Part shown: one piece after another, positions 1-64,000 of the stretch | How positions within the stretch are numbered: position 1 is the first letter of the stretch | How the letters are laid out: each line of letters starts with the position of its first letter | Source of the DNA: Kutzneria kofuensis | GTDB lineage: Bacteria; Actinomycetota; Actinomycetes; Mycobacteriales; Pseudonocardiaceae | Length of the DNA stretch: 64,000 nt | Assembly (NCBI RefSeq): GCF_014203355.1 | Contig: NZ_JACHIR010000001.1 | Location: 5,644,038 to 5,708,037 of the forward strand | Direction: 5' to 3' | Position numbers and translations under genes: made by a program | The notes under the pieces: model-generated | Told to the model about the DNA's origin: nothing | The model's database searches: none | Seen by the model: the letters and a program-made list of their open reading frames with translations, nothing else

Positions 1-204
1 GTCGTGAGGTCGTCACGGGACATTCCGCGCAGGCTAGGCCAAGGAACGTGACCGCGCTCACCTTTGCGGTTTCTTCAGGTCGGCCGGGCACGGCCCGCGC
101 GCCAAAAGGGACGTCCATCACTCGGGATGGTTCTCCCACATGAATGGATGGCAACGGTAACGTGCCGACCTGGACGATCCCCAGGAAAACGGGAGGAACG
201 CCAG

Positions 205-3200
205 ATGTTCACCAAGGTGCTCGTCGCCAACCGCGGCGAGATCGCCATCCGCGCCTTCCGCGCCGCCTACGAGTTGGGCGCCGGCACGGTCGCGGTGTTC
301 CCCCACGAGGACCGCAACTCGTTGCACCGGCTCAAGGCCGACGAGGCGTACGAGATCGGCGAGCCGGGTCACCCGGTGCGGGCCTACCTGTCGGTCGACG
401 AGATCGTGGAGGCCGCCCGCAAGGCCGGCGCGGACGCGATCTACCCCGGCTACGGCTTCCTGTCGGAGAACCCGGAGCTGGCCTCGGCCTGCGCGGCGGC
501 CGGCATCACCTTCGTCGGCCCGCCGACCGAGGTGCTGGAGCTGACCGGCAACAAGGCGCGGGCGATCGCCGCGGCCAAGGCCGCCGGCCTGCCCACGCTG
601 AAGTCCTCGGAGCCGTCCAGCGACGTGGACGCGCTGCTGGCGGCGGCCGACGAGGTCGGCTTCCCGATCTTCGTGAAGGCGGTCGCCGGCGGCGGCGGGC
701 GCGGCATGCGCCGGGTCACCGAGCCGGCCCAGCTGCGCGAGTCGATCGAGGCCGCGATGCGCGAGGCCGAGTCGGCCTTCGGCGACCCGACCGTGTTCCT
801 GGAGCAGGCGGTCGTGCAGCCCCGGCACATCGAGGTGCAGATCCTCGCCGACGGCGCCGGCAACGTCATCCACCTCTACGAGCGCGACTGCTCGGTGCAG
901 CGGCGGCACCAGAAGGTGATCGAGCTGGCCCCGGCGCCGAACCTGGACCCGGCGGTCCGGGACCGGATCTGCGCCGACGCGGTGGCGTTCGCCAGGCAGA
1001 TCGGCTACCGCAACGCCGGCACCGTCGAGTTCCTGCTCGACCAGCGCGGCAACCACGTCTTCATCGAGATGAACCCCCGCATCCAGGTCGAGCACACGGT
1101 CACCGAGGAGGTCACCGACGTCGACCTGGTGCAGTCGCAGCTGCGCATCGCCTCCGGCGAGACGCTGGCCGACCTGGGCCTCAGCCAGGATGCGATCTAC
1201 CTGCGCGGCAACGCGCTGCAGTGCCGGATCACCACCGAGGACCCGGTGAACGGCTTCCGCCCGGACACCGGCGTGATCAGCGCTTACCGCTCGCCCGGCG
1301 GCTCGGGCATCCGGCTGGACGGCGGCGCGATCGGCGCCGGCAGCACCGTCGGGGCGCACTTCGACTCCATGCTGGTGAAGCTGACCTGCCGCGGCCGCAA
1401 CTTCGAGGCGGCGGTGGCCCGGGCCCGGCGCGCGGTCGCCGAGTTCCGCATCCGCGGCGTCTCCACGAACATCCCGTTCCTGCAGGCCGTCCTCGACGAC
1501 CCGGACTTCCGCGCCGGCCGCGTGACCACGGCGTTCATCGAGGAGCGGCCGGAGCTGCTGACCGCGCGGCAGTCGGCCGACCGCGGCACCAAGCTGCTGA
1601 CGTACCTGGCCGACGTCACGGTGAACAAGCCGAACGGTCCCCGGCCGGGCGTGATCGACCCGTGGGCGAAGCTGCCGAAGCTGGACCTGTCCACGGAGCC
1701 GCCCGCCGGCTCCAAGCAGCGGCTGACCGAGCTGGGCCCGGAGGGCTTCGCCGCCTGGCTGCGCAACGAGCCGGGCGTGCTGGTCACCGACACCACCTTC
1801 CGTGACGCCCACCAGTCGCTGCTGGCGACCCGCGTGCGGACCAAGGACCTGCTGCAGGTCGCGCCGTACGTGGCGCGGATGAACCCGGAGCTGCTGTCGC
1901 TGGAGTGCTGGGGCGGCGCGACCTACGACGTGGCGCTGCGCTTCCTGGCCGAGGACCCGTGGGAGCGGCTGGCGGCGCTGCGCGAGGCCGTGCCGAACCT
2001 GTGCCTGCAGATGCTGCTGCGCGGCCGCAACACCGTCGGCTACACGCCGTACCCGGAGGCGGTCACGCGGGCGTTCGTCGAGGAGGCCACCAACACCGGC
2101 ATCGACATCTTCCGCATCTTCGACGCCCTCAACGACATCGAGCAGATGCGGCCGGCGATCGAGGCCGTGCGGGAGACCGGCAAGTCGATCGCCGAGGTGT
2201 CGCTCTGCTACACCGCCGACCTGTCCGACCCCGGCGAGCAGCTGTACACCCTGGACTACTACCTCAAGCTCGCCGAGCAGATCGTCGGCGCCGGCGCGCA
2301 CGTGCTGGCGATCAAGGACATGGCCGGCCTGCTCCGCCCGCCGGCCGCCGCGCGGCTGGTCACGGCGCTGCGCAAGGAGTTCGACCTGCCGGTCCACCTG
2401 CACACGCACGACACCGCGGGCGGGCAGTTGGCCACCTACCTGGCGGCGATCCAGGCCGGGGTGGACGCCATCGACGGCGCGACCGCGTCGATCGCCGGCA
2501 CCACCTCGCAGCCGTCGCTGTCGGCGATCGTCGCCGCGACCGACCACTCGGCCCGCACCACCGGCCTCGACCTGCAGGCCGTCTGCGATCTTGAGCCGTA
2601 CTGGGAGGCCGTGCGCCGGGTGTACGCGCCGTTCGAGGCGGGCCTGCCGTCGCCGACCGGCCGCGTGTACCACCACGAGATCCCCGGCGGCCAGCTGTCC
2701 AACCTGCGCCAGCAGGCGATCGCGCTGGGCCTGGGCGACCGGTTCGAGGACATCGAGGCCACCTACGCGGCGGCCGACCGGATGCTGGGCCGGCTGGTCA
2801 AGGTCACGCCGTCGTCCAAGGTCGTCGGCGACCTGGCGCTGCACCTGGTCGGCGCGGGCGTGGACCCGGCCGAGTTCGAGGCCGACCCGGGCCGGTTCGA
2901 CATCCCCGACTCGGTGATCGGCTTCCTGCACGGCGAGCTGGGCGACCCGCCCGGCGGCTGGCCGGAGCCGTTCCGGACGAAGGCGCTCAGCGGCCGGTCC
3001 GCGCCCAAGGCGGTGGCGGAGCTGTCCGACGAGGACGTCGAGGGGCTGGCCGGCGACCGGCGGGCGACGCTGAACCGGCTGCTGTTCCCGGCGCCGACCA
3101 GGGAGTTCCTGGCTCACCGGGACGCGTTCGGCGACACCAGCGTGCTGCGCACCAAGGACTGGCTGTACGGCCTGCGGCCGGGCGAGGAGTACTCGGTGGA

Positions 3201-3582
3201 TCTCGGCCGCGGCGTGCGGTTGTTGATCACGCTGGAGGCCATCGGCGAGGCGGACGAGCGCGGCATGCGCACCGTGATGGCCGTCCTCAATGGACAGTTG
3301 CGGCCGATCCAGGTGCGGGACCGCTCGGTCGCCGCCGACGTGCCGGCGGCGGAGAAGGCCGACCGCGGCAACAGCAACCACGTCGCTGCGCCGTTCGCGG
3401 GTGTGGTCACGGTCGCCGTCGCCGAGGGTGACAGCGTCTCGGCCGGACAGACCGTGGCGACGATCGAGGCGATGAAGATGGAGGCGGCGATCACCGCGCC
3501 GAAGACGGGCACCGTGCAGCGCCTGGCGATCGGCTCGCAGCAGCAGGTGGAGGGTGGCGATCTGCTGATCGTCCTGTCCTGA
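205..3582 (+). CDS. pyc: Pyruvate carboxylase
   Basis: Biotin-dependent enzyme that carboxylates pyruvate to oxaloacetate with ATP and bicarbonate (anaplerosis, cytoplasmic). At 1125 residues it has the normal length and single-chain order: biotin carboxylase (glycine-rich ATP-grasp loop near residues 161-167), carboxyltransferase beginning near residue 529 with DTTFRDAHQSLLATR, and a C-terminal biotinyl domain. The biotin lysine is K1091 in EAMKMEA, 35 residues from the end, as expected. ATG 205 is chosen because a strong ribosome site (gggagga, 191-197) precedes it and the family sequence begins there; the open frame extends upstream without homology. A strong hairpin follows the stop. It is transcribed alone, although in mycobacteria the gene also lies beside rsmD and coaD. 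Confidence 0.97.
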   Translation: MFTKVLVANRGEIAIRAFRAAYELGAGTVAVFPHEDRNSLHRLKADEAYEIGEPGHPVRAYLSVDEIVEAARKAGADAIYPGYGFLSENPELASACAAAGITFVGPPTEVLELTGNKARAIAAAKAAGLPTLKSSEPSSDVDALLAAADEVGFPIFVKAVAGGGGRGMRRVTEPAQLRESIEAAMREAESAFGDPTVFLEQAVVQPRHIEVQILADGAGNVIHLYERDCSVQRRHQKVIELAPAPNLDPAVRDRICADAVAFARQIGYRNAGTVEFLLDQRGNHVFIEMNPRIQVEHTVTEEVTDVDLVQSQLRIASGETLADLGLSQDAIYLRGNALQCRITTEDPVNGFRPDTGVISAYRSPGGSGIRLDGGAIGAGSTVGAHFDSMLVKLTCRGRNFEAAVARARRAVAEFRIRGVSTNIPFLQAVLDDPDFRAGRVTTAFIEERPELLTARQSADRGTKLLTYLADVTVNKPNGPRPGVIDPWAKLPKLDLSTEPPAGSKQRLTELGPEGFAAWLRNEPGVLVTDTTFRDAHQSLLATRVRTKDLLQVAPYVARMNPELLSLECWGGATYDVALRFLAEDPWERLAALREAVPNLCLQMLLRGRNTVGYTPYPEAVTRAFVEEATNTGIDIFRIFDALNDIEQMRPAIEAVRETGKSIAEVSLCYTADLSDPGEQLYTLDYYLKLAEQIVGAGAHVLAIKDMAGLLRPPAAARLVTALRKEFDLPVHLHTHDTAGGQLATYLAAIQAGVDAIDGATASIAGTTSQPSLSAIVAATDHSARTTGLDLQAVCDLEPYWEAVRRVYAPFEAGLPSPTGRVYHHEIPGGQLSNLRQQAIALGLGDRFEDIEATYAAADRMLGRLVKVTPSSKVVGDLALHLVGAGVDPAEFEADPGRFDIPDSVIGFLHGELGDPPGGWPEPFRTKALSGRSAPKAVAELSDEDVEGLAGDRRATLNRLLFPAPTREFLAHRDAFGDTSVLRTKDWLYGLRPGEEYSVDLGRGVRLLITLEAIGEADERGMRTVMAVLNGQLRPIQVRDRSVAADVPAAEKADRGNSNHVAAPFAGVVTVAVAEGDSVSAGQTVATIEAMKMEAAITAPKTGTVQRLAIGSQQQVEGGDLLIVLS

Positions 3583-3587
3583 CCGCT

Positions 3588-3623
3588 CCGGTGCCCCCGT
3601 GCCGTCGAGGCCGGGGGCACCGG
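3588..3623 (+). terminator. Terminator hairpin after pyc
   Basis: Perfect 12-bp inverted repeat (3588-3599 with 3612-3623, arms ccggtgcccccg / cgggggcaccgg) and a 12-nt loop, six bases after the pyc stop. There is no T-tract, as is usual for terminators in high-GC actinomycetes. Confidence 0.75.
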
Positions 3624-3742
3624 TGTGTCCACAGTGGACCAAAGTCTTCACGGCGCCGTCATGCTTCACCCGGTAGAGTGACGAGATGTTCCCCGTGTTG
3701 CCGTCTGGTGGCGCGATCTCGTTGGCTGGCAAGGTGTGAGTC

Positions 3743-4630
3743 GTGCTGGAGTTGCAGTCCGTGGCCCAGCGTCAGGGCGCGGTCGTCCCGAAGTCCCCGT
3801 GGTTGCCTACCGGTTGCCAGGCGCTCGCCGAGCTCGCCGGCCGAGTGCTCGGCCTGGACGTGCGCAGAGTGCCGGTGCGCGCCGGCACGTCCAAACTCGT
3901 CGGCGGCATCCACAATCGCGAAGTGCTGATGGCCAACCGCGCGTTCCAGGCGCAGGCGCTCCGGCACGCGCAGGGGCCGGTGCTGACCATCGGCGGCGAC
4001 TGTGGCGTCGAGACCGTGCCGCTCGGCTTTGCCCGCAAGCGTTTCGGGCCGGCGCTGGGCGTGCTGTGGTTCGACGCGCACGGTGATCTCAACACTCCGG
4101 CGACCTCGCCCTCCGGCGCTTACCACGGCATGGCCTTGCGCCACGCCTTCGGCGAGGGCGACCGCGACTTCGTGCTCGACACGCCGATCGTGTCCCGCCG
4201 CGTCGTGCTGGCCGGCGCCCGGGCGCTCGACCCCGGTGAGCAGGCCATGATCGACCGCGGGCTCGTCCACCACGTGCCGATCGAGCGCGACTACGACACC
4301 TCGTGGGTCCTCGACGCCGTGATCGCCTCCCGCGCGCCGCAGTTCTATCTGCACGTCGATCTCGACGTGCTGGACCCGAGCGAGTTCCCCGACGTGACCT
4401 GTCCGGTGCCCGGCGGGCTGCTGATCAGCGAGCTGGTGGACGCGATCCGGGCGGTGGCGGCGATCCGTCCGATCATCGGCGCCGGGATCACCGAGTGCGC
4501 CACCGACAATCCCGAGCGGCTGAAGGTGCTGGTGCCGATCCTGCGGGCGGTCGGGGCCGCGCTGCACGCCCACTCGACCGCGCTGCCGGTGCAGCCGGTG
4601 CCGTCGAGGGCCCATCCGGTACGCCAGTGA
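3743..4630 (+). CDS. Arginase/agmatinase-family (ureohydrolase) protein
   Basis: 295 residues, the usual size for the ureohydrolase family, which hydrolyses guanidino groups (arginine, agmatine, formiminoglutamate) at a two-manganese site. Visible metal motifs are DAHGD (D111, H113, D115) and DLDVLD (D206, D208, D211). The first motif, normally GGDHS, reads GGDCG (residues 84-88), so the histidine metal ligand is a cysteine; this variant may mark an actinobacterial subfamily, and the substrate cannot be named. The start is GTG 3743, next to a weak site (aagg). The gene lies alone between two hairpins. Confidence 0.85.
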   Translation: MLELQSVAQRQGAVVPKSPWLPTGCQALAELAGRVLGLDVRRVPVRAGTSKLVGGIHNREVLMANRAFQAQALRHAQGPVLTIGGDCGVETVPLGFARKRFGPALGVLWFDAHGDLNTPATSPSGAYHGMALRHAFGEGDRDFVLDTPIVSRRVVLAGARALDPGEQAMIDRGLVHHVPIERDYDTSWVLDAVIASRAPQFYLHVDLDVLDPSEFPDVTCPVPGGLLISELVDAIRAVAAIRPIIGAGITECATDNPERLKVLVPILRAVGAALHAHSTALPVQPVPSRAHPVRQ

Positions 4631-4661
4631 CGACGCCCCTCCTCCGCCTTCTTTCGTCACG

Positions 4662-4712
4662 TGAGTGGCTCAGTTGGCCCGGGGGAGCACCTGAGCCACT
4701 CAGGTGCTCCCC
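4662..4712 (+). terminator. Overlapping alternative hairpins, probable terminator
   Basis: Two mutually exclusive perfect inverted repeats. A 12-bp stem pairs tgagtggctcag (4662-4673) with ctgagccactca (4691-4702). A 14-bp stem with a 3-nt loop pairs ggggagcacctgag (4682-4695) with ctcaggtgctcccc (4699-4712). The latter is the stronger and probably terminates transcription from the arginase-family gene; the former would disrupt it. Confidence 0.6.
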
Positions 4713-4787
4713 ACCCGGTGCACCTGAGACCGATTTGTCCCCGAAACCGGTCCCGGAAGTGAAGACCTTTCATCTATTGTCTCGCTG

Positions 4788-5708
4788 GTGATCATGCCCT
4801 CGGCCCGCCGGTTCGACCAGGCGGCGGCCTTCCCGGAGCTTGTCGAGCTGCGCGAGTCGGTGCGCGCCGCCGACTGGACGGCCATCGAGCTGTTCTTCGC
4901 CGGTCTGTCCGACGTCGACATGACCGCCTTCGCCGTGAACGTGGTCGGCCAGGTCGAGGGGGCCGAGGACTTCCTGGCGGGCCTGCCGCCGACGCCGCTG
5001 GCCCGGCGGCTGCACGCGGCCCGTCGCATCGCCAAGGCCTGGGAGATCCGCACCGGCTACCGGGCCCAGCACGTCAAGCGCGAGCAGTTCGAGGGCATGC
5101 ACGCGCAGCTGCGCATCGCCGAGCCGATCCTGATCGAGCTGACGGCGGAGGATCCGTCCGACACGGTGGCCTGGTGCCTGCGGCTCAACACGGCGCTGGG
5201 CCTGCAGCTGGGACAGAGCGAGGCCCGCCGCCGCTACGACCGGCTGGCCCGGTTCGCGCCGCACTGCTTCACCGCCCAGAGCCGGCTGGCCCAGCAACTG
5301 TGCCCGAAGTGGGGCGGCAACTGGGAAGCGCTGCACGCGTTCGGCCAGGAGTGCATGGAGTCGGCCCCGCCCGGCTCGCTGAGCCCGACCGTCGCCGCCG
5401 AGGCGCACCTGGAGCACTTCTTCGACGAGGGCGACGGCTACCTGCGCAAGGTCACCGTGCAGCGGGAGATCGTCGCGGCGGCCGAGAAGTCGGTGCTGCA
5501 CCCGGACTTCGCCGGCGGCTACCACTGGCCCCGCGCGCACGGCGTCTACGCGCTGCTGTTCGCGACGATGGGCCAGCACGACCGCGCCGCCGTGCACTTC
5601 ACCGCCCTCGGCGACGCGGGCAGCGAATACCCCTGGCAGAGCGCGTCCGGCTCGCCGGAGTCGCATTTCCGCACGTTGCGCGACAAGGCCCTCGGCGGTG
5701 TGAAGTGA
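4788..5708 (+). CDS. Hypothetical protein, helical repeat-like, paired with M16-like peptidase
   Basis: 306 residues, soluble, rich in Leu/Ala helices with no signal peptide or membrane segment. I do not recognise the family. The text has a helix-turn-helix repetition reminiscent of TPR-like proteins, including pairs of helices around the LRLNTALGLQLGQSEARRRYD stretch and a conserved-looking histidine/aromatic patch (GGYHWPRAHGVYALLF). The stop overlaps the start of the M16-like gene by four bases (GTGA), so the two are translationally coupled and probably act together. The start is GTG 4788 or ATG 4794; neither has a clear ribosome site. Confidence 0.7.
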   Translation: MIMPSARRFDQAAAFPELVELRESVRAADWTAIELFFAGLSDVDMTAFAVNVVGQVEGAEDFLAGLPPTPLARRLHAARRIAKAWEIRTGYRAQHVKREQFEGMHAQLRIAEPILIELTAEDPSDTVAWCLRLNTALGLQLGQSEARRRYDRLARFAPHCFTAQSRLAQQLCPKWGGNWEALHAFGQECMESAPPGSLSPTVAAEAHLEHFFDEGDGYLRKVTVQREIVAAAEKSVLHPDFAGGYHWPRAHGVYALLFATMGQHDRAAVHFTALGDAGSEYPWQSASGSPESHFRTLRDKALGGVK

Positions 5709-7399
5709 TCAAGGAAACCGAGGTCTGCGGCATCCGGACCCTCGTCGCCCCGGGCAACGGGCCACTCGCGGCCGGCCTGGCCTTCCGCGTCGGCTGCGCG
5801 GACGAGCCGCTGTCCCGGCGCGGCCTGACACACCTGGTCGAGCACCTGGCGTTGCACCGGCACGGCCTGATCGAGCACGACGCCAACGCGGCCACCGGCG
5901 TCACCATCACGCACTTCTTCACCAGCGGCAGCGAGCAGGCCGTGGTGAGCTACCTGACCAGCGTCTGCGACTCGCTGCGTGACCTGCCGCTGGAGCGGAT
6001 CGCCACGGAGAAGACGATCCTGCGCACCGAGCAGGCCGGTCGCCCGCACGACAGCCTGCTGGTCTGGCGGTACGGCGCGGTCGGCTTCGGCGCGGCGGGC
6101 TACCCGGAGTGGGGCCTGGAGGCGATCACCGACGCCGACGTGCGCGACTGGGCGGCGACCCGGTTCACGCGGGAGAACGCGGTGCTGTGGATCGCCGGCG
6201 AGGTGCCGGAGGGGTTGAACCTGACGCTGCCGTCCGGATCCCCGCAGCCGCTGCCGGAGCTGACCTCCGCCCTGCCGACCACGCCGGCGTACTTCACCGA
6301 AGGCAGCGGCAAGGTCACCTTCAGCGCGATCGTGGAACGGTCGGCGCGGGCGTCGCTGTTCGCGATGGTGTTGGAGCGGGCGCTGTTCCGGGCGCTGCGC
6401 ACCGAGGACGGCAACTCCTACGCGGTCGCCACGGCGTACATGCCGCGGGACGGCGAGCACGCGACCATCACCGCGATGGCCGACGCGCTGCCGGAGAAGC
6501 AGGACGCGGTGCTCGGCGGACTGATCGACGTGCTGGCGGCGTTCCGCGTCGGCCGTGTCGACGCCGACGAGCTGGAAACGGTGCGGGACAAGGCGTCCAC
6601 CTCGCTCGACCGGCCGGAAGCCGGCAAGGCGATCCTGTTCACCGAGGCCGTCGACGTCCTCTATGGCCGGACGCGGGCCTCGCTGACGGACTTCCGGGCC
6701 GAGCTGGCGGCGGTCACTGTCGAGGACCTGCGCGACATGGCCGTGCAGGCGATGGACACCCTGTTGTTGCAGGTCCCGCGGGGCAACCAGGCCGACTGGG
6801 CCGGCTTCGCCGAGGCGCCGATGTGGTCGGAGAAGGCCACCGTCGGCGAGAAGTACCCGTCGCTGCAGAACGGCGACTTCTCCCTCGTCCTCGGCTACGA
6901 CGGCGTGAGCATGGAGTCCCCGCACGGCGCGCTGACCGTGCGGTACCGCGAGTGCGTGCTGATGCAGTGCTGGCCCGACGGGGCGCGCCGGCTGGTCGGC
7001 CCGGACGGCGTCAGCGTCAGCATCGAGCCGACCCTGCACGACGTGCCGGAGCGGGCGATCGCCCGGCTCGACAAGCAGATCGGCGACGAGCTCAAGGTGT
7101 GGCAGCCGGCCCGGCCGGCCGACCGGATCCCGCAGCCGCCGGCTCCGGCCCCGGTCCAGCCCGTGATGAAGGTCGAGATCCCGCTCAAGGCCAAGCTCAC
7201 CCTCGCCCTCATCGCGCTGCTGTGTCCGGTGCTGGCGCTGGTGGCGACCGCCGCCCTGGTCACCAGCGACAACGTGGGGCACGCCCTGCTGCACTTCGCC
7301 CTGCCCGCCTGGGGCGCCTTCGGCGCCGGGGCGGCGGCCTTCCGTCTGGCCAAAGCCCTGGGCTACTTCGGCCGCGACGAGTCCGATACGCGACGATGA
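5705..7399 (+). CDS. M16-like (insulinase-family) metallopeptidase with C-terminal membrane anchor
   Basis: 564 residues. The N-terminal half resembles an M16 peptidase domain: the inverted zinc motif HxxEH is present as H43-LV-E46-H47. A downstream glutamate that could complete the zinc site is E102 or E109, closer than the roughly 75-residue spacing of classical members, so activity is plausible but unproven. A second M16-like half follows to about residue 350, then a proline-rich stretch and two hydrophobic segments near the C terminus (roughly residues 500-525 and 530-555) that should anchor it in the membrane. It begins at GTG 5705 inside the stop of the previous gene. The pair sits between pyc and rsmD, which are close neighbours in mycobacteria. 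Confidence 0.75.
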   Translation: MIKETEVCGIRTLVAPGNGPLAAGLAFRVGCADEPLSRRGLTHLVEHLALHRHGLIEHDANAATGVTITHFFTSGSEQAVVSYLTSVCDSLRDLPLERIATEKTILRTEQAGRPHDSLLVWRYGAVGFGAAGYPEWGLEAITDADVRDWAATRFTRENAVLWIAGEVPEGLNLTLPSGSPQPLPELTSALPTTPAYFTEGSGKVTFSAIVERSARASLFAMVLERALFRALRTEDGNSYAVATAYMPRDGEHATITAMADALPEKQDAVLGGLIDVLAAFRVGRVDADELETVRDKASTSLDRPEAGKAILFTEAVDVLYGRTRASLTDFRAELAAVTVEDLRDMAVQAMDTLLLQVPRGNQADWAGFAEAPMWSEKATVGEKYPSLQNGDFSLVLGYDGVSMESPHGALTVRYRECVLMQCWPDGARRLVGPDGVSVSIEPTLHDVPERAIARLDKQIGDELKVWQPARPADRIPQPPAPAPVQPVMKVEIPLKAKLTLALIALLCPVLALVATAALVTSDNVGHALLHFALPAWGAFGAGAAAFRLAKALGYFGRDESDTRR

Positions 7400-7403
7400 C
7401 CCG

Positions 7404-7961
7404 GTGACCAGGATCGTGGCCGGCGCGGCCGGGGGACGTCGGCTGGAGGTGCCGCCCAGCGGCACCCGCCCGACCTCGGACCGTGTCCGGGAGGCACTGT
7501 TCAGCGCGTTGGAGGCGGCGGTCGACCTGGACGGCGCGCGGGTGCTCGACCTGTATGCCGGTTCGGGCGCACTGGGGCTGGAGGCGCTGTCGCGTGGCGC
7601 GACGAAGGCGACCTTCGTGGAGTCCGACCGCCGTGCGGCCGACATCCTCCGCCGCAACACCAAGGCCCTCGGGCTGCCTGGCGCCGACGTGCGGCACGGC
7701 ACCGTGCAGTCGGTGCTGGCCACGACTCCGGGCGACCGCTACGACGTGATCTTCGTCGACCCGCCGTACGCGCTGGGGGAGCGGGAACTGGGCGAGGTCC
7801 TGGAAGCCCTGCGGTCCTGGGCCGCTGAGGAGGCGACGCTCGTGGTGGAACGGTCCTCCCGCGGGGAGGATCCCAGTTGGCCCGAGGGCGTGGAACCGAT
7901 CCGCAGCAAGAAGTACGGGGAGACCACGCTGCACTGGGCCGTGATCACCGCCACGCGGTGA
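7404..7961 (+). CDS. rsmD: 16S rRNA (guanine-966-N2)-methyltransferase
   Basis: 185 residues, family length. RsmD methylates G966 (E. coli numbering) of 16S rRNA during 30S assembly using S-adenosylmethionine. The N terminus RIVAGAAGGRRLEVP, the SAM-binding DLYAGSGALGLEALSRGA and the catalytic DPPY motif are all present. It begins at GTG 7404, four bases after the peptidase gene, and is followed within 30 bases by coaD, the standard rsmD-coaD pair. Confidence 0.95.
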   Translation: MTRIVAGAAGGRRLEVPPSGTRPTSDRVREALFSALEAAVDLDGARVLDLYAGSGALGLEALSRGATKATFVESDRRAADILRRNTKALGLPGADVRHGTVQSVLATTPGDRYDVIFVDPPYALGERELGEVLEALRSWAAEEATLVVERSSRGEDPSWPEGVEPIRSKKYGETTLHWAVITATR

Positions 7962-7990
7962 GCCGGCGGCATCCCTGTTACGGTCCGCCC

Positions 7991-8473
7991 ATGAGGCGTG
8001 CGGTATCCCCCGGCTCCTACGACCCGGTGACCAACGGCCACCTGGACATCATCACCCGTGCCGCCGACGTCTTCGACGAGTTGATCATCCTGGTGGCGGT
8101 CAACAAGAACAAGAAGACCCTGTTCACGGTGGACGAGCGCGTGGAGATGATCCGCGAGGTCACCGCGCACCTGCCCAACGTGCGGGTCGACACCTCGCAC
8201 GTGCTGCTCGTGGACTACTGCCGGGCCAACGACGCCAAGGTGATCGTGAAGGGCCAGCGCGCGGTCAGCGACTTCGACTACGAGCTCCAGATGGCGCAGA
8301 TGAACCACCAGCTGTCCGGGGTGGAGACGCTGTTCATGCCGACCAACCCGCTCTACAGCTTCCTGTCCAGCTCGCTGGTCAAGGAGGTCGCCAGCTACCA
8401 CGGCGACGTCGCGCACCTGCTGCCGGAACCGGTCCACGAACGGCTGATGCGGCGGCTCGCCGAACGGGCCTGA
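7991..8473 (+). CDS. coaD: Phosphopantetheine adenylyltransferase
   Basis: 160 residues, normal length. It transfers AMP to 4'-phosphopantetheine, giving dephospho-CoA, the penultimate step of coenzyme A synthesis. The nucleotidyltransferase signature SYDPVTNGHLDII (T/HxGH-type) near the N terminus, KGQR substrate loop and the SSLVKEVASYHGDV motif are intact. The start is ATG 7991; the upstream open frame lacks homology. Confidence 0.97.
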   Translation: MRRAVSPGSYDPVTNGHLDIITRAADVFDELIILVAVNKNKKTLFTVDERVEMIREVTAHLPNVRVDTSHVLLVDYCRANDAKVIVKGQRAVSDFDYELQMAQMNHQLSGVETLFMPTNPLYSFLSSSLVKEVASYHGDVAHLLPEPVHERLMRRLAERA

Positions 8474-8501
8474 CCATCGGGCCGGCGATGGGATGACAAG
8501 A

Positions 8502-8517
8502 CTGTCAACCTGTCAAC
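8502..8517. repeat. Tandem 8-bp repeat ahead of the RNase gene
   Basis: Two exact adjacent copies of ctgtcaac (8502-8509 and 8510-8517), 57 bases before the ribonuclease start. It could be a regulator half-site pair or part of the promoter; no factor can be named. Confidence 0.5.
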
Positions 8518-8573
8518 AGTTGTTCGAGCCTGGCTCCTTCTTGTGACCACCCGATCGCGTTACGTTGCCGGGC

Positions 8574-9005
8574 ATGAGCTACCTCACGTCACGAGCCGTG
8601 AAGGCCCTGCTTGCTCTCGCCATCGCCGTGCTCGGCGCCGTCGGCCTGGCCACCGTCAGCACCGCCGCGCCGGTCGCCCACCCGGCGGCCGCGCAGGTGG
8701 CCTGCGGCAACACCAGCAGCTACAAGAAGGTCAACCTGTCCAGCCTGCCCGCCCAGGCCGCGACCACCGTCAAGCTGATCAAACAGGGCGGACCGTTCCC
8801 GTACCCCCGCAACGACGGCGTCGTCTTCCGCAACGACGAGCACATCCTGCCCCTGTGCTCCGCCGGCTACTACCACGAGTACACGGTGCCGACGCCCGGC
8901 TCCTCCACCCGCGGCGCTCGCCGCATGATCACCGGATCCGCCGGCGAGTACTTCTACACCGGCGACCACTACGCGTCGTTCTCCCTGGTCGACATCAACC
9001 GCTGA
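8574..9005 (+). CDS. Secreted guanyl-specific ribonuclease (RNase Sa / N1-T1 family)
   Basis: 143-residue precursor with a signal peptide (about residues 1-31, ending STAA) and a mature domain of about 100 residues. It matches the streptomycete RNase Sa/St family, which cleaves RNA after guanosine through a 2',3'-cyclic phosphate. The catalytic triad is intact: E102 in YYHEYTV, R117 in ARRMITG and H132 in YTGDHYASF. C44 and C95 could form a disulfide. ATG 8574 is preferred to the upstream TTG because it gives a clean signal peptide. No barstar-like inhibitor gene is adjacent; secretion may be the only protection needed. A strong terminator follows. Confidence 0.93.
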   Translation: MSYLTSRAVKALLALAIAVLGAVGLATVSTAAPVAHPAAAQVACGNTSSYKKVNLSSLPAQAATTVKLIKQGGPFPYPRNDGVVFRNDEHILPLCSAGYYHEYTVPTPGSSTRGARRMITGSAGEYFYTGDHYASFSLVDINR

Positions 9006-9012
9006 GCCCGCG

Positions 9013-9043
9013 CCGGCGCCCGGTCGACAAGATCGGGCGCCGG
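9013..9043 (+). terminator. Terminator hairpin after RNase gene
   Basis: Perfect 10-bp inverted repeat (ccggcgcccg 9013-9022, cgggcgccgg 9034-9043) with an 11-nt loop, eight bases after the ribonuclease stop. Confidence 0.7.
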
Positions 9044-9159
9044 ACACGCCACCGAATCTCCCGGCGTACGGCGGGTCGAGCGGGCAGACTGGACACTGCC
9101 AGCCGTATAGGCATGCCGAAGACCTGCTTGCAGGGTCGAGCATCGATAGGGAGTGCGAC

Positions 9160-9885
9160 GTGTACCGGGTGTTCGAGGCCCTCGACGAACTCGTCACGAT
9201 TGTCGAGGAAGCGCGCGGCGTGCCGATGACCTCCGGCTGTGTCGTGCCCCGTGGCGACCTGCTTGAGCTGCTCGACGACATCAGGGACGCCATTCCCCGC
9301 GAGCTGGACGACGCGCAGGACGTGCTCGACCACCGCGACAGCATGATCTCCAAGGCCCAGCACGAGAGCGAGCAGGGCGTCGGCAAGGCCCGCGAGGAGT
9401 CCGAGCGGATGCTGGCCGAGGCCCGCGCCGAGGCCGAGCGCATGGTCGCCGACGCCCGCGCGCACGCCGAGCGGCTGGTCGCCGAGGCCGAGGACGAGGC
9501 CGAGCGGGTCGTCACCGCCGGCCGGCACGAGTACGAGGACCTGACCAGCCGGGCCCGTGCCGAGGCCGACCGCATGGTGCAGGCCGGCCGCGCCTCCTAC
9601 GAGCGGGCCGTCGAGGACGGCCGCAACGAGCAGCACCGGCTCGTCCAGCAGACCGAGGTCGTGCAGGCCGCGCACGCGGAGTCCGCGCGCATCCTGGACG
9701 CCGCCACCGGCGAGGCCAACCGCCTGCGCGGCGAGTGCGACGCCTACGTCGACGCCAAGCTGGCCGACTTCGAGGACCTGCTGGCCCACACGCTGCGCAC
9801 CGTGGGCAAGGGCCGGGCCAGCCTGCGCGCCCCGATGACCAGCAGCAGCGCCTCCGGCGCGCCCTTCGACTACGCACGGGACTGA
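9160..9885 (+). CDS. sepIVA: SepIVA-like DivIVA-domain septation protein
   Basis: 241 residues. A short N-terminal region MYRVFEALDELVTIVEEARGVPM is followed by a long Ala/Glu/Arg-rich coiled coil (about residues 50-200) made of heptads such as EARAEAERMVADARAHAERLV. Mycobacterial SepIVA, which sits in the same position beside the DUF177-rpmF-rnc cluster, is a DivIVA-domain protein needed for septum formation and polar envelope metabolism; the gene name rests on that family and synteny. The start is GTG 9160. Confidence 0.88.
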   Translation: MYRVFEALDELVTIVEEARGVPMTSGCVVPRGDLLELLDDIRDAIPRELDDAQDVLDHRDSMISKAQHESEQGVGKAREESERMLAEARAEAERMVADARAHAERLVAEAEDEAERVVTAGRHEYEDLTSRARAEADRMVQAGRASYERAVEDGRNEQHRLVQQTEVVQAAHAESARILDAATGEANRLRGECDAYVDAKLADFEDLLAHTLRTVGKGRASLRAPMTSSSASGAPFDYARD

Positions 9886-9921
9886 TGCAGACGCGAGGCG
9901 CCGGCCACGAAGGGCCGAGCC

Positions 9922-9938
9922 CCGCGCGGAACGCGCGG
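9922..9938 (+). terminator. Small GC hairpin after sepIVA
   Basis: Seven-base-pair perfect stem (ccgcgcg / cgcgcgg) with a 3-nt loop, 37 bases after the sepIVA stop. Short, without a T-tract, so terminator function is uncertain. Confidence 0.4.
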
Positions 9939-10035
9939 CACAGGCACTGACCAGCTGATTTTCCTTCTGGCCACCTTCTTGAGTACGCTTGAGCGGCTGG
10001 CCACGGTAAGTCACCCCACCAGCGACACAACCACC

Positions 10036-10617
10036 ATGTCTAAGCAACGATCACACGCGCGCCCTCAGCAGACCGCCGGACCCTGGGTCATCGACACCAG
10101 GGATATCGGTCGTCGACCCGGCTCCAGCCGCAGCTACCACCGGGTGGCCCCGGCTCCGGCGGGTCTCGGCTTCCCCGATGTCATGGGGGTCGAGGTCGGC
10201 AGCGACGTCGTGCTTGACCTGCTGGTCGAGTCGGTAGTGGAGGGCGTCCTCGCCACCGGGACCGCGAAGGCGGAGACGGTCGGCGAGTGCTCGCGGTGTC
10301 TTGATCCGCTGTCCGGCACGGTCGAGGTCCGCTTCACCGAGCTGTTCGCCTACCCGGACAGCGCGACCGAGGCGACCACGGACGAAGACGAGGTGTCTCG
10401 CCTCGTCGACGACCTCATCGACCTGGAACCGGCGGTGCGCGACGCGGTTGTGCTCGCGCTGCCGCAGGTTCCGCTGTGCTCGCCGGACTGTCGTGGACTG
10501 TGCGCCGAGTGCGGCGTCAAGTGGGCCGAACTGGGCCCCGACCACGCGCATGAGACGATTGATCCTCGCTGGGCTGCTCTGAAGGAGAAGTTCGGCGGGA
10601 CCGAGGAGGAGAGCTAG
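10036..10617 (+). CDS. DUF177 (YceD-family) protein upstream of rpmF
   Basis: 193 residues. DUF177/YceD proteins lie next to rpmF in most bacteria and have been linked to 23S rRNA accumulation and ribosome assembly. The conserved cysteines are present: CSRC in the middle and [13 protein letters not shown] near the C terminus, a probable metal-binding knuckle. ATG 10036 is the chosen start; a TTG at 9979 would add 19 residues without homology. rpmF starts two bases after its stop, so the two are co-transcribed. Confidence 0.9.
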
Positions 10618-10619
10618 TC

Positions 10620-10802
10620 GTGGCCGTCCCGAAGCGGAAGATGTCCCGCTCCAACACCCGTACGCGCCGTTCGCAGTGGAAGGCCGTCGCCCCGAACCTG
10701 GTGGCCTGCTCCAACCGCGCCTGCCGCCAGCCGAAGCTGCCGCACATCGCGTGCCCGGCCTGCGGCCAGTACGACGGCCGCCAGGTCGTCCAGCCGGCCT
10801 GA
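10620..10802 (+). CDS. rpmF: 50S ribosomal protein L32
   Basis: 60 residues, typical L32: [20 protein letters not shown] at the N terminus, then a four-cysteine zinc ribbon (CSNRAC and CPAC). It is therefore the zinc-containing form. It starts at GTG 10620, two bases after the DUF177 gene, and leads into rnc, the usual actinobacterial order. Confidence 0.97.
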
Positions 10803-10833
10803 CCGCCGCCTCCCGGCGAGAAGGCTGAGCGCG

Positions 10834-11577
10834 GTGGGAGGTAAGGGATCACGGGGCCCGGCACCGGATCGGACCCCGCTACTTGAGGCGCTCGGTGTTC
10901 AGTTGGACGCCGAGCTTCTCGTGTTGGCCCTCACTCACAGGTCCTACGCGTACGAGAACGGCGGCCTGCCGCCGAACGAGCGTCTCGAGTTCCTCGGTGA
11001 CGCCGTCCTCGGACTCGTGGTGACGGACCACCTCTATCGCAGCCACCCCGACCTGCCCGAGGGGCAGTTGGCGAAGCTGCGCGCGAGCGTGGTGAACATG
11101 ATGGCGCTGGCCGGCGTGGCCCGCGATCTCGGCGAGGGCGGCCTTGGCGCGCACCTGCTGCTGGGGCGCGGCGAGGAGCTGACCGGCGGCCGTGACAAGG
11201 CGAGCATCCTGGCCGACGGCCTCGAGGCGATGATCGGCGCCGTCTACCTGGCGCACGGCATCGACGTGGCCCGGGGCCTGGTGCACCGGCTGTTCGACCC
11301 GCTGCTGGAGGCCGCGCCGCTCAAGGGCGCGGGCCTGGACTGGAAGACCAGCCTCCAGGAGCTGACCGCCGCGCAGGGCCTCGGCGTGCCCGAGTACCGG
11401 GTCGACGACGAGGGCCCGGACCACCGCAAGGAGTTCACCGCCACCGTGTACGTCGGCGGGCGGGCCCTGGGCACCGGCGGCGGCCGGACCAAGAAGGAAG
11501 CCGAGCAGAAGGCGGCCGAGGCCGCCTACACCACGCTCAAGGCCGAGACGCCGCCGGCGGAGGACGCCGCGGGCTGA
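10834..11577 (+). CDS. rnc: Ribonuclease III
   Basis: 247 residues. Cleaves double-stranded RNA in rRNA processing and mRNA turnover. The catalytic signature [13 protein letters not shown] is near residues 48-60, the second metal-binding acidic cluster is [14 protein letters not shown], and a double-stranded-RNA-binding domain follows ([14 protein letters not shown] to [13 protein letters not shown]). The gene starts at GTG 10834, 31 bases after rpmF, in the same transcription unit. A strong hairpin separates it from mutM. Confidence 0.97.
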
Positions 11578-11601
11578 GCTCACCTGTCGAAGTGGTGCCC
11601 G

Positions 11602-11644
11602 GAAGGGGGCATTCCAGGCGTCAGACGCCAGGAATGCCCCCTTC
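11602..11644 (+). terminator. Long two-part hairpin between rnc and mutM
   Basis: A perfect 14-bp outer stem (gaagggggcattcc 11602-11615, ggaatgcccccttc 11631-11644) encloses a second short stem (ggcg 11617-11620, cgcc 11626-11629) across one A-A mismatch. It is very stable and lies 24 bases after the rnc stop. Its arms resemble those of the hairpins after ftsY and glnD. Confidence 0.8.
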
Positions 11645-11680
11645 TGAGTCTTTGTTGGTGCCTGGCGGGAAGGGGTTGTC

Positions 11681-12547
11681 ATGCCGGAGTTGCCCGAGGT
11701 CGAAGTCGTCCGCCGTGGCCTGGACGCGCACGTCACCGGTCGGCGGATCACGGCCGTCGAGGTGCTGCACCCGCGGGCGACCCGCCGGCACGAGCCCGGT
11801 CCCGTCGACTTCGCCGACCGGCTGGCCGGCCGGTCCGTGGTGGCGGCCAGCCGCCGCGGCAAGTACCTGTGGCTGGAGCTCGAAGGCGCCGAGGCGGTCA
11901 TCGCTCACCTCGGCATGAGCGGCCAGATGCTGGTGCAGCCCGAGGGAGCCGCCGACGAGAAGCACCTGCGGGTCCGGCTGCGCTTCGACGACGGCGGCCC
12001 GGAGCTGCGCTTCGTCGACCAGCGCACGTTCGGCGGCCTGGCCCTGGCCGACCTGGTCCAGGTGGACGGCACCGCCCTGCCGGCCCCGGTCGCGCACATC
12101 GCCCGCGACCCGATGGACCCCGCCTTCGACGCCGACGCGGCCGTGACCGCGTTGCGGCGCAAGCGCACCGGCGTGAAGCGTGCGTTGCTCGACCAGACGC
12201 TCGTGTCCGGTGTGGGCAACATCTACGCCGACGAGTCGTTGTGGCGCACCAGGTTGCACTGGGCGCGGCCGACGGAGAAACTGACCCGTGCTCAGGCCGG
12301 GGAGCTGCTCGTCGCCGCCACCGACGTGATGACCGAGGCCCTCGCCGCCGGCGGCACCTCCTTCGACGCCTTGTACGTCAACGTGAACGGCCAGTCCGGC
12401 TACTTCGACCGGGCCCTGGCCGTGTACGGCCAAGAGGGCAAGGCGTGTCGGCGGTGCGGCAGCGTCATCCGCCGTGACCCCTTCATGAACCGCTCCTCCT
12501 TCTCCTGCCCCAAGTGCCAGCCGATGCCGAGGAACCCCCACATCTGA
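11681..12547 (+). CDS. mutM: Formamidopyrimidine-DNA glycosylase (Fpg)
   Basis: 288 residues. Base-excision repair enzyme that removes 8-oxoguanine and formamidopyrimidines and nicks the strand. The N-terminal catalytic PELPEVE (P2 nucleophile, E3) directly follows the start methionine, the [10 protein letters not shown] lysine motif is present, and the C-terminal zinc finger is complete (CRRCG and CPKC). The start is ATG 11681. It sits downstream of rnc as in mycobacteria, but the intervening hairpin suggests its own promoter. Confidence 0.97.
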
Positions 12548-12704
12548 CCCGCCCCGCCGCCAGCTCGTGCCACATGCGGTGCGCGGGCGTCGCCTGGAGG
12601 CAAGTACGGCGCGCATGGGGCATTTCGTCGGGGCCTGGAGGCCCGGGTTGCGTAGTAGTGCGCATTGCGGAATAGTGTGGCCAGCGCATCACCGGGAGGA
12701 TCGG

Positions 12705-13025
12705 TTGGACACCAGCCAGCTGCTCAAGGGCGTCCTGGACCTCGCGGTCCTGGCCGTGCTCCGGGAGGAGGACGGCTACGGCTACGACGTGCTGCGCCGG
12801 CTGCGCCAGAGTGGCCTGGACGAGGTGGCCGACGCCTCCGTGTACGGCACGCTGCGCCGGCTGTACAAGGCCGACCTGCTCACCTCCTACGTCGTGCCGA
12901 GCGAGGAGGGACCGCACCGCAAGTACTACCGCGTCAGCGAGTCGGGACGCGTTCGACTGGAGGAGTCGTGCAGGACGTGGCGGACGTTCGCGAAGACGAT
13001 GGATCAACTACTGAGCGCTTCCTGA
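12705..13025 (+). CDS. PadR-family transcriptional regulator
   Basis: 106 residues, the short PadR type. The winged helix begins at the N terminus (LLKGVLDLAVLAVLREEDGY), with the typical SVYGTLRRLYKADLL recognition region and a wing (EGPHRKYYRVSESG). TTG 12705 is chosen because the sequence homology begins there and a strong ribosome site (gggagga, 12694-12700) is correctly placed. It overlaps the next gene by 58 bases in another frame. PadR repressors paired with HAAS-domain membrane proteins usually control them, so autoregulation of the pair is likely. Confidence 0.93.
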   Translation: MDTSQLLKGVLDLAVLAVLREEDGYGYDVLRRLRQSGLDEVADASVYGTLRRLYKADLLTSYVVPSEEGPHRKYYRVSESGRVRLEESCRTWRTFAKTMDQLLSAS

Positions 13026-13732
13026 CCCGGATGCGGGCCGCCCTGTCCGATCTGCCGCCGGCGGAGGTGGACGAGCTGCTCGAGGACACCGAGGAGCACG
13101 TCCGCGAGCTGGCGCGGGAGCACGGCGAGGACCAGCTGGAGCTGCGTCTGGGCAGTCCGGAGGCGTACGCGGCGGAGCTGCGCTCGGCGGCCGGCTACCC
13201 GCCCCCGCCCGAGCCGGAGCAGCCCGCCCAGCAGCCCAAGACGCCGCGCAACGACGGCGTCGAGGTGCTGGCGCTGGCCGGCCTGATCGTCACCACCGCC
13301 AGCGCGATGCTGTTCGGCGCGTCGATCCGCAGCTACCACTCGATGCCGCTGTTCCTGCTGACCGGGCTGGTCGGCCTGGCCATCTCGCTGCCGATGCTGG
13401 TTCGCGGCCCCGGCGCCCTGCACGGCATCGCCGAGTTGCCGACGGTCCGGGCGCTGACCCCGTACCTGACGCCGGACGAGTCCACGCTGACCGGCAAGGT
13501 GCTGGCCTACGTCTACAGCCTGCAGCCGGCCTGGTGGCTGCTGCGGGTGCTGCCGATCGTGCTGCTCAGCCGGGCCGGCCTGGTCGGGCTGGTCGTCCTG
13601 GGCCTGCCGGCGGCGGTGATCTCGATCCTGGTCGGCCACTACAGCCGAGTCGACCGCCGCCTGCTGTGGCTGGTGGTGCCGGGCAACGCGCTGGTCGGCA
13701 CGATCCTGCTGTACTACTTCGTCGCGTTCTGA
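12968..13732 (+). CDS. HAAS-domain (DUF1700-like) integral membrane protein
   Basis: 254 residues. The N-terminal helical domain (MRAALSDLPPAEVDELLEDT and following) matches the HAAS signalling domain that accompanies PadR regulators. After a Pro/Gln linker there are four to five hydrophobic segments. GTG 12968 is chosen because a ggagg site (12959-12963) precedes it; the reading frame overlaps the end of the PadR gene. The 3' end overlaps the convergent MarR gene by 19 bases. Its specific role is unknown. Confidence 0.85.
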   Translation: MQDVADVREDDGSTTERFLTRMRAALSDLPPAEVDELLEDTEEHVRELAREHGEDQLELRLGSPEAYAAELRSAAGYPPPPEPEQPAQQPKTPRNDGVEVLALAGLIVTTASAMLFGASIRSYHSMPLFLLTGLVGLAISLPMLVRGPGALHGIAELPTVRALTPYLTPDESTLTGKVLAYVYSLQPAWWLLRVLPIVLLSRAGLVGLVVLGLPAAVISILVGHYSRVDRRLLWLVVPGNALVGTILLYYFVAF

Positions 13733-14172
13733 TCGACGCGCTGACCGGACAGCCGGTCCAGCAGCGGCACCACCGCCAGCACCTGGGCGGCCTCCTCGGG
13801 CGTCAGCTCGGCCAGCCGCTTGGCGATGATCTCCGCCTCGCCGTGGGCGACCGAGATGATCGTCTCGCGGCCCTGCTCGGTCAGCGTCACCTGGATGGCA
13901 CGGCCGTCCGACGGGTCCGGCTCGCGGGCGACCAGGCCCATCGCCTCCAGGTGGGTGACCATGGTGGTCGCGGTCGGCTGCGAGCACGGCACCTGCGCGG
14001 CCAGCTCGCCGACCCGCATCGGGCCGCACTGCAGCAGTTGGGAAAGCACGATGAGCTGGGTCGGGTACAGCCCGGCGGGCGCGGCCTGGCGGACCGTGCG
14101 CAGCAACCGGTGCAGGGAGATCAGCAGCTGGAGCGACTGCTGCTGATCGCTGCCCTGGCGCTCGGCGGTCAC
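13714..14172 (-). CDS. MarR-family transcriptional regulator
   Basis: 152 residues. Winged-helix core with LYPTQLIVLSQLL, the recognition helix CSQPTATTMVTHLEAMGLV and the wing REPDPSDGRAIQVTLTEQG, a classic MarR signature. It starts at GTG 14172 and is divergent from the LuxR-type gene, with 235 bases between them that contain a candidate operator. The target and ligand are unknown. Confidence 0.93.
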   Translation of the reverse strand: MTAERQGSDQQQSLQLLISLHRLLRTVRQAAPAGLYPTQLIVLSQLLQCGPMRVGELAAQVPCSQPTATTMVTHLEAMGLVAREPDPSDGRAIQVTLTEQGRETIISVAHGEAEIIAKRLAELTPEEAAQVLAVVPLLDRLSGQRVDQNATK

Positions 14173-14261
14173 GACAGCAGCCCCCTCCTGACGAACCGGT
14201 CACATCGGTCCGTCAGAGTATCCGCTGCCGTGAAGCGGGCCGCCGAGCGCCGAGGGAAGCG

Positions 14262-14298
14262 GGGTGGTCCACCCAACCCCCCGGCGGATGGACCACCC
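14262..14298. promoter_or_regulatory. Candidate operator in the marR/luxR divergent region
   Basis: gggtggtccaccc (14262-14274) is a perfect 6-bp palindrome around one base, and its left part is repeated inverted as tggaccaccc at 14289-14298, giving a 10-bp stem with 14262-14271. Palindromes of this size between a marR gene and a divergent gene are typical MarR operators; it could alternatively be a hairpin. Confidence 0.4.
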
Positions 14299-14407
14299 TT
14301 GCCTACCCCTCTCCCCCTGCGATCAAGAGTGGCCTTCGGCGTAGGGGCGTGACATCCGCGCGATGGCGTAGGTGATGGCGTACCCCGCCGACGACTAGGG
14401 TTGGAGC

Positions 14408-16615
14408 ATGGCGCGCGGATCGCTCCCCACCGAGATCAGCTCGTTCGTCGGGCGGCGTGACGATCTTGCTGCGCTGCGGCGGCTGCTGTCGTCGGCGCAC
14501 CTGGTGACGGTGACCGGCGCGGGCGGCGTGGGCAAGACCCGGCTGAGCCTGCGGGTCGCGCACGAGCTGCGCCGATCCTTCGCCGACGGCGCGTGGTGGG
14601 CGGACCTGTCCACGCTGCACGTCGGCGCCGACGCGCAGCTGGTCAGCGAGACGATCGCCAAGGGCCTCGGCGTCCACGACCACTCCACCCGCGCCACCCT
14701 GGACCTGCTGCTCGACCACGTCCGCGACCGGCGGCTGCTGCTCGTGCTGGACAACTGCGAGCACCTCGTCGACACCGTCGGCCCCATCGTGCAGGCCATG
14801 CTGTCCGCGGCGGCCGGCCTGCGGGTGATCGCCACCAGCCGGCAGCCGCTGGCCATCGCCGGCGAGCACGTCGTCGACCTGCGCCCGCTTACGTCCGAGG
14901 CGGTCGATCTGCTGGTCGACCGGATGCGGGCGACGATGCCGGACTTCGAGCCGTCCGGCAGCGACCGGGACACGGCGCTGCGGCTGTGCCAGCGGCTGGA
15001 GGGGCTGCCGCTGGCGATCGAGCTGGCCGCGGCGCAGCTGCGCTCGATCGGCATGGCCACCATGCTGGAGCGCCTCGACGACCGGTTCCGGCTGCTCACC
15101 GGCCTCGCGGCGGCGCTGGACTGGAGCTACCAGCTGTGCACCGAGCACCAGCGGCTGCTGTGGGCGCGGCTGTCGGTGTTCGCGGGCGATCTCGACCTGG
15201 CCGCCGCCGAGCAGGTGTGCGCCGACGAGCGGCTGCCACGCGAGGACGTGCTGGCCGCGCTGGCCGGCCTGGCCGAGCGGTCGCTGCTGACCAGCGAGCA
15301 CCGCGGCGGCCGCGTCCGGTACCGGATGCTGGAGACGATAAGGGAGTACGGCGCCGGCAAGCTGGCCGAGCTGGACGACCCGGAGGCGGTGCGGACCCGG
15401 CACCGGGACTACTTCCGGTGGCTCGCCCGCGAGGCCGCCACCCACTGGCTCGGCCCGGAGGAGCTGCGCTGGCTGGAGCGCATCCGGGCCGAGCTGCCCA
15501 ACGTGCTGGCCTCGATGGACTGGAGCCTTCGCACGCCCGGCGAGTCGGTCGCCGCCCTGGACATGGCGATCTCGCTGGTGCAGTCGCACTGCTGGTACGT
15601 GATCGGCGGCCTCGGCGAGGGACTGCGCTGGCTGCGGCTGGCCCTGGCCAGCGGCGAGCCGCAGCCGCGGCCGCTGCGGGCCATCGGCCTGGCCCGGGCG
15701 TCGATGATCGCGACGTTCCTCGGCGAGCCAGCGCTGGCGGCCGAGCTGATGCCCGACACCGGGGACGACCTCGCCGATGCGAACACGCTGACGGCGATGG
15801 CGATCCGGGCCTGGATCGTGGAGGTCGACCCGTCGGCGGTGGTCGGGTACCTCACCCGGGCCCGCGACCTGTACGCCAAGCTGGGCGTGGACGGCGGGGT
15901 GTTCTCCGCCGACATGTGGCTGGCGTGGAACGGTCCGGCGGAGAACCTCGAGGCCGCCTGCGAGGAGCTGGTCGCGCGGGCGGAGAGCCGGCAGGCCGGC
16001 TACTCGCTGGCCAGCGCGTTGTGGACGCTCGGCGCGGCCCGTATGCGCACCGATCCGGAGCGGGCGATCCCGCTGGTCGAGGATGCGCTGCGGCGGTTCC
16101 AGGCGGTCGACGACATGTGGGGCTGTGGCTGGACCATGGAGACGCTGTCCTGGGCGTACGCCGCGGCCGGCCACCACGAGCGGGCGGCGCTGCTGATGGG
16201 CGCCTCCGGCCAGCTGTGGTCGGACATCGGCCTGCGCCTGTACCGGCCGGGTCCGTTCGCGGTCGGGCACCAGCGGGCCGCCACCATGCTCAAGGAGGCA
16301 CTGGGCGAGCGGGCGTTCGAGGCGGCCATGGACGAGGGCGCCGAGCTCGGCTTCGACCGGGCGGTGGCGATGGGCTCCCGCGTGGGGCTGCCGATGCGGT
16401 CGGTGGCGCCGCCCACGCCCGAGCTGACCGCCCGCGAGCGGGAGGTGGCCGAGCTGGTCGCCGCGGGACTGACGAATCCTCAGATCGCGGCGAAGTTGTT
16501 CCTCGGCTCGCGAACCGTGCAGACGCACCTGCGCAGCATCATGAACAAGCTCGGCGTCAACAACCGGACCCAGGTCGCCGCGCACATCACCCAGCAGTCC
16601 ATCGACGAGCGCTGA
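14408..16615 (+). CDS. Large LuxR-family regulator with NTPase domain
   Basis: 735 residues. The N terminus has an AP-ATPase/STAND-type NTPase: FVGR motif, Walker A GAGGVGKT (residues 37-44) and Walker B LLLVLDNCEH. A central helical-repeat region is followed by a C-terminal LuxR helix-turn-helix (LTAREREVAELVAAGLTN onwards, from about residue 671). Proteins of this layout are ATP-dependent activators common in actinomycetes; the signal is unknown. The start is ATG 14408. It is divergent from marR. About 285 bases separate it from the kdp leader, so control of kdp cannot be claimed. Confidence 0.92.
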   Translation: MARGSLPTEISSFVGRRDDLAALRRLLSSAHLVTVTGAGGVGKTRLSLRVAHELRRSFADGAWWADLSTLHVGADAQLVSETIAKGLGVHDHSTRATLDLLLDHVRDRRLLLVLDNCEHLVDTVGPIVQAMLSAAAGLRVIATSRQPLAIAGEHVVDLRPLTSEAVDLLVDRMRATMPDFEPSGSDRDTALRLCQRLEGLPLAIELAAAQLRSIGMATMLERLDDRFRLLTGLAAALDWSYQLCTEHQRLLWARLSVFAGDLDLAAAEQVCADERLPREDVLAALAGLAERSLLTSEHRGGRVRYRMLETIREYGAGKLAELDDPEAVRTRHRDYFRWLAREAATHWLGPEELRWLERIRAELPNVLASMDWSLRTPGESVAALDMAISLVQSHCWYVIGGLGEGLRWLRLALASGEPQPRPLRAIGLARASMIATFLGEPALAAELMPDTGDDLADANTLTAMAIRAWIVEVDPSAVVGYLTRARDLYAKLGVDGGVFSADMWLAWNGPAENLEAACEELVARAESRQAGYSLASALWTLGAARMRTDPERAIPLVEDALRRFQAVDDMWGCGWTMETLSWAYAAAGHHERAALLMGASGQLWSDIGLRLYRPGPFAVGHQRAATMLKEALGERAFEAAMDEGAELGFDRAVAMGSRVGLPMRSVAPPTPELTAREREVAELVAAGLTNPQIAAKLFLGSRTVQTHLRSIMNKLGVNNRTQVAAHITQQSIDER

Positions 16616-16758
16616 CCTCTCGCCACCGTCGGTGACGATCTTGACGCCTATGACGGCGCCGTCACCGCGCTGACCCGCGCCTGCGCCGGGGCCGCCCGGT
16701 AAATCGGTCACGCTCTGCGCATTCGTCGCCCGATCGGGTGGAGACCTGGCTCACCGGT

Positions 16759-16798
16759 CGCGTCAATTTCGCGTCAATGCCGTGCAGCGGCGCGTCAA
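16759..16798 (+). promoter_or_regulatory. Direct repeats upstream of kdp, candidate KdpE sites
   Basis: Three copies of cgcgtcaa at 16759-16766, 16770-16777 and 16791-16798. The first two are spaced by 11 bp and the third by 21 bp, i.e. one and about two helical turns. OmpR-family regulators such as KdpE bind tandem direct repeats with 10-11 bp periodicity. The repeats lie 100-140 bases ahead of the kdp reading frames. Confidence 0.45.
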
Positions 16799-16899
16799 GA
16801 CGCCATCAGGCGACGTCGCGGCGGGTCGTTGCGGATGCACGCTCATCCCGATCGCGGTCGCCGTGGGGGTGACCGCAGGGGTGAGGGGAGCGGCGCGAC

Positions 16900-16983
16900 A
16901 TGGCCGACCTGGCCTACGCCGTGCTGGTCATCGGCGTCTTCGGAGTGCTGGCACTCATGGTGCGTGGATTGGAGCGGCTGTGA
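16900..16983 (+). CDS. 27-residue membrane microprotein leading the kdp operon
   Basis: A small open frame from ATG 16900 to TGA 16983, encoding a single hydrophobic helix (AYAVLVIGVFGVLALMVRG) with a short charged C terminus. Its stop overlaps the GTG start of kdpF by four bases, the same coupling as elsewhere in the operon, which supports translation. A weak site (gggag, 16886-16890) precedes it. I know no function; it may be an accessory subunit comparable to KdpF. Confidence 0.6.
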   Translation: MADLAYAVLVIGVFGVLALMVRGLERL

Positions 16984-17081
16984 ACGGGGCCGGTGTCGTG
17001 GCGAACGCCGTCGGCGGCGTGCTCGCCCTGCTGTTGCTCGTCTACCTGTTCGTCGCCCTGATCAAGCCGGAGAAGTTCTGA
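16980..17081 (+). CDS. kdpF: Potassium-transporting ATPase subunit KdpF
   Basis: 33 residues: one transmembrane helix (VLALLLLVYLFVALIKPEKF), with the YLFVAL-KPEKF end that is typical of KdpF. KdpF is a lipid-like stabiliser of the KdpFABC complex. GTG 16980 overlaps the stop of the preceding microprotein. It is followed by kdpA after 39 bases. Confidence 0.9.
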   Translation: MNGAGVVANAVGGVLALLLLVYLFVALIKPEKF

Positions 17082-17120
17082 CATGCGGCTCGACGTGTAT
17101 GCCTCAGCGGAGGGCCTCTC

Positions 17121-18782
17121 ATGACTGACACTGTGGCCGGCCTGCTCCAGGTGGCCCTGCTGCTGGCCGCGCTCGCGGCGGTGTACAAGCCGCTCGGCGA
17201 CTACATGGCCCGCGCCTACCTGAGCACGAAGCACTGGCGGGTGGAACGCGCCCTGTACAAGGTGGTCCGCGTCGACGCGGAGTCCGACCAGCGCTGGACC
17301 ACCTACGCCTACGGCGTGATCGGGTTCTCCTTCGTCTCCGTGGTCGTGCTGTACCTGCTGCAGCGCCTGCAGACCGTGCTGCCGCTCGGGCTCGGCCGGC
17401 CGGAGATCAACCCCGCGACCGCGTTCAACACCGCGATCAGCTTCGTCACCAACACCAACTGGCAGTCCTACGTGCCGGAGCAGGCCTTCGGCCACCTGGT
17501 GCAGATGGCCGGCCTGACCGTGCAGAACTTCGTGTCCGCCGCGATCGGCATCTGCGTGGCGGTCGCGCTGGTCCGCGGCTTCATGCGCGCCGGCACCGAC
17601 CGAGTCGGCAACCTCTGGGTGGACCTGACCCGCACCGTGGTCCGGATCCTGCTGCCGATCGCGTTCGTGTTCGCGATCGTCCTGATCGGACTCGGCGTCG
17701 TGGACAGCCTGTCCGGCGGCATCGCCGTCACCACGCTCGACGGCGGCCAGCACACCATCGCGCTCGCGCCGGCGGCCAGCCAGGAGGCCATCAAGGAACT
17801 CGGCACGAACGGCGGCGGCATCTTCAACGCCAACTCGGCCCACCCGTTCGAGAACCCCAACGCCTGGACCAACCTCGTCGAGATCTTCCTGCTGCTGGTG
17901 ATCCCGGTCAGCCTGACCCGCACCTTCGGCGTGATGGTGGCGGACCGCAAGCAGGGCTACACCATCCTGTCGGTGATGGCGTTGCTGTGGGCCGGCGTGC
18001 TCGCGGTGATCTGGTGGGCCGAGGCCCACCCGAACGGCCCGGCCGCGCTGCTGGCGGGTTCGGCCATGGAGGGCAAGGAAAGCAGGTTCGGCATCCCCGG
18101 CTCGGCGCTGTTCGCGGACTCGACGACCGGCACGTCCACCGGCGCGGTCAACTCCGCCCACGACAGCTTCACCGGCCTCGGCGGCGGCGGCGCGATGCTG
18201 AACATGTTGTTCAGCGAGATCTCGCCCGGCGGCACCGGCACCGGCCTCTACAGCATCCTGGTGTTCGCCGTCATCGCCGTGTTCCTCGCCGGCCTGATGG
18301 TCGGCCGCACGCCCGAGTACCTGGGCAAGAAGCTGGGGCGCAAGGAGGTCACCATGGCCTCCATCGCGATGCTGGCCATGCCCACCCTGGTCCTGGTGCT
18401 CGCCGGCATTGCCGTCGTGCTGCCCGGCACCGCGTCGGCCCTGACCAACAGCGGCGCCCACGGCCTGTCCGAGGTCCTCTACGCGTACGCGTCGGCGTCC
18501 AACAACAACGGCAGCGCCTTCGGCGGTCTGACTGTCACCAGCGACTGGTTCCAGTCCACCCTGGGCGTCGCCATGGCGTTCGGCCGGTTCATCCCCATCC
18601 TCGCGGTGCTCTGCCTCGCCGGCGGCCTCGCCGCCCAGAAGAAGGTGCCGCCCTCGGCCGGCACGCTGCCCACCAGCGGACCGCTGTTCGCGTCCATGGT
18701 GGCCGGCACCGTACTCCTCGTCGCCGCGCTGACCTTCGTGCCCGCGCTCGCACTCGGACCCATCGCGGAGGCGATGTCATGA
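17121..18782 (+). CDS. kdpA: Potassium-transporting ATPase subunit A
   Basis: 553 residues, the K+ channel-like subunit of the high-affinity KdpFABC pump in the plasma membrane. It is highly hydrophobic with about ten membrane helices. The selectivity-filter loops are visible as TNTNWQSY and [18 protein letters not shown], and [12 protein letters not shown] in the later repeats. It starts at ATG 17121. The stop overlaps the kdpB start (ATGA). Confidence 0.97.
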
Positions 18783-20884
18783 CCACGACCACCGACAACT
18801 CGCAGCGGACGGTGGAGGAGGTGGACCGCCGCCACGCGGAGAACACCGGCCGCCGGCTTTCCGCCGGCGCCTTCAACCCGCGGCAGTTGGTGAGCTCGTT
18901 GCCGGAGGCGCTGCGGAAGCTCAACCCGCGGCACCAGATGAAGAACCCGGTCATGTTCGTGGTGTGGATCGGGTCGGCACTGTCCACGGTGTTCGCCATC
19001 ACCCAGCCGTCGGTGTTCTCGATCGTGGCCACGATCTGGCTGTGGTTCACGGTGTTGTTCGCGAACCTGGCCGAGGCCGTCGCCGAGGGCAGGGGCAAGG
19101 CGCAGGCGGAGTCGTTGCGGCGTACCAAGAAGGAGTCGGTCGCGCGGCGATTGCGTGAGGACGGCTCTGAGGAGCGGGTGCCGGGCACCGAACTGACCAT
19201 CGGCGACCTTGTCGTCGTCGAGGCCGGCGAGGTGATTCCCGGTGACGGAGATGTGGTCGAGGGCATCGCGACCGTCGACGAGTCGGCGATCACCGGCGAG
19301 TCGGCCCCGGTCATCCGGGAATCCGGCGGTGACCGCAGCGCGGTCACCGGCGGCACCACGGTGCTGTCCGACCGGATCGTCGTGAAGATCACGACCCGGC
19401 CGGGCGAGTCCTTCGTGGACCGGATGATCGCGTTGGTGGAAGGCGCTTCCCGGCAGAAGACGCCGAACGAGATCGCGCTGACCATCCTGCTCGCGGTGCT
19501 GACGATCATCTTCCTGCTCGCGGTGGTCGCGCTGCAGCCGATGGCGGTCTACTCCGGCAGCGAGCAGTCGGTGATCGTGTTGACCGCGCTGCTGGTGTGC
19601 CTGATCCCGACGACCATCGGCGCGCTGCTGTCGGCGATCGGCATCGCCGGCATGGACCGGTTGGTGCAGCGCAACGTGCTGGCCATGTCCGGTCGTGCCG
19701 TCGAGGCCGCGGGTGACGTGGACACGCTGCTGCTGGACAAGACCGGCACCATCACCTTCGGCAACCGGCGCGCCACCGAGCTGATCCCGGTCGGATCGTC
19801 CACAAAGGACGAATTAGCGGCCACGGCCCGGCTGTCCAGCCTCGCCGACGGCACGCCCGAGGGCCGCAGCATCGTCGAGCTGTGCACGACGGAGTTCGGC
19901 CTGGCGGCCGAGCCCAGCAACGCCGAGAAGTCGGCCGAGTTCGTGCCGTTCACCGCGCAGACCCGGATGTCCGGCATCGACATCGACGGCCGCCAGGTGC
20001 GCAAGGGCGCGGCCAGCGCGGTCCGGGCCTGGGTGCTGGAGCACAACGGTCAGGTTCCGGACGAGGTGCACGAGGTCGTCGACCGGATCAGCCAGGACGG
20101 CGGAACGCCGCTGGTGTGCGCGGAGCTGTCCGGCGGCGTTGCGGTGGTGCGTGGCGTGATCCGACTGTCCGATGTGGTCAAGCCAGGCATGAGGGAGCGC
20201 TTCGACGAGCTGCGCGCCATGGGCATCAAGACGGTGATGATCACCGGCGACAACCCGCTGACCGCGCGGGCCATCGCCGCCGAGGCCGGCGTCGACGACT
20301 TCCTGGCCGAGGCCAAGCCCGAGGACAAGATGGCCCTGATCCGCCAGGAGCAGGAGGGCGGCAAGCTGGTCGCGATGACCGGCGACGGCACCAACGACGC
20401 GCCCGCGCTGGCCCAGGCCGACGTCGGCGTGGCGATGAACACCGGGACGTCGGCCGCCAAGGAGGCCGGCAACATGGTCGACCTCGACTCGGACCCGACC
20501 AAGCTGATCGAGATCGTCGAGATCGGCAAGCAGCTGCTGATCACCCGCGGCGCGCTGACCACCTTCAGCATCGCCAACGACCTGGCCAAGTACTTCGCCA
20601 TCCTGCCGGCCATGTTCGCGGCGATCTACCCGGGGCTGGGCCGGCTGAACATCATGCACCTGGCCACGCCGACCTCGGCCATCCTGTCCGCGGTCATCTT
20701 CAACGCCCTGATCATCGTGCTGCTGATCCCGCTGGCCCTGCGCGGCGTGCGGTACCGGCCGTCCAGCGCGTCCAAGCTGTTGCGCCGCAACCTGCTGATC
20801 TACGGCGTCGGCGGCGTGATCACGCCGTTCGCCGGGATCTGGCTCATCGACCTCGTGATCCGTCTCATCCCTGGAATCGGGTGA
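18779..20884 (+). CDS. kdpB: Potassium-transporting P-type ATPase subunit B
   Basis: 701 residues, the ATP-hydrolysing subunit of KdpFABC. P-type ATPase motifs are complete: the actuator TGES (after DESAI), phosphorylation site DKTGT with D320, and the hinge [10 protein letters not shown]. The start ATG 18779 lies in the kdpA stop. It is followed by kdpC after seven bases. Confidence 0.98.
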
Positions 20885-20891
20885 TCTCGTC

Positions 20892-21539
20892 ATGCGTTGG
20901 CTGTCAGGACTGGTCAAGCAGACCGCCGCGGGCCTGCGGATGGTGCTGGTGATGACCGTGCTGCTGGGGATCGCGTATCCCCTCGTCGTGTGGGGGATCG
21001 GCCAGATCCCGGGGTTGTCGGCCCAGGCAGGAGGCTCCGTCGTGACCGTGAACGGCAAGCCGGTGGGCTCCTCGTTGATCGGGCTCAACCCGGTGGCCAA
21101 GGACCCGGACAACGACCCGTACTTCCACACCCGGCCGTCCGCGACCGCGTCGGACTTCTCCGCCACCGACAACACCAAGCTGGGCCTGGCCGACAACGAC
21201 GCGGCCACCTCGGCCCCGTCCAACCTGGCCGCGGACAATCAGGTGCTGGTGGCGCAGGTCAAGGCCCGCAGGGAGACCATCGCCAAGCGCGAGGGCGTGT
21301 CCCCGGACCAGGTGCCGGCCGACGCGGTGACCGCGTCCGGCTCGGGCCTGGACCCGTCGATCAGCCCGGCGTACGCGAAACTGCAGATCGCCCGGGTGGC
21401 CCGGGTGAACGGGCTGCCCGTCGACCAGGTGACGAAGATCGTCGAGGACAACACCGCGGGGCGGGGCGCCGGCTTCCTCGGCGAGCCCACGGTGAACGTG
21501 CTGGCGCTGAACCTGGCCGTCCAGGCAGCGAAGCGCTGA
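20892..21539 (+). CDS. kdpC: Potassium-transporting ATPase subunit C
   Basis: 215 residues. One N-terminal membrane helix (MVLVMTVLLGIAYPLVVWGI) is followed by a soluble domain with the family motif DPSISPAYAKLQIARVARVNG. KdpC stabilises nucleotide binding by KdpB. It starts at ATG 20892 and ends 19 bases before kdpD. Confidence 0.97.
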   Translation: MRWLSGLVKQTAAGLRMVLVMTVLLGIAYPLVVWGIGQIPGLSAQAGGSVVTVNGKPVGSSLIGLNPVAKDPDNDPYFHTRPSATASDFSATDNTKLGLADNDAATSAPSNLAADNQVLVAQVKARRETIAKREGVSPDQVPADAVTASGSGLDPSISPAYAKLQIARVARVNGLPVDQVTKIVEDNTAGRGAGFLGEPTVNVLALNLAVQAAKR

Positions 21540-21558
21540 CCAGGGCAGACTGAGTCAC

Positions 21559-24083
21559 GTGCAACCGGAGACACCGCGGCGCGGCGAGCTGCGCATCTAC
21601 CTCGGGGCGGCGCCGGGGGTCGGCAAGACCTTCGCGATGCTCGGCGAGGCGCGCCGCCGCGCCGACCGCGGCACCGACGTGGTCGTCGGACTCGTCGAGA
21701 CGCACGGCCGCGAGAAGACCGCGCAGCTGCTGGACGGCCTGGAGGTCGTGCCGCGCCGGCAGCTGACCCACCGCGGCCTGGACTTCGACGAGATGGACGT
21801 CGACGCGATCCTGGCCCGCAAGCCGGAGGTCGCGCTCGTCGACGAGCTGGCGCACACCAACGTGCCCGGCTCGCGCAACGACAAGCGCTGGCAGGACATC
21901 GAGGAGCTGCTCGACGCCGGCATCGACGTGCTGTCCACGGTCAACGTGCAGCACCTGGAGAGCCTCAACGACGTGGTCGAGCGGATCACCGGGGTGCCCC
22001 AGCACGAGACCGTGCCCGACCAGTTCGTGCGCTCGGCCGAGCAGATCGAGCTGGTCGACATCACGCCGGAGGCGCTGCGCCGCCGGCTCGCGCACGGCAA
22101 CGTCTACCCGGCCCGCAAGATCGATGCCGCGCTGGGCAACTACTTCCGGGTCGGCAACCTGACCGCGCTGCGCGAGCTGGCGCTGCTGTGGGTGGCCGAC
22201 CAGGTGGACGTGGCGCTGCAGCGGTACCGGTCCGAACAGAAGATCACCGAGACCTGGGAGACCCGGGAGCGGGTGGTGGTGGCGATCACCGCCGGGCCGG
22301 AGAGCGAGACGCTGATCCGGCGGGCCCGGCGGATCGCCACCCGGGCCGGCGCCGAGCTGCTCGTGCTGCACATCCTGCGCGGTGACGGGCTGGCCGGCGC
22401 GCCCGCCGACAAGGTGGCCAAGTACCGGCGGCTGGCCGACGACGTCGGCGCGACCTTCCACACGGTCGTCGGCGACGACGTGCCGACGGCGCTGCTGGAC
22501 TTCGCCCGCGGCGTGAACGCCACCCAGCTGGTGCTCGGCACCTCCCGGCGGTCGCGGGTCGCGCGGCTGTTCGAGGAGGGCATCGGCGCCACCGTCGTGC
22601 AGGAGTCCGGGCCGATCGACGTGCACATGGTCACCCACAGCGAGGCCAAGCGGGCCTTCAAGTGGCGGTTCGGCCGCAGCCCGCTGACGGCGCGGCGGCG
22701 GATCCTGGGCTGGGTGCTGTCGCTGGTGATCCCGTCCCTGGCGACCGCCGTCGGCGTGCTCCTGCACGGCACGGTGTCGATCTCCACCGACACCGTCGAC
22801 TACTTCCTCGCCACGGTGATCGTGGCGCTGGTCGGCGGTGTCGGGCCGGCCGTCGTCGCCGCCGCACTGTCCGCCGGGCTGCTGAACTTCTTCTTCACGC
22901 CGCCGCTGTACTCGCTCACCGTGGCCGACGGCGAGAACGTGATCACTCTCATCGCCATGGTCGTCGTCGCCGTGATGGTGGCGCTGGTGGTGGACCGGGC
23001 CGCGCGGCGGGCCGAGCAGGCGGCTCGGGCCCGGACCGAGGCCGCGCTTCTGGCGTCGTACGCGCGGACCGTGCTCACCAGCCCGTATCCGTTGGTGCGG
23101 CTGCTGGAGAAGGTGCGGGAGAACTTCGGGCTCACCTCCGTGGCGCTGCTGGAGCACCGGCACGGCAAGTGGGAGCGGGTCGCCTGCGTCGGGCCGCAGC
23201 CGTGCGACGATCCCGATGAGGCCGATGTGGACGTTCCCGTGACGCCCGAGGTGCATCTGGCGTTGCGGGGCAAGGCTTTGCCGGCCGCCGACCGCCGCGC
23301 GCTGGAGGCCGCCGCCGGGCAGGCGCTGCTGGCGTTGCGGCAGCAGCGGATGGCCGCGCAGACCGCCGACGCGCAACGCCGGGCCGAGACCACCGAGCTG
23401 CGGACCGCGCTGCTGTCCGCCGTCGGGCACGACCTGCGCACGCCGCTGACCTCGATCAAGGCCGCCGCCGGCAGCCTGCGCGATCCGGAGCTGCATCTGT
23501 CCGAGGAGGACACCGGCGAGCTGCTGGCCACCGTCGAGGAGTCAGCCGACCGGCTCGCCGGGCTCGTGGACAACCTGCTCGACTCGTCCCGGATTGCCAC
23601 CGGCGCCGTGCAGCCGCAGCTGCGGCCCGTCGCGTACTACGAGATCGTGGCGCGGGCCCTGTCCGGCATCGACGACCGCCGCAACGTGCTCGTCGACGTC
23701 GACGAGCGGCTGCCGTTGGTGCTGGCCGACCCGGGGCTGCTCGAACGGGTGGTGGCCAACGTGATCGACAACGCCTTGCGCCACGGCAGGCCGGCGAGCA
23801 GCGTGAACGGCGAGCCCGCCGTCGAGGTCCGGGCCAGCGCACACGCGTCGCAGGTGGAGCTGCGGGTCGTGGACCGGGGCCGGGGGTTGCCCAAGGGGAC
23901 CGGTGACGCGCTGTTCCAGCCGTTTCAGCGGCTGGGGGACCGGGACGCGACCAGCGGGGTCGGACTGGGGTTGAGCGTGGCGAGGGGATTCACCGAGGCC
24001 ATGGGCGGCGCCATCGCCGCCGAGGACACGCCCGGCGGCGGGCTGACCGTGGTGATCTCGTTGCCGGCCAAGGAGGAACACTG

Positions 24084-24084
<1 letters not shown>
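21559..24084 (+). CDS. kdpD: Osmosensitive K+ channel sensor histidine kinase KdpD
   Basis: 841 residues with the complete KdpD plan: N-terminal KdpD domain with Walker A GAAPGVGKT (residues 16-24), a universal-stress-like domain, four membrane helices around residues 385-490, a GAF-like region, then HisKA with the phosphorylated H624 (GHDLRTPLTS) and the ATPase domain (NVIDNALRHG, GLGLSVARG). It senses low K+ and turgor and phosphorylates KdpE. The start is GTG 21559; the stop overlaps kdpE (TGATG). Confidence 0.97.
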
Positions 24085-24767
<683 letters not shown>

Positions 24768-24770
24768 GCC

Positions 24771-25389
24771 TCACCGCCAGTTCGAAGGCCGCTTGAACGT
24801 CAGGCCGGTCACCGGGTCGATCACCGCGTCGGGCAGGAGGGAGCCGCGGATCATCGCGTGGCCGATGACGAACGACGCCGGCACCAGCGAGCGGATCTCG
24901 AACGAGCTTCGGGCCGGCGGGAAGGCAGCGATCACCTCCCGGTGTGGGTCGAGCCGATACGAGGTCCGGATCGCGGGACACAGGTCGCTGTCGGCAGAGA
25001 GGACAAACGCGATGTCCGACGCCTGCTCGGCCGTGTCGGCGATGAGCGAGGCCGCGATGTTGACGTCTGGTCTCCTTCTCCTCGTACTTGATCCGCTGAT
25101 GCCCGCACTGCAAGCAAGCGACCTTCGACCGCTGGTAACGCCCCAACACGACGGCCATCTTCTTGCCGCTGTGAGCGTTGAGGGCGTTGAGGTAGTTCTG
25201 CTGGCGGAGGACCGCGGCGTCGTCGTCGAGGACCAGCGCGGTGAAGTACTTGATCGCGACGATCTCATCGTTGCGACGCATGCGCTGGACGAGATGCTCC
25301 AGATCCAGCCAGAGGTAGCGGCGGCGATACTTGGTGTGCAGGCCGTAGTACAGGTTGAAGCCGTCGATGTAGGCGATGACGCGAGCCAC
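24771..25389 (-). pseudogene. NYN-domain (LabA/DUF88-like) gene with a frameshift
   Basis: The start is GTG 25389, with an AGGA site upstream. The first frame gives a good NYN/PIN-like RNase start (VIAYIDGFNLYYGL), a zinc-knuckle-like CLQCG and YEEKET. The expected continuation DVNIAASLIADTAEQASDIA with the acidic motif SADSDLCPA is in the next frame, ending at 24771. One extra base near plus-strand position 25068 (t in gacgtctggtctcc) explains the break: removing it restores YEEKETDVNIAAS. About 205 residues would result. It could be a true pseudogene, a sequencing error or, less likely, programmed frameshifting. Restored, it would resemble uncharacterised metal-dependent RNases. Confidence 0.8.
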
Positions 25390-25886
25390 TGAGTGTCCTA
25401 ATTTGTGCGGCCGTGGAGGCTGTGTGTAAGCTGTCCATACCCCGTCGACCGGTAACAGGGTCGACCCGACGGCCCCGTGAGGGGCCGTTTTCCTTTTCCG
25501 GGGTTCCATGCGGCCATCGGCCTGCGTGATCCATCGAGTGTACGGCCTGTGACCGACCGGCCGCGTTGAGCTACCCGGAGTCATCGCCTGGTCGGCCTGT
25601 GCGCCCGGGACCCGGTGCGGCCGAACGGAGCTCAGGGTCGTGGACTGACGCCGGATGGGCGATCGACAACCCTGCGTCATCTAGTTGACCGGGCTACCAC
25701 CTTTACAAATGGTGACAACTTGTCCCGATTGATGACACAACATCACCCGTTTGGACGCAAACTCGACAGTTAGAGTGCGTAACAACTGCGGTGCGTACAC
25801 CTATGTTCTACGTGATCGTGCGAGAGGTGCGGCTACCCCCAGGATCCCGGCCGCGACGACCAGCCTCTCGCAGGGAGGAGTTGGCC
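25390..25886. other. Intergenic region of about 500 bp with a hairpin
   Basis: No convincing gene. The minus frame upstream of the NYN gene stays open but has no recognisable protein features. At 25442-25470 a 7-bp stem (gtcgacc / ggtcgac) lies beside the terminator described separately. The stretch 25690-25790 is richer in A/T than its surroundings and probably holds the promoter of the small gene at 25887. Confidence 0.5.
25469..25488 (+). terminator. Intrinsic-type terminator with T-rich tail
   Basis: acggcccc-gtga-ggggccgt: a perfect 8-bp stem with a tetraloop, followed on the plus strand by ttttccttttcc. This is one of few hairpins in the window with a T-rich tail. It terminates plus-strand transcription, yet no plus-strand gene ends here; it could also stop transcripts entering the NYN leader if read on the other strand. 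Confidence 0.6.
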
Positions 25887-26117
25887 ATGAGCTCACCAGA
25901 GGGCCACGAGGTGTCCTGTCTCGGATTCGGCAAGAAGCGCCGGGCCCTGCGCGTGTGGTCTGCTGGCGACAAGGTGGTGCTGCAGGCGCCCCCGGGCGAG
26001 GTCGCGTTCCTCTCCGACGAGGAGGTCGACCTGGTCATCTCCGCGTTGCTGGAGGCCCGCAAGCAGGCCAGGCAGACCGGCGCCCAGTGGATCGCGAACA
26101 GCGGCGGGGCCGCCTGA
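25887..26117 (+). CDS. Small hypothetical protein
   Basis: 76 residues from ATG 25887 with an excellent ribosome site (gggaggag, 25873-25880). Contains GKKRRALRVW, a short beta-rich part (KVVLQAPPGEVAFLSDEEV) and a C-terminal amphipathic helix (VDLVISALLEARKQARQT). No membrane segment. I do not recognise the family. It is followed by a PhoU-like gene after 141 bases. Confidence 0.75.
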   Translation: MSSPEGHEVSCLGFGKKRRALRVWSAGDKVVLQAPPGEVAFLSDEEVDLVISALLEARKQARQTGAQWIANSGGAA

Positions 26118-26258
26118 GATTCATCACCCGAAACGGTGATGGGCGAGACCCGGGTCGGCCGTCCGCCAGCGGTCGGCCCGGCACGCTCGCGTTCGGGTCG
26201 CGTCAGGGTTTCCGGCCGTGCCGGCCGATTCCGTTGACGCGCCTTTACCCTCGGCAGC

Positions 26259-26867
26259 GTGGGCAAGGTCAAGCACCGCAGGCTCGACCAGCTGGCCGAC
26301 CTGTGCCGTCAGGTCGGGGACGCCATGCAGCGCGCGAGTGTCGCGCTGCTCGACGCCGACCGGGCGATGGCGGAGAAGGTCATCACCGGCGACGCGGCAC
26401 TGGCCCGCGCCCGGGCGTCGTGCGAGGAACAGCTGCTCGCCGCAACGGATCTTCGCGTCGTCCTGACGGCCGTGCACGCAGTCGACACCCTTGAGCGCAT
26501 GGGCGATCTGGCCCTGCACATCGCCCGTGCGGCGCGCAGACGCCACCCGGCGCACGTGTTGCCCGACGAGCTGCGCGTCCCCTTCGCGGACATGGGCCAG
26601 CTCGCGATCACCCTGGCCAACACGGCGGAACAGGTGATCCGCACCGGCGACCCGGAGCTGGCGGCGTTTCTCGACGCCAGCGACGACACCATGGACGACC
26701 TGCACCGCGCGGTGTTCGCGACGGTGACGCGTGCGGACTGGCCGCACGGCGTCGCCACCGCGGTGGACGCCACCGTGCTCAGCCAGAACTACGAGCGCTT
26801 CGCCGACTACGCGGTCGCGCTGGCCCGCCGCACGAGCGTCATCGCCCGCAGCGAGCTGGCGGCCTGA
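26259..26867 (+). CDS. PhoU-domain protein
   Basis: 202 residues, all-helical with two PhoU-like repeats: AVHAVDTLERMGDLALHIARAARRRHP in the first and LSQNYERFADYAVALARR in the second carry the E/DxxxD-type metal-binding signature. PhoU proteins tune phosphate transport and signalling, but no pst or phoR genes are nearby, so the partner is unknown. The start is GTG 26259. Its stop abuts the stop of the convergent gene with no base between. Confidence 0.85.
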   Translation: MGKVKHRRLDQLADLCRQVGDAMQRASVALLDADRAMAEKVITGDAALARARASCEEQLLAATDLRVVLTAVHAVDTLERMGDLALHIARAARRRHPAHVLPDELRVPFADMGQLAITLANTAEQVIRTGDPELAAFLDASDDTMDDLHRAVFATVTRADWPHGVATAVDATVLSQNYERFADYAVALARRTSVIARSELAA

Positions 26868-27374
26868 TCACTGAGCTCCGCCACCAGGCGGGGGCGGCTG
26901 GCTCGTGGACGTGGTGGTCGGGACCGTGGTCGTCGTGGTCGTCGTGGTGGTGGTCGTCGTCGTATGGGTGGGCGACGTCGGGCTGTTGCCGCCCGGCTGA
27001 GTGATCGGCGTGGTGCCGTCCGGCGGGTTGCTGCCGCCCTGGGACGACGTCGTGGTGGTCGTCTTGGACGTCGTGCTCGTCTTCGACTTCGACGTGCTGC
27101 TGGTCGCCGAGCTGCTGGTGGTGTCGCCGCCGCCGCTGGTGGTGTTGCCGTCCGCGTCGGTGGTCTGCGTCGACCCGCCGAACTGCTGCGACGCGGGGTC
27201 CACGTTCTGGTTCTGGGACTGCGGCGCGGCACCCTGCCCGGCCGCCATCGTGGCCACCGAGGCGAACGCGGTCGCCACCACGACCCCGGCCGCGGCCATC
27301 AAGACCTTGGCCGACTGTCGCGGCGCGCCGCTCCGCTTGGGCGGGCTCAGCAGTGCCCGCTCGGGCTCGCTCAC
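26868..27374 (-). CDS. Thr/Ser-rich low-complexity membrane or secreted protein
   Basis: 168 residues. A short basic cytoplasmic N terminus is followed by one hydrophobic segment (VLMAAAGVVVATAFASVATMAA, about residues 24-45), then a long outside region of Thr, Ser, Gly and Pro with a run of 13 threonines. It has no folded domain that I can see; such tails are often O-mannosylated and cell-wall associated in actinomycetes. ATG/GTG start at 27374; the same Thr/Ser linker style occurs in the CAP-domain gene upstream. Confidence 0.7.
   Translation of the reverse strand: MSEPERALLSPPKRSGAPRQSAKVLMAAAGVVVATAFASVATMAAGQGAAPQSQNQNVDPASQQFGGSTQTTDADGNTTSGGGDTTSSSATSSTSKSKTSTTSKTTTTTSSQGGSNPPDGTTPITQPGGNSPTSPTHTTTTTTTTTTTTTVPTTTSTSQPPPPGGGAQ
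26926..26963. repeat. GTC/GTG triplet microsatellite-like tract
   Basis: Tandem gtg/gtc triplets (38 bases) encode the poly-threonine run of the convergent gene on the minus strand. Such a tract may vary in length between strains. Confidence 0.7.
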
Positions 27375-27485
27375 GTGACCTCCTCGTTACCGCCCCGGCC
27401 AGAGAATACGGGTCGTGTCGGCGTTCGTGAAAAGCACTCAGGACGGGCGTCACGCGATCCGGTGAAGCGACTTCCCTCCACCCGG

Positions 27486-28223
27486 TTACCTGCCGAAGTC
27501 CTGCACCCAGTACCACCCCTTGGTGGTCACGCCGATCCCGATCGTGGTGAAGCTGCAGTCGAGGATGTTGCGCCGGTGCCCGTCGGAGTGCATCCAGCCG
27601 TCCATCACGGCGTCCGCGCTGGTGTAGCCCTCGGCGATGTTCTCGCCGCCGGGGCTGGGGTAGCCGGCCTGCTTCTCGCGGTCGACGAACGAGCGGCCGT
27701 CCTGCGAGGTGTGCGAGAAGTAGCTGTGCGCCGCCATGTCGTCGCTGTGCCCCTGGGCGGCGGTGTCCAGCCGCTTGTCCTCGGTCAGCGGCTGGCAGCC
27801 GGCGCCGGCGCGGGCCTGGTTGACCAGGTCCAGCACGCGGGCGGCGGACCCGGCGTTGACCGGCGGCTTGCTGGCGGTCGTGGTCGGCGCCGCGGTGGTG
27901 GTGCTGGTCGGCGGGGCCGAGGTGGTCGTGGTGGTGCTGGTCGTCGTGGTGGTGCTGGTGGTCGTGGTCGGCGACGCCGAAGTGGTGTCCGCGGGCGCGC
28001 CGGCGGTGGAGGTGACCAGGCGGTTGTTCTGCTCGTGTCCGGCGGCGTTGCCCAGCTGCTGCGACACGGACGGGGCCGTGGGCAGCGGGCTCGCCTCGCC
28101 CAGGAGCACTCCGGTCAGGGTCGCGGGCCCGACGGCGACCGACGCGCCACCGGCGCACGCGGCGCCGAGGGTCAGTCCGACGAGCATGCCGGCGGTCGCC
28201 GGTCGTCTGCTGCGGGGGCTCAC
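27486..28223 (-). CDS. Secreted CAP-domain (SCP/PR-1) protein with Thr linker
   Basis: 245 residues from GTG 28223. N-terminal signal or anchor ([21 protein letters not shown]), a Thr/Ser/Ala-rich linker of about 60 residues, then a C-terminal CAP domain: [48 protein letters not shown] and [20 protein letters not shown]. The conserved His/Glu tetrad of CAP proteins seems to be present (HSYFSH, GENIA, H in GHRRNIL). Bacterial CAP proteins are extracellular with mostly unknown roles. Alternative starts up to 28277 are possible. Confidence 0.88.
27921..27970. repeat. GTG/GTC/CTG triplet tract encoding Thr/Ser linker
   Basis: About 50 bases of gtg/gtc/ctg triplets encode the [16 protein letters not shown]-type linker of the CAP-domain protein on the minus strand. 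Confidence 0.65.
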
Positions 28224-28333
28224 GGCGCGCGACCGTACCACTAATGGGTGACACACGGGCGGGCGAACGGGGTACAACCGGACGCGGTGCCCCTTCCGGG
28301 CAGGTGGGAGGCGGTGCGCGGGATCATTGCCAG

Positions 28334-28615
28334 ATGACAGAACAGAGCGTCCGACTCACCGCCTGGGTGCACGGTCGCGTGCAGGGCGTCGGTTTCCGGT
28401 GGTGGACCCGGAGCCGGGCGCTCGAGCTCGGTCTCGACGGCGCGGCGACCAATCTGGCCGACGGCCGCGTGCAGGTCGTCGCCGAGGGACCCGAATCCGT
28501 CTGCCGCGAGTTGCTGGCCGCGTTGAACTCCGGCGCCACCCCTGGACGTGTGGACTTGGTCGTCGAGAGGTGGTCGGAGGCCAGGGGTGTCCCAAAAGGT
28601 TTTGAAGAACGCTGA
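28334..28615 (+). CDS. acyP: Acylphosphatase
   Basis: 93 residues, standard length. Hydrolyses acyl phosphates such as acetyl phosphate. The catalytic region [15 protein letters not shown] contains the phosphate-binding Arg and the VQGVGFR signature, and N in [15 protein letters not shown] is the second catalytic residue. ATG 28334 lies where homology begins. In mycobacteria the gene is immediately upstream of smc; here about 3.6 kb intervene. Confidence 0.95.
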
Positions 28616-28648
28616 ACCGCCCGCGACCCGGCTCCGTATTGGACGTTC

Positions 28649-29167
28649 GTGGGTCAGAGCGCGAAGCGTAGTGACGAGTTGGCACGGCAGCTGTACGGCC
28701 GCTACCGGCGGCCGCTACTGGGCTACGTGCTTCGGGCGGTGCGAGGCGATTACCAGTACGCCGAGGACATCGTGCAGGAGACGCTGCTACGCGCGTGGAA
28801 GCACTCCGACTCGCTGGAACCCGAGCAGGCCGGCCCGTGGCTGTACACGGTCGCGCGCAACCTCATCATCTCCGGTCACCGCCGCAAGGAGGCCAGAGCA
28901 CCCGAGGTTCCGCTGGAGACCGATGAGCTCCCGTCGGGCTCCGACGAACTGGATCACGTATTGCAGGCCTGGCAGATTGCCGAGGCGATGCGGTCGCTCA
29001 GTCATGACCATCGCCAGGTCATCGTGGAGCTGTACTACTGCCGTCGGACCGTGTCCGAGGCTGCAACCGTGCTGGGCGTCCCCGCGGGCACGGTCAAGTC
29101 GCGCTGCTTCTACGCGTTGCGCGCGCTTCGGGGAGCGTTGGAGGAGCGGGGGGTGACCGAGCTATGA
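28649..29167 (+). CDS. ECF (group IV) RNA polymerase sigma factor
   Basis: 172 residues. Region 2 (LGYVLRAVRGDYQYAEDIVQETLLRAWKH ... WLYTVARNLIISGHRR) and region 4 (LSHDHRQVIVELYYCRRTVSEAATVLGVPAGTVKSR) are complete. It is followed by a zinc anti-sigma factor with a four-base overlap, an arrangement like mycobacterial SigL/RslA, though the group cannot be fixed by eye. The start is GTG 28649. It likely autoregulates with its anti-sigma partner. Confidence 0.94.
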   Translation: MGQSAKRSDELARQLYGRYRRPLLGYVLRAVRGDYQYAEDIVQETLLRAWKHSDSLEPEQAGPWLYTVARNLIISGHRRKEARAPEVPLETDELPSGSDELDHVLQAWQIAEAMRSLSHDHRQVIVELYYCRRTVSEAATVLGVPAGTVKSRCFYALRALRGALEERGVTEL

Positions 29168-30036
29168 GTTGCCAGCACTCTGTGTCCCTTGGCGTCTACG
29201 TGCTTGGCTCCCTCGAACCGGGGGAGCGCTCGCAGATGGAGCGCCATCTCGCCGGATGTCCGTTCTGCCAGCAGGAACTGGTGCGGTTCTCGCCGCTGCC
29301 GGGGCTGCTGGGGCGGATCTCCTTGGCCGACTTGGAGGACATCGACGGGTTCGACCTGGACCCGAGTTCACTCGGGCCACCGGGCGACCCCGGCCTGCCC
29401 GAGCATCCGTCCATGCCGCTGCCCCGGCCGCGGCCGACCAACCGAAACCCCATGCCGGACATGGGCCGGATGCCCGACCCGAACCTGGGCCGGCATCTGG
29501 TGCCGCCGGTGCCGGAGCAGCCCCGGCCGCCGCAGCGGCCGGCCCCGCAGCGTCCGGAACCGCCCGCGCAGCAACCGAAGTCGAAGGGCCCGGCCAACCG
29601 GCGTCGCAAGGACGCCGACAAGCGCAACGGCCGGCGCAACTTCCTGACCATGGCGGCGGTTCTGGTGGCGGCGGTGGCGGTGAGCGCCGTGTTCGTGCAG
29701 CGCTCGCTGACCAGCACGCCGGTCGCCGAGCAGCCGACCGCGGTGTGGCAGGCCACCGACCAGACCAGCAAGGTCGCGGCCAGCGCCGACCTGACCACGA
29801 AGGCCTGGGGCACCCAGATCAGCCTCAAGGTGTCCAACCTGCCGGCCGGTCAGGTGTGCCAGCTGTTGGTGCACAACAAGAACGGCCAGACGCAGAGCGC
29901 CGGCTGGTGGCGCAACGGCACGGAGACGGACAGCCAGGTGCCGGCGGCCACCTCGTTCTCGGTCAACGACATCGACCGGATGGACGTGGTGACCGTCGAC
30001 CAGAAGTTCCTGGTGGACCTGACCCCGAAGTCCTGA
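29164..30036 (+). CDS. Zinc-associated anti-sigma factor, membrane-anchored
   Basis: 290 residues. The N-terminal ZAS domain contains H28-x3-C32-x2-C35 (HLAGCPFC), with C3/H5 available as the other zinc ligand. A long Pro/Arg-rich linker, one membrane helix (FLTMAAVLVAAVAVSAVFVQ, about residues 160-179) and an extracytoplasmic domain of about 100 residues follow. It should bind and inhibit the overlapping sigma factor and release it on redox or envelope stress. ATG 29164 overlaps the sigma stop (ATGA). Confidence 0.92.
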   Translation: MSCQHSVSLGVYVLGSLEPGERSQMERHLAGCPFCQQELVRFSPLPGLLGRISLADLEDIDGFDLDPSSLGPPGDPGLPEHPSMPLPRPRPTNRNPMPDMGRMPDPNLGRHLVPPVPEQPRPPQRPAPQRPEPPAQQPKSKGPANRRRKDADKRNGRRNFLTMAAVLVAAVAVSAVFVQRSLTSTPVAEQPTAVWQATDQTSKVAASADLTTKAWGTQISLKVSNLPAGQVCQLLVHNKNGQTQSAGWWRNGTETDSQVPAATSFSVNDIDRMDVVTVDQKFLVDLTPKS

Positions 30037-30050
30037 CGGGGACAGGGGAA

Positions 30051-30079
30051 AGGGCCGACCTCAGCCAGAGGCCGGCCCT
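30051..30079. terminator. Bidirectional terminator between convergent genes
   Basis: 12-position stem with one mismatch (agggccgacctc 30051-30062 with gaggccggccct 30068-30079), 5-nt loop. It lies between the stop of the anti-sigma gene (30036) and that of the hydrolase (30091). Confidence 0.65.
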
Positions 30080-30090
30080 TCCCGCCGTTC

Positions 30091-32004
30091 CTACCAAGCG
30101 GGCAGCAGCTGCACGTCGTCGGCGTTGACGTACTCGACGCGGTGCCCGTACTGGATCTCGTAGTAGCGCATCTTGCCGACCACCGGCTTGTTCTTCGTGC
30201 CGGTCGGGTCCCAGACCGTCGGCAGGTACAGCGCCGGCGCGACACCGCCGAACACGTAACGCTGTCCGGCGCCCAGCACGTACGGCTGCGGCACGATCGC
30301 CTGCGGCGTCACACCCCCCGGGTACGCCGAGGCCTCCGGGTAGGCGCGGCCGTAGATCGGCACGGATGCCGTGCCGGGCTTGGGAGCCACCACGAAGCCG
30401 GCCGCGAACACCGCGTCCTTGGCGTGGAACCACCCCTTCTGCCCGAGGTACCAGATGGCGACCCAATCGCCCTGGCGGTCGGCGATCGCGTACTGCTGCC
30501 CGGTGGACACGCGGCTGCCGACGTCGTTGACGTCCATGGTCTGCGGCGTGCCGGTCGGGTGCAGGCCGATGTCGGTCAGCAGCGGCGAGGTGTCACTGGG
30601 CTGCGAGTGCAGCACGACCTCGCTGGAACCCCTTGCCGGGCAAGGCGTTCCGGCCTTGGTGCAGCCGGTGAACGCAACGTTGTTGCTGGCCATGTCCGGC
30701 CGGATGGTCAGCATGCCGAACGGCGGCGCCGGCAGCGACGGGAACCGCGGCGCGCCGAGCAGGTCGAAGTAGTGGGCCCAGTCCCAGTACGGGCCGGGGT
30801 CGGTGTGCTGGCCCGGGATGTTCGGCCCGGTGATGCCGGGCACGTTGTCGTGGCCCAGGATGTGTTGCCGGTCAAGGGGAATCTGGTACCTGGCGGCCAG
30901 GTAGCGCACCAGCTTGGCCGACGAGCGGTACATCGCCTCGGTGTACCAGCCGGTCTGGGCCAGGAAGCCCTCGTGCTCGATGCCGATGGAGCGGGAGTTG
31001 ACGTACCAGTTGCCCGCGTGCCAGGCCACGTTCTTGGCCAGCACGTGCTGGTCGACATGCCCGTCCTGGGACCGGATCGTGTAGTTCCAGCTGACGTACT
31101 TGGGGTCCTGGATCAGCTTGAGCGTGGTGGCCCAGTCCGCCTCGGTGTCGTGGATGACGATGTAGTCGATCTTCTGCGTGGCCGGCCGGTTCGACGTGTC
31201 GTAGTTGCCGTAGTCGTCCGGGCCGGGGCCGTACTGCGCGTAGGCGGCCGGGTCGAGCTCGCACGACAGGCCGCGCGGGCACTCGGTGCCGTTGGACCTG
31301 GTCGTCGTCAGGTGCAGGTCGGCCAGCTGTCCGGTGTTCGGCGTGACGGAGGCGTCGGCACGCAGCGTGATCAGCTGTCCGTCGTCTGTGGTCCGCGTCT
31401 CACCCTGTTGGATGGTCTCGAAGACCTCGTCCGCGAAGTCCGCCGCGGAGCCGCTGTCGGTGGCGCCGCTGTACTTGGCGACGGCCGCGTACCAGTCACC
31501 GGCGTTGCTGCTGCGCTGCTTCTGGTACGAGGCGAGCAACGCGGCGCCGGCGCGGATGTTCTGCGTGGGGTCGCTGCGCACCGCCGCCGGCGTGGTGCCG
31601 GCCAGCTGCGCGGCCTGCTGGACGGTCTGAAGCGCCGCCGGCGGCACGTCGACCGGCGCGGGCGCGGGGTGCAGCGCCGGGCGGCTGTCGTCGCCGCGAC
31701 CGTCGCTGTCGTCGAACTCGGTGCCCCGCGCGGTGTTCGCGGTGGCGAAGTCGGTGAGGTGCATGGGGCCGTAGCCGGCGGCCACGCTGGGCGTGCCGGC
31801 GTAGGTGTTCCACTGCGATTCCAGGTACGACACGCCGAGGAGGACCTCGGCCGGCACGCCGAATTCGGCGGCCGCCGCGTCGTACGCCTGCTGTCGGGCG
31901 GAGGTGGCGGAGGTGTTCGAGGGGGCTGCAGGGGCCGTGCCGGCGAACGGCAGCAACAGCGCTAGGCTGGCCGAAGTCGCCACCACGGCGAGGATTCTGG
32001 GCAT
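30091..32004 (-). CDS. Secreted two-domain peptidoglycan hydrolase (lysozyme-like + N-acetylmuramoyl-L-alanine amidase)
   Basis: 637 residues with a signal peptide (about 1-27, ending APAAP). The region at residues 36-180 looks lysozyme/SLT-like: FGVPAEVLLGVSYLESQW with a candidate catalytic Glu, then GYGPMHL and NIRAGAALLA. The central domain is an Amidase_2/PGRP fold: IDYIVIHDTE (first zinc His), VAWHAGNW, SIGIEHEGF, and the zinc/catalytic end HILGHDNVPG with HTDPGPYWDW. The C-terminal 200 residues contain an SH3-like segment and an unknown part. ATG 32004 follows an AGGAGA site. It cleaves the amide between MurNAc and the stem peptide; it may also cut glycan. Confidence 0.87.
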   Translation of the reverse strand: MPRILAVVATSASLALLLPFAGTAPAAPSNTSATSARQQAYDAAAAEFGVPAEVLLGVSYLESQWNTYAGTPSVAAGYGPMHLTDFATANTARGTEFDDSDGRGDDSRPALHPAPAPVDVPPAALQTVQQAAQLAGTTPAAVRSDPTQNIRAGAALLASYQKQRSSNAGDWYAAVAKYSGATDSGSAADFADEVFETIQQGETRTTDDGQLITLRADASVTPNTGQLADLHLTTTRSNGTECPRGLSCELDPAAYAQYGPGPDDYGNYDTSNRPATQKIDYIVIHDTEADWATTLKLIQDPKYVSWNYTIRSQDGHVDQHVLAKNVAWHAGNWYVNSRSIGIEHEGFLAQTGWYTEAMYRSSAKLVRYLAARYQIPLDRQHILGHDNVPGITGPNIPGQHTDPGPYWDWAHYFDLLGAPRFPSLPAPPFGMLTIRPDMASNNVAFTGCTKAGTPCPARGSSEVVLHSQPSDTSPLLTDIGLHPTGTPQTMDVNDVGSRVSTGQQYAIADRQGDWVAIWYLGQKGWFHAKDAVFAAGFVVAPKPGTASVPIYGRAYPEASAYPGGVTPQAIVPQPYVLGAGQRYVFGGVAPALYLPTVWDPTGTKNKPVVGKMRYYEIQYGHRVEYVNADDVQLLPAW

Positions 32005-32200
32005 GGCGGGATTCTCCTGGGTAGCCGGAACACCGCTTACCGTGACGCCGGTCACCATTGCCGTCAAGATCTGCCACACAATTGGCCCGGATCAGTTCAT
32101 TTTTCACCGTTCGGCCCAGCGTGCGACTGGTCCGGCCGCCCGGCGGGTACCCTCTGCCGATAACCCACCCGGAGCAGACCCGCGACGAAGGTATACCGAC

Positions 32201-35200
32201 GTGCACCTCAAGAGCCTGACGCTGAAGGGCTTCAAGTCCTTCGCCTCGGCGACGACGCTGCGCTTCGAGCCGGGCATCACCTGTGTCGTCGGCCCCAACG
32301 GCTCCGGCAAGTCCAACGTGCTGGACGCGCTGCGCTGGGTGATGGGCGAGGGCAGCGCCAAGGGTTTGCGCGGCGGCAAGATGGAGGACGTCATCTTCGC
32401 CGGCACCGCCGGCCGCGCGCCGCTCGGCCGCGCCGAGGTGACGCTGACCATCGACAACTCCGACGGCGCGCTGCCGATCGAGTACACCGAGGTGTCGATC
32501 ACCCGCCGGATGTTCCGCGAGGGCGCGACCGAGTACGAGATCAACGGCAACTCCTGCCGGCTGCTGGACATCCAGGAGCTGCTGTCCGACTCAGGCATCG
32601 GCCGCGAGATGCACGTCATCGTCGGACAGGGGCAGCTGTCGGCCATCCTGGAGTCCAAGCCGGAGGAGCGCCGCGCGTTCGTCGAGGAGGCCGCGGGCGT
32701 CCTCAAGCACCGCAAGCGCAAGGAGAAGGCGCTCCGCAAGCTGGACGCGATGCAGGCCAACCTGACCCGGTTGACCGACCTGACCGCGGAGCTGCGCCGC
32801 CAGCTCAAGCCGCTGGGCAAGCAGGCCGAGATCGCCCGCAAGGCGCAGGCCGTGCAGGCCGAGCTGCGCGACTCCCGGCTCCGCCTGCACGCCGACGACC
32901 TGGTCACCCAGCGCGGCGAGCTGCACCGCGACGAGGCCGACGAGGCGGCGGCCCGCGCCCGGCGCACCGAGGTCGAGCAGCTGCTGCAGCAGGCCTCGGC
33001 CAAGCAGTCCGAGCTGGAGCAGCTGGTCGCCGACGACGCGCCGATCCTGCAGCAGGCCCAGGACACCTGGTACCGGCTGTCCGCGCTGGAGGAACGGCTG
33101 CGCGGCACCGTGCGGCTGGCCATGGAGCGTGCCCGGCACCTGTCCGCGGCGCCGGAGGCCTCCCGCGCCGGCCGTGACCCGGACGAGCTGGACGCCGAGG
33201 CCGAGCAGACCGCCGAGCGTGAGGCGGAGCTGAACGAGGCCGTCACCGAGGCCCGGATCGTGCTGGCCGAGAGCAGCGAGCGCCGCGCCGAGCTGGAACG
33301 CATGGTCACCGCCGCGGAGAAGGCGCACCTGGCCGCGGTCCGGCTGATCGCCGACCGGCGGGAGGGCCTGGCCCGGCTGACCGGCCAGGTGGAGGCGCTG
33401 CGCAGCAAGAACAACGCGTCCGCGGAGGAGATCGAGCGGCTGTCCACCTCGCTCGCCGAGGCCAACGAGCGGGCCGAGATCGCCCGTATCGAGCTGGCCG
33501 AGCAGCAGGAGGTCACCGGCACCGAGGACGAGGGCGACGCCGGCGTCGAGGAGCGGCACCTGCAGGCCGTCGAGGCCGAGAAGGCCGCGAGGGCGCGGGT
33601 CGAGGAGCTGGTCAAGGCCGAGCGGACCGCCGACAAGGAGATCTCGTCCTGGAAGGCCCGCGTCGACGCGCTGTCCCTGGGGCTCACCCGCAAGGACGGC
33701 GCCGGGGCGCTGCTGGCGGCCGGCGACCGGCTGCCCGGCCTGCTCGGCTCCGTCGCCGCGCTGCTGACCGTCGAGGCCGGGGCGGAAGTGGCGTTGGCCG
33801 CGGCCCTCGGTCCGGTTGCCGACGCCATCGCCGTGAACGGCGGTTCGGACGCTGTCGCCGCGCTGGAGCTGCTGCGGTCGTCCGACGCCGGCCGCGCGGG
33901 CCTGCTGATCGGCACCGGCGGGCCGGTGCCGGACCGGTCGACCTGGCCGGCGCTGCCGCCAGGGGCGCGGTGGGCCGTCGACCTCGTACGGGCCCCGGAG
34001 GCGCTGCGGCCGGCTGTGGAACGTGCCCTGGAGAAGATGGCCGTCGTCGACGACCTGGCGACCGCCCGGTCACTCGTCGCGCTCGGGCTGCGCGCCGCCA
34101 CCCGTGAGGGTGACGTGCTCGGGTCCGATTGGGCGATCGGCGGTTCGGGGCGTGCGCAGAGCACCATCGAGGTGCAGGCCGCCGTCGATGAGGCGCAGGA
34201 CAAGCTGGGCGCGGCCGAGCGGGCGCTGGAGCACGCGAGCGCCGCGCTGGCCGGCGCCCGGGCCGAGCAGCAGACCCGGCGCAACGAGGCCGCCGAGCTC
34301 AAGGAGCAGCTGAACGAGGCCAAGGTCCGGCGGGCCCGGTCCGGCGAGCGGATCAACCGGCTCAAGCAGGCCGTGCGGTCGGCCGAGGCCGAGGTGGAGC
34401 GGATCAGCGCCCAGCGGGTGAAGCTGGAGCAGGCCCGCGAGGACGCCGTCGGCAAGCTGGCGGAGCTGGAGGAGCGGCTCGCGGCCGTGCAGGAGGAGGC
34501 CGTCGAGGAGGAGCCCGACACGGCCGAGCGGGACGAGGCCGCCAACCAGCTCAACCACGCCCGGCAGGCCGAGATGGACGCCCGACTGGCGTTGCGGACC
34601 GCCGAGGAGCGGGCACGGGCGTTGCAGGGCAAGGCCGAGCAGCTGCGCCGGGCCGCCCGGGCCGAGCGGGAGGCCCGCGAACGGGCCGAACGGGCTCGCG
34701 CCGCCCGGGTTCGCGGCGCTGCCGTCGCCAACGCCGTCGTGTCCGGCGGTGAAACCGCGCTGGAGCGCATCGCGTCGTCGCTGCACCGCGCCGCCGCCGA
34801 CCGGGACGCCGCGCAGGCCCGCCGCGCCGACCGCGAGGCCGCGCTGGGCACCGTGCGCGGGCGGGTCCGTGAGCTGACGACCGAGCTGGAGAAGCTGACC
34901 GACGCCGTGCACCGCGACGAGGTGGTGCGGGCCGAGCAGCGGCTGCGGCTGGAGCAGCTGGAGACCCGGATCGCCGAGGAGTTCGGCATCGGCCTCGACG
35001 ACCTCGTCGCCGAGTACGGCCCGGACGTGATGGTCCCGCCGACGCCGACCGAGCTGGCCGAGTACGAGGCGGCCAAGGAGCAGGGCGAGCAGGTCACCGC
35101 GCCGCAGCCGATGCCGTACAACCGGGACGTGCAGGCCCGGCGGGCCAAGCGGGCCGAGCGGGACCTGGCCCAACTGGGCAAGGTCAACCCGCTGGCGCTG

Positions 35201-35932
35201 GAGGAGTTCGCCGCGCTGGAGGAGCGCTACAAGTTCCTCTCCACGCAGCTGGAGGACCTCAAGGCCACCCGGCGCGACCTGCTGACCGTGGTCAAGGAGG
35301 TCGACGACAAGATCCTGGAGGTCTTCACCGAGGCCTACTGGGACGTCGCCCGCGAGTTCGAGACCGTGTTCAAGGTGCTGTTCCCGGGCGGCGAGGGCAA
35401 GCTCATCCTCACCGAGCCCGAGGACATGCTCACCACCGGCATCGAGCTGGAGGCCCGCCCGCCCGGCAAGAAGGTCAAGCGGCTGTCGCTGCTCTCCGGT
35501 GGCGAGAAGTCGCTCGCCGCGGTGGCCATGCTGGTGGCCATCTTCCGGGCCCGCCCCTCGCCCTTCTACGTCATGGACGAGGTCGAGGCGGCGCTGGACG
35601 ACACCAACCTGCGCCGGCTGATCTCCCTGTTCGAGCAACTGCGCGAGAAGTCGCAGCTGCTGATCATCACGCACCAGAAGCCGACCATGGAGATCGCCGA
35701 CGCGCTCTACGGCGTCAGCATGCGTGGCGACGGCATCAGCGCGGTGATCTCCCAGCGGCTGCGCGGCGGCAAGGTGGAGAAGGCCCCCGAGCAGCCGACC
35801 CCGCAGCTCCCAGCCGCCGACGCCCCAGCCACCGACGCCTCCTCGGAACCGGCAACCGAGACCCGGTCGGAATCCGCGGTCGAGGCCGCCCCGGTTGCGG
35901 AATCCACGCCGGATTCGCCCTCAGAGTCCTGA
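32201..35932 (+). CDS. smc: Chromosome segregation protein SMC
   Basis: 1243 residues. Walker A GPNGSGKS (residues 31-38), long coiled coils on both sides of a hinge (about residues 510-650, GLLGSVAALLTVEAGAEVAL onwards), ABC signature LSGGEKS near residue 1098 and Walker B VMDEVEAALDD near 1123. It forms the condensin ring with ScpA/ScpB for chromosome folding. GTG 32201 is chosen because MHLKSLTLKGFKSFA is the family start. Unusual: a Pro/Ala/Glu/Ser-rich tail of about 55 residues after the ATPase head. smc is normally followed by ftsY in actinobacteria; here it is not. Confidence 0.97.
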   Translation: MHLKSLTLKGFKSFASATTLRFEPGITCVVGPNGSGKSNVLDALRWVMGEGSAKGLRGGKMEDVIFAGTAGRAPLGRAEVTLTIDNSDGALPIEYTEVSITRRMFREGATEYEINGNSCRLLDIQELLSDSGIGREMHVIVGQGQLSAILESKPEERRAFVEEAAGVLKHRKRKEKALRKLDAMQANLTRLTDLTAELRRQLKPLGKQAEIARKAQAVQAELRDSRLRLHADDLVTQRGELHRDEADEAAARARRTEVEQLLQQASAKQSELEQLVADDAPILQQAQDTWYRLSALEERLRGTVRLAMERARHLSAAPEASRAGRDPDELDAEAEQTAEREAELNEAVTEARIVLAESSERRAELERMVTAAEKAHLAAVRLIADRREGLARLTGQVEALRSKNNASAEEIERLSTSLAEANERAEIARIELAEQQEVTGTEDEGDAGVEERHLQAVEAEKAARARVEELVKAERTADKEISSWKARVDALSLGLTRKDGAGALLAAGDRLPGLLGSVAALLTVEAGAEVALAAALGPVADAIAVNGGSDAVAALELLRSSDAGRAGLLIGTGGPVPDRSTWPALPPGARWAVDLVRAPEALRPAVERALEKMAVVDDLATARSLVALGLRAATREGDVLGSDWAIGGSGRAQSTIEVQAAVDEAQDKLGAAERALEHASAALAGARAEQQTRRNEAAELKEQLNEAKVRRARSGERINRLKQAVRSAEAEVERISAQRVKLEQAREDAVGKLAELEERLAAVQEEAVEEEPDTAERDEAANQLNHARQAEMDARLALRTAEERARALQGKAEQLRRAARAEREARERAERARAARVRGAAVANAVVSGGETALERIASSLHRAAADRDAAQARRADREAALGTVRGRVRELTTELEKLTDAVHRDEVVRAEQRLRLEQLETRIAEEFGIGLDDLVAEYGPDVMVPPTPTELAEYEAAKEQGEQVTAPQPMPYNRDVQARRAKRAERDLAQLGKVNPLALEEFAALEERYKFLSTQLEDLKATRRDLLTVVKEVDDKILEVFTEAYWDVAREFETVFKVLFPGGEGKLILTEPEDMLTTGIELEARPPGKKVKRLSLLSGGEKSLAAVAMLVAIFRARPSPFYVMDEVEAALDDTNLRRLISLFEQLREKSQLLIITHQKPTMEIADALYGVSMRGDGISAVISQRLRGGKVEKAPEQPTPQLPAADAPATDASSEPATETRSESAVEAAPVAESTPDSPSES

Positions 35933-35972
35933 TTTCCGTGATCCCGGTGGGGACGCCCTACTCTCATGCCCC

Positions 35973-38900
35973 ATGGGGATGCGGTTCCGTCTGCTCGGCC
36001 CGGTCGAGCTGGTCCGTGACGGCGAGCCGGTGGCGGTGCGGGCCGGCAAGCACCGGATCGTGCTGGCGACCCTGCTGCTGCACACGGGCCGCACGGTCGG
36101 CGCGCAGGAGCTGATCGACAACCTGTGGGACGAGGACCCGCCGGACGGGGCGCGGACCACGTTGCGCGCCTACGTGATGCGGCTGCGGCAGGCCATCGGC
36201 GTGCCGGACCTGATCACGACGGTGACCGACGGCTACCGCGTGGACGTGCCGCCGGACGACGTGGACGCGTGCCGCTTCGACCGGCTGCTGGCGCAGGCGA
36301 AGACGGCGAAACCGGGCCGGGCGATCGACCTGCTCACGGAGGCGTTGGCGTTGTGGCGCGGCCCGGCGCTGGCGGATGTGCCGAGTACTCGCCTGCGGCA
36401 GAACGAGGCGACGGCGCTGGACGAGCGCCGGCTGCAGGCGGCGGAGCTGCGCACGGACGCGCAACTCCAGCTCGGCCGGCACCAGGAGCTGATCACCGAG
36501 CTGCGCGCGCTGACGACGGCGAACCCGCTGCGGGAACGGTTCTGGGCCCAGCTGATGCTGGCGCTGTACCGGTCGGACCGGCAGGCCGAGGCGTTGACGA
36601 TCTACCACCAGGTGCGCCGGCTGCTGGCCGACGAGCTGGCCGTGGAGCCGAGCGCGGAGCTGCGCGAGCTGCACCAGTCGATCCTGACCAGCGACCCGAA
36701 GCTGGCCCCGCCGGCGCCCAGCGTCAGCTCGCAGGCGCCGGTGTTCCGGATGCCGGCGCACGGCGGCGAGTTCGTCGGCCGCGAGACGGAACTGGCCCGG
36801 GTGAAGGCGTTGCTGGCGCCGGCGGAGCTGGATCTGGCGGTGCCGGTGGTGACGCTGTCGGGTCCGGCCGGCGTCGGCAAGACCGCCTTGGCGGTGCGAG
36901 CCGCAACGGATCTCCGCCCTCGTTTTCCGGACGGCCAGCTGTTCGTGCATCTCCGCGGACAGGCGCCCGCGCATCCGCTCACTCCGGCGGAGGTGCTGCC
37001 GCGGCTGCTGCGTGCGCTGGGCGTTGCGCCCAGCCAGATTCCCGCGGACGAAGACGAGCAGATCTCGCTCTACCGCTCGCAGCTGGCCGGCAAGCGAGTG
37101 TTGTTGGTTCTCGACAACGCTGTCACGCCGGATCAGGTCCGCCCGCTGCTTCCCGGCGAACCCGGCTGCGCGGTGCTGATCACCAGCCGAAACGCGCTGC
37201 GCGGCCTGATCGTGCTGCAGGGCGCGAGTCCGCTGAGCCTGGACGTGTTGGCCGCCAACGATTCCTGTGCGCTGCTGGCCGGGATGCTCGGCGAACGGGC
37301 GGTGAGCGCCGAGCCGGAGGCCGCTGCCGAGCTGGCCACGCTGTGCGCGCACCTGCCGCAGGCGCTGCGCATCGCCGCCGGCACGATCACCAACAACATC
37401 GCCGATTACGTCCGCCGGCTGCGCAAGGGCAGCCTGCTGGCGGCGCTCGACATCGAGGGCGACGAGGAAGCGGCCGTGCACGCGACCTTCGACCTCGCCT
37501 ACGAGTCGCTGCCGCCGGCGGCCAGACAGATGCTGCGGCTGCTCGGACTCACGCCCATTCTGGAGTTCGGCGTGCTGGCAGCCGCGGCGCTCGCGAAGCT
37601 CAGCTCGGACGAGGCCGAGGTGCTGCTGGACGTCCTCGACCGGGCGCACCTGGTCGATCAGCACCAGTCCGGCCGGTTCCACCTCGACGACCTGGTCCGC
37701 CGCTACGCCGGACGCCACGCCGAGGCCGACGAGGGCGACCAGGCCCTGACCCGCTTGCGGGACAGCTACCTGCACTCCGCCGCCGTGGCCGTCGAGGTCC
37801 TCGGCCTCGCTCCGCCGTTCGACATCGGACTGCCGGCGCCGGCGGACGGCACGCCCGTGTGTCGGACGTCCGATCGCGACCTGGCGGCGGCCTGGCTCGG
37901 CGACGAACGGGCCACCCTCGTCGCCCTGGTCCGGGATGCCGCCGACAACGGCCTCCCGATGGGCTGGCGGCTGGCCGTGGTGATCAGCCGTTTCCTTGTC
38001 ACGAACCGACATTCGGCCGATGCCGTGGCCACCGCACAGGCGGCCCGCCGACTGGCCGCACAGCTCGGCGACGTCTTCGGTGAGGCCGCCGCCAACTACT
38101 GCCTCGCCACGGCGCACGCCGACCTCGGCCAGACCCGGCCGGCCCTGGACCATCTGGAACAGGCCGTCGAGTTGTTCCGGGAGACGGGTTCGACCGCCGG
38201 CGAGGCCGCCGCCCTGAGCGCGTTGGCCGCCACCCACGCGGAGTTGGGCGTCACGGAGCGGGCCGCGCCGAACGCGACCGACGCGCTGTCGCTGGCCCGC
38301 GCGGCCGGCGCGACCGAGACCGAGGCCAAGACCCTGTCCCGGCTCGGCTACATCTACTTCGACCTGGGCCACTTCGACGAGTCGGTGGCGTTCCTGGAGC
38401 AGGCCCTGGACTGCTACCGGCAGATCGGGTCGCTGCCCGGGGAGGCCCTGGTGCGCAACAACCTGGCCAACTCCTACCGCGAGCTCGGCCGGTACGACGA
38501 CGCGATCGCGCAGATGACCGAGTCGCTGCGGATCCGCCGCGAACTGGGCGGCGAGGACGAATTCGACGTTCTGGACACGTGTGCCGGGGTACACCTGGAC
38601 ATGGGCCGGCACGACCTCGCGCGGCGCGAGGCGGAGGAGTCGCACGCGCTCGCGGTCCGCGCCGGGGCGCGCGGCGCGACCGTGAACGCGCTGAACACGT
38701 TGGGCGCGCTCGATCTGGCCACCGGCCGGCCCGATGCGGCCCTCAAGCGGCACGGCGAGGCGTTGCAGCTCAGCCGCGGCATCGGCTTCGGCAACGGCGA
38801 GCTTCAGTCACAACTCGGCCTGGCCCGGGCCAAGCTGGCGCTGGGCGAGCTGTCCCCGGCCCTGGTCCATGCCCGGCAGGCGCTGGACATCGGCGACGCG

Positions 38901-39197
38901 GCGACGATGCGCTGCGCCGAGGCGGCGACACTGCACGTGATGGCCGAGATTCAGTTGGCGTCAGGGGAGTCGGGCCCGGCCGCCGGCCGCGCCGAGGCCG
39001 CGGTGGCGCTGGCCGCGCGGACGGGCCAGCGTCTCGTCGAGGGCAGGGCGCTGCTCACAGCGGGTCGGGGACACCGGGCGCTGGGCGCGACCGGGGCGGC
39101 CAGGCGGGCATGGGAACGGGCGGCGCAGGTGCTCGGCGCACTCGGGGTGCCCGAGGCGGGGGCGGCCGTCGACCTGCTTCGTGGTGACGGAGCGTGA
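35973..39197 (+). CDS. AfsR/SARP-type regulator (wHTH-BTAD-NB-ARC-TPR)
   Basis: 1074 residues. Order: OmpR-type winged helix (FRLLGPVELVRDGEPVAV onwards), bacterial transcriptional activation domain (CRFDRLLAQAKT ... ERFWAQLMLALYRSDRQAEAL), a STAND ATPase with Walker A GPAGVGKT (about residues 297-304) and Walker B RVLLVLDNAVTP, and C-terminal TPRs. AfsR-like proteins activate secondary metabolism genes in response to phosphorylation or ATP. No biosynthetic cluster is in the window. The start could be ATG 35973 or 35979; no good ribosome site is visible, so the mRNA may be leaderless. Confidence 0.93.
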   Translation: MGMRFRLLGPVELVRDGEPVAVRAGKHRIVLATLLLHTGRTVGAQELIDNLWDEDPPDGARTTLRAYVMRLRQAIGVPDLITTVTDGYRVDVPPDDVDACRFDRLLAQAKTAKPGRAIDLLTEALALWRGPALADVPSTRLRQNEATALDERRLQAAELRTDAQLQLGRHQELITELRALTTANPLRERFWAQLMLALYRSDRQAEALTIYHQVRRLLADELAVEPSAELRELHQSILTSDPKLAPPAPSVSSQAPVFRMPAHGGEFVGRETELARVKALLAPAELDLAVPVVTLSGPAGVGKTALAVRAATDLRPRFPDGQLFVHLRGQAPAHPLTPAEVLPRLLRALGVAPSQIPADEDEQISLYRSQLAGKRVLLVLDNAVTPDQVRPLLPGEPGCAVLITSRNALRGLIVLQGASPLSLDVLAANDSCALLAGMLGERAVSAEPEAAAELATLCAHLPQALRIAAGTITNNIADYVRRLRKGSLLAALDIEGDEEAAVHATFDLAYESLPPAARQMLRLLGLTPILEFGVLAAAALAKLSSDEAEVLLDVLDRAHLVDQHQSGRFHLDDLVRRYAGRHAEADEGDQALTRLRDSYLHSAAVAVEVLGLAPPFDIGLPAPADGTPVCRTSDRDLAAAWLGDERATLVALVRDAADNGLPMGWRLAVVISRFLVTNRHSADAVATAQAARRLAAQLGDVFGEAAANYCLATAHADLGQTRPALDHLEQAVELFRETGSTAGEAAALSALAATHAELGVTERAAPNATDALSLARAAGATETEAKTLSRLGYIYFDLGHFDESVAFLEQALDCYRQIGSLPGEALVRNNLANSYRELGRYDDAIAQMTESLRIRRELGGEDEFDVLDTCAGVHLDMGRHDLARREAEESHALAVRAGARGATVNALNTLGALDLATGRPDAALKRHGEALQLSRGIGFGNGELQSQLGLARAKLALGELSPALVHARQALDIGDAATMRCAEAATLHVMAEIQLASGESGPAAGRAEAAVALAARTGQRLVEGRALLTAGRGHRALGATGAARRAWERAAQVLGALGVPEAGAAVDLLRGDGA

Positions 39198-39401
39198 AGA
39201 CGCGCGGTGCGGGTACCCGTTCCGAGGGACGGGCGACGCAGCGCCGTCTGGGCGAGAATAGGGAGCTCAGCCTTCGCGGGTCGCCATGGTTGGTCGCCTC
39301 CTCCGGGTACATCGGACGTACGGCCGACTACGCTGACGGCAGACACGTCGGGTGGTTGTCGATGCGGAGCGGTCGAACTAGAGGGGGTGTCGGGTTCCAT
39401 T

Positions 39402-40715
39402 ATGGCACTTCTCGGTATCGCGTTGCGCACAAGTCTCGCACGATTGCGTGACCTGAGCGTCGCGGTGCCGAACTGGGACATGTGGAAGCAGTCGCCCCGC
39501 TGGCTCACATTCGCGCTCGCGTGCGAGATCGCGGCGGTCGTGCTGCCGATTACCGACGCCACGCAGTTTCCGCAGCGCGGAATGGATTTGTGCTGGTTGG
39601 GCGTGCTGCTGGTGCTCGGCATCGGCCAAGCCGAGCTGTCCGCGCGGATCGAGCGGATGCGCCGCTGGATGTCCGGCGAGACGCACATCAACATGACCTC
39701 GGTCTGGTACCTGGCCGGCGCGGTGCTGCTGACCCCGGCGATGGTGTCGCTGCTCGCCGCGCTTCTGTATCTCCACCTGTGGATCCGGGTCTGGCGGCAC
39801 GTTCGCGCCCGGCCGCCGCACCGGGTCGCGGTGAGCACGGCGTGGGCGCTGCTGTCGTGTTTCGCCGCCTCGTCGGTGCTGCGCGTGACCGGTCTCGGCT
39901 CGCTGGACGCCGGCACGCCGTCCACCTGGCAGGCCGCGGCGATCGTGCTGACAGCCGCTCTGGTGTTCGAATTGGTCAACGCCTGCTTGGCCGCGACCGG
40001 TATTTTCCTGTACGGCCGGAAACGGTCGAGACAGGCGCTGTTCGGCACCTGGAGCGACAACGCACTCGAAACGGTAACGCTGTGTCTCGGTGGTCTGGCC
40101 GCCCTCGCATTGGTCTACCAACCCGTGCTCGTGCTCCTCGTGCTGCCGCCGTTGTTGATGTTGCACAGAAGTGTCCTCGTGAAGCAGTTGGAAGTCGCGG
40201 CGAGCACCGACGATAAAACGGGATTGCTCAATGCACTTGCATGGCATGATTCCGCACAACGTGAATACTCCAGAGCGATACGCGAGAATAGAACCTTCGG
40301 CGTACTGATGGTCGACCTCGACTACTTCAAACGGGTGAACGACACCTACGGGCACGTGGCCGGCGACGTGGTGCTCAGGGCGGTCGCCGACACCCTGCGC
40401 GGGCAGGTCCGCGACTACGACGTGGTCGGCCGCTTCGGCGGCGAGGAGTTCGCCATCCTGCTGCCCGGCACCTCCGAGCCGGGCTCGCTCACCGTCGGCG
40501 AGCGGATCCGCGGCGCCATCGCCGACCTGGTGGTCTCCGTCCCGCTGGACGGCACGGACGCCGAGGTCGACGGCCTGACCGTGTCCATCGGCATCGCCGT
40601 GCACCCGCGCGCCGGCGACACCCTGGAGAAGCTGCTGCTCGCCGCGGACACCGCGCTGTACCGGGCGAAAAGCGCTGGCCGCAACTGTGTCGTGAGCAGT
40701 ACACAGACACCGTGA
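39402..40715 (+). CDS. Membrane diguanylate cyclase (GGDEF)
   Basis: 437 residues from ATG 39402 (gaggggg at 39381-39387 as ribosome site). Around eight hydrophobic segments form an N-terminal membrane sensor (to about residue 255), then a GGDEF domain with active site GGEEF at residues 346-350 and an I-site RDYD (R337-D340) five residues upstream. It should make cyclic-di-GMP with product inhibition. Its stop overlaps the start of an MFS gene (GTGA), suggesting a functional link. Confidence 0.92.
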   Translation: MALLGIALRTSLARLRDLSVAVPNWDMWKQSPRWLTFALACEIAAVVLPITDATQFPQRGMDLCWLGVLLVLGIGQAELSARIERMRRWMSGETHINMTSVWYLAGAVLLTPAMVSLLAALLYLHLWIRVWRHVRARPPHRVAVSTAWALLSCFAASSVLRVTGLGSLDAGTPSTWQAAAIVLTAALVFELVNACLAATGIFLYGRKRSRQALFGTWSDNALETVTLCLGGLAALALVYQPVLVLLVLPPLLMLHRSVLVKQLEVAASTDDKTGLLNALAWHDSAQREYSRAIRENRTFGVLMVDLDYFKRVNDTYGHVAGDVVLRAVADTLRGQVRDYDVVGRFGGEEFAILLPGTSEPGSLTVGERIRGAIADLVVSVPLDGTDAEVDGLTVSIGIAVHPRAGDTLEKLLLAADTALYRAKSAGRNCVVSSTQTP

Positions 40716-41884
40716 GGGCGTACTACACGGCGGCCACGCTGGCCCGCCTCGGCGACGAGATGGTCGGCACCGCCCTCGCGGTCTACCTGCTCACCCGCGG
40801 CATCGACCCCGCGCTGACCGGTATCACGCTCTCCGCCTACGCACTGCCGTCCATGCTCACCGGTCCGCTGCTCGGGTCCTGGTTGGACGGCACCCGCTAC
40901 CGCCGGGCCGCGTTGGCGTCCAACCAGTTCGCGCTCGCGGCCGCCATGGTCGGCATCGTCGTCACGCCGGGTTGGGCCGCGCCGCCGCTGGCCGCCCTGG
41001 CGGGCCTGGCGCTGCCGATGACCAGTGCGGGCTTCTCCGCGATGGTGCCGGGGCTCGCCGGCCCGGCCCGGTTGACCCGGGCGAATTCCCTGGACTCGCT
41101 GTCGTTCAGCGCGGCGGCCATGGCCGGGCCCGCGGTTGCCGGCCTGCTGGCCAAGCTGATCACGCCGACGGGGTCGGTGCTGGCCATCGCGGCCGCCGCC
41201 ATCGGCAGCGTCGTCGCGCTGGCGTTCATCGCGCCGGTGCCACCCAGCCCGCACGGCCGTCAGCCGGTGTTGACCGGGCTGCGGCACATGGTCCGCACGC
41301 CGAAGCTGCGCGCCGTCACGCTGGCGACCGTTCTCGGCTGGGGCGCGATGGGGCTGCTGATCGTGCCGCTGACCGAACGCACCGACCAGCTGGGCGTCGG
41401 CGAGGACTCGTCCGGCTTTGTCCTCACTGCCGTCGAAATCGGCTGTGTCATCACAAATGTCGCGTTGATCCGGCTCCAGGGGCGGTGGTGGACCGTGCTG
41501 GTCTCGCTGGCCGGCTACGGCGTCGCGCTGTCTACCTGGTCGCTCGCCGGCACGTTCCCGGTGTTGCTGGCGCTGGCCCTGGTCGCCGGCCTGGCCCTCG
41601 GCCCGCAGTTCCCGGCGCTGCTGGCCGCGCGCCAGCGGTACAGTCCGCCGGAGCTGCTCAGCCAGGTCGGCGCGACCGGCGCCAGCCTGAAGATCGGCGC
41701 CTACGCGCTCGGTGCCGCGTTGGTCGGCCCGCTGCGGACGGTGCTCAGCCCGGTCGGCGTGATCGCCGTGGTCGGCGTCATGCAGGTCGTGGCCGCCGCG
41801 CTGGGCTGGGTGGTCAGCCGACCGTCTCGGCGAGCACCGGAGCCCGGTGCCGTAGCGACAGCAGACCGCCGACGATCAGCGTGA
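40712..41884 (+). CDS. MFS transporter
   Basis: 390 residues, about twelve hydrophobic helices, with the loop 2-3 motif SWLDGTRYRRAAL resembling the MFS GxLaDrxGrr motif. Substrate unknown; the family includes drug and sugar exporters. GTG 40712 overlaps the diguanylate cyclase stop by four bases. Its 3' end overlaps the convergent symporter gene by 71 bases. Confidence 0.85.
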   Translation: MRAYYTAATLARLGDEMVGTALAVYLLTRGIDPALTGITLSAYALPSMLTGPLLGSWLDGTRYRRAALASNQFALAAAMVGIVVTPGWAAPPLAALAGLALPMTSAGFSAMVPGLAGPARLTRANSLDSLSFSAAAMAGPAVAGLLAKLITPTGSVLAIAAAAIGSVVALAFIAPVPPSPHGRQPVLTGLRHMVRTPKLRAVTLATVLGWGAMGLLIVPLTERTDQLGVGEDSSGFVLTAVEIGCVITNVALIRLQGRWWTVLVSLAGYGVALSTWSLAGTFPVLLALALVAGLALGPQFPALLAARQRYSPPELLSQVGATGASLKIGAYALGAALVGPLRTVLSPVGVIAVVGVMQVVAAALGWVVSRPSRRAPEPGAVATADRRRSA

Positions 41885-43301
41885 TGATCATGCCGGTCAG
41901 CGTGTACCAGGGGAAGGCCAGCCCGACCGACTTGCCGCTGACGGAGAACTTCAGCGACACGATGACCGCCATGGCCGCGACGGTGACCAGGAAGGCCACC
42001 ACCGCGTCGGCCTGGCTGGCCCGCTTGACCAGCAGCCCGAGCGCGAACGAGCCGAGCAGCGCGCCGTAGGTGTAGCCGGTGATGCCCAGCCCGAGCTCGA
42101 TGACCGGGCCCTTCGTGCTGGAGAACATCGAGCCGAACACCACGAACACCGCCGCCCACACCAGTGTCCAGACCCGCCCGTGCCGCAGCGCGGAGTCGTC
42201 CGGCAGCGGCTGTTTCCGGAACCTCAGGTACAGGTCGCTGACCGTCGACGTGGACAGCGCGTTCAGCGCGGACGCCAGCGCGCCCATGGTGGAGGCCAGG
42301 ATGCCGGCGATCAGCAGGCCGGCCACGCCGACCGGCAGGTCCTCGACGATGAACTTGGAGAAGAAGCCGTCGGTGTTGGTCAGCCCCAGGGAGGCCGGTG
42401 TCGCGCCGCGGTACAGCACCCACAGACCGGCGCCGACGAGCAGGAACAGTCCGAACTGGATGAACACGATGATGCCGCTGCCGATCAGCGCCTTCTGCCC
42501 GTCGCGGAGGCTGCGGGTGGCCAGCAGTCGTTGCACGATCAGCTGATCCGTGCCGTGCGAGGCCATCGCGAACACCGCGCCGCCGACGATCGCCGTCACG
42601 AACGCGTACTGGCTGAACAGCGGGTTCGACGTGAAGTCGAAGAACTGGAGGCGGTTCCCGGCCGCGGCGATCGACAACCAGTTGCCGGGCAGGCGGCTGG
42701 CCAGCACGCCGACCGCCACCAACGCACCGCCGAGGTAGAGCGCCAGCTGCACCACGTCCACCCAGACCACGGACCGCACGCCGCCGACGTACGTGTAGAT
42801 CACGGTGAGCACGGTCAGACCCAGCACGATGTGCCAGTAGGCAGTGTGAATCCCGTAACTGGCCAGGATTGCCTGGATCGGGATCGCGCCGGCGAACAGC
42901 CGCACGCCTTCCGCCAGCAGCCGCGTCACGACGAACGCCAGCGACGCGACGCCCTGCGCCGCGTTGCCGAAGCGCTCGCCCAGGAACGCGTACGCGGTGA
43001 CCAGATTTCCCTTGAAGTAGCGGGGAAGCAGGATCAGCGACACCAGGATGCGGCCGATGATGTAGCCCAGCGCCAGCTGCAGGTAGGTGAAACCGGTGCC
43101 CCACACCAGGCCCGGCGTGCTGATCACCGTCAGCGTCGAGGTCTCGGTCGCCACCACCGACAGGCACACCGCCCACCACGGCAGGTTCCGGCCGCCGACG
43201 AAGTAGTCCGCGCCGGTGCGCTGCTTGCCGCGCAGCAGCAGGCCGATGACCGGCATGGCGAGCAGGTACAGCACGATGATGACCAGGTCAGCCGGATGCA
43301 T
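41814..43301 (-). CDS. Sodium:solute symporter (SSS family)
   Basis: 495 residues with about thirteen membrane helices. SSS features: GKQRTGADYFVGGRNLPWWA near the N terminus, ETSTLTVISTPGLVWGTGF and AMASHGTDQLIVQRLLATRS. Its ATG 43301 lies 14 bases inside the end of anmK, so both are one unit. In this context the substrate may be an amino sugar such as anhydro-MurNAc, which is an inference from context only. Confidence 0.9.
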   Translation of the reverse strand: MHPADLVIIVLYLLAMPVIGLLLRGKQRTGADYFVGGRNLPWWAVCLSVVATETSTLTVISTPGLVWGTGFTYLQLALGYIIGRILVSLILLPRYFKGNLVTAYAFLGERFGNAAQGVASLAFVVTRLLAEGVRLFAGAIPIQAILASYGIHTAYWHIVLGLTVLTVIYTYVGGVRSVVWVDVVQLALYLGGALVAVGVLASRLPGNWLSIAAAGNRLQFFDFTSNPLFSQYAFVTAIVGGAVFAMASHGTDQLIVQRLLATRSLRDGQKALIGSGIIVFIQFGLFLLVGAGLWVLYRGATPASLGLTNTDGFFSKFIVEDLPVGVAGLLIAGILASTMGALASALNALSTSTVSDLYLRFRKQPLPDDSALRHGRVWTLVWAAVFVVFGSMFSSTKGPVIELGLGITGYTYGALLGSFALGLLVKRASQADAVVAFLVTVAAMAVIVSLKFSVSGKSVGLAFPWYTLTGMIITLIVGGLLSLRHRAPVLAETVG

Positions 43302-44424
43302 CGGGCGCCTCCACTACACGCAGCTTCGACACGGGAACCTCGGGCGGTGGCGGCGGGCGCAGCGGCCCGCGGCCGGGTGTCACGGAGCCGAGCAGGCAGC
43401 CGTTGGCCGGCACGCCCTGCCAGGTCAGGAAGCCGAGCAGCGCCGTCAGGTAGCCCTCCTTGGCGTCGCTCGGCAGGCCGAAGTCGTCGCTCACACACAG
43501 TTCCGCCGGCGCGAGGCGGCTGGCGAGGGCCCGCATCAGCGTCGGATTGCGCACGCCGCCGCCGGAGGCGACGACCACGTCCGCGCCGTGCTTGCGGCAC
43601 GCGTCGGCGACCGTGATCGCGGTCAGCTCGACCAGCGTGGCCATCACGTCCTCGACGGCCCGGTGCTCGGTGCCGTCGAGGTAGCCGACGTGGAACAGCT
43701 CCTTGCCGGTCGACTTCGGCGCCGGCCGCGCGTAGTACGGCTCTCGCAGCAGGAGCTTCAGCAGGTCTTCTTGCACGGTCCCGCCGGCGGCCAGCTCGCC
43801 GTCCTCGTCCCGCTGGAGGCCGACCCGGCGGGCGACAAGATCCAGCAGCGCGTTGCCCGGACCGGTGTCGTACGCGATCGGCTCGCGGCCCGGCGCGACC
43901 ACGGTGACGTTGGCGATGCCGCCGATGTTCAGGGCGACCCAGGTGCGGTCGTCACGGCCGCCGAGCCAGAGCGCGTCGAGGATCGCGGCCAGCGGCGCAC
44001 CATGACCGCCGCGGGCGACGTCACGGGCCCGGATGTCGGCGACCGTCGGCAGCCCCGTCGCCTCGGCGATCCACGCCGGCTGGCCGAGCTGCAGCGTGCC
44101 GAGGCAGCGGTCGCCGTCGACCCAGTGATAGATGGTCTGGCCGAGCGAGGCGACAAGGTCCAGGTCCGGGTAGCGGGCAAGCGCTTGCGATGCGGCGTCC
44201 GCGAAGGCCTGCCCGACCCAGGTGTCCAGCTGACACATCTTCGCGGCGGTGCAGTCACGCGGCGGCAGCGCGGCGAGCAGGTCGGCGTGCACGTGTTCGG
44301 GATAGGGGACGGCGTCGGCGTGCAGCGGCGTCAGCTCGACGGTGTCATCGGCCAGGCGCAGATCGGCCACGGCCACGTCGATGCCGTCCATCGACGTGCC
44401 GGAAATCAGGCCGAGCACCTTCAT
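43288..44424 (-). CDS. anmK: Anhydro-N-acetylmuramic acid kinase
   Basis: 378 residues. The sugar-kinase/Hsp70-fold start MKVLGLISGTSMDGIDVAV is diagnostic; further motifs are SLGQTIYHW, GGIANVTV, DTGPGNALLD and VVASGGGVRNP. It phosphorylates 1,6-anhydro-MurNAc to MurNAc-6-P for peptidoglycan recycling. ATG 44424 is the start. It overlaps the symporter gene and is divergent from ftsY, 70 bases apart. Confidence 0.96.
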   Translation of the reverse strand: MKVLGLISGTSMDGIDVAVADLRLADDTVELTPLHADAVPYPEHVHADLLAALPPRDCTAAKMCQLDTWVGQAFADAASQALARYPDLDLVASLGQTIYHWVDGDRCLGTLQLGQPAWIAEATGLPTVADIRARDVARGGHGAPLAAILDALWLGGRDDRTWVALNIGGIANVTVVAPGREPIAYDTGPGNALLDLVARRVGLQRDEDGELAAGGTVQEDLLKLLLREPYYARPAPKSTGKELFHVGYLDGTEHRAVEDVMATLVELTAITVADACRKHGADVVVASGGGVRNPTLMRALASRLAPAELCVSDDFGLPSDAKEGYLTALLGFLTWQGVPANGCLLGSVTPGRGPLRPPPPPEVPVSKLRVVEAPDASG

Positions 44425-44494
44425 GCACGTTTCTTACCAAATCGAGCGCCGATGCGTTAGATGTTGACAAGGGTCGGGATGCGAGGATGGGACG

Positions 44495-45814
44495 GTGTTG
44501 GACTCCACCTCGCTGCTCGTGATCGGCATCGTCGTCCTGGCGGTGCTGCTCGTCGCCCTGGTGGTCGGGCTGGTGCTCGCCCGGCGCCGCCGGATCAGCA
44601 TGTCGAAGAAGGAGGAGCTGGAGAAGCCCCGGACCGGCTACCAGGCCGGTGGCGGCTTCAACCTGTCCACAGGCGGTGGCACGGCCACCGCCGAACCCGT
44701 CGAACATCCGGTCGCCGACCGCACCGAGGTCGACGGCCAGCCCGGCGTCGGCGACGACGCCGCCGTGCCCCGTGACTCCGAGCGCCGCACGCTCGTCGAC
44801 GTCGACCTGCCCGAACCCGTTGTCGAACCGGCGCCCGTGGCGGAGCCGGAACCCGTCGTCGAGGCCGAACCCGAGCCCGAGCTCGACGAGATCGCGCCGA
44901 CCGAGGGTCGGATGCAGCGGCTGCGCGGCCGGCTGGCCCGCTCGCAGACGATGTTCGGCAAGAGCCTGCTCGGCCTGCTCGGCGCCGGCGACCTCGACGA
45001 GGACTCGTGGGAGTCGATCGAGGACCAGCTGCTGATGGCCGACCTGGGCGCGGCCACCGCCGCGGAGATCGTCGGCTCGCTGCGGACGAAGATCGTGTCG
45101 CAGGGCGTGCGCGACGCCGACCACGCGCGGGCGCTGCTGCGTGAGGTGCTGATCGAGGCGCTGCACCCCGACATGGAACGGTCCGTGCGGGCGCTGCCCA
45201 ACGACGGCCGGCCGGCCGTGCTGCTGGTCGTCGGCGTCAACGGCACCGGCAAGACCACCACCACCGGCAAGCTCGCCCGCGTGCTCGTCGCCGACGGCCG
45301 GACCGTGCTGCTCGGCGCCGCCGACACCTTCCGTGCCGCCGCGGCCGAGCAGTTGGCCACCTGGGGTTCCCGCGTCGGCGCCGAGATCGTGCGCGGTCGC
45401 GAGGGCGCCGACCCCGCCGCCGTCGCGTTCGACGCCGTCAAGCAGGGCGTGGACTCGAAGGTCGACGCCGTGCTGGTGGACACCGCCGGCCGGCTGCACA
45501 CCAAGACCGGCCTGATGGACGAGCTGGGCAAGGTCAAGCGGGTGGTGGAGAAGCAGGCCCTCGTCGACGAGGTGCTGCTCGTGCTGGACGCCACCACCGG
45601 CCAGAACGGCCTCACCCAGGCCCGGGTGTTCGGCGAGGTCGTCGACGTGACGGGTGTCGTGCTGACCAAGCTCGACGGCACCGCCAAGGGCGGCATCGTG
45701 TTCCAGGTGCAGCGGGAACTCGGCGTCCCGGTCAAGCTCGTCGGCCTCGGCGAGGGCCCCGACGACCTGGCCCCGTTCGAGCCGGCCGCCTTCGTCGACG
45801 CCCTGCTCGGCTGA
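44495..45814 (+). CDS. ftsY: Signal recognition particle receptor FtsY
   Basis: 439 residues. N-terminal membrane helix (LLVIGIVVLAVLLVALVVGL), as in actinobacterial FtsY, an acidic Glu/Pro/Val-rich A domain, then the NG GTPase with G1 GVNGTGKT at residues 247-254, DTAGRLHTK and TKLDGTAKGG. It receives ribosome-SRP complexes at the membrane; Ffh is encoded 12 kb downstream. The start is GTG 44495. A strong hairpin follows. Confidence 0.97.
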   Translation: MLDSTSLLVIGIVVLAVLLVALVVGLVLARRRRISMSKKEELEKPRTGYQAGGGFNLSTGGGTATAEPVEHPVADRTEVDGQPGVGDDAAVPRDSERRTLVDVDLPEPVVEPAPVAEPEPVVEAEPEPELDEIAPTEGRMQRLRGRLARSQTMFGKSLLGLLGAGDLDEDSWESIEDQLLMADLGAATAAEIVGSLRTKIVSQGVRDADHARALLREVLIEALHPDMERSVRALPNDGRPAVLLVVGVNGTGKTTTTGKLARVLVADGRTVLLGAADTFRAAAAEQLATWGSRVGAEIVRGREGADPAAVAFDAVKQGVDSKVDAVLVDTAGRLHTKTGLMDELGKVKRVVEKQALVDEVLLVLDATTGQNGLTQARVFGEVVDVTGVVLTKLDGTAKGGIVFQVQRELGVPVKLVGLGEGPDDLAPFEPAAFVDALLG

Positions 45815-45837
45815 CCGGACTTCCCGTTTTGCCGTTC

Positions 45838-45882
45838 GGAACGGACCGTTCCTCTACTCGGAGTTTGGGAATGGTCCGTTCC
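45838..45882 (+). terminator. Long terminator hairpin after ftsY
   Basis: 15-bp stem with one G-T pair: ggaacggaccgttcc (45838-45852) with ggaatggtccgttcc (45868-45882), loop containing a further short palindrome (actcggagt). The first arm is itself a palindrome. It belongs to the same sequence family as the hairpins after rnc and glnD. Confidence 0.75.
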
Positions 45883-46024
45883 CAGCTTCGGGGCGGGCGC
45901 GTTTCGGGCCGGTGACGGGGCGTGGGCGGGTCTTGACACACCGTCGGGGTGCAACGTTGGATTCTCCCCAAACCTGGACGTCGGGTTCCGTATCGTGGAA
46001 TGAGCCGGGCCGCGGGGAGGCTCC

Positions 46025-46219
46025 ATGCGACTGCGCCACCTGCTGGGCGTGCTGCCGGTGCTGGGGATGCTCGGCGGCGCCTGGTTCGCCGACCGGACCG
46101 AGCCGTACGTGCTCGGCCTGCCGTTCATCCTGTTCTGGATGCTCGCCTGGGTCGTGCTGACCTCCGTCATCCTGGCCGTGATCTACAAGCTCGACCCGGC
46201 GAACCGGAGCGGCGAGTGA
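46025..46219 (+). CDS. DUF3311 small membrane protein
   Basis: 64 residues with two membrane helices (VLPVLGMLGGAWFA, LPFILFWMLAWVVLTSVILAVIY) and a short charged C terminus. DUF3311 proteins are encoded directly ahead of SSS symporters and are presumed small subunits. ATG 46025; its stop overlaps the symporter GTG (GTGA). Confidence 0.85.
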   Translation: MRLRHLLGVLPVLGMLGGAWFADRTEPYVLGLPFILFWMLAWVVLTSVILAVIYKLDPANRSGE

Positions 46220-47694
46220 CCGCGCTGCTGGTGGTCGCGGCCACCGTGCTGGTCGCGGTCGTGCTGGCGGTGCGCGCCCGTCGCGGCCGGGACATGAACC
46301 TGGAGCAGTGGAGCGTCGGCGGTCGCGGCTTCGGCTCGATCTTCGTGTTCCTGCTGATGGCCGGCGAGATCTACACGACCTTCACCTTCCTCGGCGGCTC
46401 CGGCTGGGCCTACGGCAAGGGCGGCCCCGCCTTCTACATCCTCTGCTACGGCTCGTTGGCGTTTGTCATGTCGTACTGGCTGCTGCCGGCGCTGTGGCGG
46501 TACGCCAAGCGCAAGGAACTGCTGTCCCAGGCCGACTTCTTCACCGCCAAGTTCGACAGCCCGGCGCTGGGCGTGCTGGTGTCGCTGGTCGGCGTGGTGG
46601 CGCTGGTGCCGTACCTGGTGCTGCAGCTCAAGGGCCTGGGCATCATCGTCTCCGAGACCTCCGGCGGCCGGATCCCGTACGCGGTCTCGATCATCGCCGG
46701 CACGGTGGTGCTCGCGGCGTACGTGACGATCTCCGGCGTGCGGGGGTCGGCGTGGACGGCGGCGCTCAAGGACGTGATGATCCTGGTGGTCGTCGTGTTC
46801 CTGGGGATCTATCTGCCGCTGCACTACTTCGGCGGCTTCGGGGCGATGTTCCACGCGATCGACGCCGCCAAGCCGGGCTTCCTCACACTGCCGGCCAAGG
46901 GCATGAGCCCCAGTTGGTTCGTGTCCACGGTGTTGCTGTCGGCCTTCGGCTTCTACATGTGGCCGCATTCCTTCAGCGCCGTCTACACCGCCCGCGACGA
47001 GCGGGTGTTCCGCCGCAACGCGGTCGTGCTGCCGCTGTACCAGCTGATCCTGCTGTTCGTGTTCTTCGCCGGCTTCGCCGCCGTGCTGGTGGTGCCCGGC
47101 CTGAAGGGCAGCGACGGCGACCTGTCGCTGCTGCGGATCACCACCAAGACGTTCGACCCGTGGTTCGTGGGCGTCGTCGGCGGCGCCGGCGTGCTGACCG
47201 CCTTGGTGCCGGGCTCGCTGATCCTGATGACGGCGGCGACGATGCTGGCCAAGAACGTCTACCGGGTGGCCCGGCCGGCGACCTCCGACCGGCAGGTCGG
47301 TGTGCTGGCCAAGATCCTCGTGCCGGTCGTCGCCGTGGTCGCGCTGTACTTCACGTTCAACGGCGGCGACACCATCGTCTCGCTGCTGCTGATGGGCTAT
47401 TCGCTGGTTACGCAGCTGTTCCCGGCGATGGTGCTCAGCCTGTGCCGCCGCCGTGTGGTCAACACGGTCGGCGCGGCCGCGGGCATCGTGGTCGGCGTGG
47501 CGATCGTCGCGGCGTTCACCGTCAGTGGGGCGACGCTGGCGGGGCTGGCGCCGTGGCTGCCGCAGCCGCTCAAGGACCTGAACACCGGCGTTGTCGCCCT
47601 GGTCGCGAACGTGCTGGTGCTCGGCGTCGTCACGATGATCACCCGTCGCCACCGTGCGGTGCGAGGTGCTCCGACCGAGTCGGTCACGGCCTGA
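46216..47694 (+). CDS. Sodium:solute symporter (SSS family) with DUF3311 partner
   Basis: 492 residues with about thirteen membrane helices, typical SSS: DMNLEQWSVGGRGFGS, GEIYTTFTFLGGSGWAYGKG and SGVRGSAWTAALKD. DUF3311-SSS pairs in actinobacteria are thought to import carboxylates or related metabolites; the substrate is not determined. It starts at GTG 46216 inside the DUF3311 stop, which gives a coupled pair. Confidence 0.88.
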   Translation: MTALLVVAATVLVAVVLAVRARRGRDMNLEQWSVGGRGFGSIFVFLLMAGEIYTTFTFLGGSGWAYGKGGPAFYILCYGSLAFVMSYWLLPALWRYAKRKELLSQADFFTAKFDSPALGVLVSLVGVVALVPYLVLQLKGLGIIVSETSGGRIPYAVSIIAGTVVLAAYVTISGVRGSAWTAALKDVMILVVVVFLGIYLPLHYFGGFGAMFHAIDAAKPGFLTLPAKGMSPSWFVSTVLLSAFGFYMWPHSFSAVYTARDERVFRRNAVVLPLYQLILLFVFFAGFAAVLVVPGLKGSDGDLSLLRITTKTFDPWFVGVVGGAGVLTALVPGSLILMTAATMLAKNVYRVARPATSDRQVGVLAKILVPVVAVVALYFTFNGGDTIVSLLLMGYSLVTQLFPAMVLSLCRRRVVNTVGAAAGIVVGVAIVAAFTVSGATLAGLAPWLPQPLKDLNTGVVALVANVLVLGVVTMITRRHRAVRGAPTESVTA

Positions 47695-47782
47695 GACCGC
47701 CACTGGATCGGGCGACGCACAGCATGCCACCCGTTGACGGAACGTCACCGAAATCGGACGGGTAGCGCGGCGGAAATGCCCT

Positions 47783-47820
47783 GTTAACACCGGACCGCCG
47801 ACAGTTCACGCCCGCGAAAC
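47783..47820 (+). promoter_or_regulatory. Candidate GlnR box upstream of amtB
   Basis: gttaac (47783-47788), gttcac (47804-47809) and, after exactly six bases, gaaac (47816-47820). Spacing and letters fit the actinobacterial GlnR consensus (gTnAC-n6-GaAAc repeated every 22 bp), with one poor half-site. It is 72 bases before the amtB start, and amtB-glnK-glnD is the classical GlnR-activated operon. Confidence 0.5.
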
Positions 47821-47851
47821 ATGGCGCGAAGGCCGGTGAAACAGCCGCTGA

Positions 47852-49555
<1,704 letters not shown>

Positions 49556-49565
49556 AAGGCGTGGC

Positions 49566-51920
49566 ATGACCGATCTGGGGGCTGTCACGGCCGATGACCT
49601 GGTGCGGGCCAGGGATCTCCTGCTCAAGCCCGCACCGGGTCACCGCCGACTACCGGCCGAGGCGCTCCGTGAAGCGTTGGTCGACCTGCACGAGTTCTGG
49701 CTCACCGCCCACGCCGGCGCCGCTGGCGTGGGCGGTGGGGCCGCGCTGGTGGCCGTCGGCGCGTTGGGGCGGCGGGAATTCGTCCCGGGCTCGGACCTCG
49801 ACCTCGTTCTCGTCCACAATGGACGCAAGGACATCGACTCCGTCGCCGAGAAGCTGTGGTACCCGCTGTGGAACTCCGGCATCGGGCTGGACCACTCGGT
49901 GCGGACCGTCGGCGAGGCGCTGCGCGTCGCCGGCAGCGACCTGCGGGTGGCTCTGGGGCTGCTGGAGGCCCGGTTCCTGGCCGGTGACCAGGAGGTCGCC
50001 GAGCGGCTGATCAACTCGGCCCGGCAGCAGTGGCGGGCCGGCATCCGGGACCGCCTCGACGAGCTCGCCGACCAGGCCAAGCGCCGGTGGACGGCGTCGG
50101 GCGAGGTGGCGCACCGGGTCGAGCCGGACATCAAGCACGGGCGCGGCGGGTTGCGGGACGTGCAGCTCGTGGACGCCCTGGCCGTCGCGCAGGTGATCGA
50201 CCGTCCCGGCGCGGACGTCGAGCAGGCACGGGAGTTGCTGCTCGACGTGCGTACGGAATTGCGGCGTGCCAGTGGAAAGCCGCGGGACGTGCTGCATGCC
50301 CAGGAGGGCGACGAGGTCGCCGCCGCGCTGTCCATGGGCGATCGTTTCGGTCTCGCCCGCGCCTTGTCCTCGGCCGGGCGGACCGTCGTCTACGCCGTCG
50401 ACGTAGCCCTGCGATCCGCCCGGGCGGCCGCGCCCCGTAAGGGAATCGGCGCGTTCGGGCGGTCGGCGTTGCGGCGTGGCCCGGCAAGGCGGCCGTTGGA
50501 CGACGGCGTTGTCCTGCACGGCAACGAAGTCGCGTTGGCCCGGGACGCCGTGCCCAGCCGTGACGCCGGGCTGCTGCTCCGCGTCGCCGGGGCTGCCGCC
50601 CGTACCAACAGTCCTATCGCTCCGGGAACCTTGACCCGGCTCGCCGACTCCTCGCCGGAGCTGCGCAAGCCGTGGCCGCGAGAGGCCCGGGACGAGTTGT
50701 TCGAGCTGCTGGGCACCGGTCCCGGGCTGATCGACGTCGTCGAGGCGTACGACCGAACCGGCTTGTGGGGCCGGCTTTTCCCGGAGTGGGGCGCCGTTCG
50801 GGACCTGCCGCCGCGGGACCTCGCCCACACGTGGACCGTCGACCGGCACCTCGTGCAGGCCACCGCCCAGGCCGCCCGGCTCGCCACCACCGTCTCCCGG
50901 CCGGATCTCCTGCTGCTGGCGGCTTTGCTCCACGACATCGGCAAGGGGCGGGACGCCGACCACTCCGAGGTCGGTGCCGCCCTGGCCACCCAGATCGGTG
51001 AGCGCCTCGGCCTGTGGCCCGACGACGTCCGGCTTCTGTCGTCGGCCGTTCGGCACCACTTGTTGTTGCCGCACACCGCGACCCGTCGTGACGTCGAGGA
51101 CGAGGCCACCGTCGCCCGGGTCGTCGAGACCCTCGGCGGCGATCCCGCTCTGCTGGAGATCCTGCACGCCCTGGCCGAGGCCGATTCCCTCGCCACCGGT
51201 CCCGGCGTGTGGACCGACTGGAAGGCCGGGCTCATCGCCGACCTGGTTCGGCGCTGCCGCTCCGCCATGGCCGGCGAGCCCTCGCCGCGTCCCGAGCCCC
51301 TCGACGCTTCGCAGCAAGCCCTGGCCCAGAAGGTTTCCCTGTCCGGCAAGCCCGATGTGCTCATCACCGAGGACGGTCAGTCCGCCACCGTCACCGTCGT
51401 CGCCCCCGACCGCCCCGGCCTTCTGTCGCGGGCCGCCGGCGTGCTTGCCTTGAACTCCCTGGAGGTCCATTCCGCCGCCCTGCGCAGCCACTCCGACGTC
51501 GCCGTCGACGTCTTCTCCGTGTCGCCGCGCTTCGGCTCCCTCCCCGACCCCGGTCTCGTCCGCGAGCAACTCACCCGGGCCATCGCCGGCGAGCTTCCCC
51601 TCGGCGAACGCCTCACCGCCAAGGAACGCGACTACGGCGGCCCTCCCGCCGACGCGCCGCCCCCTCGTGTCCTCTGGTTCGACGACGAGGCCTCCGGCGC
51701 CATCGTCCTGGAACTCCGCGCCGCCGACCGCATCGGCCTGCTCCATGGCGTAGCCGCCACCCTCGAAGGCAACAAGCTGGACGTCCGGTGGGCCAAGGTC
51801 GCCACCCTCGGCGGCACCGTCGTCGACTCCTTCTGCCTCGTCCCCCAGGACGGCGAGCAGTTGGACCCCGCCCGCCGCCGCGCCATCGAACGCGCCGTCC
51901 TCACCGCCGCCAGGGGCTGA
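49566..51920 (+). CDS. glnD: PII uridylyl-/adenylyltransferase
   Basis: 784 residues. N-terminal nucleotidyltransferase with GALGRREFVPGSDLDL (about 65-80), an HD hydrolase domain (HTWTVDRH near 421 and LLHDIGKGRDADHS near 455) and two C-terminal ACT domains (about residues 605 and 713 onwards). In actinobacteria GlnD adenylylates PII at Tyr51 and removes it. It begins ten bases after glnK and completes the amtB-glnK-glnD operon; a hairpin follows. Confidence 0.96.
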   Translation: MTDLGAVTADDLVRARDLLLKPAPGHRRLPAEALREALVDLHEFWLTAHAGAAGVGGGAALVAVGALGRREFVPGSDLDLVLVHNGRKDIDSVAEKLWYPLWNSGIGLDHSVRTVGEALRVAGSDLRVALGLLEARFLAGDQEVAERLINSARQQWRAGIRDRLDELADQAKRRWTASGEVAHRVEPDIKHGRGGLRDVQLVDALAVAQVIDRPGADVEQARELLLDVRTELRRASGKPRDVLHAQEGDEVAAALSMGDRFGLARALSSAGRTVVYAVDVALRSARAAAPRKGIGAFGRSALRRGPARRPLDDGVVLHGNEVALARDAVPSRDAGLLLRVAGAAARTNSPIAPGTLTRLADSSPELRKPWPREARDELFELLGTGPGLIDVVEAYDRTGLWGRLFPEWGAVRDLPPRDLAHTWTVDRHLVQATAQAARLATTVSRPDLLLLAALLHDIGKGRDADHSEVGAALATQIGERLGLWPDDVRLLSSAVRHHLLLPHTATRRDVEDEATVARVVETLGGDPALLEILHALAEADSLATGPGVWTDWKAGLIADLVRRCRSAMAGEPSPRPEPLDASQQALAQKVSLSGKPDVLITEDGQSATVTVVAPDRPGLLSRAAGVLALNSLEVHSAALRSHSDVAVDVFSVSPRFGSLPDPGLVREQLTRAIAGELPLGERLTAKERDYGGPPADAPPPRVLWFDDEASGAIVLELRAADRIGLLHGVAATLEGNKLDVRWAKVATLGGTVVDSFCLVPQDGEQLDPARRRAIERAVLTAARG

Positions 51921-51948
51921 CGCCGTCCGGCCAACCCCCTGATGCTCG

Positions 51949-51991
51949 GAAAGGACCATTCCTGTCGTTCAACGTCAGCAATGGTCCTTTC
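51949..51991. terminator. Bidirectional terminator between glnD and the signalling module
   Basis: 12-bp perfect stem (gaaaggaccatt 51949-51960, aatggtcctttc 51980-51991) with an inner stem (ctg.cgtt / aacg.cag). It separates the convergent glnD and the minus-strand gene ending at 51999. It is related in sequence to the hairpins after rnc and ftsY. Confidence 0.75.
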
Positions 51992-51998
51992 ACCCAGG

Positions 51999-52775
51999 TC
52001 AGGTCGCCAGCCCCTGGGCGTCGAGGCGGTCGCGAAGGCGGGCGGCGAGGTCGGCGTGGCCGAAGGTGGCCAGCGTCTTCGCCAGCTGGTCGCCGAGCAG
52101 CGGGCGGTTCCACTCGTCGAGCTCGGCGAACAACTGCTCGGCGGCCGCCAGCAGCTGATCCTCCGCAGAAACCTCCGCCGGCGCCTCGGCGGGGCCGTGG
52201 ATCGCCGCGCTGAGCCGGGCGATCGGCTCGATCATGCCCACGGCCTGCGCCACCTGCTGCGGATTGCGCGATAACCACCATGCGACCGCGCGGTTGGGAT
52301 CGGTGAGCATCTCGGCGGTGAACTCGCACTCCCGCCGCTCCATCTCCTTCTCGTGTTGCCACACCTGCAGCTTGCGCTGCAGGTCGTGCCGCTGGTGGAC
52401 GGCTTGCAGATCCGCGTCGTCGACGCTGACGACAACATCTGTCGCCCACACGCGGAGTTGACCGTTCAACTCGTGGCAGGGCACGCCCAATTGTGTCGCC
52501 AGCTGAGCCTGCAACGCCGCACCCCCAGTCAGTTCCACGGCTGCCGCGACCGGCATGACCTGTCGGAGGATTCCGTGCTTGGCGGCTTCCAGCGGCGCGG
52601 GATGGGCTTGTGCGCCGGGGTGGGTCAGCTGGTGCAGCACCGTGCAGGAGAACCAGAAGTGGTAATCCTGGGTCGCACTGCGCACCGGCACGTTCTCGAT
52701 GCGGCCCTGCCATGTGGGCGGCATGACGTACGGCTCGGCCGTGGCCAGGAACTTGGCGAAGAAACCGCGGGCCAT
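51999..52775 (-). CDS. Fourth gene of the cyclase module, unknown function
   Basis: 258 residues, no signal peptide or membrane segment. I do not recognise a family with confidence. The first half is mixed alpha/beta (WFSCTVLHQLTH, VPVAAAVELTGGAALQAQL, RVWATDVVVSVDDADLQAV), then a helix-rich region that is highly charged (HDLQRKLQVWQHEKEMERRE) and a C-terminal alpha region. The order (beta core followed by charged helix) is loosely SPFH-like, a weak resemblance. ATG 52775 with gggagga in the end of the preceding gene, four bases away. It completes the four-gene unit and should act with the ATPase. Confidence 0.7.
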   Translation of the reverse strand: MARGFFAKFLATAEPYVMPPTWQGRIENVPVRSATQDYHFWFSCTVLHQLTHPGAQAHPAPLEAAKHGILRQVMPVAAAVELTGGAALQAQLATQLGVPCHELNGQLRVWATDVVVSVDDADLQAVHQRHDLQRKLQVWQHEKEMERRECEFTAEMLTDPNRAVAWWLSRNPQQVAQAVGMIEPIARLSAAIHGPAEAPAEVSAEDQLLAAAEQLFAELDEWNRPLLGDQLAKTLATFGHADLAARLRDRLDAQGLAT

Positions 52776-52779
52776 GGGG

Positions 52780-54774
52780 TCATTCCTCCCTGCCCGACGC
52801 CGGACGCGCCAGGCCCATCGCAGAATCGATCTTGGTGTCGAGCAGTAGCCCGGCCTGGCGTCGAGAAGCCGGGTCCTCGGCGACCCACGCCACGGCGGCC
52901 GCCCGCAGCCGGCCGAGCAGAGCGGTTCGCCCGTCGCAGGCACTGACCAGCAGGTCCAGCCCGATCTCGGTGGAGGCGGACAGCCACGCCCATAGCAACG
53001 GGACGCTCTCCGGCCGGGCCAGCGCCCCACGCCAACCAACCCTGATCAGGTCGAGCTCCGTCGCGCCGTACGGCAGTGTCGGGTCGACGAGCCGGCCGAA
53101 CAACTCGACGTCGCGGCCGGGTTCGCCGTTGTCGAGCCTGGCCACCACCCGTCCGAGCAGCCACGACCGGGTCTGGGGACCCGACACCAGCCGCAGCAGT
53201 GCCTCGACCGCCGCCAATCCGATGGTCTCGTCGCGGTGTCGGGTCAGATGGTGCAGCCGAACCATGGCGGCCTCGGGATAGGCCGGTCCGAGCACGTTCT
53301 CGCACACGGACATGACCACGCCGGCCAACCGCGGCGAAACCGATCCGTCTCGTGCCCAGGCATAGACCCTTCGCCGGAACTGCCATCCCGAGGCGGGATC
53401 CAGCACAGCAGTGCCCAGCACCTGCACCGCGAGCGCGGTGGTCCTGTTGTCGCCGACGCTGGCCCAGCCCCGCGCGGCCTGCAGGAGGTCGTTCACCATG
53501 CCGTGCCGCAGTGACAACGTGGTGAACCGGTCGGCGAGCACGGTCCGATCGCCGTCGACCAAGCTCGTCCTGGCCAGTCGCGGCAACTGCTCGATCCAGC
53601 GGGCCAGCATCGACCGTAACCCGGGGAAGTTCCGCCACACGTGGTTCAGCACCGCATCCGCGTAGCGCGGTCGGGAGAACCGCACCCGGCCGTCGACGAT
53701 CTCGGCGCCGATGTCGGCCAGCCGCTCGGTGAGCCCTGGCCGTGCGAACGGGTGCTCCTCGACGTCCGGGAACTCCAGCAGCCTGGCCAGCTCCCGATCC
53801 GCCTCGAACACCGCGTCCGACGGGCAGCCGGACAGCAACGCCGCGGACAGCAGCAGGCTGCGCCACGCGGCATCGGGGTGCTCGGCGAACGTCTCGGTCA
53901 GCTCGGCCGACCAGTTGGACAGCGCGCCGAGCGCGACTACGAGCGACTCGTCCCAGCCGCCGGTCGTGGCCATGGACTCCGCGACGAGGTGGGCAAGTTC
54001 AGCCAGCTCGCCGGCTCGCGGATGGTCGAACATCGCCGTCAGCAACGGGTTCGAGCCGCCCGGCGACACGCCGCGCGCCTTCAGGTGGAACTCGAAGACG
54101 TCGCGGGCCAGTCTCGGCGTCAGCAGGAGCTCGACCCGAAGCCCGCGCAGATTCGAGCTGGGCACCTGACGCTCGTAGTCCGGCAGCACCACGGCCAGCA
54201 GGCTGCCGACCTCGGCGACGCGGTCCACCAGCGCGCCCAGTTCCCGGATCGCCCTCAGGTAGTCAGGAAGGTCCACTGTGGACAGGTCGAGCAGCAACGA
54301 CTCGCCCTGACGCACCTGGTCCGTGTCGAGCACGGGCTGGCCCTCGTCGCCGAGGTCGATGTCGACCTGCCTGATCCGGCTCGCACCGCCGACGCGGTGC
54401 AGGAGCATCGCGGCGGCGGTCAGCCGGCCGGCGCCGGCCGGCCCGGCGATCAACACCGACTGCTTCTCGGCGAGAACCGCCTGTGCCTGAACGAATCCGT
54501 CCGGCTCGACGAAGCACGCGGCGAGCGCGGAGAGCCTGCGCGTCGAGAACCACTGCATGGCACGAACACGACGACCGGCCTCTTGGCCGGCGATCTGCAG
54601 GACCAGCATGGTGTCGGCGGTGAACTTGTCGCCCGCCACCTGGTCCGCGGACAGCTGATCGACCTCGCTGTTGGTGACCTGCGCACCGCTGCCCGTCAGC
54701 ACAGGGCCCTCGCTGGCGCCGATCACGGTTCCCGAGTTGTGGTCGATGTCGTTCAGCTCGAACCGCGAGGTCAT
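52780..54774 (-). CDS. Large STAND-like ATPase with N-terminal glycine-rich motif and helical repeats
   Basis: 664 residues. Residues 5-38 carry the motif NxGTVIGxxxGPVxTG that also ends the cyclase-like protein. A helical segment follows, then a variant P-loop GPAGAGRLT at residues 111-119, where the usual GK[ST] lysine is Arg. Such GR-type loops occur, to my knowledge, in actinobacterial novel-STAND ATPases. A central ATPase-like region includes ESLLLDLSTVDLPDYL (possible Walker B). The remaining 350 residues are Leu/Ala/Arg-rich helices compatible with ARM/HEAT-type repeats. ATG 54774 overlaps the cyclase stop (ATGA). Function unknown; a sensor or scaffold is inferred. Confidence 0.75.
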   Translation of the reverse strand: MTSRFELNDIDHNSGTVIGASEGPVLTGSGAQVTNSEVDQLSADQVAGDKFTADTMLVLQIAGQEAGRRVRAMQWFSTRRLSALAACFVEPDGFVQAQAVLAEKQSVLIAGPAGAGRLTAAAMLLHRVGGASRIRQVDIDLGDEGQPVLDTDQVRQGESLLLDLSTVDLPDYLRAIRELGALVDRVAEVGSLLAVVLPDYERQVPSSNLRGLRVELLLTPRLARDVFEFHLKARGVSPGGSNPLLTAMFDHPRAGELAELAHLVAESMATTGGWDESLVVALGALSNWSAELTETFAEHPDAAWRSLLLSAALLSGCPSDAVFEADRELARLLEFPDVEEHPFARPGLTERLADIGAEIVDGRVRFSRPRYADAVLNHVWRNFPGLRSMLARWIEQLPRLARTSLVDGDRTVLADRFTTLSLRHGMVNDLLQAARGWASVGDNRTTALAVQVLGTAVLDPASGWQFRRRVYAWARDGSVSPRLAGVVMSVCENVLGPAYPEAAMVRLHHLTRHRDETIGLAAVEALLRLVSGPQTRSWLLGRVVARLDNGEPGRDVELFGRLVDPTLPYGATELDLIRVGWRGALARPESVPLLWAWLSASTEIGLDLLVSACDGRTALLGRLRAAAVAWVAEDPASRRQAGLLLDTKIDSAMGLARPASGREE

Positions 54775-55598
54775 TTGCGCCCACTCCTCTTGTCGCGCAT
54801 GACTGTTCCGTGCACGGTTGAGCCATTGACCTGGACGCCGTCGCCGGTCTGCACGGGTCCCTGGTTGCTGCCGATCACCGTGCCCCGGTTGCCACTGATG
54901 TCACGGATTTGCACCGACGCCGGTTCCGCCGGCTCGGTTGCGTGCTCGGCGACCTGGGGCGGCTCGGGCAGCGTGAACCCGTTCGCCAGCAGGTCGCCCG
55001 ACGGCAGCGGCACATGCAGGTACGCGCTGCCCTCGTAGGACTTCACCTTGACCGGCGCCTCGACGAACTGGTCTTCGCGCAGTTCGGAGTACCCGCCGGC
55101 GACGACGTCCTCGTACACCCGGGCCGAGATGATCGTGGCCACCAGCGTGACCTGCGGGTTGGATCGGGCGAGCAGGTCGCGTACGGGCGCGGAGTCCAGC
55201 AGTCGGTGGGTCTCGATCCGGGCCGCCCCCTGGCCGTCCCGGATCCGTGGGCCCGCGTCATCGGTCAGTGGGCCGACACTGAGGCTCACCCGCATCCGTT
55301 GCGGTGCACCGGTCCGCCTGCCCACGTCGGCGAGCTCCTGTTGCAGCGTCGAGGAAAATCCATCGACCAGCACCGGCAGATGCTTGGTGCGGAAGCCCAT
55401 CGCGTAACCGTCACCCGTGTGGTCGGTGAACTTGGCCTCGGCCCACAGGTAGCCGTGGCCCATGCGCTGGAACGTGTCGCGCAACAGCTCGGGGATCCGG
55501 CCGCCGATCACGCCCTGTTCGGCGGCGGGCACGCCGCTGAAGTCCTTGAGATCGACGACGAGCATCGCGCGGTAGGGCGGCAAACTCCGGTGTGGCAT
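54771..55598 (-). CDS. Class III nucleotide-cyclase-like protein with C-terminal glycine-rich motif
   Basis: 275 residues from ATG 55598, six bases after an AGGAGG site; ATG 55604 lies too close to it. The first 200 residues look like a class III cyclase catalytic domain: MLVVDLKDFSG with metal Asp D16 and TGDGYAMGF with D63, RVSLSVGPL, and AARIETHRLLD where the Asn/Arg pair is expected; the Asn is not obvious, so activity and product (cAMP, cGMP or a pyrimidine) are open. A linker and then, at residues 229-266, the motif GNRGTVIGSNQGPVQTGDG follow. Its stop overlaps the ATPase start. It is preceded by a CRP-like box. Confidence 0.75.
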   Translation of the reverse strand: MPHRSLPPYRAMLVVDLKDFSGVPAAEQGVIGGRIPELLRDTFQRMGHGYLWAEAKFTDHTGDGYAMGFRTKHLPVLVDGFSSTLQQELADVGRRTGAPQRMRVSLSVGPLTDDAGPRIRDGQGAARIETHRLLDSAPVRDLLARSNPQVTLVATIISARVYEDVVAGGYSELREDQFVEAPVKVKSYEGSAYLHVPLPSGDLLANGFTLPEPPQVAEHATEPAEPASVQIRDISGNRGTVIGSNQGPVQTGDGVQVNGSTVHGTVMRDKRSGRK

Positions 55599-55658
55599 CG
55601 ACATCCTCCTGTTCGGACGAGGTTGGCGTTGAGCCTCGACCACGCCAGGAGGCGTCGT

Positions 55659-55674
55659 TGTCCGTCGACGGACA
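55659..55674. promoter_or_regulatory. 16-bp perfect palindrome upstream of the cyclase-like gene
   Basis: tgtccgtcgacggaca, a perfect 16-bp palindrome without spacer, 61 bases before the cyclase-like start. Operator-like; it could be bound by a second dimeric regulator. Confidence 0.45.
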
Positions 55675-55681
55675 GTTACGC

Positions 55682-55697
55682 GGTGATAGGGATCACA
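55682..55697 (-). promoter_or_regulatory. CRP-like box
   Basis: On the minus strand the sequence is TGTGATCCCTATCACC: TGTGA-N6-TCACC, one base off the CRP consensus TGTGA-N6-TCACA. It straddles the stop codon of the Crp-family gene, 84 bases before the cyclase-like start, and is the natural target for the adjacent regulator. Confidence 0.65.
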
Positions 55698-56346
55698 CTC
55701 GTTCGGAGGTGTACCGCAGCAGCCGTTCGGGATCGGCGACGGTCAGTCGTGGTCCCGGCCCGAGCACGCCTTCGCGCCGCAGGTCGGCGACGAACGAGCT
55801 GACCGAGCTGCGTGCCACGCCGAGCGCCGTCGCGATCTGCTCCTGTGACAACGGGATCAGCATGGGATCGGCCAGCTCGGGCCCGGCGAGCATGACGAGT
55901 TCGGCCAGCAGCCGTGCGATTCGCTGTGGCGGCTTGAAGTGCACCAGCTGTACCCGGAACGGCACGCTTTCGGACAGCTTGAGCACGACGTAGTCGGTGA
56001 GCTTCCGGGCCGCGGGCAGCCGGTCGAACGCCTCCACGGTCAGGTAATGCGCGTAGCAGTCGTCAAGGGCGACGACCGATGCGCTGCGCACGCCACCGCC
56101 ACCGTGCGCAGCCATCTCCCCGACCAGGTCGCCGGCCGCGCGCAGCGCCACGAGCAGGCGTTGCTCGCCGCCTTGCTCCGAACGCAGCACCTGCACCCGG
56201 CCACCGGTCAGCGCGAGCAAGTAGCCACCGGAATAGCCCTGCCGCATGAGTTCGGAGCCGCGTGGATACTGACGGGGATGACCCGCCGCCAAGAGCGCGG
56301 CCCACTCCTCGTCGCCGATCAGAGCTCGGAATCCCCCATGGGGCAC
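55693..56346 (-). CDS. Crp/Fnr-family transcriptional regulator
   Basis: 217 residues. Cyclic-nucleotide-binding beta barrel with the phosphate-binding cassette signature G76-E77 (GEMAAHGGGG) and R87-S88-A89, matching residues that contact the nucleotide in CRP, so it can plausibly bind one. A long dimerisation helix (LTDYVVLKLSESVPFRVQLV) and a C-terminal Crp-type helix-turn-helix (LSQEQIATALGVARSSVSSFVADLRREG, about 166-194) follow. GTG 56346, 11 bases after the adh stop. It is the regulator of a module that also carries a cyclase-like gene. Confidence 0.9.
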   Translation of the reverse strand: MPHGGFRALIGDEEWAALLAAGHPRQYPRGSELMRQGYSGGYLLALTGGRVQVLRSEQGGEQRLLVALRAAGDLVGEMAAHGGGGVRSASVVALDDCYAHYLTVEAFDRLPAARKLTDYVVLKLSESVPFRVQLVHFKPPQRIARLLAELVMLAGPELADPMLIPLSQEQIATALGVARSSVSSFVADLRREGVLGPGPRLTVADPERLLRYTSERV

Positions 56347-56357
56347 GCCTTTGTTCT

Positions 56358-57419
56358 CTACACCCCGTCGGGCGTCAGCACCAGGCGGATGGGGTCGTTG
56401 ACCTTCTCGGCGAGCTGGCGTACGGCCTCGGCGGCGTCCTCGAACTTGAAGTGGCCGCTGATGGAGCCGGAGAAGTCCAGCCGGCCGTGGCCGGCGAGCT
56501 TGATGAGCTCCTCCAGGTGCACGGGCAGGCCGCCGTAGTGGCCGAGCACGCGGTGCCGTCCGGCGCTGAAGGCGGTGTCGTTGGGGATGGTGAGGGCCTG
56601 CCCGGACAGGCCGACGAGCACCAGGGCGCCGTTGCGGGCGAGGACGCTGTCGGCCTGGGTGCGTACGGCCGGCACGCCGGCGAAGTCGAAGGCGTAGTCG
56701 AGACCGAGGCCGTCGGTGGCGGCGAGGACCTGCTCCCGGAAGTCGGCGGCCATGGGGTCGAGGGCGACGTCGGCGCCGAGCTTGAGGGCGCGTTCACGGG
56801 CGTTGGGCAGCGGGTCGACGGCGATGACGGGCGTGGCGCCGGCGAAGCGCAGCAGCTGCACGCCGTGTGCGCCGAGACCACCGACGCCCCAGATGCCGGC
56901 GGACTGTGCGGGGCGCAAGCCGGCGGTCTGGGTGATGGCCGCGTACGGAGTGGAGACGGCGTCGGGGATGATCGCGGCCTGCTCGATGGGCAGGCTGTCG
57001 GGGATGGCGTACACGGTTTCGAAGCGCGCCAGCGTGTAGTGCGCCCAACCGCCGTCGAACTCGACGCCACGGGTGAGACCGCGCAGGCAGCCGGGCCGAC
57101 GCCGCACGCAGTTGGCGCACCGCCCGCACGCCATGCCGGCCAGCAGCAGCACCCGCTGCCCCTCGCGGTACACGTCCGGCACCCCGTCGCCCAGTTCGGC
57201 GATCGTGCCGGCGACCTCGTGCCCGAGCGTCACCTTCTCCAGGTCGTTGCCGGGCAGTCGCAGCGTGCCGTCGATCAGGTGGATGTCGGACAGGCACACG
57301 CCCGCGGCCTCCACCTTCACCAGCACCTCGCCGCGCCCCGGGGTAGGCACGGGCACCTCCTCCACGGCGAACTGGAGGGTGCGGAGGTTGAGCCGTCCGG
57401 CCGGCATCGTGGCGCTCAT
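56358..57419 (-). CDS. Zinc-dependent alcohol dehydrogenase-family protein
   Basis: 353 residues, MDR superfamily. Catalytic zinc motif GVCLSDIH and GHEVAG, the structural-zinc cysteines in CGRCANCVRRRPGC, and the Rossmann motif GIWGVGGLGAHGVQLL are all present. NAD(P)-dependent oxidation of an alcohol; the substrate is unknown. The start is ATG 57419; a second ATG (57407) is possible. It precedes the Crp gene by 11 bases on the same strand, so it may be in the module transcript. Confidence 0.93.
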   Translation of the reverse strand: MSATMPAGRLNLRTLQFAVEEVPVPTPGRGEVLVKVEAAGVCLSDIHLIDGTLRLPGNDLEKVTLGHEVAGTIAELGDGVPDVYREGQRVLLLAGMACGRCANCVRRRPGCLRGLTRGVEFDGGWAHYTLARFETVYAIPDSLPIEQAAIIPDAVSTPYAAITQTAGLRPAQSAGIWGVGGLGAHGVQLLRFAGATPVIAVDPLPNARERALKLGADVALDPMAADFREQVLAATDGLGLDYAFDFAGVPAVRTQADSVLARNGALVLVGLSGQALTIPNDTAFSAGRHRVLGHYGGLPVHLEELIKLAGHGRLDFSGSISGHFKFEDAAEAVRQLAEKVNDPIRLVLTPDGV

Positions 57420-57489
57420 GAGACTGGTGGGTACCGCGCCGGTTACCCTCGACGCAACACCACCGTCTAGTTGCGAGGTCGTGCGGACT

Positions 57490-59040
57490 GTGTTCGACAC
57501 CCTTTCTGACCGGCTCTCGTCGGTTCTGGCGAACCTGCGTGGCAAGGGACGCCTCACCGACGCGGACATCGACGCCACCTGCCGGGAGATCCGGATCGCC
57601 CTGCTGGAGGCGGACGTCGCGCTGCCGGTGGTGCGCACGTTCATCGCGGGCATCAAGGAGCGGGCCAAGGGCGCGGAGGTCTCCGCGGCGCTGAACCCGG
57701 CCCAGCAGGTCGTCAAGATCGTCAACGAGGAGCTGATCGGCATCCTCGGCGGCGAGACGCGCCGGCTGAACCTGGCCAAGACGCCGCCCACGGTGATCAT
57801 GCTCGCCGGCCTCCAGGGCGCCGGCAAGACGACGCTGGCCGGCAAGCTGGCGGGCTGGCTGCGCAAGCAGGGCCACACCCCGATGCTGGTCGCCTGCGAC
57901 CTCCAGCGCCCCAACGCCGTCACCCAGCTGCAGGTCGTCGGTGAGCGCGCCGGCGTGCCGGTGTTCGCGCCGGAGCCGGGCAACGGCGTCGGCGACCCGG
58001 TGCGGGTGGCCAAGGCCGGCCTCGACGAGGCCAAGCGGGCCCAGCACGACGTCGTCGTCGTCGACACCGCCGGCCGGCTGGGCATCGACGAGGAGCTGAT
58101 GCGGCAGGCCGCCGACATCAAGGCCGCCGTGCAGCCCGACGAGGTGCTGTTCGTGGTCGACGCGATGATCGGCCAGGACGCGGTGACCACCGCCGAGGCC
58201 TTCCGCGACGGCGTCGGCTTCACCGGTGTCGTGCTGACCAAGCTCGACGGCGACGCCCGAGGCGGCGCCGCGCTGTCCGTGCGCGAGGTGACCGGCCAAC
58301 CGATCCTGTTCGCCTCCAACGGCGAGAAGCTGGAGGACTTCGACGTCTTCCACCCGGACCGGATGGCCAGCCGGATCCTGGGCATGGGCGACCTGCTCAC
58401 CCTGATCGAGCAGGCCGAGCAGCACTTCGACCAGGAGAAGGCGCAGCAGACCGCGGCCAAGCTGGGCACCGGCGAGCTGACCCTGGAGGACTTCCTCGAG
58501 CAGATGCTCGCCGTCCGCAAGATGGGCCCGATCGCCAACCTGCTGGGCATGCTGCCCGGCGCCGGCCAGATGAAGGACCAGCTGGCCAACTTCGACGAGA
58601 AGAAGCTGGACCGGCTGCAGGCCATCATCCGTGGCATGACGCCGGCCGAGCGGGCCGATCCGAAGATCATCAACGGCTCGCGGCGGCTGCGCATCTCCAA
58701 GGGCTCCGGCGTGTCCGTGAGCGAGGTGAACGACCTGGTCACCCGCTTCTTCGAGGCCCGCAAGATGATGAAGCAGATGGCCGGCCGGTTCGGCTTCGCC
58801 GGCGGCGGTGGCGGCAGCCGCAAGGGCAAGAAGGGGAAGAAGGGCAAGGGCAACCGCGGCCCGACCCAGCCGAAGATGCGCGGCGGCTTCCCGGGCCTGC
58901 CGGGTGGTCTCCCCGGGGGCATGCCCGACTTGTCCAACCTGCCCCCGGGCCTGCAGGAGCTGCCGCCCGGCCTGGCCGGCCTCGACCAGCTGCCGCCCGG
59001 CTTCGACCCGAAGAAGTTCAAGTTCGGCAAGGACAAATGA
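57490..59040 (+). CDS. ffh: Signal recognition particle protein Ffh
   Basis: 516 residues. N domain, GTPase G1 GLQGAGKTT (from G107), DTAGRLGIDEE, TKLDGDARGG and a methionine-rich M domain (MLAVRKMGPIANLLGMLPG) ending in a Gly/Lys/Pro-rich tail. It binds signal peptides and SRP RNA and docks to FtsY. GTG 57490 is preferred to GTG 57481, because MFDTLSDRL matches the family start. The stop overlaps the next gene (ATGA). Confidence 0.97.
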   Translation: MFDTLSDRLSSVLANLRGKGRLTDADIDATCREIRIALLEADVALPVVRTFIAGIKERAKGAEVSAALNPAQQVVKIVNEELIGILGGETRRLNLAKTPPTVIMLAGLQGAGKTTLAGKLAGWLRKQGHTPMLVACDLQRPNAVTQLQVVGERAGVPVFAPEPGNGVGDPVRVAKAGLDEAKRAQHDVVVVDTAGRLGIDEELMRQAADIKAAVQPDEVLFVVDAMIGQDAVTTAEAFRDGVGFTGVVLTKLDGDARGGAALSVREVTGQPILFASNGEKLEDFDVFHPDRMASRILGMGDLLTLIEQAEQHFDQEKAQQTAAKLGTGELTLEDFLEQMLAVRKMGPIANLLGMLPGAGQMKDQLANFDEKKLDRLQAIIRGMTPAERADPKIINGSRRLRISKGSGVSVSEVNDLVTRFFEARKMMKQMAGRFGFAGGGGGSRKGKKGKKGKGNRGPTQPKMRGGFPGLPGGLPGGMPDLSNLPPGLQELPPGLAGLDQLPPGFDPKKFKFGKDK

Positions 59041-60110
59041 CCGGCTTCCACCTGCGCGGCGTCGTCCTGCCGGACGGCGAGGAGCGCGACCTGTGGGTCG
59101 TCAACGGGCGGGTGCGCACGAAGCTCGTGCCGGGCGCGGAGACCGTCGTGGACGGTGGTTTCCTGCTGCCCGGCATGGTCGACGCGCACTGCCACGTCGG
59201 CCTCGGCCCGTCCGGCGGGACGACCCTGGAGGAGGCGGCCGAGCAGGCCGAGCTCGACCGGGACAACGGCACGCTGTTGATCCGCGACTGCGGCGTGCCG
59301 ATCGACACCCGGTCGCTGCAGGAACGGCTCGACCTGCCCCGGATCGTGCGCGCCGGCCGTCACCTGGCCCGGCCGCGGCGCTACATCCGGCACATCGGCG
59401 TCGAACTGGAGGACCCGTCGCTGCTGCCGGCCGCGGTGGCCGAGCAGGCGGCCGACGGTGACGGCTGGGTGAAGCTGGTCGGTGACTGGATCGACCGCGA
59501 CCTCGGCGACCTGGCCCCGCTGTGGCCGGACGAGGTGCTCAAGGAGGCCATCGACGTCGCGCACGCGGCCGGCGTCAAGGTCACCGCGCACACGTTCGGC
59601 GAGGACGCGCTGCCCGGCCTGATCAACGCCGGCATCGACTGCATCGAGCACGGCACCGGGCTGACCGATGACACCATCGCCGAGATGGCCCGCCGCGGCA
59701 CGGCACTGGTGCCGACCCTGATCAACATCGAGCTGTTCCCGTCCATTGCCGACGGTGCGGCCAAGTACCCGGTCTACGCCGCCCACATGCGTGAGCTGCA
59801 CGCCCGCGTGCGACACACCGTGAGTAGCGCCGTGGAGGCCGGCGTGCCGGTCTACGCGGGCACCGACGCGGGCGGCGGCATCAAGCACGGCCGGCTCGTC
59901 GACGAGGTGATCGCCCTGCACGAGGCGGGTATGAGCCGCGAACAGGCGCTCGGCGCGGCGTCCTGGTCGGCCCGGTCCTGGCTCGGCTGGCCGGGACTGA
60001 CCGAGGGATCACCCGCTGACCTGCTGGTATTCGCCGACGACCCACGAGATGATCTCCGGGTGCTGCGTGATCCGTCCATGATCATGCTGCGCGGACGGGT
60101 GGTTCGCTAG
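59037..60110 (+). CDS. Amidohydrolase-family protein following ffh
   Basis: 357 residues, amidohydrolase superfamily. The metal-binding HxH is AHCH in PGMVDAHCHVGLG, with further ligands in KVTAHTFGE, IEHGTGLTDD and AGTDAGGGIKHG. It resembles the imidazolonepropionase-like amidohydrolases that follow ffh in other actinobacteria, including mycobacteria. Reaction unknown. It is translationally coupled to ffh. Confidence 0.92.
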   Translation: MTGFHLRGVVLPDGEERDLWVVNGRVRTKLVPGAETVVDGGFLLPGMVDAHCHVGLGPSGGTTLEEAAEQAELDRDNGTLLIRDCGVPIDTRSLQERLDLPRIVRAGRHLARPRRYIRHIGVELEDPSLLPAAVAEQAADGDGWVKLVGDWIDRDLGDLAPLWPDEVLKEAIDVAHAAGVKVTAHTFGEDALPGLINAGIDCIEHGTGLTDDTIAEMARRGTALVPTLINIELFPSIADGAAKYPVYAAHMRELHARVRHTVSSAVEAGVPVYAGTDAGGGIKHGRLVDEVIALHEAGMSREQALGAASWSARSWLGWPGLTEGSPADLLVFADDPRDDLRVLRDPSMIMLRGRVVR

Positions 60111-60126
60111 CGACTGGGGAGTGCCG

Positions 60127-60804
60127 GTGGACGAGCAGCGACAACAGGATCCGCCGGTCGGCCAGGCCTGGGGGCTGCCCGCGTTCCTGCTCGGCTTCGC
60201 CGCGTACTACCTGGTGTCGCTGCTGCTCATCGGCTTCCTGCCGGCGCCGGACGGGCCTCGTTCGGGGGCCCGCCTGCTGCTGCCGTTCATCGCCAACGTG
60301 TTCCTGGGCCTGGTGCCCTGGTGGTACTCGCGCCGCTTCGGCCGCGGCGTGCGGGCGGACTTCGGCTTCCTGCCCGACCGCCGGGACTTCTCGGTCGGGC
60401 TGAGCTGCGGCGTCGTGTCCGTGATCGCCGGCCTGGTGATCTCGCTGCTGCTCTCGCACATCATCCCGCCGCAGGCCTCGCCGGTCAGCACCCACCTCGA
60501 CGGGTGGCTCGTCGGATACGTGGCGTTCCTGGTGATCGGCGCCCCGATCACGGAGGAACTGCTCGTGCGCGGCGCCCTGTGGGGCGCGCTGGAGCACTAC
60601 GGCGTGCCGCGGCTGACCATCCTCGCCCTCACCGCCCTGGTCTTCGCCTTCCTGCATCTCGACCCGAGCCGACTGGCGTCGCTGTTCGCGCAGGGCCTGG
60701 CCATCGGCGCCGCCCGGCTGGTCACCGGGCGGATCGGCGCGAGCATGGTCGCGCACGCCACCAACAACCTGCTGCCGGGGATCTTCACGCTCGCGGGGAT
60801 CTGA
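60127..60804 (+). CDS. CPBP-family intramembrane metalloprotease-like protein (1)
   Basis: 225 residues with about seven membrane helices and the CPBP (type II CAAX prenyl protease/Abi-like) motifs: ITEELLVRG (EExxxR) and HATNNLL plus FAFLHLDP. GTG 60127 is chosen because ggggag (60116-60121) is well placed; GTG 60121 would overlap that site. It may cleave in the membrane or protect against bacteriocin-like peptides. A second family member follows immediately. Confidence 0.88.
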   Translation: MDEQRQQDPPVGQAWGLPAFLLGFAAYYLVSLLLIGFLPAPDGPRSGARLLLPFIANVFLGLVPWWYSRRFGRGVRADFGFLPDRRDFSVGLSCGVVSVIAGLVISLLLSHIIPPQASPVSTHLDGWLVGYVAFLVIGAPITEELLVRGALWGALEHYGVPRLTILALTALVFAFLHLDPSRLASLFAQGLAIGAARLVTGRIGASMVAHATNNLLPGIFTLAGI

Positions 60805-60850
60805 CGCCAACGTTGACTACGCTCGTCAGCCGTCGGACCGAGGAGGCCCG

Positions 60851-61579
60851 GTGACGCCACCGACAACACAGGTCGACTCACCCCCGTCCCACAGATGGGG
60901 CTTCGGCGCGTTCGTGCTCGCCGAGCTGGTGCTCATCCTGTCCGCGGTCTTCCTGTCCGCGGCCGCCGGCCCGGTCGGTGTCGACGAGCCCATTCCGCCG
61001 ATCGTGATCGTCGTGGTCACCGCGCTGCCCACGATGCTCGCCGCCGGTGTCGCCGTGCTCGCGACGCTGCTGCGCGGCAACGGTCCCGTGACCGACCTGC
61101 GGCTGCGCTGGAGCTGGCCGGACGTGCGCGCCGGCCTCAAGCTCGGCCTCGCCGGCCTGGTGCTGACCGCCATCGCCGGCGTGATCTGGGCCCGGACGGT
61201 CGGCAAGCTCGACCCGTCCTCGGCGCTGGCCTCCGTGGTCGACACCCAGCCGCTGCCGCTCGCCCTCGGCATCGTGATGTTCGTCTACACCTGGCTGATC
61301 GGCCCCGCCTGCGAGGAGATGATCTACCGCGGGCTGCTGTGGGGGGCCATCGAGCGGCTGCGCTGGAGCCGCTGGGCCGCGTTCGTGCTGAGCACCGCGA
61401 TCTTCGCCGTCAGCCACCTCGAGCCGCTGCGCACGTCGTTGCTGCTGGTGATCGCCATCCCGATCGGCTGGGCCCGGCTGGTCACCGGCCGGCTGCCCGC
61501 CAGCATCGTCGCCCACCAGATCAACAACTTCGTGCCGGCCGTCGGCATCCTGCTCATGTCCCTCGGCATCTGGCGGTGA
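60851..61579 (+). CDS. CPBP-family intramembrane metalloprotease-like protein (2)
   Basis: 242 residues, about eight membrane helices, with the same CPBP motifs: CEEMIYRGLLWG (EExxxR), FAVSHLEP and HQINNFV. It is 46 bases after the first CPBP gene and is divergent in sequence, so an old duplication is likely. Start GTG 60851 after gaggagg-like aggagg (60839-60845). Function not known. Confidence 0.9.
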   Translation: MTPPTTQVDSPPSHRWGFGAFVLAELVLILSAVFLSAAAGPVGVDEPIPPIVIVVVTALPTMLAAGVAVLATLLRGNGPVTDLRLRWSWPDVRAGLKLGLAGLVLTAIAGVIWARTVGKLDPSSALASVVDTQPLPLALGIVMFVYTWLIGPACEEMIYRGLLWGAIERLRWSRWAAFVLSTAIFAVSHLEPLRTSLLLVIAIPIGWARLVTGRLPASIVAHQINNFVPAVGILLMSLGIWR

Positions 61580-61635
61580 ACCCCGGCGAGTCACGCTCTC
61601 CGGCACCCCGAATGTAGGTTTCGGGCAGGGGGCGA

Positions 61636-61670
61636 TTGGTGTCCCCGCGTCCTCGTCTGGCAGAATGGAC
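61636..61670 (+). promoter_or_regulatory. Candidate rpsP promoter with a shared 20-bp element
   Basis: cctcgtctggcagaatggac (61651-61670) differs from an element upstream of rplS (63798-63817) at only two positions. It contains a possible -10 (cagaat, 61661-61666), with a possible -35 ttggtg at 61636-61641, spacing 19. The 130-base leader before rpsP has no gene. Confidence 0.5.
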
Positions 61671-61799
61671 GGCTGTCCGCCATTGCCGGTCCCTCTCGCT
61701 GTGCCGTGGCGTCCTGAAACCTGAGCTCGACCGCTGTGTCCCCACGCGGCCGGCCGTGCTCGACCCGGAGCAACGAGAGCCTGAGGAGTACCACCACCC

Positions 61800-62252
61800 G
61801 TGGCCGTCAAGATCAAGCTGCAGCGGCTCGGCAAGATCCGCCAGCCCCAGTACCGGATCATCGTCGCCGACTCGCGCGCCCGCCGTAGCGGCAAGGCGAT
61901 CGAGACGATCGGCAAGTACCACCCGCTGCAGGAGCCCAGCTTCATCGAGGTCGACACCGAGCGGGCGCAGTACTGGCTGGGTGTCGGCGCGCAGCCGACC
62001 GAGCCGGTGCAGCGCATCCTGGAGATCACCGGCGACTGGCAGAAGTTCAAGGGCCTGCCGGGCGCCGAGGGCACGCTCAAGCACGCCGAGCCGAAGCCGG
62101 ACAAGCAGGCGCTGTTCAACGCCGCGCTGGCCGCCGCGGGCGAGGAGCCCACGACCGAGGCCACCACGCCGAAGAAGAAGGCGTCCGCCAAGAAGGCCGA
62201 GTCCAAGGACGAGGCCGCCGCTGAGGAGAAGTCCGAGGGCGGCGAGGCGTGA
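61800..62252 (+). CDS. rpsP: 30S ribosomal protein S16
   Basis: 150 residues. Core [26 protein letters not shown], then [18 protein letters not shown], followed by a lysine/alanine-rich C-terminal tail usual in actinobacteria. GTG 61800. It leads the conserved rpsP-khpA-rimM-trmD(-rplS) order; its stop overlaps khpA (GTGA). Confidence 0.97.
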
Positions 62253-62488
62253 GTTTGCTCGCGGACGCGCTCGAGCACCTCGTCCGGGGCATCGTCGATC
62301 ACCCTGACGACGTTCGGGTCAACCTGCTGACCACCCGCCGCGGTCGCACCCTCGAGGTGCACGTCCACCCGGACGACCTCGGCAAGGTGATCGGCCGGGG
62401 CGGTCGGACCGCCACCGCCCTGCGCACCGTGATGGCCGGCATCGGCGGTCGCGGCGTGCGCGTGGACGTGGTGGACACCGACCGTTGA
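62249..62488 (+). CDS. khpA: KH-domain RNA-binding protein KhpA
   Basis: 79 residues, single KH domain with the GxxG loop in [18 protein letters not shown]. KhpA (with KhpB) binds RNA and is placed between rpsP and rimM in most Gram-positives. GTG 62249 overlaps rpsP, and its stop overlaps rimM (TTGA). Confidence 0.95.
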
Positions 62489-63012
62489 GCAGTCCCGACG
62501 TTCGCGTCGTCGGACGGGTCGTCAAGCCGCACGGCATCCGCGGCGAACTCGTCGTGGACGTGCACACCGACTCCCCCGAGGAGCGGTTCGCGCCGGGGTC
62601 CGTGCTGGTCACCCGCGCGCGTGACGGCGCATCCGGAACAGTCACCATCGCAGCCGTCCGGCCTCACACCGGGCGGCTGCTGGTGACGTTCGAGGGTGTC
62701 GCCGGCCGGGACGCCGCCGAGGCGATGCGTGGCCTGCTGCTGCTGGTCGACGCGTCGGAGATCGCGCCGTCCGACGATCCCGAGGAGTTCTACGACCACG
62801 AGCTGGAAGGGCTCGAGGTCGTGGACGTGCAGGGCAACCGCGTCGGCGTGGTCGCCGAGGTGCTGCACACCGCCGCCAGCGACCTGCTGGCCGTGCGCAG
62901 GGACGGCGGCGGCGAGGCGCTGGTGCCGTTCGTCACGGAGATCGTGCCGACCGTGGACGTCGCGGCCGGCCGCGTGGTCGTGGACCCGCCCGAGGGACTA
63001 CTGGACGCGTGA
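62485..63012 (+). CDS. rimM: Ribosome maturation factor RimM
   Basis: 175 residues. The beta-barrel start [17 protein letters not shown] and the PRC-barrel region ([20 protein letters not shown] ... [11 protein letters not shown]) are typical. RimM binds S19 and matures the 30S head. It starts at TTG 62485 inside the khpA stop, an uncommon start codon but forced by the coupling and homology. Confidence 0.96.
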
Positions 63013-63776
63013 TGCGCATCGACGTGCTGACCATCTTCCCGGAGTACCTCGAACCGCTGCGGGCCGCGCTGCTCGGCAAGGCCATCGACAAGAAGCTGAT
63101 CAGCGTCGACGTGCACGACCTGCGGGACTACACGCACGACGTGCACAAGGCCGTTGACGACAGCCCCTACGGCGGCGGTCCCGGCATGGTGATGAAGCCC
63201 CAGGTCTGGGGCGAGGCCCTGGACGACGTGTGCAAGCCGGACGCCGACGGCACGCTGCCCCGGCTGATCGTGCCCACTCCCGCCGGCCAACCGTTCACCC
63301 AGGAAACGGCCCGCGAGTACGCCAGGCTGCCGTGGCTGGCCTTCGCCTGCGGCCGCTACGAGGGCATCGACCAGCGGGTCGTGGACGACGCCGCGGGCCG
63401 GATGCAGGTCGACGAGGTCTCCATCGGCGACTACGTGCTGGTCGGCGGCGAAGTCGCGGTGCTGGTCATGGTCGAGGCCGTGGCCCGGCTGCTGCCCGGC
63501 GTGCTGGGCAACCCGGCGTCCGCCGAGCAGGACTCGTTCTCCGACGGGCTGCTGGAGGGCCCCAGCTACACCCGTCCCGAGCTCTGGCGCGGCCTGGCCG
63601 TGCCGGACGTGCTGCGCTCGGGCAACCACAAGCTGATCGACCGCTGGCGGCGCGACCAGGCGCTGGAGCGCACCTTCGCGCGCCGGCCCGAGCTGCTCGA
63701 CCGACTGGCCGACGACCAGCTCGACAAGCACGACCGGGCGCTGCTGGACCGCCTGCGCGACCCGGACCACCCCTGA
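63012..63776 (+). CDS. trmD: tRNA (guanine-37-N1)-methyltransferase
   Basis: 254 residues. The SPOUT knot enzyme that makes m1G37 in t[49 protein letters not shown] and the C-terminal [10 protein letters not shown] are all present. ATG 63012 overlaps the last base of the rimM stop; GTG 63009 would add one residue. Confidence 0.97.
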
Positions 63777-63784
63777 CCCCCGAT

Positions 63785-63817
63785 TTGGGCCTGCCGACCT
63801 CGTCTGGCACACTGGAC
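63785..63817 (+). promoter_or_regulatory. Candidate rplS promoter
   Basis: Contains cctcgtctggcacactggac (63798-63817), nearly identical to the element before rpsP. Possible -35 ttgggc (63785-63790), spacing 17, and -10 cacact (63808-63813). It suggests that rplS has its own promoter besides readthrough from trmD. Confidence 0.5.
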
Positions 63818-63967
63818 AGGTTGCTGCACCCGGCCGTCTAGGTCGGCGTGCGCCAGTTGGGCCAGACCCCCAGGCAGGACCAGCACCCGGATTCCGGCAG
63901 TGGAGTTCGTCCGTGCGCTTCGCGGGGGTTGTACGACAGACACCCGAAGGACGAGGACGGACCACCG

Positions 63968-64000
63968 ATGAACACCCTGGACGCTCTGGACGCTCAGTCG
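63968..64000 (+). CDS. rplS: 50S ribosomal protein L19, first 11 codons
   Basis: ATG 63968 encodes MNTLDALDAQS, which matches the start of actinobacterial L19, then the window ends. It lies downstream of trmD as expected. Partial gene. Confidence 0.9.
   Translation, partial: MNTLDALDAQS

What the first reader, a model, noticed from the sequence alone, without database searches (positions are those of the whole stretch)
51999..56346. Four-gene Crp / cyclase-like / STAND-like ATPase / unknown module between glnD and ffh
Seen: four minus-strand genes separated by at most about 95 bases or overlapping, encoding a Crp/Fnr regulator with intact nucleotide-contact residues, a class III cyclase-like protein, a large ATPase with a GR-type P-loop and helical repeats, and an unrecognised 258-residue protein. 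Known: Crp proteins respond to cyclic nucleotides; STAND ATPases act in signalling and conflict. Inference: the genes form a self-contained second-messenger circuit, possibly an antiphage or stress system related in logic to Pycsar or CBASS but with different parts. I do not recognise this set as a described system.
Basis: partly seen in the sequence, partly recalled or inferred. Interest (0 to 1): 0.85.

Follow-up and report, generated by a model that had tools for sequence, protein, structure and literature searches.

The report
STAND-coupled cyclase and CRP signalling module
Four neighbouring genes in a soil actinomycete form a patchily distributed, fast-evolving signalling unit in which a sensor protein and a cyclic-nucleotide-type enzyme carry matching tails, and a dedicated gene switch comes with a matching DNA site in front of the enzyme gene; it looks like an immune-type alarm wired to a second messenger.

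Summary
The block is a recurrent module, crp-cyclase-STAND-SPFH: 23 of 23 loci found with the cyclase alone also carry CRP and STAND genes, 22 the fourth gene, whose fold is stomatin/SPFH-like. The cyclase has a class III fold with both metal-binding Asp in 77 of 81 relatives. New here: (1) the cyclase tail and the adjacent STAND N-terminus share a G/N-rich motif that differs between loci but matches within them (cognate sum 4367, permuted 2028 sd 80, n=64; other ends show nothing), as in paired amyloid-signalling motifs; (2) in 19 loci a TIR protein replaces the cyclase, and CRP is then absent (0 of 19, versus 64 of 67 with the cyclase); (3) a CRP-type dyad, TGTCC-N6-GGACA, lies in the crp-cyclase gap (34 sites in 21,760 nt, 2 in 935,937 nt elsewhere). 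Best reading: STAND activation clusters a nucleotide cyclase through matched tails, and the product is read by the module's own CRP. Amyloid formation, the product and an antiphage role are inferred, not shown.

The parts
55693..56346 (-). CRP/FNR-family transcription factor with the cyclic-nucleotide contacts Gly76-Glu77 and Arg87-Ser88 and a Crp-type HTH whose recognition helix reads R-S (E. coli CRP has R-E there, recalled)
   Evidence: Pfam; CAP/CRP best PDB hits; residue counts over 67 relatives
55682..55697 (-). Dyad 1, CRP-type TGTGA-N6-TCACC, overlapping the crp stop codon
   Evidence: sequence; TGTGA-N6-TCAC exact in 16 and with at most 1 mismatch in 42 of 69 crp-cyclase loci, 1 of 20 upstream of TIR genes
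55659..55674 (-). Dyad 2, TGTCC-N6-GGACA (here TGTCCGTCGACGGACA), starting 23 nt after the start of dyad 1; proposed operator of the module's own CRP
   Evidence: exact in 35 and with at most 1 mismatch in 50 of 69 crp-cyclase loci, 0 of 20 upstream of TIR genes; 34 in 21,760 nt versus 2 in 935,937 nt
54771..55604 (-). Class III nucleotide-cyclase-fold protein (start may be 55598); residues about 1-215 are the cyclase-like domain
   Evidence: AlphaFold model, mean pLDDT 76.8; all 50 listed PDB matches are cyclases, best Ma1120 E 7.9e-7; profile hit Ma1120 E 0.005; D18 81/81, D65 77/81
54813..54911 (-). Pairing motif in the C-terminal tail of the cyclase, QIRDISGNRGTVIGSNQGPVQTGDGVQVNGSTV
   Evidence: local alignment to the STAND N-terminus, score 94, best of 64 in row and column; residues 237-267 have pLDDT below 50
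54661..54759 (-). Pairing motif at the N-terminus of the STAND protein, ELNDIDHNSGTVIGASEGPVLTGSGAQVTNSEV
52780..54774 (-). nSTAND3-like protein with a probable helical-repeat C-terminal region; P-loop GPAGAGRLT (Arg in place of Lys)
   Evidence: nSTAND3 E 1.2e-4, 14 of 20 members; profile hits to designed and HEAT-like repeat chains (4rzp E 4.8e-5); P-loop counts
51999..52775 (-). SPFH/stomatin-fold protein; the Kutzneria form lacks the N-terminal hydrophobic segment seen by eye in 13 of 18 homologues
   Evidence: AlphaFold mean pLDDT 85.1, pTM 0.56; Foldseek hits erlin, vault, stomatin, HflK/C; homologue N-termini

Best explanation
The block is a self-contained signalling module. (i) The STAND protein senses an unknown trigger through its helical repeats and oligomerises [inferred from family]. 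(ii) Its N-terminal motif nucleates a homotypic, probably cross-beta, assembly with the matching C-terminal tail of the neighbouring cyclase [matched motif shown; assembly inferred]. (iii) This brings cyclase domains together; class III cyclases work as dimers (general knowledge), so clustering switches on synthesis of a cyclic nucleotide [fold and metal ligands shown; activity inferred]. (iv) The nucleotide binds the module's CRP, which acts on the dyad in front of cyclase-STAND-SPFH to amplify or reset the response [contact residues and dyad shown; binding and sign inferred]. (v) The SPFH protein serves as scaffold or final actor, at the membrane in relatives that have a hydrophobic segment [fold shown; role inferred]. 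In sister loci the cyclase plus CRP is exchanged for a TIR protein with the same kind of tail, so STAND-SPFH is the constant chassis and the enzyme is the plug-in. The likely purpose is an immune or programmed-death type response [inferred].
For: Co-occurrence: 23 of 23 cyclase-found loci have CRP and STAND genes (CRP on the other strand in 3), 22 of 23 SPFH; 48 of 64 cyclases with STAND downstream in 150 family genomes. Motif pairing: 4367 versus 2028 (sd 80), none of 20,000 permutations as high, 64 non-redundant loci; z 28.7 for tail against STAND N-terminus (63 loci), but -0.9, 1.8 and -0.7 for STAND C-terminus and SPFH N- and C-termini. Effector swap: Pfam TIR_2 above cut-off in 7 of 8 candidates tested; TIR directly upstream of STAND in 19 of 23 fetched cyclase-less STAND loci; CRP with the cyclase in 60 of 67 (same strand) plus 4 (opposite), with TIR 0 of 19. 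Operator. Active site: D18 81/81, D65 77/81; CRP pocket E77 67/67, R87 66/67. Patchiness and fast evolution: block present beside glnD in 4 of 7 Kutzneria genomes, not found there in 3; against three relatives flank proteins 91-99% identical, block proteins 57-87%.
Against: Nothing biochemical is shown. The canonical substrate Lys and transition-state Asn were not recognised in the cyclase, and the possible transition-state Arg129 is Arg in only 51 of 81. At the P-loop Lys position 61 of 86 STAND relatives have Arg, 1 has Lys and 24 something else, so ATP-driven switching is uncertain. Five of 64 pairs score below 25 (L087, L100, L130, L148, L150; L130 has hardly any N-terminus), four more rank 17th or lower in their row (L101, L102, L113, L126), and the cognate is best in its row in only 33 and in its column in 40 of 64. 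Dyad 2 is lacking, even with 1 mismatch, in 19 of 69 crp-cyclase loci. 14 of 64 strong cyclases lack both partners. PADLOC showed only TIR, PDC-S73, TPR, mad8 and CRP-domain matches, and no defence-island test was done. The other nine exact dyads of the own genome show no obvious regulon, and in two Kutzneria genomes (G004, G003) exact dyads are little commoner than the reversed control (11 versus 10, 12 versus 7).
Confidence: 0.6

Rival explanations
1. The matched tails are ordinary docking segments (a specific small beta-structure or heterodimer) that hold the cyclase on the STAND protein; no amyloid, no templating. The rest of the circuit is as above.
For: The pairing statistics prove specificity, not the type of assembly. 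Most motifs lack the RHIM-like core: [IVL]Q[IVLA]G in 8 of 64 tails (shuffles mean 1.1, maximum 6 in 1000) and 3 of 64 STAND N-termini, the latter not above shuffles.
Against: The segments are short, G/N-rich, low-confidence in the model, and sit at the termini used by known bacterial amyloid motifs. Six of ten tailed cyclases without a STAND hit beside them carry the core, e.g. TAIQVG (two of the six, L106 and L111, are near-identical), close to the published RHIM core G-(I,V)-Q-(I,V)-G. The two partners resemble each other rather than being complementary, which suits homotypic stacking.
Confidence: 0.3
2. The cyclase domain is catalytically dead and acts as a nucleotide-binding switch or partner; the CRP responds to the cell's general cAMP.
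For: Canonical Lys and Asn not recognised, Arg129 not universal; dyad 1 is a canonical CRP-type site that a global CRP could bind; Kaur et al. report inactive cyclase domains in related conflict systems (PMC7159879, passages).
Against: Both metal Asp are kept across diverged relatives (77 of 81), and CRP goes with the cyclase and not with the TIR.
Confidence: 0.25
3. The module is a developmental or stress regulator, not an immune system.
For: In Kutzneria it sits beside housekeeping genes (glnD, ffh); CRP-cyclase circuits are common in actinomycete physiology (general knowledge).
Against: Patchy presence at one site and faster divergence than the flanks; TIR swap; nSTAND3 is the NTPase type of the antiphage protein Avs5 (PMC12931631, passages).
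Confidence: 0.35
4. Dyad 2 is an RNA hairpin (terminator or attenuator) and not a protein site.
For: CTGTCCG-N4-CGGACA(G) can fold as a stem shortly after the crp stop codon. The near-invariance of its half-sites in the 53 aligned sites is partly by construction, as sites were chosen with at most 1 mismatch.
Against: Half-site and spacer lengths match CRP-type dyads (recalled); start-to-start distance to dyad 1 is 22-24 nt in 24 of 30 loci where both were placed with at most 1 mismatch each; no run of four T in the next 20 nt in 53 of 53; it tracks with crp and is absent upstream of TIR genes.
Confidence: 0.08

Closest known systems
Bacterial amyloid signalling (BASS) NLR-effector pairs (Dyrka et al. 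2020, itself not held; seen through PMC7889193, PMC8086366, PMC7885112 and PMC12261475, passages)
   Same: Adjacent or overlapping genes; NLR/STAND N-terminus and effector C-terminus share a short motif; filamentous actinobacteria; TIR among the partners; RHIM-like core in some tails here
   Different: The usual partner there is the Bell domain, less often CHAT or TIR; a nucleotide cyclase is not named in the passages read. Here a CRP, its operator and an SPFH protein come with it
Pycsar
   Same: Class III-fold cyclase plus a cyclic-nucleotide receptor
   Different: The receptor is a CRP transcription factor, not a TIR or membrane effector (recalled definition); the cyclase has no PADLOC hit; a STAND protein is added
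VMAP / EAD-coupled conflict systems (Kaur et al. 2020, PMC7159879, passages)
   Same: cNMP cyclases, CRP-like regulators, Band-7 domains and matched adaptor domains in adjacent genes occur there
   Different: The four genes here hold no VMAP, vWA or MoxR protein (neighbours not scanned); pairing is through short tails, not folded EADs; this gene set was not seen in the passages read
Avs5 (nSTAND3 protein with Sir2 effector; PMC12931631, passages)
   Same: nSTAND3 domain with C-terminal helical repeats
   Different: Effector fused and Sir2-like; Walker A Lys essential there, Arg in most relatives here
Predicted cyclase-like proteins near cyclic-nucleotide-binding genes (Ramakrishnan et al. 2016, PMC4886424, abstract and passages)
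   Same: Divergent class III cyclases in Actinobacteria with conserved neighbours, including cyclic nucleotide-binding domains
   Different: Not tested whether that DUF2652-based set includes this family; no STAND, NACHT or ATPase neighbour found in its text by the terms searched

Membership tests
NLR-effector amyloid signalosome (BASS type) | Matching motif at sensor N-terminus and effector C-terminus in adjacent genes | tested here: met
NLR-effector amyloid signalosome (BASS type) | Motif belongs to a published BASS1-10 profile | not tested
   profiles not on hand; only the RHIM-like core was scanned (8 of 64 tails, 3 of 64 STAND N-termini)
NLR-effector amyloid signalosome (BASS type) | Motif forms amyloid and templates the partner | not testable with these tools
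   needs peptides
Class III nucleotide cyclase | Cyclase fold | tested here: met
   E 7.9e-7 to Ma1120
Class III nucleotide cyclase | Two metal-binding Asp | tested here: met
   D18 81/81, D65 77/81; positions assigned by profile alignment and recalled motifs
Class III nucleotide cyclase | Substrate-specifying Lys and transition-state Asn/Arg | tested here: inconclusive
   Lys and Asn not recognised; Arg129 51/81, Arg134 77/81
CRP/FNR regulator | cNMP-binding domain with Glu and Arg contacts, Crp HTH | tested here: met
STAND NTPase | nSTAND domain by profile | tested here: inconclusive
   window protein below the curated cut-off; nSTAND3 in 14 of 20 members at E up to 1, best 1.9e-7
STAND NTPase | Walker A Lys | tested here: not met
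   Arg in the window protein and in 61 of 86 relatives, Lys in 1 (L142), other in 24
SPFH/stomatin fold | SPFH domain followed by a long helix | tested here: met
   4 PDB matches at E up to 0.001, all erlin, vault or stomatin; TM-score low over the whole chain (0.28), up to 0.56 against isolated stomatin SPFH domains; Pfam silent
Pycsar | PycC cyclase with PycTIR/PycTM effector | tested here: not met
   cyclase has no PADLOC hit; CRP hits PycTIR (6.6e-8, residues 16-110) and PycC (1e-4) models
CBASS | CD-NTase | tested here: not met
   cyclase is class III fold; no CD-NTase among the PADLOC hits of the four

The most novel reading that the evidence does not exclude
An NLR-like sensor switches on a second-messenger enzyme by prion-like templating: each locus has its own private motif, so several insulated channels could run in one cell, and the messenger is read by a module-owned CRP at a module-owned operator, giving a transcriptionally self-controlling immune circuit whose enzyme can be swapped for a TIR domain.
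Probability: 0.42. Interest if true: 0.9.

Novelty: new variant of a known kind. Interest (0 to 1): 0.8.

Why it matters
It would join two themes studied apart, amyloid-type NLR signalling and cyclic-nucleotide immune signalling, and place a transcription factor with a recognisable DNA site at the output. The site, the swap with TIR and the private motif pairs each make a clear prediction that a small laboratory can test. It also gives a handle on what the many diverged cyclase-like proteins of actinomycetes may respond to.

Tried and rejected
Pfam, NCBIfam and PADLOC on the four proteins gave solid names only for CRP and a weak one for STAND. Guanylate_cyc Pfam model in the own genome: no match. 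PDB sequence search with the single cyclase: nothing useful; with the profile: Ma1120 E 0.005. PDB sequence search for the fourth protein: nothing; the fold search gave SPFH. A -10 element (TANNNT) near dyad 2 was sought in 53 loci: none in the 70 nt downstream, one in the 40 nt upstream; so activator versus repressor stays open. A regulon from the other exact dyads in the own genome: nine other sites, three inside and six between genes by my own gene caller, neighbours of mixed kinds; no regulon claimed. Tandem-dyad pattern with one fixed spacing in viral contigs: 0. Plasmids: cyclase relatives on 10 of 72,556 records, Streptomyces 9, Embleya 1, not followed further. A crude hydrophobicity count for SPFH membrane segments gave 37 of 84; the script's placing of the N-terminus is rough, so I do not use it. 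Literature searches showed no description of this gene set in their listings or in the passages read; subscription papers, notably Dyrka 2020, are not held, so absence from print is not established.

Rows dropped: the pairing test used 64 of 86 loci after removing effectors at about 60% identity or more to one kept; one of its four follow-up tests used 63 and two used 54 of these. The first pairing run used 32 loci after skipping 3. Ten of 33 cyclase-less STAND hits were not fetched; of the 23 fetched, 4 had no recognised effector (L104, L105, L171, L173). The genome searches score only 7-15 candidates per genome, so counts are lower bounds. One search leaves out the window and repeated loci.
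Full report
What is there. The four minus-strand genes are present as described. They lie directly downstream of a zinc alcohol-dehydrogenase-like gene (ADH, name by eye; gap 11 nt), which is divergent from ffh, and are convergent with glnD. The genome shares its genus with Kutzneria records: handles listed as 'same genus' match named Kutzneria contigs by length (for example G002 and NZ_KK037166.1).

The parts. CRP matches CAP structures over its length (E 9.9e-25). The Glu and Arg that hold the cyclic nucleotide are kept in 67 and 66 of 67 relatives. The cyclase protein has no meaningful Pfam hit, but its predicted model (mean pLDDT 76.8, most of the tail below 60) finds only cyclases among the 50 listed PDB matches (Ma1120 E 7.9e-7; also an Anabaena uridylate cyclase). 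Metal ligands D18 and D65 are kept in 81 and 77 of 81 relatives. The large protein is nSTAND3-like in 14 of 20 members, with a probable helical-repeat part. At the P-loop position where Lys is usual, 61 of 86 relatives have Arg, 1 Lys and 24 something else. The fourth protein, silent in sequence libraries, has a stomatin/erlin/HflKC/vault-like SPFH fold (pLDDT 85.1; E 3.4e-4; whole-chain TM-score only 0.28, up to 0.56 to isolated SPFH domains). By eye, 13 of 18 homologues start with a hydrophobic segment that the Kutzneria forms lack; some of the other starts may be miscalled.

It is a unit. A scan with the cyclase alone returned 23 loci in Kutzneria, Goodfellowiella, Umezawaea, Streptoalloteichus, Actinokineospora, Amycolatopsis, Allokutzneria, Saccharothrix, Saccharopolyspora, Frankia, Pseudonocardia, Saccharomonospora and Streptomyces. 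All 23 also hold CRP and STAND genes (CRP on the other strand in 3: L088, L089, L091), and 22 the SPFH gene; in the remaining one, L090, the held stretch ends about 720 nt after the STAND gene. In 150 genomes of the family, 64 cyclase hits at E 6.9e-46 or better were found: 38 with STAND and SPFH downstream, 10 with STAND only, 2 with SPFH only and 14 with neither. Across the class, 18 of 296 genomes, the own one included, have the cyclase at E 1e-40 or better.

It is patchy and fast. Beside glnD the block is present in 4 of 7 Kutzneria genomes. In K. buriramensis the tblastn matches of GlnD and ADH end 28 nt apart with nothing of the block between; in two further genomes no block gene was found there, nor ADH. 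Against three Kutzneria relatives the flanking proteins are 91-99% identical and the block proteins 57-87%.

The tails match. The tail of the window's cyclase and the start of its STAND protein align as QIRDISGNRGTVIGSNQGPVQTGDGVQVNGSTV and ELNDIDHNSGTVIGASEGPVLTGSGAQVTNSEV. Other loci have different motifs, again matched within the locus, for example GAVGRVRDVGGTVITAPDGPVQTGDGQQI with GDIGEIGDVGGTVITAPSGPTQTGDGQQI (L034). Over 64 loci thinned to under about 60% effector identity, the cognate scores sum to 4367 against 2028 (sd 80, maximum 2467) for 20,000 permutations; the cognate is best in its row in 33 and in its column in 40 of 64. The same tails against other ends of the same loci give z of -0.9 (STAND C-terminus, 64), 1.8 (SPFH first 100, 54) and -0.7 (SPFH last 100, 54), versus 28.7 (63). 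Five pairs score below 25 (L087, L100, L130, L148, L150), and four more rank 17th or lower in their row (L101, L102, L113, L126). Six of ten tailed cyclases with no STAND hit beside them carry an [IVL]Q[IVLA]G core such as TAIQVG, resembling the published RHIM core (PMC7885112, passage); in the 64 paired loci the core is in 8 tails (shuffles 1.1, maximum 6) but in only 3 STAND N-termini, not above shuffles. Published bacterial pairs of this design use Bell, CHAT or TIR partners (PMC7889193, passages).

The enzyme can be swapped. Of 23 fetched STAND loci without the cyclase, 19 have instead a TIR protein in the same place (Pfam TIR_2 above cut-off in 7 of 8 tested; the others by a profile built from nine of them). 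Pairing among 13 non-redundant TIR loci is weaker but present (669 versus 459, sd 40, maximum of 20,000 permutations 648). CRP accompanies the cyclase in 60 of 67 loci on the same strand and in 4 on the other, but the TIR in 0 of 19. This links CRP to the cyclase's product rather than to the STAND-SPFH pair.

The operator. The crp-cyclase gap holds a dyad, TGTCC-N6-GGACA: where crp is on the same strand, 35 of 69 exact and 50 of 69 with at most one mismatch; for cyclases without it 1 and 3 of 12; upstream of TIR genes 0 of 20. In 66 distinct loci, the window excluded, 34 exact sites lie in 21,760 nt of upstream sequence and 2 in 935,937 nt elsewhere. A CRP-type dyad, TGTGA-N6-TCAC (at most 1 mismatch in 42 of 69, exact in 16), lies 22-24 nt upstream, start to start, in 24 of 30 loci where both were placed. 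The layout equals that of CRP sites (recalled), with changed inner bases. In the recognition helix the residue after the conserved Arg is Ser in 53 of 67 and never Glu, whereas E. coli CRP has Arg-Glu there (recalled). I propose that dyad 2 is read by the module's CRP and dyad 1 perhaps by the cell's global CRP; this is inference. In the window the dyads are at 55682-55697 and 55659-55674.

How it most likely works. Trigger, STAND assembly, templated clustering of the cyclase, cyclic nucleotide, CRP, control of its own operon; the SPFH protein acts as scaffold or actor. Shown: gene set, folds of two proteins, residue conservation, matched tails, swap, dyads. Inferred: assembly type, catalysis, nucleotide, sign of regulation, trigger and purpose.

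Novelty. Each element has a known relative, and the pairing principle is known. A nucleotide cyclase as the paired partner with its own CRP and operator was not found in the searches made, but key subscription papers are not held. Hence new variant of a known kind.

Noticed in passing
L069 (own genome G000:C1:3802000-3818000): A second crp-cyclase-STAND set in the same genome with a different matched motif and other downstream genes, suggesting insulated parallel channels.
   Followed up: partly
L104, 3809-6260 (own genome): A STAND plus SPFH pair with no cyclase or TIR found beside it, near small roadblock-like genes (recalled resemblance, not searched); a similar pair in L105.
   Followed up: no
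L146, L147, L158, L159: Cyclase copies with almost no tail (3-7 residues) near SPFH genes; D65 is lost in the L147 and L158 copies.
   Followed up: no
L041, 4578-8438: A cyclase with a RHIM-like tail (TAIQVGHLHGG) two genes from an NB-ARC/TPR protein beginning MIQAGTINGDIRL.
   Followed up: partly
L047 (G004): CRP and an exact dyad before a shortened cyclase lacking the metal-site region, with no STAND hit: probably a decayed copy.
   Followed up: no
L060, 11448-12860: A DUF4407 protein follows a related crp-cyclase-STAND set.
   Followed up: no
L038 and L075 downstream: A 137-residue gene that by eye resembles a Vsr-type endonuclease lies downstream of the block (recalled resemblance, not searched).
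   Followed up: no
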